From the NCBI GenBank assembly GCA_020356025.1, contig CP070630.1, positions 1,659,218-1,694,882 on the forward strand: a stretch of 35,665 nt of DNA, given 5' to 3'. A program made the translations under genes and the position numbers. Origin of the DNA: Dehalococcoidia bacterium (GTDB lineage Bacteria; Chloroflexota; Dehalococcoidia; SM23-28-2). How positions within the stretch are numbered: the stretch's first letter is position 1; every line of letters begins with the position of its first letter. This document shows positions 1 through 35,665 of the stretch, one piece after another. The notes under the pieces are model-generated. The model was not told the DNA's origin, searched no databases, and was given only the letters and a program-made list of their open reading frames with translations.

Positions 1-984
1 GTCACAGATGCCGTCGGAGTCGGCGTCGACCTGGGCGTCGGAGCAGCCGTTGGCGTCGCCGGTGTCGGCGGGAGCGGACCCTGGGCAGAGATCGCAGGCA
101 TCCCCCACCCCATCGCCGTCGGCGTCCTCCTGGCCTGGGTTGGGTGTGCTGGGGCAGTTGTCGGAGCCGGAGCAGGCGGAGGGGCCGTTGCTGGGGGCGC
201 CGGGGTCACAGATGCCGTCGGAGTCGGCGTCGACCTGGGCGTCTGAGCAGCCGCTGGCGTCGACAGGGTCGGCGGGAGCGGTGTTGGGGCAGAGGTCGGA
301 GGCATCGAGCACGCCATCGTTGTCATCGTCGTCATCACAGGGATCGGGAATGCCATCCCCGTCGCTGTCCGGCTGGTCAACGGCGATCAAGGCGTTGAAG
401 ACGGAGCCGTCGAAGTAGCCATCGGCGTCATCGTCGCCGATGGGTAGGTTATCTTTGTCTCTAAGTTCGGGCAAAACAAGGTTGGCGGGACTGACGCCTG
501 GCGCTATGGCCTGAATGGTGATCCTGGCTAGCACGCCCGAGCCAGAGTCCTCGGCGCCAGCTTCAAGTTCCACTGCGCTGATGTAGGCCATGCCTGGGGT
601 CCCGTTTGACAAGTCCATGACGTTACTGCTGGGGTTAGCGGCCTGGAACATCTGGACGTTGATGTTGGTGATGTCGATCACCGAGTCGTTGTGCTCGAGG
701 TACATGGCCCAGGCCAGAAGGTCGACGACATCAGTGATGAAAATGTCGATGTCAAAGATGTCGTCAGTTGCCACCGAGATACAGGCCTCGATGGAGCCGA
801 GGGAGGTGGCGGTGTTGGCTGGCGACTGAGTGGGGTCGGCGTCCACCCCGATGGTCGTGGCGCCCTGTCCGAGCGCAGGTGCTGCCGGCGGTAGACCCGA
901 TCCCGGGCCAGCTATGTAGCTGCCCAGAACGGCTATCCCCACCAGTAGCCCGACCACCAGGCCTACCGATGATAGCCTTCGCAT
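1..984 (-). CDS. Secreted cohesin-like protein with thrombospondin type 3 repeats (C-terminus cut by window edge)
   Basis: The reading frame stays open from the start at 984 to base 1 (328 codons) and has no stop in the window, so the C-terminus is missing. An N-terminal hydrophobic segment (about residues 7-25) looks like a signal peptide or anchor. Residues about 45-170 form a cohesin-like domain (words [49 protein letters not shown]) shared with the two genes upstream. From about residue 215 come Asp-rich calcium-binding TSP type 3 repeats ([32 protein letters not shown]) with paired Cys residues. Start choice: ATG 984 has an AAGGGGGG ribosome site six bases upstream; an in-frame ATG at 990 is the alternative. 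The role is inferred to be extracellular binding or scaffolding; the ligand is unknown. A 204-bp tandem duplication begins inside the repeat region. Confidence 0.85.
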   Translation of the reverse strand, partial: MRRLSSVGLVVGLLVGIAVLGSYIAGPGSGLPPAAPALGQGATTIGVDADPTQSPANTATSLGSIEACISVATDDIFDIDIFITDVVDLLAWAMYLEHNDSVIDITNINVQMFQAANPSSNVMDLSNGTPGMAYISAVELEAGAEDSGSGVLARITIQAIAPGVSPANLVLPELRDKDNLPIGDDDADGYFDGSVFNALIAVDQPDSDGDGIPDPCDDDDDNDGVLDASDLCPNTAPADPVDASGCSDAQVDADSDGICDPGAPSNGPSACSGSDNCPSTPNPGQEDADGDGVGDACDLCPGSAPADTGDANGCSDAQVDADSDGICD

Positions 985-1276
985 GCCCATCCCCCCTTAG
1001 GCCAAGTGGCCTTTTCTTATCACGGAGCTGCCCAGTTACAGCTATCCGAGTGCGCCTTTACGAGGGTCGCCTCTGCGCCCTCAACGCACTCGCTCCGCGC
1101 AAATCAAAACGCTCGACCGCCGCCTTCGGTACGCCCTGCGGAACAAAAAAGGCACCGGCTGGCAGCCGACGTCTGTTTTGCGTCAACGTTCGTTGCTGTG
1201 GAAGATTGATGGAGCTCAACGCCCCGTAAGTAACTGATACCACTCAGGTTAAGCTCCCCGTTAGCAGGATGACATA
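985..1276 (-). promoter_or_regulatory. Long, potentially structured 5' leader of the first cohesin-like gene
   Basis: If transcription starts just downstream of the -10 at 1277-1282, the mRNA has a leader of roughly 285 bases. It contains several hairpins. One is CAAC-GAAC-GUUG followed directly by GACGCAAA. Another is CGGCU-GCC-AGCCG, followed by GUGCC and a U6 run. A third, near 1026-1049, is GGA(U)AGCUG-UAACUGGG-CAGCUCC. A short GGCC-ACUU-GGCC stem lies close to the ribosome site. The GACGCAAA word next to a small hairpin faintly recalls the c-di-GMP-I (GEMM) aptamer, but the rest does not align convincingly by eye. I see no gene in 985-1521. Confidence 0.25.
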
Positions 1277-1304
1277 ATTATACCACCTGCGTTAAGACTG
1301 GCAA
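1277..1304 (-). promoter_or_regulatory. Candidate promoter TTGCCA-N16-TATAAT
   Basis: On the minus strand a TTGCCA hexamer (1304 to 1299) is followed after 16 bases by a perfect TATAAT (1282 to 1277). It points toward the cohesin-like gene starting at 984 and lies in the gap after the paralogue ending at 1522, so the third paralogue may be transcribed separately from the first two. Confidence 0.45.
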
Positions 1305-1410
1305 TGAGGGCTACCCCTGGTGGCGCATCATGCCTCGCGGGGGTCCCATGAGCGGGATTGCTGTCGCCGTCGCGCTGCTGTTACGACACGTCTGGCTGGG
1401 CGGTCGGCGG

Positions 1411-1437
1411 GCCCTCTTGCCAGGCAGCGGAGAGGGC
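1411..1437 (-). terminator. Hairpin downstream of the second cohesin-like gene
   Basis: A perfect 7-bp stem, GCCCTCT/AGAGGGC with a 13-base loop, lies about 85 bases past the stop at 1522. There is no clear U-tract, so it may be a weak terminator or an mRNA 3' stabiliser. Confidence 0.3.
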
Positions 1438-1521
1438 TGCGCTAATCCTGTCGCGAGCCTTTGGCCTGCTTGCCGCGCGTATTGGCGGCTAAGAGCTTGC
1501 TGCTTAGCACGCCTTCAGGTG

Positions 1522-2916
1522 CTACGCGTCGAACACCCAGAGGACGCCATCCGGATTGGTGACCAGGATGAGAACGGCCGTGGAAGACTCCAGTTGGCTA
1601 AGGGTGCTCACATCGGGTCTGTCGGGAATGAACCGGCGCCATGCCTGATCTGAAGCTAGGGTGTAGAGTACGTTAATATTTTCGACGATCCCCGTCGTGG
1701 CCGCCTGCACGTCCTTGGTCGGGCCGGCGTAGCACACGCTGTTCCAGCCGCCGGCAAGAGAGACGGAGGTAGGAGGCGTGCCCGACGATTCGTTCCCCAA
1801 AAAGGCTTGCTGACTCATGAGGATGACCAGCGATTGGTAAGGGCTGACGGCAGTCATGGTGCTCACGTCAGGCCTGTTGGGGAACCACCGGTCGAAGCCC
1901 AGGTCGGCCCTCATTCGATACACGGCCAGCACGTGATCGTCTACGTCGGCCAGGGCGTCCCCGATGGGCTGCTCAGGCCCGACGTAGCAGGAATTGTTCC
2001 AGCCGTCCACCAGCGTGATCGTGCCGGGCGGCGGCGTAGCCGTCGGCGTCGGCGTGCCAGGCGTAGGTGTGCCAGGCGTAGGTGTGGGTGTAGGCTCTAC
2101 ATCGCACGCATCGCCCACTCCATCGCCGTCAGTGTCCGTCTGGTCTGGGTTGTCGACGAGCGGGCAATTGTCGGCAGTATCGAGGATGGTGTCGCCATCG
2201 TCGTCTTCATCGCAGGCATCCCCTTGCCCATCGTCATCAGTATCGTCCTGGTCAGTGTTGGGTACCTGTGGGCAGTTGTCATACGCGTCGGGTACGCCAT
2301 CGCCATCCGTGTCCCCTGGGCAGATCCCTCCGGACACCGTGGTCTGAGCGCCAGACTTGGAGTCGACGGTAATAGTGCCGATTGCCCCCTTCGGACGGTA
2401 GTCGAACAGTGACTCCTGCTCCAGGCCGAGCGGGCTGCTCCCCTCTCCTCTAGCCAGCATGGTGAGCCTCACTAGCACCCCCGAGCCACTGTCTGGCGCG
2501 GCGGGTTCCGCGTCGTCGCGCGCCCCAAGCTCATAGCCTCCGCCCAGTCCACGGTCTCCAAATGAGATGTCGTCCACCTCGCTTCCCGGACTGGACTCCA
2601 AGAACATGTGGACCTCCCTGTTGGTCACGAACAGCACATCAGGGTCGTACGCCAGGGCCAGGGTCCAAACCCAAAGGTTGGTCACATCGGTGATGTAGAT
2701 GTCAACGTCGAAGGTATCGCCGCAGGCAACGGTTCTTGAGGTTTCGATAGATCCCAGGGAGGCAGCGGTATTACCGGCCGGGTCTACGTCCACGCCGATG
2801 GTGACTCCCGGGCTTGCCTGCGTCGTCCCTTGACCGCCGCTGCCGCTCCACCCCGCGACCGCCGCTGTCATCACCAAAGCAGCCGCCATAGCAGCGGCCA
2901 GTAGCTTTGTCTTCAT
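1522..2916 (-). CDS. Secreted cohesin-like protein with TSP type 3 repeats and a duplicated GWN domain
   Basis: 464 residues. A signal peptide ([10 protein letters not shown] to about residue 25) leads to a cohesin-like domain at about 35-180 ([42 protein letters not shown]). About residues 200-275 hold TSP type 3 repeats ([29 protein letters not shown]). A PT linker follows, then two tandem copies of a domain of about 70 residues: GWNxxCYxGP ... VLxxY ... RPDVST. Start choice: ATG 2916 has a GGAGGAGAGAGG site upstream; a longer open frame to 2979 would put 21 charged residues before the signal peptide. It lies 67 bases after the paralogue ending at 2984, so the two are probably co-transcribed. 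Calcium-stabilised extracellular binding is inferred; the GWN domain has no function I can name. Confidence 0.85.
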
Positions 2917-2983
2917 GAGCTTGCCTCTCTCCTCCACCTCACGTTGGTGACGAACCCGTCCCCGGCCAGTTTCTCGCACCTGC

Positions 2984-3943
2984 CTACCCGACTCGGCGCC
3001 TCGTGACGGTGACCAAAGCGAAGCCCGCCACCAGCAGGACCGCCAAACCTGCGACCACGTAGCCTACTATCCAGGGTAGGCCTGTCCATGTTGACCCGTC
3101 ATCCTCTGTCGCCAGTGGCCCGTCGGGCGTTGGGCTGGCTACCTCGGCAGTGGGTGTCGGGCTCGCCGCTGACGGGCTGGCAGTCGCCGTCTCCGTCACC
3201 TCGGGCGTCGTCTCACCAGTGGGTGAGGCGGGCGATGTCGGTGAGGGAGTAGCGGCAACTTGCGTGGGCGGCGGGATCGCTCCGTCAGTCGGGCAGGCTG
3301 TGTCTACCGCTATCTGGGCGGCGAAGATCTGCCCGTCGAAGAAACCATCGGCGTCCACATCATCGATAGGATCACCACGCACGTTGTTTAGAAAAGGCCC
3401 CAGGTCTATCTTTCCGTCGTCGTTGACGTCGATGAGTGGGATGTTGGCGGGGCTAATGCCCGGACCCTCCGCCTTGAGAGTGAGCCGCGCCAGCACCCCT
3501 GAGCCACTGTCGGGCGCTGGTGGGTCGGCCAGGTCTGCCGCTGCCACGCCGTAGCGAGCGTCGAGGTCAGGCAATACCTCTGACAGGTCGAAAACGTTGC
3601 TTTCCCCATCGGCCGCCTGGAACATGTGCACGTCATGATCGACGATGCTGATGATGCTGCCGTCATAGATGAAGTAGACCTCCCAGGCCAGCAGATCGAC
3701 CGCGTTTGCGACGAGGATGTCGACATCGAAGGTGTCGCCGGTACTGACCGACACGCACGGATCGATGGGCCCCAGAGAGGTCGCGGTGTTCCCTGTGGGA
3801 TCAGCATCCACGCCTATCGAACTCCGTGTTTGAGCCGTGCTTTCCCCGCCCTGCACGATGACTCCTGCCACCGTCGCCATGATCAGCAGTACCGCGGCCA
3901 GCAGTACTCCAGCAAATCTCGCGTTCTGCAACATCATCCTCAC
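2984..3943 (-). CDS. Cohesin-like surface protein with C-terminal membrane anchor
   Basis: 319 residues. An N-terminal hydrophobic signal segment ([20 protein letters not shown]) precedes a cohesin-like domain ([64 protein letters not shown]). An insert follows ([15 protein letters not shown] ... [11 protein letters not shown]) that looks like one or two calcium loops. Next comes a long Ser/Pro/Thr linker and a final transmembrane helix ([20 protein letters not shown]) ending in a positive TRRRVG tail, so it is anchored with the domain outside. GTG at 3943 is chosen because AAGGAG lies exactly eight bases upstream. It is the first gene of the array and probably the surface-bound partner of the two secreted paralogues; that partnership is inference. 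Confidence 0.82.
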
Positions 3944-4178
3944 AGGTGGCGCTCCTTTCGGTTGCCCGGCCCAGGCGCTCACCCACTAGTGAGCCGCTCT
4001 GGGAGCAACCTCCAGCATAGCGTTAAGCCTGCTCCTCGCCGGCTCCAGCCGCGGGCAGCAACCAATTAAGGCAGCCGAACAAGAGCTCCCCAGTTCACAA
4101 CGTCGCCGATGTCCGAGCGATACGGGGAGTTGCTCGGGTATTTCCCCGCTGCCCGTCGGCAGAAGCATACTTGGCTAC

Positions 4179-4207
4179 ATTGTAGACTCCTTGAGCGGTT
4201 CGGCCAA
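4179..4207 (-). promoter_or_regulatory. Candidate promoter TTGGCC-N17-TACAAT for the cohesin-like array
   Basis: Minus-strand TTGGCC (4207 to 4202), a 17-base spacer and TACAAT (4184 to 4179). The start would be about 230 bases before the GTG at 3943. The -10 is embedded in an 11-base palindrome, consistent with repressor control but unproven. Confidence 0.4.
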
Positions 4208-4493
4208 GGCGGGAGCGGGAGCACGGCGAACAGCCGTTGACATCATATCGTTCTTGGCTGTGCCAAAATCTGTTCATTGATCCCATGGCGACACGTCAAT
4301 CTGCAGGGTGTAGCGTTGGTGATACGCCCTTCGTCTCATTAAGATGGTACAGGGGTCGCGCTCGTTACACTTCTGAGCTCGAGGCGCGCTTGTTTGCTTA
4401 TGGTGCGGCGCGCAAAAGATCTCAGCGTTGTTGCCGGCGAGCGCCAGCGAAGGCAAGAGCGACGAAAGGCTCCACTTGCTGACCCTCTCTGAT

Positions 4494-4522
4494 TTGGCAG
4501 GCCTTCCCTCATGTGCTAGAGT
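4494..4522 (+). promoter_or_regulatory. Candidate promoter TTGGCA-N17-TAGAGT
   Basis: TTGGCA at 4494-4499 and TAGAGT at 4517-4522 with an ideal 17-base spacer, about 110 bases before the lipoprotein start at 4632. Confidence 0.4.
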
Positions 4523-4631
4523 TCTGCTGACAGCGCGATGCTCGGTTTCTAGTAATGGTTGCCTGACGAAGGAACATTCGGTCTGCCGGAGTGTCACGGG
4601 GGCGCAGGGCTCCATCGGAGGTAAAGCAAGC

Positions 4632-5372
4632 ATGAGTCGTCTACCAAGCGGAAAATTGACCATCCCTTGGGTTGGTGGCTTGCTCATCGCTATGGCGATA
4701 GCGGCCTGCGGGGGAGATGGCGAGCCCGATCTCACCGCTCGCCCGATCAGTGACGCTGACCTGGGCACGATGGCTGTGTACGAGGTGGACCTGCCGCAGG
4801 ACTTCGCCGGGTTTGTCAGGACCACAGAATCGGGTTTTAAGACGAATGAGCAAAGCGCTGAAGGACACCTTGATTCCAAAGACGAGGCACAAGACTTGGA
4901 GCTGTTCGGCCAGGTCAGAGAGTACGTCAGAGCATACGGGCCTCCTCCAGTCGACGGAATGATACCGCAGGGGGAAGCGCTCAGTTTCGTTTCGAGCGCG
5001 CGGCTGTTTGAGGATGCGCAGGGCGCCTCGGACTACCTTGAGGACGAGCTTGCTGACATGGAAGGCAGCGTAGGCAAAGACGTGAGTGACGTCACCATTG
5101 AGGAAGTTGAGCGCTTCAAAGTGGGTGACATCGCCGACGAGGCCGCCGGCGTGCGGGCAACAGTCGTGTATCGTGATGCCGAGTCGGAACTCCTTGCCTA
5201 CGCAACGCAGGTGTCCTTCCGGCGCGGCCGTCTGTTGCTCAGTATTGCCGTGGTCAAGACAAACGACGAAGACGTCAGCGAGGAACTGGAGGCTCTAGCG
5301 GTCAGCCTCGACGAGCGCATTCAGGTGGTGCTGGAAACCACGCTGTTGCCCAGCCCAACGGCAACACAGTAG
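4632..5372 (+). CDS. Lipoprotein of unknown function
   Basis: 246 residues. The signal peptide ends in the lipobox AIAAC followed by GGDGE, so the mature protein should be lipid-anchored on the outer face of the membrane. ATG 4632 is chosen because GGAGG lies ten bases upstream and the lipoprotein signal begins there; a longer open frame to 4428 adds 68 residues that would bury the signal. The mature part is a soluble alpha/beta domain with no motif I can assign. It contains a helical segment (SARLFEDAQGASDYLEDELADMEG) followed by a strand-rich half ending FRRGRLLLSIAVV and a last helix. It runs convergent to the YVTN protein gene with a 27-base gap. Confidence 0.75.
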   Translation: MSRLPSGKLTIPWVGGLLIAMAIAACGGDGEPDLTARPISDADLGTMAVYEVDLPQDFAGFVRTTESGFKTNEQSAEGHLDSKDEAQDLELFGQVREYVRAYGPPPVDGMIPQGEALSFVSSARLFEDAQGASDYLEDELADMEGSVGKDVSDVTIEEVERFKVGDIADEAAGVRATVVYRDAESELLAYATQVSFRRGRLLLSIAVVKTNDEDVSEELEALAVSLDERIQVVLETTLLPSPTATQ

Positions 5373-5399
5373 GGCAGCAGGAGCGGTGGAGGCCGAAGG

Positions 5400-6467
5400 C
5401 TAGCGGACCCCTCCGTCAATGACCGAGATCGTGCTATCCCAGGCGTTGGCGATGTAGATGCGATTGGTCTTCATATTGATCGCCACCCCCCAGGGCGCCC
5501 GTCCTACAGACATCGTGGCCACCACCCTATTGGTGGTCGCGTCTATGACCGACACGTCGTCGCTCCAGGAGTTGGCCACGTAGACGAGGTTGGCGTCAGG
5601 GTCGACTCCCACCGCTAGCGGTCCTTGACCGACAGGCACGTCGGTCACCGCGCTGTCCGTGGCTCCGTCCACGACCGATATGCTGTCGCTCCCGCCGTTG
5701 GTTGCGTAAATGTGGTTCGTCTCCGGGTTGACCTCCACGCCCGTTGGGCCCTCGCCCACGGCTATGGTGCCCACCACTGTGTCCGTAGCCGCATCGATCA
5801 CTGAGATGTCGTTGCTCTCTTCGTTAGTCACATAGATGCGCTCGGTTTGGGGGTTGACCGCTACGCAGGACGGGTGCTGGCCGACAGGGACGGTGGCCAC
5901 CACGTTGTCGCTGGCCCCGTCAATGATCGAAACGTCATTGGACGTGGAGTTGGACACATAGATACGGTTGCTGTCAGGATTGACCGCTACCGCCCACGGC
6001 CCGCGACCCACAGGGATGGTGGTCACCACCGTGTTGCTCGCTCCGTCGATCACCGAGACGCTGTCGTTCCAGGCATTGGCGACATAGATGCGGTTGGTTT
6101 CAGGGTTAACGGCAAGGGAGGATGGGCCCTGGCCCACGGCTATCGTGGCCACCACGGCGTCGGTGGCCTCATCGATCACCGAGACATCGTTGCCCGCCTC
6201 GTTGGCCACGTAGACGCGGTTCGTGTCAGGGTTGACTGCCACGTCCCACGGCTTGGAGCCCACCGCGATGGTCGCCACAATCGTGGGGGACGCGGTTGGA
6301 GCCTGGGGCGACGGCGAAGTCGAGGGAGAGGGGGTCGCAGTGTCAGCAGTGCTCCCCTCTTCTCCTCCACAGGCAGCGAGGAGACCAGCGGTCAGCAGAA
6401 GGAGCGTCGACAAGAACAACGCCGGAGAAGGCGATGGGGCCCCGGCTGGCGTTGGGTCGTGGTTCAT
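5400..6467 (-). CDS. YVTN-repeat seven-bladed beta-propeller lipoprotein
   Basis: 355 residues. The signal peptide ends LLAAC-GGEEG, a lipobox, followed by a Thr/Pro/Ser linker to about residue 62. The rest is seven copies of a 42-residue YVTN beta-propeller unit (PWxVAVNPxTNRIYVAN...NDVSVIDxATxxVVATIxVG), one per blade, predicting a closed seven-bladed propeller on the cell surface. Such propellers usually bind proteins or ligands and occur in S-layer and surface proteins; no catalytic residues are seen. Start: ATG 6467, with AAGGAG about 12 bases upstream; an extension to 6521 has no signal-peptide logic. The uniform repeats mean short-read assemblies could collapse a blade here. Confidence 0.88.
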   Translation of the reverse strand: MNHDPTPAGAPSPSPALFLSTLLLLTAGLLAACGGEEGSTADTATPSPSTSPSPQAPTASPTIVATIAVGSKPWDVAVNPDTNRVYVANEAGNDVSVIDEATDAVVATIAVGQGPSSLAVNPETNRIYVANAWNDSVSVIDGASNTVVTTIPVGRGPWAVAVNPDSNRIYVSNSTSNDVSIIDGASDNVVATVPVGQHPSCVAVNPQTERIYVTNEESNDISVIDAATDTVVGTIAVGEGPTGVEVNPETNHIYATNGGSDSISVVDGATDSAVTDVPVGQGPLAVGVDPDANLVYVANSWSDDVSVIDATTNRVVATMSVGRAPWGVAINMKTNRIYIANAWDSTISVIDGGVR

Positions 6468-6642
6468 GAGGTCTTCTTTCTCCTTCGTGTTCTTTGCCAC
6501 CTGAGCCAAGAGGAGGCACACTTAAAGAATACATGAAGATTTCTCTAGGTTGAATGGTCTGCCCATATTGCCTCAGGTAGTGAAATGGGTACAACTCGGC
6601 GCACGGTGAGCCCCGGCAGGTAGCATCTCCCCTCACCCCTGT

Positions 6643-6674
6643 TTGTCTTATCCTGACATTGTGATATCTTGACA
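6643..6674 (+). promoter_or_regulatory. Weak candidate promoter for the PD40 lipoprotein
   Basis: Two overlapping possibilities exist: TTGTCT (6643-6648)-N16-TATCTT (6665-6670), or a TTGACA at 6669-6674 with a poor TAGACC at 6691. Either would serve the gene starting near 6736; neither is a convincing match at both boxes. Confidence 0.25.
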
Positions 6675-6735
6675 AGGATGGCCATCGTTCTAGACCCATG
6701 ACCAAGACGTGCTAGCAGGGAAAGGGGGTCAGGCC

Positions 6736-7740
6736 TTGAGGATATTTGTCATCGTACTGCTCCTACTGGGCATTGCATTGGTGGCGGCCTGTGACGGGGG
6801 AGAGGAGGCTGCTACGCCGACAGCCACTGTGGACGAGTCCACACCCACAGCGGCCTTGACCTCGCCCACGCCCGGGGCGACAACGGTGAGGCCCTCGCCT
6901 GCGGCGGTGCCCTCGCCTACGGCGCTGCCGACAGGCAAGATCGCTTTCTCATCTCGGCGCGACGGAAATGGCGAGATCTACTTGCTTACCCCTGAGGGTG
7001 AGACAAACATAACCAATGACCCGTCCGAGGATGCTGAGGCCGATCTGTCCCCAGATGGCGAGAAGATCATATTCGCTTCCGACCGAGATGGCACCTTCCA
7101 CATCTATGTCGTCAATGTCGACGGCAGCGACCTTGTCAAGCTAACTAACGAGGCGGCCGGCGATCTCAGCCCACGCTGGTCCCCGGATGGCGAGCAAATA
7201 GCCTTTAGTCGGGTGGGCGCTATCTACGTGATGGATGCCGACGGCGCCAACGTCCGCAAGGTGACCGACCCTCAGCCGGAGTCCACTGCGCCCCCCTGCG
7301 AGGCTGGTGGCTTTCTGGGCGGCTGGTCACCCGACGGGGATCAGCTGACCTTCTACGCGGCCAGCGCAACCAGAGGGCTGGGCCAGGTTTGCACGGTCGA
7401 CCTGGATGGCTCCAATCTGACGGTCGTGGCCAGCGAGCCACCCGGCTACCACGTTGAGCCCACCTGGTCCCCCAAAGGCGATTGGATAGCCTACAGGTCC
7501 ATCCGCGACGAAAATCATGAGATCTACATAGTGAAGCCTGATGGCACGTCGGAGACGAACCTCACCAATCACCCAGCCACCGACATAGAGCCCGACTGGT
7601 CACCCGACGGCGACTGGATCGTCTTCTCTTCCGACCGCAGCGGTGCCTTTGACCTGTACATGATGAGGCCGGACGGCAGCGATCTGGCTCGCCTTACCAC
7701 CAGCACCGGCAAGGACAGCGACCCGTCCTGGGAGCGTTAG
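6736..7740 (+). CDS. PD40/TolB-like beta-propeller lipoprotein
   Basis: 334 residues from TTG 6736. That start is preferred because an AAAGGGGG site sits about seven bases upstream and the signal peptide begins at once (LRIFVIVLLLLG); GTG 6709 is the alternative. The lipobox is LVAAC-DGGEE, followed by a PT-rich linker to about residue 68. Six WD40-like PD40 units follow (IAFSSRRDGNGEIYLL, LSPDGEKIIFASDRDG, WSPDGEQIAFSR, WSPDGDQLTFY, WSPKGDWIAYRS, WSPDGDWIVFSSDRSG), as in the C-terminal propeller of TolB and prolyl oligopeptidase relatives. No peptidase domain is attached. It is a likely surface protein-interaction module; partner unknown. Convergent with the FG-GAP protein. Confidence 0.85.
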   Translation: MRIFVIVLLLLGIALVAACDGGEEAATPTATVDESTPTAALTSPTPGATTVRPSPAAVPSPTALPTGKIAFSSRRDGNGEIYLLTPEGETNITNDPSEDAEADLSPDGEKIIFASDRDGTFHIYVVNVDGSDLVKLTNEAAGDLSPRWSPDGEQIAFSRVGAIYVMDADGANVRKVTDPQPESTAPPCEAGGFLGGWSPDGDQLTFYAASATRGLGQVCTVDLDGSNLTVVASEPPGYHVEPTWSPKGDWIAYRSIRDENHEIYIVKPDGTSETNLTNHPATDIEPDWSPDGDWIVFSSDRSGAFDLYMMRPDGSDLARLTTSTGKDSDPSWER

Positions 7741-7839
7741 GGCTGTCTGGCTCGACCCTGGCACCTCGGAGACAGCCCTCCGGCGAACCGCAATCTGATG
7801 GCTGGTCGCTGGAGACTCCTGCCTGGGCTTCTGCCTGCT

Positions 7840-7879
7840 GAGAACGGCCCTGAAGGACTCTTTGCGCTCTGCCGTTCTC
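7840..7879. terminator. Candidate bidirectional terminator between convergent propeller genes
   Basis: GAGAACGGC (7840-7848) and GCCGTTCTC (7871-7879) form a perfect 9-bp stem with a 22-base loop in the 150-base convergent gap. The absence of a U-run makes factor-independent termination uncertain. Confidence 0.35.
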
Positions 7880-7890
7880 ACGCCTTGCGT

Positions 7891-9606
7891 CTATTGCGTG
7901 GCCTCGGCAGTCTCGATTACGTAGATCTCACCGGCACTGGGCCTGGCGTTCTCGGGGCCATCTGCCTGGCTGGCCACCACGATTATCTCCTCGCTGCCAT
8001 CGCCGTTGAGGTCGCCCATGCCGACGGCGCTGCCGAAGTGATCATCGCTTTCGGCCCCAAATAGCGCCACGTCATGCGAACCCACCGCCGGGTCAAGCGT
8101 CGCCTCCAGATCGGCCGAGCCGAAGATCACGTACGCTTCGCCGGCCCTATCCCTGTCGTTGTTTGGGCCGCGGGCGAAACCGGTGCCCAGGATGATGTCA
8201 CCGATGCCGTCGCCATTGACATCGTGACCGGCCAGGCACGAGCTGAGAAGATCATGGGCGTCGGCGCCGAAGATGGTGATGTCCTGGTCGCCCGCCTGGG
8301 TATCGATGGTGCCGCTCAGGTCGGACGAGCCAAGGATAATGTAGGCCTCACCGGAGGTGTCGCGCGACCCGCCTTCTGCAGCGGCTCGCTGCGCCACCAG
8401 TAGGATGTCGTCGATGCCATCGTCGTTAATGTCGCCGCCGGCAGCGCAGAAGCCCAAAGCATCGTGCTCATCCACCCCCAGGATGACGATGTCCTGCTCA
8501 CCCTTGGCTGTGTCCACCATGCCGCTCAGGCTTTCTGAGCCGAACACAACGTACACCGCGCCGGCGTTGGGCCGGCTGCCCTCGGGCGCATCGTCGGCTT
8601 CCGCCACGGCGATGATGTCATCGACGCCGTCGCCGTTCACGTCGCCCACGGCCATCGCATCACCCAGCTCACTCCACTGTTCCGGCCCGCTGATGGTGAA
8701 GTCCTGCTGGCCCTTAGCGATGCTGATGGTGTCGCTCAGGTTGGAGGACCCGAAGATGACATAGACTTCCCCCAGTTCCGTCCTCGGCCCTCCGTGGGGG
8801 CTGCCTGGCTCACGCCCGGCAAAGGGTGCCCCCAGGATCATGTCGTCGATTCCGTCGCCGTTGACATCGCCTATCCGCATCGAGTCGCCCAGTAGGCTGA
8901 AGCCCTCAGCCGCAATGATAGTTACGTCCTGGTCTTCTTCGGCGATGTCTATTGCGCCGCCCAGGTCTGATCGGCCGAAGATCACGTAGACCTCGCCTCT
9001 ATCAGTGCGGAAGTCGGCGCTGGGGCCTTCGGAGAAAGGCGCCGACACAATGACGTCGTCGATGCCGTCGTCGTTGACATCGCCGGCGGCGACGCCAACT
9101 CCGAGACCATCGGCCGCGCTGATTTCCACATTCGCCCCATAGATGATGAGGTCCTGCTCGCCCCGGCCCAGGTCGATGCTGCCACCCAGGTCTTCCGAGC
9201 CGAAGATGACGTAGGCCTCACCAGCCTCCGGCCGCGAGTCGTCCGGCCCGTCTCCAAAGCGTGCACCAATGAGCAGATCGTCCTTTCCGTCATCATTGAA
9301 ATCGCCCACCGCCAGAGAGGGTATGTCGTGCCTCAGGTCGCCTGTCGGCTGAGTCTCTGGAGGGGGAAAGGGCTCGCCGGCGTATATGGTCAGTAGAGGT
9401 TCGCTGGTGGCCAAGTCGATGACCGTGAATTCGCCACCGCTCACCGGTTGGGTGGGAAACGGAGTGCCTGGCGTCGGCGGAGTGGCAGCCGGCGTGACGG
9501 TTGTGGGTACAGCCGTTGGCTCCTCTTCACCGTCGCCACAGCCGGCCAGGATGAGGGTCAACACGGACGCCGCCACCAGCGTCCAGGCGAGCTTGCGCTG
9601 AATCAT
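7891..9606 (-). CDS. FG-GAP (integrin alpha-like) seven-bladed propeller lipoprotein
   Basis: 571 residues. The signal peptide ends in lipobox LAGC-GDGEEE, followed by a PT linker to about residue 55. Seven FG-GAP repeats follow, each with a calcium loop of the type GDxNxDGxDDxIxGA (GDFNDDGKDDLLIGA, GDVNDDGIDDVIVSA, GDVNGDGIDDMILGA, GDVNGDGVDDIIAVA, GDINDDGIDDILLVA, HDVNGDGIGDIILGT, GDLNGDGSEEIIVVA) and a blade tail such as GEVYVIFGSSDLSGTID. That is the seven-blade architecture of the integrin alpha head. The last two calcium loops are slightly degenerate. ATG 9606 is supported by AAGGAG eight bases upstream. A surface adhesion or ligand-binding role is inferred from the family. Confidence 0.88.
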   Translation of the reverse strand: MIQRKLAWTLVAASVLTLILAGCGDGEEEPTAVPTTVTPAATPPTPGTPFPTQPVSGGEFTVIDLATSEPLLTIYAGEPFPPPETQPTGDLRHDIPSLAVGDFNDDGKDDLLIGARFGDGPDDSRPEAGEAYVIFGSEDLGGSIDLGRGEQDLIIYGANVEISAADGLGVGVAAGDVNDDGIDDVIVSAPFSEGPSADFRTDRGEVYVIFGRSDLGGAIDIAEEDQDVTIIAAEGFSLLGDSMRIGDVNGDGIDDMILGAPFAGREPGSPHGGPRTELGEVYVIFGSSNLSDTISIAKGQQDFTISGPEQWSELGDAMAVGDVNGDGVDDIIAVAEADDAPEGSRPNAGAVYVVFGSESLSGMVDTAKGEQDIVILGVDEHDALGFCAAGGDINDDGIDDILLVAQRAAAEGGSRDTSGEAYIILGSSDLSGTIDTQAGDQDITIFGADAHDLLSSCLAGHDVNGDGIGDIILGTGFARGPNNDRDRAGEAYVIFGSADLEATLDPAVGSHDVALFGAESDDHFGSAVGMGDLNGDGSEEIIVVASQADGPENARPSAGEIYVIETAEATQ

Positions 9607-9752
9607 GTTCCAGGCTCCTTCGGATGCTACGTCTCCGCTGGTCGTCGCGCTCTGAGCTGCTGCCCAGCCAGATAGCGAGTTCCCTTCGGACGTCCTTTGG
9701 TGGGCAAAGGTGTGCTAGCGGACGGGCTAGCGGTACACTCGACTTTCGGCCT

Positions 9753-9761
9753 ATTATATCA
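9753..9761 (-). promoter_or_regulatory. Extended -10 (TGATATAAT) upstream of the FG-GAP gene
   Basis: A minus-strand TGATATAAT, a perfect extended -10, lies about 150 bases before the ATG at 9606. No good -35 is visible at 16-18 bases. Confidence 0.35.
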
Positions 9762-9794
9762 TTAGCATAGCGAGCCACGTTGGCAAAGTCGAAC

Positions 9795-9824
9795 TTGACG
9801 AAACCCAGAGCCGCTGTGTATTAG
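9795..9824 (+). promoter_or_regulatory. Candidate promoter TTGACG-N18-TATTAG
   Basis: TTGACG at 9795-9800 and TATTAG at 9819-9824 with an 18-base spacer, placing the start about 30 bases before the beta-helix gene. It is back to back with the FG-GAP promoter. Confidence 0.45.
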
Positions 9825-9859
9825 GTAGATAGTAGCATGTCCAGTTGAGGATGCTGATT

Positions 9860-11413
9860 ATGCAACATCTGTCCAGAGTGCTCGCGATAGTCACCGGCTT
9901 GGTGCTCTTGCTGCCACTGGCGGGCTGCAATGGCGGGGATGAGGAGGAACCATCCACTCCTACCGTCTCCACCGTTACCGCAACCGCTACCGCCGCTGTC
10001 CCTGTGGACCGCACCGCCATCACCGTGGATGGCACGAGCATCGCGGTGGACAGCACTGCCGACGCCGATGCCCGCGATGGTGCGGTCACCCTGCGCGAGG
10101 CCATTATGCTGGCGAATGGGGAACTGGCTGTGGCCGACCTGGAACCCGGTGAAGCCAATAATGTTAGCGGCAAACCGGGTTCCGAGTCCGCCGACACCAT
10201 CGTCTTTCACCCGGCGGTGTTTCCCGTCGACGCGCCCGCTACCATCTCACTCAGCGGCACTCTGCCTTCCCTTGCTGCAGGCAGCGACAGGATAGACGGT
10301 GCAGAGGCTGGCGTTATCGTCGATGGTGGCAACCTGGGGGTCAACTGCTTCGAGATAGACTCGGAGGACAATGCTATCGCAGGTCTTCAGATCCAGAACT
10401 GTCGCACGGCAATCGTGCTGAAGACAGGAGCAAGGAACAGCATGATTGGAGGCCCGGCCGAGAGCGAGCGCAACGTCATCTCCGACAACGACGCCGTCGG
10501 CATCCGGGTGGATGGCATCGCCAATGTGATCCAAGGCAACTACATAGGCACCGATGCTACCGGCACTATGTCCAGGCCCAATAGGATGGAAGGTATCTGG
10601 GTTGCCCCCGGTGCTCAGGACAACCTCATCGGCGGCTCCAACCCTGGCGAAGGTAACGTCATCTCCGGGAATAGCCTTTTCGGTGTGAGCATCGCCGGCC
10701 AGGGGGCCAAGGGCAACATCGTTCAAGGCAACTACATAGGCGTTGACGCCAGCGGTCGGGTCGCCCTGAAGAACCGCTACGGCGTGGTTCTGGATAACAG
10801 CTCTCAGAGCAACGTCATCGGCGGCAGCGTCCCCGCCGAGGCCAATGTCATCTCTGGCAACCAGAGCGCCGGCATGCTCATCCGCGGCTCGGGGACCAAC
10901 GATAACCTGATCACAGGGAACTTCATAGGTACCGACTCTTCAGGCAGCGAGGACCTGGGGAATGGGAACGGAATATGGCTGCTGGAGGGCCCTCAGGGCA
11001 ACACCATCGGCGGCACAGGCGACGGCGAGGGCAATGTCATCGCCAATAGCGGCATCATTGGCATCCTCATCGAGGACGCGGATACCACCGGCAACACTAT
11101 TCGTGGCAACTCTATCTACTCTAATAGCCGAGGGGGCATCGTGAGTGAGGATGATGGCAACATGGGCCTAGCCCCACCCATTATCAACGCCGCCGATCCC
11201 GTGCAGGGCACCGCCTGCGCCAACTGCATTGTAGACATCTACTCGGACTCTGCGGACGAGGGCGAGGTCTACGAGGGATCGACAGAAGCTGACGTCGACG
11301 GTCGCTTCACGTTCGACGAAGCCCCTTCTGGCCTTTACGTTACCGCCACTGCTACCGAAGCCAATGGCAGCACGTCCGTCTTCTCCAACCCCTTCTTGGT
11401 GCCGACTCCGTGA
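9860..11413 (+). CDS. CSLREA-type right-handed beta-helix lipoprotein
   Basis: About 517 residues. The signal peptide runs to the lipobox PLAGC-NGGDEEE. After a short TA-rich linker comes a CSLREA-like domain (VDSTADADARDGAVTLREAIMLANG), typical of secreted parallel beta-helix proteins. The middle is a series of beta-helix rungs with the words NVISGNxxxGIxI, NLIGGS and GNYIGTDATG, each pair spaced about 70 residues apart and repeated about five times. The C-terminal 90 residues form a separate beta domain (CANCIVDIYSDSADEGEVYEG) like a carboxypeptidase-regulatory fold. Starts at TTG 9845, ATG 9851 and ATG 9860 are all in frame; 9860 has GAGG nine bases upstream. The family includes NosD-like and polysaccharide-associated proteins; I see no clear catalytic triad and call it structural or glycan-binding. 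Confidence 0.82.
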   Translation: MQHLSRVLAIVTGLVLLLPLAGCNGGDEEEPSTPTVSTVTATATAAVPVDRTAITVDGTSIAVDSTADADARDGAVTLREAIMLANGELAVADLEPGEANNVSGKPGSESADTIVFHPAVFPVDAPATISLSGTLPSLAAGSDRIDGAEAGVIVDGGNLGVNCFEIDSEDNAIAGLQIQNCRTAIVLKTGARNSMIGGPAESERNVISDNDAVGIRVDGIANVIQGNYIGTDATGTMSRPNRMEGIWVAPGAQDNLIGGSNPGEGNVISGNSLFGVSIAGQGAKGNIVQGNYIGVDASGRVALKNRYGVVLDNSSQSNVIGGSVPAEANVISGNQSAGMLIRGSGTNDNLITGNFIGTDSSGSEDLGNGNGIWLLEGPQGNTIGGTGDGEGNVIANSGIIGILIEDADTTGNTIRGNSIYSNSRGGIVSEDDGNMGLAPPIINAADPVQGTACANCIVDIYSDSADEGEVYEGSTEADVDGRFTFDEAPSGLYVTATATEANGSTSVFSNPFLVPTP

Positions 11414-11529
11414 GCCGGGTCGAGGCGGCGGCCCAGACTTGGTGACACCTGAGCTGCTCGATGGCACTCCGCACGCTGGCAGAGCGATCGCGCTCCTGCC
11501 CCAGCCGTGCCTGAGACCTGAGGCTCTCC

Positions 11530-12099
11530 TTACGAAGGGCTTATCTTAATCGTCGCAGAGGTGGTCAACTCGCCGCAGTTCTCGTAGTTGGCGTCACAGT
11601 GGGAGCTTTCGGCCACTATCCGGTAATTGCCGGGCGGCACCTGCTGGCCATCGTTGTCCAGCTGGTCCCAGGTCTCAGCAGACGAAAGCGTCTCGTTCTC
11701 CTCCATCTCCACTTCCTCTGTAACCTGGGCGAAGGCGCGATCCTGCGACCAGCGCCAGAGCTCCTGGTCGTCGGAATTGATGACTGCCAGGTCGTAGCGC
11801 TGGCTAGTGCGGTAATAGAGCGTCATCGGATCCTGCACGGCGACCGTTACGACTAGTTGGATGGGCTCGCCCTCATCGTAAAACGCGCCGAAGGTAGTCA
11901 GGTCGATGCCTACGGGCCCTTCGAAGGGGAATCTCGGCGTGGGCGACGGTCCTGGCGTGACCATCGCCGTGGGCGAAGGGCTGGGCTCTTCTTCTCCGTC
12001 ATCTCCGCAGGCAGACGCGACCGCCAGGGTAGCAGCCAGAATCGCCAGAAGGGCTACTATCGCCTTCATCTTGGTGACGCAGCAGCTTCCCATTCCCAT
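11530..12099 (-). CDS. Secreted BsuPI-domain lipoprotein
   Basis: 189 residues. The hydrophobic signal (MKAIVALLAILAATLAVASAC) ends at a cysteine followed by GDDGEEE, and a PSP linker precedes the domain. Residues about 65-180 match the BsuPI (intracellular proteinase inhibitor, IPI) fold: FYDEGEPIQLVVTV, TSQRYDLAVINSDDQELWRWSQDRAF, ETWDQLDNDGQQVPPGNYRIVA. In Bacillus the founding member inhibits an intracellular serine protease; exported copies like this one are of unknown role. ATG 12099 is used because AAGGAG lies five bases upstream; ATG 12069 would give a cleaner signal peptide but lacks a ribosome site. Convergent with the beta-helix gene. Confidence 0.78.
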   Translation of the reverse strand: MGMGSCCVTKMKAIVALLAILAATLAVASACGDDGEEEPSPSPTAMVTPGPSPTPRFPFEGPVGIDLTTFGAFYDEGEPIQLVVTVAVQDPMTLYYRTSQRYDLAVINSDDQELWRWSQDRAFAQVTEEVEMEENETLSSAETWDQLDNDGQQVPPGNYRIVAESSHCDANYENCGELTTSATIKISPS

Positions 12100-12191
12100 T
12101 GCGTCTCCTTCCTGCTACCGGCTGCCTTCCTTAGCGAGGCTGGAGCGCTCGTGGGGGCAGCCGCGGCGCGTTGATTGCCGGCTAGATGGTG

Positions 12192-12773
12192 CTAGGAACC
12201 TACTTCCTCGTCCAGGGGACAGTAGTCTGGCTCCTCCTGGCCAGGTAGGCACGGGTCTCTCCCGGTCAGAGCAAGTAGCCCCCTACCGTTGGCGGCGGTG
12301 AATTCGTCTTTCTCCTCGTCGTAATAGAACTCGCCTGTCAGATCTGTGACCGTCTCTGGCTCGGTCGAGCGATCGACAACCCGCATGTATATGATGACCT
12401 GCCATCTGGTCTCGCCCAGCCAGCGGGCCACTACCCGGTGACCGTGACCGGCGTCGGGTTTGCCGGCTGTTCGGAAGACCAGATCGGAGATGGTTTCCTC
12501 GTAGGTTGTGCCGTCCTCCCAGGTGACCTGTTGCGCCACAGTGTTCGCCAGGGTCTCAATCTCCTCTCCCCTCTTGCTGATGTCCGACACCCCGGGGGTA
12601 ATTGGAGTGACGTCCGGACCAGGGGTCGTGGGCTCGGGAGACCCTGGCGTCGCCTGTGGAGTCGTCGCGGTTGGCGTAGCAGTGATATCTTCCTCGTCTG
12701 CTCCACACCCCACCGCCATCATAACGCACAAGCATATAGCACCAAGCGTAGCGACTATTAGAGTTCGATTCAT
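12192..12773 (-). CDS. Lipoprotein of unknown function
   Basis: 193 residues with signal MNRTLIVATLGAICLCVMMA, lipobox AVGC-GADEED and a PT-rich linker to about residue 62. The mature domain (about 65-193) has alternating strands (HRVVARWLGETRWQVIIYMRV, TVTDLTGEFYYDEEKDEFTAAN) and a short Cys-containing tail (DPCLPGQEEPDYC), suggesting a small beta-rich sensor or binding domain. I do not recognise a family. ATG 12773 has GGGAG six bases upstream. It is 104 bases downstream of enolase on the same strand and may be read through from that operon. Confidence 0.72.
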   Translation of the reverse strand: MNRTLIVATLGAICLCVMMAVGCGADEEDITATPTATTPQATPGSPEPTTPGPDVTPITPGVSDISKRGEEIETLANTVAQQVTWEDGTTYEETISDLVFRTAGKPDAGHGHRVVARWLGETRWQVIIYMRVVDRSTEPETVTDLTGEFYYDEEKDEFTAANGRGLLALTGRDPCLPGQEEPDYCPLDEEVGS

Positions 12774-12877
12774 GCTCTACTCCCTATCAGAGAATTGCCG
12801 CTGTGGCAAGACGCGACCGTCCCCGTCATTGATATGGCGCGAAACGTCTTCATTCTTCATGTGCTCTCAGCCGGCCG

Positions 12878-14188
<1,311 letters not shown>

Positions 14189-14689
14189 CTAGCGGCGGGA
14201 CCGCCTCTCAGCCGCCGCAATCGCCTTCGCGGCTGCATCCACGGGATCGTCGGCTCGCAGGATGCGATCGGCATCGTGGCCGCGATAGGAGAAATCCCAA
14301 GTATCGAGGCCGACGATGGGCACCTCGTGAATGAGGGCGTAGGCGATCTCGGTCAGGGTACCGTAGGCGCCGTCGATCGCGATGACCGCCTGGCCGGAGA
14401 GCGCGACCATTGAGTTGCGAGCGTAGCCCAGACCGGTGAAGATAGGGAACTCCACATAGTCGTTGGGGGGAGACTCGTCGGCATCGTGGCCGGGAAGAAT
14501 GCCGATGGTGTGGCCGCCTTCGGCGCGAGCGCCTCGACAGACGGCTTCCATCACGCCGGAGCCGCCGCCGCAGACCACAGTGCAGCCTCGCCTGGCCAGC
14601 TCGCGCCCGACTTCTTCAGCCAGGCGGGCCCCCTCGGCCGAAGCTTCCTCTCCGCCGATCACAGCGATGATCATGGCGCGTTTCATCAT
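14189..14689 (-). CDS. TIGR00725/LOG-like nucleotide-binding protein
   Basis: 166 residues with a Rossmann-type fold of the lysine-decarboxylase-like (LOG) superfamily. GGGSGVMEAVCRGA is the phosphate-binding motif, and GAYGTLTE takes the position of the PGGxGTxxE motif of cytokinin-activating LOG phosphoribohydrolases, with the first Pro-Gly-Gly altered. An N-terminal IAVIGGEEAS strand and RGCTVVCGG follow the family pattern. The length matches the TIGR00725 subgroup rather than full LOG proteins. Its substrate is unknown; nucleoside-5'-monophosphate hydrolysis is a family-based guess. There is no clear ribosome site before ATG 14689, and it starts 27 bases after the metallopeptidase gene, suggesting coupled translation. 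Confidence 0.82.
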   Translation of the reverse strand: MMKRAMIIAVIGGEEASAEGARLAEEVGRELARRGCTVVCGGGSGVMEAVCRGARAEGGHTIGILPGHDADESPPNDYVEFPIFTGLGYARNSMVALSGQAVIAIDGAYGTLTEIAYALIHEVPIVGLDTWDFSYRGHDADRILRADDPVDAAAKAIAAAERRSRR

Positions 14690-14716
14690 ACCACGAGCCG
14701 ACCCGCAGGCAAGGGC

Positions 14717-16720
14717 TCAGGGCTCAGCCGCGCGGACGGAATACCGATACGGAGCCGTCTGCCTGGTGCCATCGCTGGCAGCAGCAATGACGATCACCGC
14801 CTTGTCCAGCGTCGACCCGAAGCCTGAGAGGCGGACCTCTCCTCGGTTTGCCTCGTCCAGGGACAGCGCCCCCACCCGCGTGGTCTCGCCCATCTCAATG
14901 ACCTGCACAATGAAGCGCTGGCCCAGTGAGCCCGTCAGTCGCCGGAAGCCCTGAGCCTGCCACGAGTTGTCTTCCTCCCCATCGTCCAGGAAGGCCAGTT
15001 CTGGGATGGCGATGTCGTCGATGGCCCAGCCGTCGAGGTTCACGCCTTCATCGGTGATGTACTCGAAGCGCAGGAGGATCTCCTGGCCGGCGAAGGGACT
15101 GAGGTCGATGCTCTCCTCCACCCAGGCGGGGCCCTCGCCGCCGCCGCTCTTGCCGGTGTAGGCGGGCCCATACGCCAGGCCGAGCGGGTTCTCGTCGCTC
15201 GTCTGCCGGCCGCGCAGGATCTGCCAACTGCTGCCGCCGTCGGCGGAGGCCATCACGTAGCCGTAGTCCCAGTGCTCCTCGATGTAATACCAGGTCCAGA
15301 AGGTAAGAGTCGCGCTCTCAAGGCCCGTCAGATCGAACTCGCCCGTCAGGGTGCTATCGATAGCATCACCGCGGCTCGACCACCACTGGCCGCGGCCGCT
15401 ATGCGGCTCGTTGGCGATGGCCTTGACCGCCTCGTCGCCGTCGAAGGAGAAGACGGCATCGCCCTCGGCCAACTCCACTTCGATGTAGTCGGCGGCGAAC
15501 TGAGGGACGCTATCCTCACCCTCGCCGTAGTCTGTGAGGGTGATAACGGACGAAACCTTGACGTCCGCGTCGGCGTAGCTGTAGGGCCCACCGTCGGGAT
15601 CGTCGAGGTAGCTGGCGATCAGCCAGTCGGCGAAGACGTCCTCGAAGATGACGTCGAAGGGCGCAAGGTAGGCATTTATGCCCTCGATGTCGTCGGCAGG
15701 CTCCTCTACAAGACGGCGGGCACCTTCGAAGCCGCCGTAGTGCTCCAGCAGGTAGCGGATGAACAGGTGGGAGGCTGCGTAGTGGGGGGCATTGCCACCG
15801 CCCAGGGGCTCCCAGGCGTTGAGCTGGGTCTCGGACAAGGTAGCGGTGACCGGTGTGGAGCCTGGGCCGCCGCTGGCCAGCCCGCGCGCCACCTCCGACA
15901 GGCCCTCGTTCACCCACACCTCTTCCGTGGGGTCACTATTCCAGTGCACCAAGTGCTGAAGCTCATGGTCTACCAGCTCGTTGTAGGCATCGGAGCCCGG
16001 CCTTGTACCGGCAACACTTAGGTACACCATCTCCCGCTCGTTGCTGGCGGGGCTGACGCTGCGGGGGAATTCGTCGGCGTCGCTGAAGTAGCCACCCAGC
16101 CCGGGCAGGCTAGCGTGGAGAAGCGTGATGTGGCGGTCGCTGTCCACCCCCGGCGTCCACTCCTGGCCGAAATAGCGCGCGACCGCAGGGTAGACGACCT
16201 CTTCGAATTCTTGCCCTGCCTCTTCGATATCCTCCTGAGAGACGTCGAGGCCATCCTGGAAGTAGAAGTACGCGTGGGGCGTGACGAGGCGAAGGGTGGC
16301 GTTCACCGGCTGCAGGGAGGGTGCGAAGGCATCCAGGACGGTGAATTCATGCTGCTGTCCCTCCCGATAGGCTGGCGCCTCCTCTCTCGCGACAGGCGAT
16401 GGGGGATCGGACACGCGACCCAGGCGAACGCCCAACTCCAGCAGGTCACGGCCCAAGGGCCCGGTCTCATCGGGCGAGGGGGAGGGTGTGGGCGATGGCA
16501 GACTCGTGGGCGATGGTGCAGGTGTGGTCGTGGGTGTGGTCGTGGGTGTGGTCGTGGGTGTGGTCGTGGGCGATGGTGCAGGTGTGGTCGTGGGTGTGGC
16601 TGCGGGCGTGGCTGAGGGCGTGGCCGTGGGTGTGGTCGTTTCCTGGCCGCAGGCCAGGCAAAGGATGACTAGCGATAGCGAAAGGGAGGTGAGGGCTACC
16701 TTCACCTCCCTATAGTACAC
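14717..16720 (-). CDS. Zinc-metallopeptidase lipoprotein with a C-terminal jelly-roll domain
   Basis: 667 residues. The signal peptide ends CLAC-GQETTT (lipobox). A low-complexity linker of Thr/Pro/Ser repeats runs to about residue 75. The peptidase domain carries HELQH (His252-Glu253, His256) and Glu272 in VNEGLSEVA, the gluzincin HExxH...NEGxxE arrangement, so zinc and catalytic ligands are complete. Residues about 450-590 resemble the MAM/VEG-like jelly-roll of immune inhibitor A peptidases (LTFWTWYYIEEHWDYGYVMASADGGSSWQIL, GWAIDDIAIPEL). The last 70 residues form a small beta domain. GTG 16720 is the longest start but has no ribosome site; a GGGAGG lies inside codons 4-6 and is caught in a hairpin. 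It follows xerC/D by 18 bases. Confidence 0.85.
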   Translation of the reverse strand: MYYREVKVALTSLSLSLVILCLACGQETTTPTATPSATPAATPTTTPAPSPTTTPTTTPTTTPTTTPAPSPTSLPSPTPSPSPDETGPLGRDLLELGVRLGRVSDPPSPVAREEAPAYREGQQHEFTVLDAFAPSLQPVNATLRLVTPHAYFYFQDGLDVSQEDIEEAGQEFEEVVYPAVARYFGQEWTPGVDSDRHITLLHASLPGLGGYFSDADEFPRSVSPASNEREMVYLSVAGTRPGSDAYNELVDHELQHLVHWNSDPTEEVWVNEGLSEVARGLASGGPGSTPVTATLSETQLNAWEPLGGGNAPHYAASHLFIRYLLEHYGGFEGARRLVEEPADDIEGINAYLAPFDVIFEDVFADWLIASYLDDPDGGPYSYADADVKVSSVITLTDYGEGEDSVPQFAADYIEVELAEGDAVFSFDGDEAVKAIANEPHSGRGQWWSSRGDAIDSTLTGEFDLTGLESATLTFWTWYYIEEHWDYGYVMASADGGSSWQILRGRQTSDENPLGLAYGPAYTGKSGGGEGPAWVEESIDLSPFAGQEILLRFEYITDEGVNLDGWAIDDIAIPELAFLDDGEEDNSWQAQGFRRLTGSLGQRFIVQVIEMGETTRVGALSLDEANRGEVRLSGFGSTLDKAVIVIAAASDGTRQTAPYRYSVRAAEP
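16521..16568. repeat. 12-bp minisatellite (GGTGTGGTCGTG x4) coding the TPTT linker
   Basis: Four exact 12-bp units sit within the linker of the metallopeptidase lipoprotein, flanked by two larger copies of GATGGTGCAGGTGTGGTC. The unit encodes four residues, so slippage changes linker length without a frameshift. Confidence 0.8.
16684..16710 (-). promoter_or_regulatory. Hairpin sequestering a GGGAGG ribosome site at the metallopeptidase start
   Basis: GGGAGGTGA and its perfect complement TCACCTCCC are separated by nine bases, covering codons 4-12 of the annotated frame. In mRNA the GGGAGG is paired in a 9-bp stem. It may control initiation if a start downstream of 16720 is used. Confidence 0.4.
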
Positions 16721-16738
16721 CGTTGGCCGAGGCTTGAG

Positions 16739-17641
16739 CTACACGGCGCGAGGGTGGGCCTTCTCGTACACCTCCCGCACGTGCTCAGTCGCGAGATGCG
16801 TATAGACCTGAGTCGTGGAGATATTGGCGTGACCCAGCATCTCCTGGACGTGACGCAGGGGCATTCCGCCTCGCAGCATGTGGGTGGCAAAGCTGTGGCG
16901 CAGGGTGTGGGGCGTCACGTCATCGCGCAGGTTGGCTGCCTTGGCATATCCCTTCAGAATTAGCCAGAAGCCCTGACGCGTGAGCCGTTCGCCACGACGG
17001 TTGACGAAGAGAGCCTTTTCGTTCTTGTTGCGGACCATGAGGGGCCGCGCTTCGTTCACGTATTCCGCTAGCGCCTCTGTGGCTTGCTCGTGGATGGGGA
17101 TGATCCGCTCCTTGGCTCCCTTGCCCGTGCAGCGAACGGAAGGGTTCTTTCCGTCCACGTTGACGTTGGCTAGGTCCAGCGATACCAGTTCGGTGACTCG
17201 CATCCCGGTAGCGTATAGCAGTTCCAGCATCGCCCGGTCCCGTCTGGCCTCAGGCGTGGCTCGCTTGCTGGGCTGCTCTAGCAGTTCATCCACCTCATTG
17301 GGGGTGATGGCCTTGGGGAGCATCTTGCCGACACGCGGCGAAGCCAGACCTTCGGTGGGGTTGTCGGGCAGAATGCCCTCGGCAGCCAAGAAGCCAAAGA
17401 AGGAGCGGATGGCTGCTACCTTGCGGGCCACGGTCGTCTCGGCATACTTGCGCTGCTTCAGGTTGAGGATGAAATCCTGTATGAGCATGCGGTCGACCTT
17501 CTCCCAGCCCTTGCCATCACCGCTCGCCTTGAGGTACTCCGCCAGCTGTTCCAGGTCATTACGGTAAGCTGCGATCGTGTTGCTGGACGCCCCCTTCTCC
17601 GCCGAAAGAAAGTCCAAGAACGTACTCAGGTGGTTCTCCAT
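16739..17641 (-). CDS. xerD: Tyrosine recombinase of the XerC/XerD family
   Basis: 300 residues, the usual Xer length. The N-terminal core-binding (SAM-like) domain spans about 1-90 and the catalytic domain about 108-290. The full catalytic set is present: Arg148 (ATGMRVTEL), Lys174 (GKGAKER), His245 and Arg248 (HTLRHSFATHML), His271 (LGHANISTT) and the nucleophile Tyr280 (QVYTHL). Xer recombinases resolve chromosome dimers at dif; the sequence resembles XerD slightly more than XerC, but the two cannot be separated without a tree. ATG 17641 has GGAGG six bases upstream. It heads a same-strand run through the metallopeptidase to eno. No island sits beside it, so it is likely the housekeeping enzyme. 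Confidence 0.93.
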   Translation of the reverse strand: MENHLSTFLDFLSAEKGASSNTIAAYRNDLEQLAEYLKASGDGKGWEKVDRMLIQDFILNLKQRKYAETTVARKVAAIRSFFGFLAAEGILPDNPTEGLASPRVGKMLPKAITPNEVDELLEQPSKRATPEARRDRAMLELLYATGMRVTELVSLDLANVNVDGKNPSVRCTGKGAKERIIPIHEQATEALAEYVNEARPLMVRNKNEKALFVNRRGERLTRQGFWLILKGYAKAANLRDDVTPHTLRHSFATHMLRGGMPLRHVQEMLGHANISTTQVYTHLATEHVREVYEKAHPRAV

Positions 17642-17685
17642 TCTTTACCTCCGGCCGTCTTCTACTGCCTGGTTACAGGATCGGA

Positions 17686-17801
17686 TTATTCTACACCTAA
17701 CCTATCCCCTGCCGTCTAGGCAAGCGAAAGAAGAATCCGAATAGCAAATCCCTACGATTTTTTCACCAATGTAGAACGCTTAGCGATGGGTTAAGTTAAC
17801 C
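17686..17801 (-). promoter_or_regulatory. AT-rich leader with an extended -10 and a GGTTAA-G-TTAACC palindrome
   Basis: The 240-base gap between pcm and xerD is the most AT-rich part of this region. A minus-strand TGTAGAAT (extended -10) lies at 17688-17695, about 50 bases before xerD. The 13-base palindrome at 17789-17801 could be an operator. Confidence 0.3.
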
Positions 17802-17883
17802 TGATTATCTGGGAAAAGTCACAAAATGTCCTGAAAAAGCAATAAACCTTGGATAGTTCGCTGCCGAAGGGAAGTGCTCTGAC

Positions 17884-18561
17884 CTAGAGTTCGGGAAAAC
17901 CCAGCTCGGCGCTGGACCACCCGCCGGCACCTACCAGCGGCACGAAACGGCACGGGCCCAGCCGCTTGGTGGTGAGACCGTCCGGGCTGTTGGTTACCAG
18001 AAGCAGCTCTTGCACGTCGTGGGCGCCCACCGGGATCACCAGCCGTCCCTCAGGCGCCAACTGCTCGACCAGGCCGGGCGCAACGTCGGGTGCCGCAGCC
18101 GTTACCAGTATCCCTTCGTACGGTGCTTCCTCCGGCCAGCCCAGGGTATCCCCCGTCAAGTGAACCTGGACGTTATCGTATCCCAGTTCCGCCAGGACGG
18201 CCGCCGCCCGCTCGGCCAGAGGGGCGATGCGCTCCACCGTCACCACTCGCGCCGTCAGCTCGGCCAGGATGGCCGCCTGATAGCCCGAGCCGGTCCCCAG
18301 CTCCAGCACCTTCTCATCACCCTTGAGTTCGAGGGCTTCGGTCATCATGGCCACGATGAGGGGCTGAGAGATGGTCTGGCCGTGGCCGATGGGAAGGGGA
18401 CGGTTCTCGTAGGCGAAGGCGCGCAGGTCATCCGAGACGAACTTCGCTCGCGGAACGCTGGCCATGGCCGCCAGCACTCGTTCGTCGCGGATGTCGTGGC
18501 GGAGCTCCGTCAGGAGTCGGCCCTTGGCTCTCTCCAGCAGGCTATAGGTTGCCTTGGCCAT
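17884..18561 (-). CDS. pcm: Protein-L-isoaspartate O-methyltransferase
   Basis: 225 residues, typical length. It repairs isoaspartyl residues in aged proteins by methyl transfer from S-adenosylmethionine. Family words seen: the N-terminal helix with VPRAKFV, the active-site segment RPLPIGHGQTISQPLIVAMM, motif I VLELGTGSGYQAAILAEL, VVTVERIAPLAERA, the segment ILVTAAAPDVAPGLVEQLAPEGRLVIPVG and the C-terminal RFVPLVG. All are intact. ATG 18561 lacks a strong ribosome site. It is transcribed divergently from the DUF72 gene and separated from xerC/D by an AT-rich gap. Confidence 0.95.
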   Translation of the reverse strand: MAKATYSLLERAKGRLLTELRHDIRDERVLAAMASVPRAKFVSDDLRAFAYENRPLPIGHGQTISQPLIVAMMTEALELKGDEKVLELGTGSGYQAAILAELTARVVTVERIAPLAERAAAVLAELGYDNVQVHLTGDTLGWPEEAPYEGILVTAAAPDVAPGLVEQLAPEGRLVIPVGAHDVQELLLVTNSPDGLTTKRLGPCRFVPLVGAGGWSSAELGFPEL

Positions 18562-18596
18562 GCAAGACCACTACCCAGAAGCGAATTTCTAAAATA

Positions 18597-18602
18597 ATTA
18601 TA
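18597..18602 (-). promoter_or_regulatory. TATAAT -10 element for pcm
   Basis: A perfect minus-strand TATAAT lies 36 bases before the pcm start. No good -35 is visible, so confidence is limited. Confidence 0.35.
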
Positions 18603-18633
18603 TCATCGACCCGCTCCGATAGCGAGGCGGTTT

Positions 18634-18642
18634 TGCTATAAT
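18634..18642 (+). promoter_or_regulatory. Extended -10 TGCTATAAT for the DUF72 gene
   Basis: TGC followed by a perfect TATAAT, 35 bases before the GTG at 18678; this element can work without a -35. It is arranged back to back with the pcm -10. Confidence 0.5.
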
Positions 18643-18677
18643 CGCCGCGACGGGGCATTCCCGAACAGGAGGGTATC

Positions 18678-19436
18678 GTGGGCGCTCGCTTCTGGATCGG
18701 TACCTCTGGCTGGCACTATGCTCACTGGCAGGGCCCATTCTATCCCGAGGATGTGCCCACTTCTGGCTGGCTGGCTCACTACATCCAGCACTTCCCTACA
18801 GTCGAGATCAACAACAGCTTCTATCGCCAGCCCAAGATCAGCGCATGGCAGCTCTGGCGCCGCTCCGTCCCCGACGGCTTTCGCTTCGCCGTTAAGGTCA
18901 ATCGTTTCATCACACACATCAAGCGGCTGAAGGAGCCGGAGGAGCCTGTGCAGCGCTTCCTCGAGGGCGCCCGCCTGTTAGAGGACCGCCTCGGCCCTCT
19001 CCTCTACCAGCTTCCGCCCAACTTCCATCGCACCGCCGAGAACGAGGCCAGGCTGGACGCTTTCCTGGACGTTCTGCCCTCTGGCCTCGAACACGTCTTC
19101 GAGTTCCGCCACGAGTCCTGGTTTCAGGACGATGTCTTCCGCCTGCTGCGCCGCCACAACGTCGGCTTCTGCGCCTTCGATATGCCGGACATGGAGTGCC
19201 CCCTGCTGGCCACGGCCTCTTTTGCCTACGTGCGCTTCCACGGCAGCGATGCCCTCTACGCCAGCAACTACAGCCCCGAGATGCTGGAGGGATGGGCCGA
19301 ACGCTTGCGTCACCTGGCCGAGGGCCTGAGCGACGTCTACGTCTACTTCAACAACGACGCCTACGCCTACGCCGTCTACAACGCCCAGACGCTGGCCGAG
19401 CTGCTGGCAGCGCCGATGGGGCTGGTGGGAGAGTAG
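18678..19436 (+). CDS. DUF72 (YecE-like) protein
   Basis: 252 residues, a TIM-barrel-like fold. Characteristic words: WIGTSGWHYAHWQGPFYP at the start, FPTVEINNSFYRQP, FRFAVKVNRFITHIKRL, LGPLLYQLPPNF, HVFEFRHESWF and YVYFNNDAYAYAVYNAQTL near the end. The biochemical role is not established; the pocket lined by the conserved Glu/Asn/Arg/His residues suggests a hydrolase or binding function. GTG 18678 is supported by GGAGGG six bases upstream. Its stop codon abuts the uvrC stop with no base between, so the two genes are exactly end to end. Confidence 0.92.
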   Translation: MGARFWIGTSGWHYAHWQGPFYPEDVPTSGWLAHYIQHFPTVEINNSFYRQPKISAWQLWRRSVPDGFRFAVKVNRFITHIKRLKEPEEPVQRFLEGARLLEDRLGPLLYQLPPNFHRTAENEARLDAFLDVLPSGLEHVFEFRHESWFQDDVFRLLRRHNVGFCAFDMPDMECPLLATASFAYVRFHGSDALYASNYSPEMLEGWAERLRHLAEGLSDVYVYFNNDAYAYAVYNAQTLAELLAAPMGLVGE

Positions 19437-21365
19437 CTACAGTCCCTCCCGCACCCTCTCTGCCAGCGCCCGCGTGAAGCCCGGCGTGGCCGCGATGTCG
19501 TCCAGCGACGCCTGCCGGATGCGCTGCACCGACCCGAACTTGCGCAGCAGCGCTCGCTTCCGCTTCGGCCCGATGCCGGGGATGGCATCGAGGGCCGACC
19601 GGGCGCTCGCCTTCTGCCGCACGCCCCGGTGGTAGGTGATCGCGAAGCGATGGGCCTCGTCGCGGATGCGCTGCACCAGGTACAGCGCCTGCGACGTCCG
19701 CGGCAGCACTATCGGCTCCGACATGTCCTGCACGAACAGCTCCTCGTGCTGCTTGGCCAACCCGGCAGCGGGGATGTCTGCGACGCCCAGGTCGCGCATC
19801 ACGTCCAGCGCCGCGTTTAGCTGCCCCTTGCCGCCGTCCACTATCACCAGGTCGGGCAGGGTGCCGAAGGACTCGTCATACCCTACTGCTCCTTCGTCCG
19901 CTCGCCCTGAGCCTGTCCTGAGCGCAGCCGAAGGGCGGGTGCGGTCCGAATCCGCCCGTGGTTCGACGGGCTCACCACGAGCGGATGCCCGCTTGAACCG
20001 ACGCCGCAACACTTCCTGGAGCATGGCGTAGTCGTCGGCCCCGGCCACCGTCTTGATGCGAAAGCGCCGGTACTCCGCCGAGCGAGGCCGTCCGTCCTGG
20101 AAGACCACCATGCTCCCCACCGCCGACGTGCCGCCGATGCTGGAGATGTCGTAGCACTCGATCCGCTGGGGCAGGTTCGGCAGGTTCAACTCCTCCTGCA
20201 GCTCGTCCAGGGCCGCTCGCGTCTTGCCGGTGTCGGCCAGCCACCTGGCCTGCATCATCTGGAGCGCCTCGCGCGCGTTCTCCTCGGCCATCGCCACCAG
20301 CCGCCGCTTCTTGCCCCGCTGCGGTGTCACCAGCTCCGTCTTGCTCCCCCGCATCTGGGACAGCCACGTCTGGATGAGCGGGGCTTCCGCTAACTGGCAG
20401 GGCAGCAGGATGCGCTTGGGCACGTACGTGGCCGACTGGTAGAACTGCTTCAGGAAGCTGGCCACCACCTGCTCCTCCGGCTCGTCGCTCACGCCCTCCA
20501 AAGTGAAGGTGTCGCGCCCGATGACCTTGGTGGCCCGGATGAAGAACACCTGCACGCAGGCCTGATTGTCCTGGCGGGCCAGGCCGAACACGTCGGTGTC
20601 GATGAAGTCGGTCGTGGCCATCGCCTGGCGCTCGGTCACCCGCTCGACGGCGCGGATCTGGTCACGCAGGACGGCCGCCTGCTCGAACTCCCAGCCCTCG
20701 GCCGCCTCCTGCATCCTCTGGCGCAACTCCTTGAGTACCTCTTCCGCGCGTCCTTCCAGGAAGAGGATGACCTGGCGGATGACGTTGTCGTACTCCTCCT
20801 TGGTGCAGTAGCTGGAGCAGGGGGCGATGCAGCGATGAATGTAGTAGTCCAGGCAGGGGCGAGGGTCCTTGCCGGTGATGGCCTTCGTACAGGAGCGCCA
20901 GGTGAAGAGCTTCTTCACCAGGTCGAGCGTCTTGCGCACGGAGCCGGCGCTCGCATAGGGCCCGAAGTAGCGGATGCCGCCGTCGGGCTGAACGCGACGG
21001 GTGATCTCCACCCGCGGCCAGGGGTCGTTGAGGTCGATCTTCAGGTAGGGGTAGTGCTTGTCGTCCTTCAGGCGAACGTTGAAGAAGGGTTGGTGGCGCT
21101 TGACCAGATTGGCTTCCAGGATGAGGGCCTCCTGGGCGGAATCGGTGACGATGAACTCGAAGTCGGCGATCTGCTCCACCAACCGCCGAACCTTCGGCTC
21201 GAAGCTGTGAGGCGACCCGAAGTAGGAGCGGATGCGGCTGCGCAGGTTGGCCGCCTTGCCCACATAGATGACCTCGCCCTCGCCGTCGCGCATGATATAG
21301 ACGCCGGGGCGACTGGGAACAGCCGCCAGTTGGGCTTGCAGGCGCTCGGCCGTTGTGGTTTGCAT
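19437..21365 (-). CDS. uvrC: UvrABC system protein C with an in-frame palindromic insertion
   Basis: 642 residues against about 600-620 usually. It is the nuclease subunit that cuts both sides of a lesion in nucleotide excision repair. Domains: GIY-YIG at about 18-95 (GVYIM, VIYVGKA, RIRSYF), a Cys-rich middle (CLDYYIHRCIAPC), a UVR helical domain near 205-235 that contacts UvrB, a C-terminal RNase H-like nuclease (ECYDISSIGGTSAVGSMVV ... LVIVDGGKGQL ... HRFAITYHR), and tandem helix-hairpin-helix motifs at the end (IPGIGPKRKRALL, AATPGFTRALAERV). Residues about 461-490 are an extra segment containing GEPVEP and AALRTGSGR, encoded by a mobile palindrome placed in the loop before LVIVDGGKG. ATG 21365 is preferred over an open extension to 21413 because conservation begins there. 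Confidence 0.95.
   Translation of the reverse strand: MQTTTAERLQAQLAAVPSRPGVYIMRDGEGEVIYVGKAANLRSRIRSYFGSPHSFEPKVRRLVEQIADFEFIVTDSAQEALILEANLVKRHQPFFNVRLKDDKHYPYLKIDLNDPWPRVEITRRVQPDGGIRYFGPYASAGSVRKTLDLVKKLFTWRSCTKAITGKDPRPCLDYYIHRCIAPCSSYCTKEEYDNVIRQVILFLEGRAEEVLKELRQRMQEAAEGWEFEQAAVLRDQIRAVERVTERQAMATTDFIDTDVFGLARQDNQACVQVFFIRATKVIGRDTFTLEGVSDEPEEQVVASFLKQFYQSATYVPKRILLPCQLAEAPLIQTWLSQMRGSKTELVTPQRGKKRRLVAMAEENAREALQMMQARWLADTGKTRAALDELQEELNLPNLPQRIECYDISSIGGTSAVGSMVVFQDGRPRSAEYRRFRIKTVAGADDYAMLQEVLRRRFKRASARGEPVEPRADSDRTRPSAALRTGSGRADEGAVGYDESFGTLPDLVIVDGGKGQLNAALDVMRDLGVADIPAAGLAKQHEELFVQDMSEPIVLPRTSQALYLVQRIRDEAHRFAITYHRGVRQKASARSALDAIPGIGPKRKRALLRKFGSVQRIRQASLDDIAATPGFTRALAERVREGL
19897..19985. 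mobile_element. Palindromic element inserted in frame inside uvrC
   Basis: 89 bases bounded by perfect 8-bp inverted ends, TCCGCTCG (19897-19904) and CGAGCGGA (19978-19985). Inside are the words GCCCTGAGCCTGTCCTGAG and GGTTCGACGGGCTCACCACG. Read in the uvrC frame it gives about 30 residues without a stop. This fits a small non-autonomous palindrome tolerated in coding sequence, comparable in concept to Rickettsia palindromic elements. Confidence 0.75.
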
Positions 21366-21438
21366 CGCTATCTCTCTCGTTTCATTGTAGCGCCTGGCCC
21401 AGAGCCCCCTCAACCGAATCCTCCGGCGGTGCCCATCC

Positions 21439-21468
21439 TTTACATTGTCGGGGCAGGTGGCATACTAT
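21439..21468 (+). promoter_or_regulatory. Candidate promoter TTTACA-N18-TACTAT
   Basis: TTTACA (21439-21444) and TACTAT (21463-21468) with an 18-base spacer, about 25 bases before the lipoprotein leader. Confidence 0.45.
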
Positions 21469-21499
21469 GGCTGCACACGAGGCATTGGTGGGAGGACAC

Positions 21500-22309
21500 A
21501 TGGTGTGGCGTAAGACCTTTCGACTAGCCCTGCTGGCCATCGCCGGCCTGGCGCTGTTGAGCCTGGCCGCAGCCTGCGAAGAGGAGGACGAGGGGCCGAC
21601 GACTACGCCCGCCGCGACGTCCGCGGCGACCAGCACGCCGCTTGCCAGTGAGTGTGTGCCCCAGGAGCCTCCCGAGGGTCAGGCCAACCTGTTCCACAAT
21701 CCGGGCCTCGAGTCGGGCCGGGAGCCCTGGTGCTCCCTTCATCCTGAGCAAGTACCTCCCTTCGAGGTGAGTCAGGATTTCGCTCAGTCCGGCGAGTCCA
21801 GCGCCCTGCTGCGGATGCGCGTGCCGGCCGAGGAGGTGGGCAAGGCGAAGGTGTTCTACCTCGTGCAGGAGGTAACACCCGAGGAGTTCCCCGAGCTGAT
21901 ATCAGGCTACTACCGAGTGGAGAGCTGGAGTAAGGGCACCCCCAAGCAGTATCTCCAGTTCGTCGTCATTGCCTTCGATGTCGTCAATCTGGAAGCCGGC
22001 TACCCCAACTACCAGATGCGCTACCCCCTGGCGGGCATCAGCGAGGAACCCTTCAACATCGCCAACGCCTTCTTCGTCTTCCTTACCAAGGAGGAGCCGC
22101 GCACCGGCGAGTGGATCTACTTTGAGCGCAATATCAAGGAAGACTTCGAGCAGTTCTGGGGAGTCGCGCCGGAAGGCTTCTCTAAGCTTCGCGTTCTGTT
22201 CGAGGTTCGCTACGATGACAAGCAGGCGGGCACTACTCCGGCGGAGGCTGACGTCTACTACGACAGCCTTTATATGGGGCCCGCCAGCGAGAACCCCAAC
22301 AACCCTTGA
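21500..22309 (+). CDS. Lipoprotein with a carbohydrate-binding-like jelly-roll domain
   Basis: 269 residues. Signal RKTFRLALLAIAGLALLSLA, lipobox LAAAC-EEEDEG, then a short TTP linker. The mature part starts with ANLFHNPGLESGREPWCS, the typical opening of CBM-like beta-sandwich domains, then FEVSQDFAQSGESSALLRM (ligand-face strand), VFYLVQEV, GYYRVESW and a C-terminal LRVLFEVRYDD ... ADVYYDSLYMG, again a jelly-roll closing strand. Sugar binding is inferred from this pattern only. ATG 21500 has GGGAGG four to five bases upstream; a longer open frame back to 21353 lacks this. It is divergent from uvrC; its stop codon overlaps the -35 of the following tRNA. Confidence 0.75.
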   Translation: MVWRKTFRLALLAIAGLALLSLAAACEEEDEGPTTTPAATSAATSTPLASECVPQEPPEGQANLFHNPGLESGREPWCSLHPEQVPPFEVSQDFAQSGESSALLRMRVPAEEVGKAKVFYLVQEVTPEEFPELISGYYRVESWSKGTPKQYLQFVVIAFDVVNLEAGYPNYQMRYPLAGISEEPFNIANAFFVFLTKEEPRTGEWIYFERNIKEDFEQFWGVAPEGFSKLRVLFEVRYDDKQAGTTPAEADVYYDSLYMGPASENPNNP

Positions 22310-22335
22310 AGTGCTTCTGTCGCCCCTGATATAAT
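22306..22335 (+). promoter_or_regulatory. tRNA promoter TTGAAG-N18-TATAAT
   Basis: TTGAAG (22306-22311, overlapping the upstream stop codon) and a perfect TATAAT (22330-22335), ending ten bases before the tRNA. Confidence 0.65.
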
Positions 22336-22345
22336 CGCCCTGCTC

Positions 22346-22417
22346 GGCAGCGTAGCTCAGTGGTAGAGCAGGGGACTCATAAGCCCTGGGTCGGGGGTTC
22401 GAATCCCTCCGCTGCCA
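22346..22417 (+). tRNA. tRNA with anticodon CAT (elongator Met, or Ile2)
   Basis: Acceptor stem GGCAGCG/CGCTGCC, D arm GCTC-AGTGGTA-GAGC, anticodon loop CTCATAA, variable GGGTC and T arm GGGGG-TTCGAAT-CCCTC, discriminator A. CCA is not encoded (ACTA follows). The anticodon stem GGGGA/GCCCT has an A-G mismatch next to the loop. It lacks the initiator hallmarks (1-72 mismatch, three G-C pairs), so it is elongator Met or a lysidine-modified Ile tRNA; sequence alone does not decide. The 3' part is repeated at 24718. Confidence 0.9.
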
Positions 22418-22438
22418 CTAGAGGCAAAGACCGAATCT

Positions 22439-22473
22439 GTCCCCTGGTCGCGAAACCAGGGGACTCGTCTTTT
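22439..22473 (+). terminator. Intrinsic terminator of the CAT tRNA
   Basis: Perfect 10-bp stem GTCCCCTGGT/ACCAGGGGAC with a six-base loop, followed by TCGTCTTTT, 21 bases after the tRNA. Confidence 0.8.
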
Positions 22474-22606
22474 CGGGACGTTTCTAGCTTGCTGACGTAG
22501 ATTCGCCAGAGCGCCCAATACCGCGGCGTCCGACGAGGGGATTACTGGGCCCTTGGTCAGCCCTGCCGCGCTTTCTGACCTCGGGTGACTGGTGTAGAAT
22601 ATTGCC

Positions 22607-22632
22607 GCCATGGAGCCGGGCATCCAGTACGC
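22607..22632 (-). repeat. Dispersed repeat copy (GCGTACTGGATGCC word), minus strand
   Basis: The reverse complement matches 33238-33263 at 24 of 26 bases, and weaker similarity continues on both sides. It lies inside the mini-island, upstream of the first membrane gene. Confidence 0.5.
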
Positions 22633-22704
22633 GCAGCGACCGAGTTGGTGGACCTCGCCATCCGACACGCTGACAGATTCGAAGTTGCGTAGGAGGAAGG
22701 AATC

Positions 22705-23406
22705 ATGGTAGGAGATGGCGCCCCATCAACAGAAAGTGGTCAGGAGCACCCCGTACACCCGGCCTGGGTCGAGGCCGCTTCCCACTGGGTTGAGATCGGT
22801 TCGGCCATCCTGATGGCTATAGCCCTGGTCGGCACCTCCTACAGCGCCTGGCAGTCCAATCGATGGGGGGGCGTGGAAGCCACGTCGTTCGCCCAAGCTT
22901 CGTCCGCCCGGACTGAGTGGGCGTCGATATTCGCTGGGGCCACCCAAGAGATAGCTTACGACGCTATTACCTTCGGCGAGTTCGCTCTCAAGTTCGGTTC
23001 GGCGGCTCTCGAAGATCCGGCCGTGAAGGATGAAGCCGAGGCTCTAGCGGATTTGCTGATGCGCGACGAGTTCCGTGTAGCCCTTGATGCATGGCTGGCT
23101 CTCGATCCGCTCAACAACCCTGACGCGCCGAAGACGCCTTTCGATGTCGCTGAGTACGAGAATGCCACCTTGACGATAGGGGACGAGCTTTTCAGATTGG
23201 CCGAAGAGAAGATGCAGGAGGGCAAGGAGGCGAACCAGAACAGCGACGACTACATCCTCGCGACGGTCTTCTTTGCATCCGTCGTGTTCTTTGCCGGGGT
23301 CGCGCCCAAGTTCAGAAGCATCAATGTGAGGCTCAGCGTGCTTGCACTCTCTCTTGTCGGGCTTGGCTTCGGTCTTGAGCGGGTGGCTACCCTCCCCTTC
23401 CACTAG
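22705..23406 (+). CDS. Three-helix membrane protein of unknown function
   Basis: 233 residues. One transmembrane helix lies near the N-terminus (IGSAILMAIALVGTSYSAWQS), followed by NRWGGVEATSFAQASSART. A helical soluble region of about 120 residues comes next, containing LALDPLNNPDAPKTPFDVAEY. Two C-terminal helices follow (ILATVFFASVVFFAGVA and LSVLALSLVGLGFGLERVATLPF). The combination of an AWQSNRWGG-type junction, NPxAPxxPF and a closing pair of helices is a pattern I know from unnamed membrane proteins of Actinobacteria and Chloroflexota; no function is established. ATG 22705 has a strong AGGAGGAAGGA site. A TGTAGAAT extended -10 at 22593-22600 may drive it. It is the first gene of the mini-island. 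Confidence 0.82.
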   Translation: MVGDGAPSTESGQEHPVHPAWVEAASHWVEIGSAILMAIALVGTSYSAWQSNRWGGVEATSFAQASSARTEWASIFAGATQEIAYDAITFGEFALKFGSAALEDPAVKDEAEALADLLMRDEFRVALDAWLALDPLNNPDAPKTPFDVAEYENATLTIGDELFRLAEEKMQEGKEANQNSDDYILATVFFASVVFFAGVAPKFRSINVRLSVLALSLVGLGFGLERVATLPFH

Positions 23407-23931
23407 CGCGCCGAACTCCCAAAGCTGCTGCTCCTCAGGGGTCAGCAGGGCCGCAGAACATTATGGTAGACGAATAAGCGTTCTACTGCCAAGAGTGTGA
23501 GGTCTCTCGGGCCGTTAGCATTCGTTGGAAGAAGCTGGGCCTACTGGCTTGGACGTAGTCGACCTCGATGCCGCCCGCGAGGGCGGGCCCGTCAATGTCC
23601 CGGGGATAGGCCACGTCATCGAGGCGGTCCTTATCCCGGTCCGCTGCTCGTTGGCCAGGGCGGCTCGGCTCTGAGCCTGTCAGCGTGCCCTTGCAGATCC
23701 CCCCATGGCAAAGATAGAATCCCCTGGGCAGCCGATTGGGTAAGGCGACCACGGGATTCGTTTATTGTTGAGGGTCTGAGAGTTGCCTGGGCAGAACCGC
23801 GCCGACAATAGTGATGCCTGGTCTGGAGTCAAAGGACTCTTCATCCAGGACTCGTCGGTTCAAATTACCCCGCGGCCCTTCAGGCGGCTTGAGCATCTGA
23901 CCGGTGATGCTGCACGACAAGGAGCTGTTGT
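23407..23931. other. Intergenic region inside the mini-island
   Basis: 525 bases with no supported gene. It contains a CCGCCC-GCGA-GGGCGG hairpin (23571-23586), a fragment GCTCTGAGCCTGTCAG resembling part of the uvrC palindromic element, and hairpin repeat copy 1. A minus-strand open frame of 89 codons crosses the repeat and is not believed. Confidence 0.5.
23691..23810. repeat. Hairpin repeat family, copy 1
   Basis: It starts TTGCAGATCCCCCCATGG and contains AAGATAGAATCCCCT. The 43-base hairpin at 23717-23759 is closed by GAATCCC/GGGATTC, with the loop words CAGCCGATTGGGTAAGGCGAC. The homology to copy 2 continues through GGGTCTGAGAGTTGCCTGGGCAGAA. Confidence 0.7.
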
Positions 23932-24345
23932 ATGCGCGAAAGGCTGATTTGGCTTAGCATCGGTATCGCTAGCATCTGGCTGGCCGTAACGCTTGTGAGC
24001 ATCTTCGCACCGGATTTTGTGAGCGGCAGCGAGCAGGAGCACATCCCTTTTGCGGCACTCTTCACATGGATCCCGGGGGCCTTTGCCAGCCGCTCCGTGC
24101 TAAATGAGATGGTGCGGCGCCGACATGGCAAGATAGAGCCCAAATACGTTTGGGCAGGTATCGCCATCACTACGGCGGGAATCTGGCTGGCGGTGACACT
24201 CGTGAGCATATTCGTTCCCCGAATGGAGACCGGATCCGATCCCACCCGGATACCGATAGCTGCGCTGCTGGCACCCATTGGAGGAGCAATTGGGACAGCT
24301 ATGGCCTGCGGGTACGCACGGGTGCTGGAAGAGGGCTTGGAGTAG
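23932..24345 (+). CDS. Internally duplicated four-helix membrane protein
   Basis: 137 residues built from two tandem copies of one unit: SIWLAVTLVSIFAPDFVSGS ... IPFAALFTWIPGA and GIWLAVTLVSIFVPRMETGS ... IPIAALLAPIGGA. Each copy gives two hydrophobic helices joined by a short polar loop with Gly-Ser and an acidic residue. The copies are linked by a basic segment (NEMVRRRHGKIEPK), so the topology should be two hairpins with the basic link inside. The nine-residue string WLAVTLVSI is identical in both halves and the DNA is similar too, suggesting a fairly recent duplication. ATG 23932 has AAGGAG seven bases upstream. I do not recognise the family; a small channel, transporter or antirepressor-like membrane module cannot be told apart. 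Confidence 0.75.
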   Translation: MRERLIWLSIGIASIWLAVTLVSIFAPDFVSGSEQEHIPFAALFTWIPGAFASRSVLNEMVRRRHGKIEPKYVWAGIAITTAGIWLAVTLVSIFVPRMETGSDPTRIPIAALLAPIGGAIGTAMACGYARVLEEGLE

Positions 24346-24717
24346 GAGTGCCAGGTCAGACGCGCCACCTGGCAAAGGGCAGCCAATTTGAGTGTGAATA
24401 TCCCTGGACGGACTGGGGGCTGCAATCCCATGCGGAGCTGAATCAAGATGCCGCTGTGTCATCTCCCTCGCCTCAGATGCGAGGAGCAAGTCCAAGTGGG
24501 GGCCGAGATGTACCTCAGGGGCCCTAAACAGATTCAGCGGAGCAGACAGAAGCCTCCCAACCAGAGAGACGGGGGCCGATTGCAGGCTGCCCCACGGTCA
24601 AGGTAGAATCCCCTCGTCAGCCATTTCGGCAAGGCGACCAGGGGATTTGTCCACTGTAGGGGGTCTGTGAGTTGCCTGGGCAGAATCGGGTAGACAAGTT
24701 CGTACCTGTTCTTGCCC
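24346..24717. other. Intergenic region at the right end of the mini-island
   Basis: No gene seen. Most of it is hairpin repeat copy 2, which ends about 20 bases before the tRNA-derived direct repeat. Confidence 0.5.
24580..24698. repeat. Hairpin repeat family, copy 2
   Basis: It begins TTGCAGGCTGCCCCACGGTC. The 43-base hairpin is at 24606-24648 (GAATCCCCT ... AGGGGATTT) with the loop word CAAGGCGAC, followed by GGGTCTGTGAGTTGCCTGGG as in copy 1. Confidence 0.7.
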
Positions 24718-24767
24718 CAGAGGACTCATAAGCCCTGGATCGGGGGTTCAAATCCCTCCGCTGCCAC
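24718..24767 (+). repeat. Partial tRNA copy (direct repeat of the CAT tRNA 3' end)
   Basis: 47 of 50 bases match 22369-22418, from just before the anticodon stem through the acceptor end. It has no D arm or 5' acceptor strand, so it cannot be a functional tRNA. Confidence 0.85.
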
Positions 24768-24799
24768 CACGAACCGCACGATGGTGGGGGCCGCAGGAC

Positions 24800-24820
24800 G
24801 GGCAGGCGGGCGGCCTGCCC
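24800..24820 (-). terminator. GC-rich hairpin after the sugar-binding protein gene
   Basis: GGGCAGG/CCTGCCC, a 7-bp perfect stem with a seven-base loop, lies 44 bases beyond the stop at 24864. No U-run is seen. Its core resembles the 20-bp palindrome near eno. Confidence 0.4.
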
Positions 24821-24863
24821 ATCATCCGGATCACCGCGGCGGCGTTCACGGGCTGGCGGCTCG

Positions 24864-26243
24864 CTACTCGCCCACGCGGCGGTTGTAGTCCTCTATGATG
24901 TCATTGGCTTCGGCCGCCGCATCATCGAGAGCCTCGGTGGGATCTCTGGAGCCCACCACCGTCTCCTCCACGGCGGTGGCCACAACCTCTCGCACGTCTC
25001 TGATCGGGCCGAGGAGCGGACCGAGAGACTCTGGCGTCGACGGCGTTTCCAGGACGAGCTCGACGGGGACGCCAAAGTGCGGATACTCCGCCACCACGCT
25101 CTGAGCTGCCGGCAGGTCGTAGGCAGAGTGACGCACTGGCAGGAGGCCGGTGCCGGCGTACCACTCGGCCTGCTGTTCGGGTTCCAGAAGCCACTTGATG
25201 AACTTCCAGGCTGCCTCCTGCTCCGCCTCGGGGCGTCCCTTCAGGATCCAGAGGCCCCGGCTGTACACGCCGGCCAAGCCTGTCCCGCCAGGGACGCCGG
25301 GCTGAGCGCCCACCCCCAACTCCACGTCCATGCCCCCGCGCTCCAGAACATCCACTACCGAACGCAGAGCTTGTGAGCTGGCGAAACTCATGGTGGCCTG
25401 GCCGACTCCCATCGCCAGGAGGGCAGCGTCGCCGCCGGGGTTGCGACCAACGTTGACGGCTAATCCGTCCTTCACCATTTCGTGCCACCAGCGGAAGAAG
25501 TCCTGCCCTGTTGTACCGTCGAAGAGAACCTCGGTGGCTCGCCCCTCGCGGCCGTTGCTGTTGTTCACATAGTAGTCGCCGTGCTCGGCCAGGGTCAGTT
25601 CGAAATACCAGGGATCGATGTCAAGGGCGATGCCAGCGCGGAGGATGTTGCCGTGGCTGTCCCGCTCTACCAGCTTCTGGGAGAATTCTCGCACCTCCTC
25701 CAGATCACTGGGTGGCTGCTCGGGATCGAGCCCCACCTCGCTGAAATCCAGCTTGTTGTAGTACAGCAAGGGGACGGCAATGGCGAAAGGCATGCCGTGG
25801 AGCTCGCCATCTACGGTGTAGTACTGTATGGCCTTCTCATCGAAGTCGGAGAGGTCATAGTCTTCACGGTCGATGAACTCTTGCACCGGCCTTGCGGCTC
25901 CGCTGTCCATGACTCTCTGAGCGTCGACCTCGGCCAGGTAGATGATGGCTGGCACGTCCCCCGAGCCCAGAGTGGCCATGAACTTGAGCATCGTTTCCTC
26001 GTCGTTTCCCTGAAAGGCCATCTTGACCTCAACCTCGTCCTGCTCGGAGTTGAAGCGGCGTGCCAGTGACTGGATGGCGTCCAGGTTGCTGGCGACCTCG
26101 GAGTGCCAGAAGGTGATCTCCACCAGCCCCGCCGCTGGTGTCACACCGTCTCCGTCTGCCGGCTCTCCTTCCTCTTCGCCACCACAGGCGGCCACGCTTG
26201 CTGCAACAACGAGCAGCGCCAAAAGGATCAGAACCTTCTTCAT
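24864..26243 (-). CDS. ABC sugar transporter substrate-binding lipoprotein (family 1)
   Basis: 459 residues. Signal KKVLILLALLVVAASVA, lipobox AAC-GGEEEGE, then the family-1 extracellular solute-binding fold: ITFWHSEVASNLDAIQSLARRFN at the mature start, VPAIIYLAEVDAQRVMDSGAARP, DGELHGMPFAIAVPLLYYNKLDF, then WWHEMVKDGLAV, GLWILKGRPEAEQEAAWKFIKWLLEPE and WYAGTGLLPVRHSAY. It resembles UgpB/MalE-type proteins that deliver oligosaccharides or glycerol-phosphodiesters to an ABC permease. No permease or ATPase gene is beside it, which is unusual. ATG 26243 has GGAGG seven bases upstream; an open extension to 26351 is rejected. It lies 346 bases beyond the GH31 gene on the same strand, suggesting shared substrate use rather than a tight operon. 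Confidence 0.92.
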   Translation of the reverse strand: MKKVLILLALLVVAASVAACGGEEEGEPADGDGVTPAAGLVEITFWHSEVASNLDAIQSLARRFNSEQDEVEVKMAFQGNDEETMLKFMATLGSGDVPAIIYLAEVDAQRVMDSGAARPVQEFIDREDYDLSDFDEKAIQYYTVDGELHGMPFAIAVPLLYYNKLDFSEVGLDPEQPPSDLEEVREFSQKLVERDSHGNILRAGIALDIDPWYFELTLAEHGDYYVNNSNGREGRATEVLFDGTTGQDFFRWWHEMVKDGLAVNVGRNPGGDAALLAMGVGQATMSFASSQALRSVVDVLERGGMDVELGVGAQPGVPGGTGLAGVYSRGLWILKGRPEAEQEAAWKFIKWLLEPEQQAEWYAGTGLLPVRHSAYDLPAAQSVVAEYPHFGVPVELVLETPSTPESLGPLLGPIRDVREVVATAVEETVVGSRDPTEALDDAAAEANDIIEDYNRRVGE

Positions 26244-26589
26244 GGCTATTCCTCCGCTTTGGCCTTTGAGAGCACCGCGGCGACACTCCTCAGCAGTTGG
26301 CGCTGGAGAGGAAGGCCGGCCAGAACTTGCCTGGCTCTCGCGCGGCTGCATCAGGCCTCTTTCTTCATCCCCTTTGTTCTCAGCGGGCTGGACAATCGAG
26401 GTAGCCCTATCCTACCCACAGGCGCGAGGGTTGGCAAGGGAAGAAGCTGCTCCCGCCCTATCGCCCCCGCGAATCACGCGATGGCGTTGGCGAGCAGTTG
26501 AGTGGGCAGCAGGCTAGCCGCTCGCAGAAAGATGCTGACCCTTCGCCAGAAGGAAAGCCACGTCTCTCGTCACCCTGGGCGCAGGAAAC
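26244..26589. other. Intergenic region with a degenerate dispersed repeat
   Basis: 346 bases, no gene seen. Around 26383-26445 it has CCTATCCTACCCACAGGCGCGAGGGTTGGCAAGG, interrupted here as CCTATCCTACCC / ACAGGCGCGAGGG / TTGGCAAGG, related to the copies at 29150 and 33270. Confidence 0.5.
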
Positions 26590-28983
26590 TCAGGCCACCT
26601 TCGCTGTCAACGAGCACGGCCCCTCCGCCTGCAGCCTGACAATGGTCATGTCGGTGGCTTCCTGGCAGTATGTGTCAGAGGCCCGACCCGCGAAGTGGAC
26701 ATCGCGCACGCGCCTGGGCACCAGGAATCGTATCTCGAAAGTCTGCTCCACATTACCTACGTGCAAAACGATATCGCTGTCCCTCCGCTCCGCCCGCACC
26801 TCCACCAACCGGTCCGGATTGAGGAAAGCCATCCTAACCTGGGAGGCGAGCCGCACATCTAGCTGAATCGGTTCCCAGGGTTTCTCCCCAACGAAGTTCA
26901 TAGGAGGGGCCAGCGGCAGGATGGAGTCGCCGCGGACGAATAGAGGCATCCTGTCCAGGGGCACCTCTATCTCTTGGTAGGCTGGCCCGTCTACCCGCTG
27001 ATTGCTCCAGAAATCGTACCACTCCCCCGGCGGCAGATAGAGATGACAACGTCCTCCCTCATTGAAAACGGGCGCCACCAGCAGGTAAGGTCCCAGCATG
27101 TACTCCAAGCTCGCCTGGTAGGCAGACGGATCGCCCGGGAACTCTAGGAAGAGGGGTCGCACGACAGGCACTCCCGTCTGGCAGGCCTCGTGAGCTAGCG
27201 CGTACAGATAGGGCAGAAGACGATAGCGCAGGCGAGCAAACTCCCGCACGATGCTCACTGCCTGTTCGCCGTAGTGCCAGGGCTCGCGGGCGCTGGTAGC
27301 GTGAAAGCGAGCGTGAGAAGAGAGCAAGCCGAACTGTGCCCAGCGGATGTACAGCTCGAGGCTGGGTGCTCCAAGGTGCCCGCCAGGCCAGAAACCGCCG
27401 ATGTCGTGGCTCCAGAAGGGGATGCCCGACAGGCTGAGGCTGAGGCCAGCGCGCAGGGCGGCGGCCATGCCCTCGAAGGTAGAGGGAGAGTCGCCCGTCC
27501 AGTTCAGGGGATAGCGCTGGGAGCCAGCATAGCCCGAGCGCCCCCAGACGAGGCCTTCCCCTCGTTCCTGCGCGATCACCTCGAACACCGCGCGGTTGTA
27601 GAGTAGCGGATAGGCGTTGTGCATCTCCTTGCCCGTCTTGCCGTTGGCGAACAAGGCATCCTCAGGCACTGCCTCGCCAAAGTCCGACTTGAAGGTGGCG
27701 ACCCCCGCCCGCAGGTGAGGGCGGTGCTTGTCCTGCCACCAGCGCACGGCCCGCGGGTTGGTGAAATCGGGCATGGCGGCGTTAGGGTTGTCCAGCGGGC
27801 GGGCCAACTCGTCGTCCTTGCTCCGAACCAGATAGCCGCGCTTCCGTCCCTCCTCGTACATGGTGGTGCCCTTCCAGATGTATGGGTTCTCCCACAGGCA
27901 CAGCTTCACTCCTCTGTCGGCCAGCCAGCCGATGAAGCCAGCTTCATCCGGGAAGTCATCGTCGTTCCAGACGAAGTCGCAGCCGAGGTCTCGGCGACTC
28001 CTCATCTCTCTGAGCCAGCGCGGATCGAGATTGACGACGTCGCAGGGGATGCCTAGCTCCCGGGAGCGAGAGACCACCTCCTCTACTTGCGGCCGACTGG
28101 TGTACATGGCCCGAGACATCCACACGCCGAACGACCACAGCGGCGGCAGCGGTGCCTTCCCGGTCAGCCATGCGTAGCGGGCCAGGATGTCCTTGGGCTG
28201 AGGACCGTGGATGAGGAAATAGTCCACATAGGGGTCCTCTACCTGAAAGGCGGCTGTCTGCCAGGATGGCCAGCCCAGCTCGTAGATAATGGGGCTGGCA
28301 TGGTTGACTAAGATGCCATAGCCGCGGCTGCTCATGAAGAAAGGTACGTTCAAGTAGGTGACGCTGCTGCTGGTCACGCCATAGGTATCGCGCGACCAGG
28401 ACACGAAGTGCTGTCCCCGCTTGTCCAGCGGCCCATATTGCATGCCCAGGCCGAACAGGCGCTCCTCTACTGCCAGGGAGAGAGCCTCGTGGAAAGCAAC
28501 GTTTCCCTCCTCGTCGCGAGAGTAACCCGTGGGGTAGGCCACATAACCCATCATTGCTCTATCGTGCCGTTGTTGGCGCCACACTTCCTGTCCTTCGCTG
28601 TCGTATGCAGTCAACTGCCAGGGATCACGCTCCGCTCGCAGGGAGAGACCGGCACTCGTGAGGCCCACACCCCCACGGTCTGAGCGCAGCTCTACGTCCA
28701 CAGGCGATGGCCTAGTGGGCAGGAGCATCGGCGTCGTCCGAGGTGGCCGCTCCCCCAGAGAAAGCTGAATCCGAATGACCTCCGGTTGAACGAAAGTGAC
28801 CGCCAGGTGGGCAGTGGTGCCGTCGTCGCTGGCGACGAGAAAACGGGCTCCGCTCTTCGTGCGCCGAAAGGAGCGAAGCGCCGTCAGGTAGTGATACTGG
28901 CGCCCCGGCTGGCCAAAAATGGTGCGCCATCGGGAGGCCAGCTCGGTCAGGGGATTGCCCTGCACTTGGGGGTTATTCGACAT
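26590..28983 (-). CDS. GH31 glycoside hydrolase, alpha-xylosidase (YicI/XylS) type
   Basis: 797 residues. It retains both catalytic Asp residues of GH31: nucleophile Asp434 in KSDFGE and acid/base Asp498 in NWTGDSPSTFEG, spaced as in E. coli YicI. Other words match the alpha-xylosidase branch: GILVNHASPIIYELG, FGVWMSRAMYTS, CDVVNLDPRWL, GIPFWSHDIGGF, FGLLSSHARFH, RLLPYLYALAHEA, MLGPYLLVAPVF, YLPPGEWYDFW. The N-terminal galactose-mutarotase-like domain precedes the barrel (from about residue 255). No signal peptide is seen, so it works in the cytoplasm on imported sugars. It should release alpha-xylose from isoprimeverose-like ends, though alpha-glucosidase activity is possible. ATG 28983 has GGAGA seven bases upstream. 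Confidence 0.92.
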   Translation of the reverse strand: MSNNPQVQGNPLTELASRWRTIFGQPGRQYHYLTALRSFRRTKSGARFLVASDDGTTAHLAVTFVQPEVIRIQLSLGERPPRTTPMLLPTRPSPVDVELRSDRGGVGLTSAGLSLRAERDPWQLTAYDSEGQEVWRQQRHDRAMMGYVAYPTGYSRDEEGNVAFHEALSLAVEERLFGLGMQYGPLDKRGQHFVSWSRDTYGVTSSSVTYLNVPFFMSSRGYGILVNHASPIIYELGWPSWQTAAFQVEDPYVDYFLIHGPQPKDILARYAWLTGKAPLPPLWSFGVWMSRAMYTSRPQVEEVVSRSRELGIPCDVVNLDPRWLREMRSRRDLGCDFVWNDDDFPDEAGFIGWLADRGVKLCLWENPYIWKGTTMYEEGRKRGYLVRSKDDELARPLDNPNAAMPDFTNPRAVRWWQDKHRPHLRAGVATFKSDFGEAVPEDALFANGKTGKEMHNAYPLLYNRAVFEVIAQERGEGLVWGRSGYAGSQRYPLNWTGDSPSTFEGMAAALRAGLSLSLSGIPFWSHDIGGFWPGGHLGAPSLELYIRWAQFGLLSSHARFHATSAREPWHYGEQAVSIVREFARLRYRLLPYLYALAHEACQTGVPVVRPLFLEFPGDPSAYQASLEYMLGPYLLVAPVFNEGGRCHLYLPPGEWYDFWSNQRVDGPAYQEIEVPLDRMPLFVRGDSILPLAPPMNFVGEKPWEPIQLDVRLASQVRMAFLNPDRLVEVRAERRDSDIVLHVGNVEQTFEIRFLVPRRVRDVHFAGRASDTYCQEATDMTIVRLQAEGPCSLTAKVA

Positions 28984-29593
28984 GGCCGTCTCTCCACGCT
29001 TCTCGCCAGCTGCCATTCGCTGGCTGTCAACCTGTCCGGCAACTCGTGTTGCCTATTCTAAGCAGCGAATCGTACAACGAGACCACAATGATCACCCAAG
29101 ACGTCACGTCCATTGTCCACATGGGCCTCGGCACATGGCCAAGGGCGGCCTCATATTACCCGCAGGCGCAGGGGTTGGCAAGGAAGAGCATACAGGGAGG
29201 GCGGTCGGGGAGCCTGCCTGCCGTGGCGGGTTCGAATCTCTGCGCTGCCATCATTCTGACAATTACCTACTCGGATAGACGAGCCCGGCGCGAAAACCAC
29301 AGCTGCAAAGAATCCGCTCGTTTCGTCGTCGCACAGCTTCCACACTACGCACACGCCGTCGCCCACGAAAGCCATCACTACGGCCGCTACCCCAGATGGC
29401 CACTCTTCTCCCGCGTCCGCGCGTAGCGGCCTCAGAACAGGCTGTAACATGCTTCTCATAGATGCGTCTATAGAGACGAATCGCCCGTGCGATGAGAGAA
29501 AGCTATGGCATTCTTGGAGAGCCGAATCCACGCGCTCTTGTGCTCACCATTAGTTCATGGCTGATGGCCTTCATATAGTGGAGTGAGGTCTTT
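28984..29593. other. Divergent region between the GH31 and PFK genes
   Basis: 610 bases without a credible gene. It holds the candidate GH31 operator and -10, and at 29115-29252 a degenerate dispersed repeat that ends in the tRNA-like words GGCGGTCGGGGAGCCTG, CCGTGGCGGGTTCGAA and CTGCGCTGCCATC. I see no convincing promoter for the PFK gene. Confidence 0.5.
29038..29060 (-). promoter_or_regulatory. Candidate operator GGCAAC-TCGT-GTTGCC beside a TAGAAT -10
   Basis: A perfect 16-base interrupted palindrome at 29038-29053 sits two bases downstream of a minus-strand TAGAAT (29060 to 29055), 55-70 bases before the GH31 start. It would overlap the start of transcription, as repressor sites of sugar genes often do. 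No second copy was noticed in the window. Confidence 0.4.
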
Positions 29594-30910
29594 ATGGCAG
29601 CGACGCAGGGTCGTCTGGGCATTCTGGTCGGCGGGGGGCCAGCCCCCGGCATCAATAGCGCCATCAGCGCTGCGACTATCGAGGCGGTCAATAGTGGCCT
29701 GGAAGTCGTCGGAATCTACGACGGCTACCAGCACCTGATGGAGGGACGCGTCGATAGGGTGCGTCCGCTGACTATCCCCGATGTCTCCCAAGTCCACTTC
29801 CAGGGAGGCTCTATCCTGCGCACTTCTCGCTCCAACCCGACGGGCAGCGCTGAGAATCTTCAACGTACCCTCCATGCGCTCCGCGAGCTCGGCATCGCTT
29901 ATCTGATCACGATCGGTGGCGACGACACGGCGTTTGGTGCCCGCGAAGTGGCGAAGGCCGCCAACGGCGCGTTCCGGGTCGCCCATGTCCCCAAGACCAT
30001 CGACAACGATTTGCCCCTGCGGGGGGGCAATTCCACCTTCGGTTTCGAGACTGCCCGCCATCTCGGCACGGAACTGGTGCTCAACCTGATGGAGGACTCC
30101 CGCACCACCAACCGCTGGTTCATCGTTGTTGTCATGGGCCGCAAGGCCGGTCACCTTGCCCTTGGCATCGGCAAGTCCGCCAGCGCCACCCTCACGATCA
30201 TTCCCGAGGAGTTCCCGACAGGACGTATAAGCCTCAGGGACGTATGCGGCATCATCGAGGGCGGCATCCTCAAGCGGCGCGCCATGGGGCGTGAGAACGG
30301 GCTTGCCATCGTCGCGGAGGGGATTGGCGAGAAACTGGACACAGAGGAACTGGCGGGGATCACTGGCGGCGAAATGGGATACGATGCCTACGGCAACCTC
30401 CGCCTGGGTGACATCCCGCTGGCCACCGTCATCAAGCGTGATATCCAGCAGCGCTTCGCTGTGCGCGGCGAGAAGCTGACCGTTGCCGATGTAACGCTGG
30501 GCTACGAGCTGCGCTGCGCCCCTCCTATCCCCTTCGACATCGACTACACCCGCACTCTGGGCTACGGGGCGATCCACCTCCTGCTTTCGGAGCCGGCTGA
30601 TGAGCGTCTGCGGTACGGTGGCCTTGTCTGCCTGGACTCCGGCCGTCTGCATCTCTTGCCTTTCGATGAGATCCAGGACGCCATCACTGGACGCACTCAC
30701 GCTCGCCTCGTCGATATCGACTCGGAGCACTACAAGGTTGCCCGTGAGTACATGATCCGTTTGGAGCCGTCCGACCTCCAGGACCCCGAGATGCTGGCTA
30801 AGCTGGCCGCGGCGGCGAACATGACGACGGAGGAGTTCGAGAGGGCATTCGCTCACGTGACCAGCCTGAGCGGCGGAAAAGCCCCAAGTGCTTGCCTGAC
30901 GGCGAGCTGA
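29594..30910 (+). CDS. pfp: 6-phosphofructokinase, PPi-type active site
   Basis: 438 residues. It phosphorylates fructose-6-phosphate (or a related ketose phosphate) at C1. The PFK fold is clear: GILVGGGPAPGINSAI, the substrate/catalytic PKTIDNDL, GGNSTFGFETA, VVVMGRKAGHLAL, LTIIPEEF and VAEGIGE. Two residues decide the phosphate donor: GGDDT has Asp where ATP enzymes have Gly (position 104 in E. coli), and PKTIDND has Lys where they have Gly (position 124). Both mark pyrophosphate-dependent PFK. The C-terminal extension (about 340-438) is longer than in E. coli. ATG 29594 has GAGG five bases upstream. It is followed after 20 bases by a LacD-type aldolase, so the two form an operon. Confidence 0.9.
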   Translation: MAATQGRLGILVGGGPAPGINSAISAATIEAVNSGLEVVGIYDGYQHLMEGRVDRVRPLTIPDVSQVHFQGGSILRTSRSNPTGSAENLQRTLHALRELGIAYLITIGGDDTAFGAREVAKAANGAFRVAHVPKTIDNDLPLRGGNSTFGFETARHLGTELVLNLMEDSRTTNRWFIVVVMGRKAGHLALGIGKSASATLTIIPEEFPTGRISLRDVCGIIEGGILKRRAMGRENGLAIVAEGIGEKLDTEELAGITGGEMGYDAYGNLRLGDIPLATVIKRDIQQRFAVRGEKLTVADVTLGYELRCAPPIPFDIDYTRTLGYGAIHLLLSEPADERLRYGGLVCLDSGRLHLLPFDEIQDAITGRTHARLVDIDSEHYKVAREYMIRLEPSDLQDPEMLAKLAAAANMTTEEFERAFAHVTSLSGGKAPSACLTAS

Positions 30911-30930
30911 CAGAGTAAGAGGAGACTATT

Positions 30931-31989
30931 TTGAACGCACAAGTATCCGAGGGCAAATGGCGCCGCCTCCGATCACTGGCCGATGGAGAGGGCCGCTTCA
31001 AGATGATGGCCATCGACCAGAGGGGCTCATTAAGCAACGCCATCGCTAAGACGACGAACAGGAGCGCGGACCAGGTCTCCGGCGAGGAACTGGCCGACGC
31101 AAAGGAGGCCATCACAAGGGTTCTTGCCCCCTACGCCACTGCCGTCCTCACCGACCCCATCTACGGCTATCCGCACTCCTTCCGCAGCATTCCGCAGGGT
31201 ATAGGTCTCCTTCTTGCCCACGAGGAGACGGGCTATGAGCGCGCCGGCCCCACCGGTAGGGAGCGCAAGACCAATCTGATAGAAGGATGGTCGGTGAAGA
31301 AAGCACAGCATGCCGGCGCCGACGCCGTCAAGCTGCTCCTCTACTACCATCCCGACAGTTCAGAGGATGTCCGCCGTCATCAGCAGGATCTCGTGCAGCG
31401 GCTGGGCGAGGAATGCGAGCAGGCATGCATGCCCTTCCTGTTGGAGCTGGTCAGCTACGCTCTTGAGGAAGGGGGCACCAGCACGGACGAATTCGCCAGA
31501 AAGAAGCCGGACCTCGTCATCCGCAGCGCCCACGAGTTCAGCGACCCGAAGTATAAGGTGGATGTCCTCAAGCTGGAGTTCCCCGCCAACCTGAAAAGCA
31601 CCAGAGAGTTCTGCGGAGGCACCTTCGACGGCGAGGAGCGCCAGGCCGTCTACCAGCTATCGGACGTGCGGGAGTTCTGCTGTCAGCTCAATGAAGCCGC
31701 GGGAATGCCCTGGGTGATATTGAGCGCTGGCGTAGGCATAGAGGAGTTCCTGATCCAGGTGGAACTGGCCACCGAAGCAGGTGCCAGCGGTTTCCTCTGC
31801 GGTCGCGCCATCTGGAAGGACGCTGTCCCCTTCTACCCTGATTTCGCGACGATGGAGAACTGGCTGCGATCGGAGGGCGCGTACAACTTCCTCCGCGCCA
31901 ACGCCTATGCGCAGCGCGCCGTTCCCTGGTTCGAGCACCGCAGGTGTAAGGAAGGGGTTCTCGCCGCGACATCGACCGCGCGCGGCTGA
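30931..31989 (+). CDS. lacD: Class I aldolase of the tagatose-1,6-bisphosphate (LacD) family
   Basis: 352 residues, slightly longer than typical LacD (about 325). It should cleave a ketose-1,6-bisphosphate to glyceraldehyde-3-phosphate and dihydroxyacetone phosphate. Family words: FKMMAIDQRGSL near the N-terminus, VLTDPIYGYP, LIEGWSVKKAQHAGADAVKLLLYYHPD, PFLLELVSYAL, the Schiff-base Lys214 in VDVLKLEFP, then WVILSAGVGIEEFLIQVELATEAGASGFLCGRAIWKDAV, with GRAIW the phosphate-binding segment. TTG 30931 is the start, with GAGGAG six bases upstream. LacD enzymes have relaxed stereospecificity, so fructose, tagatose or sedoheptulose bisphosphate are all possible; pairing with PFK points to a short bisphosphate pathway. 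Confidence 0.9.
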   Translation: MNAQVSEGKWRRLRSLADGEGRFKMMAIDQRGSLSNAIAKTTNRSADQVSGEELADAKEAITRVLAPYATAVLTDPIYGYPHSFRSIPQGIGLLLAHEETGYERAGPTGRERKTNLIEGWSVKKAQHAGADAVKLLLYYHPDSSEDVRRHQQDLVQRLGEECEQACMPFLLELVSYALEEGGTSTDEFARKKPDLVIRSAHEFSDPKYKVDVLKLEFPANLKSTREFCGGTFDGEERQAVYQLSDVREFCCQLNEAAGMPWVILSAGVGIEEFLIQVELATEAGASGFLCGRAIWKDAVPFYPDFATMENWLRSEGAYNFLRANAYAQRAVPWFEHRRCKEGVLAATSTARG

Positions 31990-32055
31990 TCTGGCATTCA
32001 CCGTCCTCGTCGCAGCGGCCTGATACGCCAGGAGGCGGCTGCTCAGCTAGGCTGC

Positions 32056-32158
32056 GTGGTTGGTGCCCATGCGTCTTGCCCCGGGGGACTCATAAGCCCC
32101 CAGGTGGGGGAACCTGCCTGCCGTGGCGGGTTCGAATCCCTCCGCTACCACCAACCAC
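32056..32158 (+). ncRNA. Closed tRNA-like structured element
   Basis: 103 bases bounded by perfect 10-bp inverted ends, GTGGTTGGTG (32056-32065) and CACCAACCAC (32149-32158). Inside are an anticodon-arm-like hairpin GGGGG-ACTCATAAG-CCCCC (a CAT-type loop), a small AGGT-GGGGGA-ACCT stem, the word CTGCCTGCCGTGGCGGG, and a T-arm-like GGGTTCGAATCCC. There is no D arm. It lies between the convergent aldolase and MBL genes and could be a decayed tRNA, an RNA terminator or a tRNA-mimic RNA. Confidence 0.4.
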
Positions 32159-32265
32159 ACGAGGCCGTTGGCCAGTGGGAGGGCGGCAAGAATACGTCCG
32201 TCACTGCGGGACTGGCCGCTTCTCTCAGACTCAGTGCGACGTACGACCTGTCGCGTAGTAGTTGG

Positions 32266-33126
32266 CTAGATATCCAGGGTTAGCCCTTCGAATGCAACAG
32301 TGCAGCGAATGTTGGCGTTCCTCTCTTTGAACCAAGCGCCAGCATCCTGTTGTACCACATCCAACTCGTCGTCGGTTCGATCGGGATCGTGGTGGTACAG
32401 TATCAGGTGTCTTGCTTCTGCCGCCATCGCCAACTCACAGGCCTGACTTACCAGACTATGTCCCCAGCCATGCTTGTGGGGCATGTCCTTCTCAAGATAT
32501 TGAGCGTCATGGATCAAGACGTCCGTATGTCTGCAAAACTGCACGAATTCGTCGAATTGAGTAGCTTTCTCACCAGGCGGATCCAGCTCATTGTCTGTAA
32601 GGTACACTACCGACCGCCCATGATTCTCGATGCGATACCCGTAGCCTTCCCCTGGGTGGTTTGTGGGAATGCGCGAAATGCAGAAATCGTGCTCACGCAG
32701 GAAACCCATTGGCTCCTCGCTTATGCACTGCCACTTTGATGGCAAATCGTCCGGCGTCACGGGCAAATGGGCCCCATCCATCTGCTCAAGCAACGAGCAA
32801 ATCATGCTCTCATCCTGAAGGGTTGGAAAGACCCAGATTCTCCTGCTTGGTTGGTAGATGGGAAGGAAGAAGGGAAATCCTTGGATGTGATCCATATGGC
32901 TGTGCGAAAGGAGAACGAAGATGTCGGCCGACGTGTCCGCCAGGGCCTTGCCCAGTTGACGGATACCCGTGCCGGCATCTAGAACCAAGACCCTATCGGG
33001 CCCTACGTCGATGCTGACACACGAAGTGTTGCCGCCATAGCGGACGCAAGATGCGCATTGGCCGGCGATGCAGCCACGCACCCCCCAGAATCTTATTGTG
33101 ATTGACGATTGCTTGCTCATTCCCAT
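32266..33126 (-). CDS. MBL-fold metallohydrolase
   Basis: 286 residues of the metallo-beta-lactamase superfamily, in the branch opening with RFWGVRGCIAGQ and RYGGNTSCVSID, related to cAMP phosphodiesterase/RNase Z-like proteins. The metal site is complete: H75-x-H77-x-D79-H80 (SHSHMDH), His in TNHPGEGYGYR, Asp in HDAQY and His in LILYHHDPD. Cytoplasmic; the substrate is probably a phosphodiester or cyclic nucleotide, but it cannot be named. In this branch the SIP motif after GVRG is common; here it reads CIAGQ with two extra Cys residues (CASC) that could bind metal or be redox active. ATG 33126 has no clear ribosome site; ATG 33120 is in frame. Convergent with the aldolase gene. Confidence 0.88.
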   Translation of the reverse strand: MGMSKQSSITIRFWGVRGCIAGQCASCVRYGGNTSCVSIDVGPDRVLVLDAGTGIRQLGKALADTSADIFVLLSHSHMDHIQGFPFFLPIYQPSRRIWVFPTLQDESMICSLLEQMDGAHLPVTPDDLPSKWQCISEEPMGFLREHDFCISRIPTNHPGEGYGYRIENHGRSVVYLTDNELDPPGEKATQFDEFVQFCRHTDVLIHDAQYLEKDMPHKHGWGHSLVSQACELAMAAEARHLILYHHDPDRTDDELDVVQQDAGAWFKERNANIRCTVAFEGLTLDI

Positions 33127-33237
33127 CGAACTACAGGAAAGGAGCAGTCCCAGTGTTTGCTCTCAGACGCGCGGGGCTAGGCGCTTAGGAGCCGCCAGGA
33201 CGTGGAGCCGCGAGGCGGTGCTCACCCTGTCGGCGGT

Positions 33238-33340
33238 CGTCGCGTACTGGATGCCTGGCTCCATAGCACTCTTATCCTACTCGCAGGCGCAGGGGTTAGC
33301 AAGGAGGAGCACGCAAGGTGGCGGTCGGCTAGCCTGCTCG
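33238..33340 (+). repeat. Dispersed intergenic repeat, fullest copy
   Basis: It reads GCGTACTGGATGCCTGGCTC, then CCATAGCACTCTTATCCTAC, TCGCAGGCGCAGGGGTTAGC and AAGGAGGAGCACGC, ending near GGCGGTCGGCTAGCCTG. The first part matches 22607-22632 (reverse), the middle matches 29150-29190 and 26400-26440. Confidence 0.65.
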
Positions 33341-33369
33341 CCAAGCTCCAGGATTCATTCTGTATGGTA

Positions 33370-33400
33370 GCCGAAGGCCGCCACAAGGGCGGCCTTCGGC
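33370..33400 (-). terminator. Strong hairpin after the methyltransferase gene
   Basis: A perfect 13-bp stem, GCCGAAGGCCGCC with its complement and a five-base loop, starts 16 bases beyond the stop codon at 33416. It is very stable though without a U-run. Confidence 0.6.
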
Positions 33401-33415
33401 GTGTTCGCGGGCCGT

Positions 33416-34138
33416 CTAGCCAGAGTCTGCGCGCCGGCGTCCGAGCAGGGTGAGCTCCAAATCCCCGTGCTGCGGGGGTCGCTCAGTGTAGTTACCCGCG
33501 ATGCCCCCGTAGACGCCCAGGCACTCCAGGCCGGCGAGGCGGCACATGAGCCGCAGCTCGCGGGCGGTGAACGACAGGTCGAGGACGTCTTCTGGGAAGT
33601 CCGGCTCCTCCTCGAAAAGCTTTGGCGGCCGTGGGAGCCTTCGATTGTCGACGGGGTCAAGCTGCCAGAACTGCTCGGCGTCGTGGTAGACGTTGGCGGC
33701 GCAGACGACCACTCGGCCGCCCGGCTTCACCGCCCTGCGCATGCCCTCCAGGATGGCCAGGTTCTCCTCGTCGGTGGGCACCAGGCTGAAGGCGCCCTCG
33801 CACACGCTGAATGCCGCGTCGAACTCCGAATCGTAGTCCAGCACCCTGGCGTCGAGATGCCGCAGCTCCACGTCGACGCCGGCCTCGCGCGCCAGTCTCT
33901 CGCCGACCCTCAGCAGGCCGCGAGAGACGTCGATGCCGGTCATCCGGTAGCCCCGCTTGGCCAGTTCGACCACGTGTCGCGCGACTCCGCAGCCGACGTC
34001 CAGCAGCCTGTGTCCTGGCTTCACATCGAGGACGCGTTCCAGGTAGTCGCAGTCCGGGACCGTGCTCCCCATCCAGGGGTACTTCAGGTAGTTCTCGCCC
34101 AGGGCATCGCCGAAGGCTTCGTACCATGCTGGCTTCAA
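33416..34138 (-). CDS. Class I SAM-dependent methyltransferase
   Basis: 240 residues. Motif I is RLLDVGCGVARHVVELAKRG (about 45-65), followed by the acidic motif GIDVSRG that binds the adenosyl ribose, LRHLDARVLDY, the motif IV region FDAAFSVCEGAFSLV and VKPGGRVVVCAANVYHD. The C-terminus (SFTARELRLMCRLAGLECLGVYGG) is the usual small-molecule methyltransferase ending. The substrate is unknown. TTG 34138 is chosen because GGGAGG lies seven bases upstream; a frame extension to 34153 places the start before the ribosome site. It has its own promoter, a 160-base leader, a short upstream ORF and a hairpin just before the ribosome site. Confidence 0.88.
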   Translation of the reverse strand: MKPAWYEAFGDALGENYLKYPWMGSTVPDCDYLERVLDVKPGHRLLDVGCGVARHVVELAKRGYRMTGIDVSRGLLRVGERLAREAGVDVELRHLDARVLDYDSEFDAAFSVCEGAFSLVPTDEENLAILEGMRRAVKPGGRVVVCAANVYHDAEQFWQLDPVDNRRLPRPPKLFEEEPDFPEDVLDLSFTARELRLMCRLAGLECLGVYGGIAGNYTERPPQHGDLELTLLGRRRADSG

Positions 34139-34160
34139 GGTAGATCCTCCCAACGTGAGA

Positions 34161-34185
34161 CGCCGCGAGCGCTCCGCCCGCGGCG
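34161..34185 (-). promoter_or_regulatory. Leader hairpin before the methyltransferase ribosome site
   Basis: CGCCGCG/CGCGGCG, 7 bp with an 11-base loop, ends about ten bases before the GGGAGG. It could gate translation or, with the upstream short ORF, act as an attenuator. Confidence 0.35.
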
Positions 34186-34208
34186 TTGATATTCGTGCTC
34201 GGTCGGCC

Positions 34209-34274
34209 TCAGAAGTCCGACCTTGCGAACGAAGCGATATCGCATGGGTTGACCGTCAGCACAAGGGCCAGCAT
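34209..34274 (-). CDS. Short upstream ORF (21 residues) in the methyltransferase leader
   Basis: ATG 34274 is preceded by AAGGGG at a six-base spacing, and the frame (MLALVLTVNPCD, then IASFARSDF) ends TGA at 34209, about 70 bases before the methyltransferase start. It sits right behind a near-consensus promoter. It may be a leader peptide or chance; no amino acid is strongly enriched. Confidence 0.35.
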   Translation of the reverse strand: MLALVLTVNPCDIASFARSDF

Positions 34275-34305
34275 ACAATACCCCTTTCGAGGTGAATCTG
34301 CGTGC

Positions 34306-34334
34306 ATTATAGAGCGCACGCAAGTACGAGTCAA
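34306..34334 (-). promoter_or_regulatory. Near-consensus promoter TTGACT-N17-TATAAT
   Basis: Minus-strand TTGACT (34334 to 34329), exactly 17 bases, TATAAT (34311 to 34306): 11 of 12 consensus positions. It points to the short ORF and the methyltransferase. Confidence 0.7.
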
Positions 34335-34770
34335 TTGCCCGTGAGCCGCCCGCCGTGGCGGGTTCGAATCCCTCCGCTGCTGGCAAGCACGCCTACGCTG
34401 CCACCACCGTGGGATCTCTCTCTCAATGTAACTCTGATTATCCTCGGTTGATTGGCCTCGAATTCCGCACCGCCGAAGGTCATCGCCACTCTGTCTGTTG
34501 ACAACACCCCTCACGCGCGGGCCGTCAACGCCGAGGGCTCTCGCTTTCTCTTGAACGCCACGCTGGCAGAGATCCCAGGGCCAAGTGAGTATTTTCCGCC
34601 TTGCCCAAGGCTGTGGCTGCACCGATAATTCCGCTGGTTGACCAGCGACTCCGCAGGTGCTTGGGGCGGGGAGATGTAATGTGCAGGCCGGCATTTCCTA
34701 CCCTAAGGACGGAGACTAGCGGCGCTCGTTGGTCGGAACGGCTTGATCATCAGACAAGGAGGTTCAGCCA
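34335..34770. other. Divergent intergenic region with a tRNA-like fragment
   Basis: No gene supported. It holds the repeat fragment at 34344-34408 and a distant inverted pair GTTGAC/GTCAAC near 34498 and 34525. A long minus-strand open frame (161 codons) crosses the repeat and the promoter and is not believed. Confidence 0.5.
34344..34408 (+). repeat. tRNA-like 3'-end fragment
   Basis: GCCCGCCGTGGCGGGTTCGA, then ATCCCTCCGCTGCT, shares its core with 29219-29252 and 32118-32149. A second CGCTGCCACCACC follows at 34396-34408. Confidence 0.6.
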
Positions 34771-35229
34771 ATGTCTCACAAGATTCCCCTCATGGTCGCT
34801 GCAGCGCTGGCGGCGCTTCTCGTTCTCACGGCTGTCCAGGCTCAGGGTCCGCACCCCCCTGCTGACGGTCCGTATCCGCGTGTTGACGTCAGCACGACCT
34901 TCGACGCCGCAGATGAAACCAGTGCTAGCGGCACCATCACGGTCTGCAACACTAGTGAGGACCCCATCGACGTGACCATCGAAAGCATCGATGACAACCT
35001 TTACTACCACAAGCAGCGTCCTGGCTCTTGGGAGTGGCTGCTCAAGGCAACGGTCAGCGACGACCTCGCTGCCGGCGTGGTCATCGCTGCAGGGGAATGC
35101 GTGGATGGCTCTTGGCAGGCGAGCTACAACCTCCCGGACGGTACAATCAACATCAGGAATGAGGTCCAGGTCGAGCTCGAGGAGCGCGAGATGGTATTCT
35201 TCGGCAGAGACTGCTTCGATTTCCGATAG
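34771..35229 (+). CDS. Small secreted protein of unknown function
   Basis: 152 residues. A classical signal peptide (MSHKIPLMVAAALAALLVLTAVQAQ) has a likely AQA cleavage site. The mature part begins with a Pro-rich stretch, then a beta-sandwich-like domain (YPRVDVSTTFDAADETSASGTITVCNTSEDPIDVTIESIDDN) and a second half (SWQASYNLPDGTINIRNEVQVELEE). Three Cys are present in the mature part (TVCNT, GECVDGS, RDCFD). The layout is like small surface Ig-like or CARDB-like domains; no family is certain. ATG 34771 has a near-perfect AAGGAGG eight bases upstream, implying strong translation. Confidence 0.78.
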   Translation: MSHKIPLMVAAALAALLVLTAVQAQGPHPPADGPYPRVDVSTTFDAADETSASGTITVCNTSEDPIDVTIESIDDNLYYHKQRPGSWEWLLKATVSDDLAAGVVIAAGECVDGSWQASYNLPDGTINIRNEVQVELEEREMVFFGRDCFDFR

Positions 35230-35378
35230 TACCTTCACTCGGTAGGCGTAGCAGCTCTTCAAATGGGGGGCAGCCGACAGAATCCAGCGGCTGCCTACTT
35301 CCTTATGTCCTGCCGTGAACAGTCTCTCGCTATCCGAGCAAGAGCATAAGCCCTCCCAGGCAGCGAGCTTCGGGCCGC

Positions 35379-35447
35379 TTGCAGATTCCCCCACGGTCAA
35401 GATAGAATCCCCTCGCCAGCCAATTGGGCAAGCCGACCAGGGGATTC
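35379..35447. repeat. Hairpin repeat family, copy 3
   Basis: It begins TTGCAGATTCCCCCACGGTC; the 43-base hairpin is at 35405-35447 (GAATCCCCT ... AGGGGATTC) with the loop words CAGCCAATTGGGCAAGCCGAC. It stops just upstream of the tRNA-Val promoter; the 3' half found in copies 1 and 2 is absent. Confidence 0.7.
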
Positions 35448-35465
35448 ACGCTGCCCCCCGATCGC

Positions 35466-35494
35466 TTGACCCGCTCTCGCCTCGGCGGTAGAAT
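35466..35494 (+). promoter_or_regulatory. tRNA-Val promoter TTGACC-N17-TAGAAT
   Basis: TTGACC (35466-35471) and TAGAAT (35489-35494) with a 17-base spacer, 16 bases before the tRNA. Confidence 0.7.
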
Positions 35495-35510
35495 TTGGGC
35501 GCACGGCAGG

Positions 35511-35585
35511 GGGCGGTTAGCTCAGCGGGAGAGCGCTTGCTTCACACGCAAGAGGTCGCAGGTTCAAACCCTGCACCGCCCACCA
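35511..35585 (+). tRNA. tRNA-Val (anticodon CAC)
   Basis: Acceptor GGGCGGT/ACCGCCC, D arm GCTC-AGCGGGA-GAGC, anticodon arm CTTGC-TTCACAC-GCAAG, variable AGGTC, T arm GCAGG-TTCAAAC-CCTGC, discriminator A and an encoded CCA (35583-35585). All stems are perfectly paired. Confidence 0.96.
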
Positions 35586-35665
35586 TAGATACGAAAGTCA
35601 CCCCATAACTGGACAACGCCGCCCTCTTGACACCAGCCACAGCGCTCATCCCGGGATACTTGGGG

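Follow-up and report, generated by a model that had tools for sequence, protein, structure and literature searches.

A candidate integrase-less integrative element at a tRNA-Met gene of a Dehalococcoidia bacterium, with sister elements at tRNA-Lys

The island at the CAT tRNA and its genes

We have analyzed a 35,665-nucleotide stretch of the 2.18-Mb genome of a Dehalococcoidia bacterium, here called the window, in which a tRNA gene with anticodon CAT is followed by an island bounded by a repeat of the tRNA 3' part. The features of the locus are collected in Table 1. The two copies of the repeat, 22369-22418 and 24718-24767, lie in direct orientation and are identical at 47 of 50 bases; at all three differing positions (22372, 22390 and 22401) the tRNA has G and the distal copy A. 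When the whole genome was searched, the distal copy was the sole other strong match to the CAT tRNA (E 4.8e-17). The proximal copy is without CCA, which fits ordinary attL/attR geometry: the tRNA end carried by the element runs to ...CCAC and no further, and the native end bearing CCA is displaced. Between the repeats there are only two ORFs and no recombinase, and the second ORF contains a 50-nt duplication with 76% identity. The direct repeat, the CCA on its distal copy only, the two small ORFs, the duplication in the second protein and the lack of an integrase had all been reported in a preliminary description of the locus, and all are upheld here.

Table 1. Features of the tRNA-Met locus and the region up to tRNA-Val, in window coordinates
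Feature	Position	Strand	Remarks
Promoter-like site of CAT tRNA	22306-22335	+	TTGAAG-18-TATAAT
tRNA, anticodon CAT (tRNA-Met)	22346-22418	+	intact, no encoded CCA; attL core 22369-22418
Left end of element	22419-22560	+	arm-like sites 22438-22449 (-), 22454-22465 (+), 22532-22543 (+, exact)
Hairpin	22439-22464	+	formed from two arm-like sites, then a short T-rich tail
Cargo gene 1	22705-23406	+	233-aa helical membrane protein
Right-end module, copy 1	23691-23808	+	TTGCAG-18-TAGAAT; arm-like sites 23718-23729 (-), 23747-23758 (+), one mismatch each
Internal att relic	23832-23883	+	tRNA-Lys-type 3' piece, inside the island
Cargo gene 2	23932-24345	+	137-aa membrane protein with internal duplication
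Right-end module, copy 2	24580-24697	+	TTGCAG-18-TAGAAT; arm-like sites 24607-24618 (-), 24636-24647 (+), both exact
attR core	24718-24770	+	CAT tRNA 3' part from the anticodon stem onward, with CCA
tRNA-Met 3' piece	about 32074-32155	+	with CCA; insertion before the T arm
tRNA-Met T-arm piece	34346-34404	+	interrupted
Third right-end module	35379-35449	+	truncated, without its att core; immediately before the tRNA-Val promoter
tRNA-Val (CAC)	35511-35585	+	right border of the hotspot

Relatives of cargo protein 1 were found in 7 other genomes among 393 genomes of the class, at 8 loci and with 28-57% identity. No tRNA stands alongside them in the regions read at these loci, and in at least two (L092 and L095) they stand among other membrane-protein genes. 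Thus cargo gene 1 is a member of an accessory family and not a marker of the element. Protein searches of GTDB contigs, viral contigs, phages and plasmids gave no relatives of it. Cargo protein 2 had no more than marginal matches, with no relatives in the viral contigs. In the three nearest genomes (G001-G003, all drafts) neither gene was detected. A structure model of cargo protein 1 built from nine sequences has long helices and a mean pLDDT of 84, and a fold search with it returned nothing significant (best E 0.068); the model of cargo protein 2 is poor (pLDDT 61). Neither protein scored above the Pfam cut-off, and weak matches to SLAC1, PgaD and DUF4337, all below it, were set aside. A PADLOC scan of both proteins gave 0 hits. 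The earlier suggestion of a defence or stress cargo was thus not borne out, and nothing supports a defence role. The hairpin at the left end may double as a terminator.

Right-end modules and 12-bp arm-like sites

The hairpin repeat that had been described as occurring twice in the island does so, but the two copies are element right ends carrying arm-like sites and not independent cargo repeats; a third copy of the module, further along the window, and the fixed distance between repeat and tRNA piece had been overlooked. Copies 1 and 2 are 118 nt each and identical at 92 of 118 positions. The module is composed of a promoter-like TTGCAG-N17/18-TANAAT that overlaps an inverted pair of 12-mers, AATCCCCTSGTC and GACSAGGGGATT, the first of which overlaps the -10 box. 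A model built on the first 71 nt of the module detected further copies at window position 35379, at 98504 of the same genome, and in relatives. In all seven copies that bear a core, whether tRNA-Met or tRNA-Lys, the -35 hexamer lies 143-146 bp ahead of the tRNA core, the spacer is 17 or 18 and TANAAT is kept. The inverted sites stand at -99/-101 and -70/-71, with the outer site alone detected in G255. The same 12-mers recur at the left end of the island, just past the tRNA (Table 1).

Exact copies of AATCCCCTSGTC number five in the whole genome: three of them lie within the island, a fourth is in the third module (35435), and the fifth falls in a gene upstream of a tRNA-Lys. With up to one mismatch allowed, the genome contains 40 sites, against 8 for a reversed control pattern. 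The four complete elements known to us (this one and the three at tRNA-Lys described below) hold 18 sites with at most one mismatch, counting those at the internal att junction of the window island; all are near att junctions, and the background is 0.096 per kb. From their position and geometry the 12-mers are putative integrase sites. In tRNA-associated prophages, integrase promoters are documented that overlap attachment sites and that the integrase represses (PMC2951348), and an arm site overlapping the -10 box would agree with such an arrangement.

The module has no Rfam match. Its reading as an RNA gene was set aside, as was its reading as an integron attC; the junctions seen are tRNA 3' pieces. 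Among the 393 genomes, the right-end model gave strong matches in the source genome (G000), G012 and G024 only, and weak ones in G017, G239, G255 and G206. A tRNA-Lys core and left arms support the match in G255; after those in G017, G239 and G206 no tRNA core was seen. The right end is absent from the viral contigs, phages and plasmids searched. A search with the left-end pattern gave 7 matches, 3 of which are the known tRNA-Lys elements; the other 4, with no tRNA nearby and at the level of the control pattern, were discarded.

Insertions between tRNA-Met and tRNA-Val and at tRNA-Lys

The gap between tRNA-Met and tRNA-Val is about 13 kb here, and the island is its tRNA-proximal part. The preliminary description had proposed a search of related genomes for an empty site, and in the genomes compared, which are drafts and several of them less than 90% complete, near-empty sites are indeed present: the CAT tRNA and tRNA-Val(CAC) are separated by 211 bp in G010, 97 bp in G012 and 150 bp in G017. 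In the same-genus genome G001 this interval is about 2.2 kb and is occupied by genes for a ParB-like protein and an Mrr-like endonuclease (L026 6040-8030), possibly a defence pair. Past the 2.35-kb unit the array in the window comprises genes for a solute-binding protein, a GH31 glycosidase, a phosphofructokinase-like protein, a DeoC/LacD-like protein, a metallo-beta-lactamase-fold protein, a methyltransferase and a small secreted protein.

Further tRNA-Met pieces, also overlooked before, lie within this array. The first, with CCA, is the probable attR of an older insertion, and the interrupted T-arm piece beyond it is probably the relic of a still older one. Both have a similar GC-rich, hairpin-like stretch, CC(T/C)GCCGTGGCGGGTT, just 5' of the T arm (32108-32130 and 34346-34370). 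Because each new insertion at a tRNA displaces earlier ones outward, the tRNA-proximal 2.35-kb unit is probably the youngest. It also has an internal boundary that had been missed, the piece at 23832-23883, which aligns better to the tRNA-Lys piece (score 65) than to tRNA-Met (score 50; shuffled sequences reach at most 43-47). On this alignment the 2.35-kb unit is itself composite.

Three more complete elements, 2.95-3.8 kb in size and with the same right-end geometry, were found in G012, G024 (contig 31) and G255 (Chloroflexota). In each of them a tRNA-Lys(TTT) 3' piece comes after the right end, and the upstream bound, 2.95-3.8 kb away, is an intact tRNA-Lys in G012 and G255 and a degenerate tRNA-Lys piece in G024. 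Two direct 12-mers 19-20 bp apart (+58/+78, +69/+88 and +69/+89, spanning +58 to +89) come directly after this upstream tRNA or piece, an arm layout unlike that of the left end of the Met element. As cargo, the G012 element has a ferredoxin-like protein together with an NDH-2-like oxidoreductase, that of G024 a large secreted protein, and that of G255 SnoaL-like and DinB-like ORFs. The flank past the distal piece in G012 matches the sequence directly after an intact tRNA-Lys on contig 16 of G024 at 73 of 89 positions (score 101; shuffles at most 32), and the inner left end of the G012 element matches that of the contig-31 element at 95 of 108. The insertion in G012 is therefore visible against an unoccupied flank. 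A tRNA-Gly 5' half directly abuts the element right end at L058 5186-5235 and, in degenerate form, at L059 (G024).

At least ten 3' pieces of tRNA-Lys/Arg(TCT) type are distributed over the chromosome of the source genome, most of them with no intact tRNA nearby in the regions read (for example at 88141, 92960, 98647, 201010, 309760, 961494, 1477165, 1709121, 1959654 and 2172991). Four of these have a different right end in common, which contains TTTCACCCC direct repeats. A frame-broken tyrosine integrase gene lies just upstream of a tRNA-Lys piece with this second right-end type (L065 17492-18474), and a truncated C-terminal part of an integrase adjoins the 3' end of an intact tRNA-Lys shortly past the end of the window (G000:C1:1695386-1695565).

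Origin of the element and its relation to known systems

No integrase match was obtained inside any of the four complete elements, a result based on tblastn with four queries together with Pfam searches of selected ORFs. A helper integrase associated with these arm sites was found neither in the 393 genomes of the class nor in the viral contigs. Besides the frame-broken and the truncated gene described above, recombinase genes elsewhere in the source genome are an Xer-like gene at 16739-17641 of the window, which is the nearest complete one, a second Xer-like gene by topA, and one recombinase gene at tRNA-Asn. In G004 an integrase gene directly follows the CAT tRNA (L100 2573-3878), and a tRNA-Met piece with different direct repeats, TGACGGCAAAAC, is found on another contig (L101 1338-1388). 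This locus is probably an autonomous element at the same tRNA-Met target; its integrase is not supported as a helper, because the neighbouring repeats differ.

We consider it likely that 22419-24767 is an integrase-less integrative element belonging to a family with shared arm-like sites and right-end geometry. It is best read as comparable to a cis-mobilizable element or to a tyrosine-integrase MITE. Its two ends resemble a full tyrosine-integrase attachment system: the left (P) arm follows the tRNA, the right (P') arm precedes the distal piece, and the core is in the anticodon arm of the CAT tRNA. On insertion, the 3' end carried by the element would have restored the tRNA, pushing the native 3' end with its CCA to the far side. 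Repetition of such events would have piled up several insertions between tRNA-Met and tRNA-Val, and the same family is present at tRNA-Lys in other Chloroflexota with different accessory genes. The predicted empty site is the tRNA joined to CACGAACCGCACG, and the predicted circular junction runs from the right end, through ...CCCCAGAGGACTCATAAG...CCGCTGCCAC, into TAGAGGCAAAGACCGAATCTG. The right-end promoter is directed outward across the att site. In a circular form of the element, transcription from it would enter the left end and drive the left-most gene, the place where autonomous relatives would often keep the integrase gene.

The proposal that the island is a satellite mobilised in trans is retained as far as a tyrosine-integrase-type insertion at a tRNA by a unit without its own integrase is concerned, but its helper was not found. 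As there is no integrase inside, the element, if still mobile, depends on a helper, and its excision and insertion would require an integrase from that helper or from a neighbouring element. This copy may be immobile, since its distal core has three changes and its internal core is badly decayed. A more specific idea can be put forward only tentatively: that these elements constitute a MITE-like family without integrase, which keeps full arms and a fixed right-end geometry, carries one or a few accessory genes, and is moved by a helper into tRNA-Met or tRNA-Lys. The anticodon-arm cores of these two tRNAs have GGACTNNTAANCC in common.

The strongest competing explanation, although we regard it as rather unlikely, is that the elements are independently decayed autonomous islands from which the integrase was deleted, that is, classical cis-mobilizable elements or fossils and not integrase-less movers. 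Integrase pieces do occur beside other att copies in the tRNA-Lys arrays of the same genomes (L059 15229-15342 and L065 17530-18474), the distal and internal cores are mutated, and many lone tRNA-Lys/Arg pieces are scattered in the source genome. However, no integrase remnant was detected in any of the four complete elements though both ends are well kept, and their sizes are similar (2.3-3.8 kb) while their cargo differs. That the 118-nt repeat is instead a host small regulatory RNA or promoter module unrelated to integration is very improbable; it does have promoter-like hexamers that are conserved, a spacer varying between 17 and 18, and then a hairpin, but it keeps a fixed distance to tRNA pieces at two tRNA targets, shares its 12-mers with the left ends and lacks an Rfam match. 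Copying of the tRNA end and its flanks by replication slippage, a chance local duplication, is hardly credible: the Met-core locus is the single one of its kind in the genome, as such an event would have it, but near-empty sites in relatives, the internal Lys-type core and the sister elements at tRNA-Lys all speak for the site-specific insertion that we favour.

The nearest concepts are accreted CIMEs (PMC5704250) and the recombinase-less ssrA islands of Dehalococcoides (PMC3146451). CIMEs, which accrete in tandem as in the ICESt1-related elements, are flanked by attL and attR, lack integration and transfer genes and stand in tandem at one site (PMC5704250). The island likewise retains attL and attR and has no integration or transfer genes inside; in contrast to known CIMEs, which derive from identified ICEs or IMEs, its parent was not found, and one set of arm-like sites here serves two tRNA targets. 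The ssrA islands are also tandem Chloroflexota islands bounded by RNA-gene 3' pieces, and 15 of them, without an integration module, were suggested to be cis-mobilizable (PMC3146451). They are inserted at the tmRNA gene, are associated with serine recombinases and bear rdhA genes, whereas the target here is the CAT tRNA and the family targets tRNA anticodon arms and has arm-like sites. Islands of the Islander class combine an intact tRNA, a same-orientation 3' fragment and an anticodon-centred core, as this island does, but an integrase gene is required inside each of them (PMC4383910) and none is present here. Tycheposons are tRNA-anchored cargo elements too, tRNA-Met included, but they are defined with a tyrosine recombinase and measure 4-200 kb (PMC10872708); the present element is smaller and recombinase-less. 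The family is set apart by its targets, its anticodon-arm cores and the keeping of one arm set with two tRNA cores.

Insertions of this type are missed by island finders that require an integrase, such as Islander. They offer a concrete case for how a single arm set becomes combined with more than one tRNA core. Should the family prove real, its arm sites would serve as a search key for the helper integrase, and small accessory genes of Chloroflexota may spread as minimal cassettes that require no more than attachment arms and a tRNA end.
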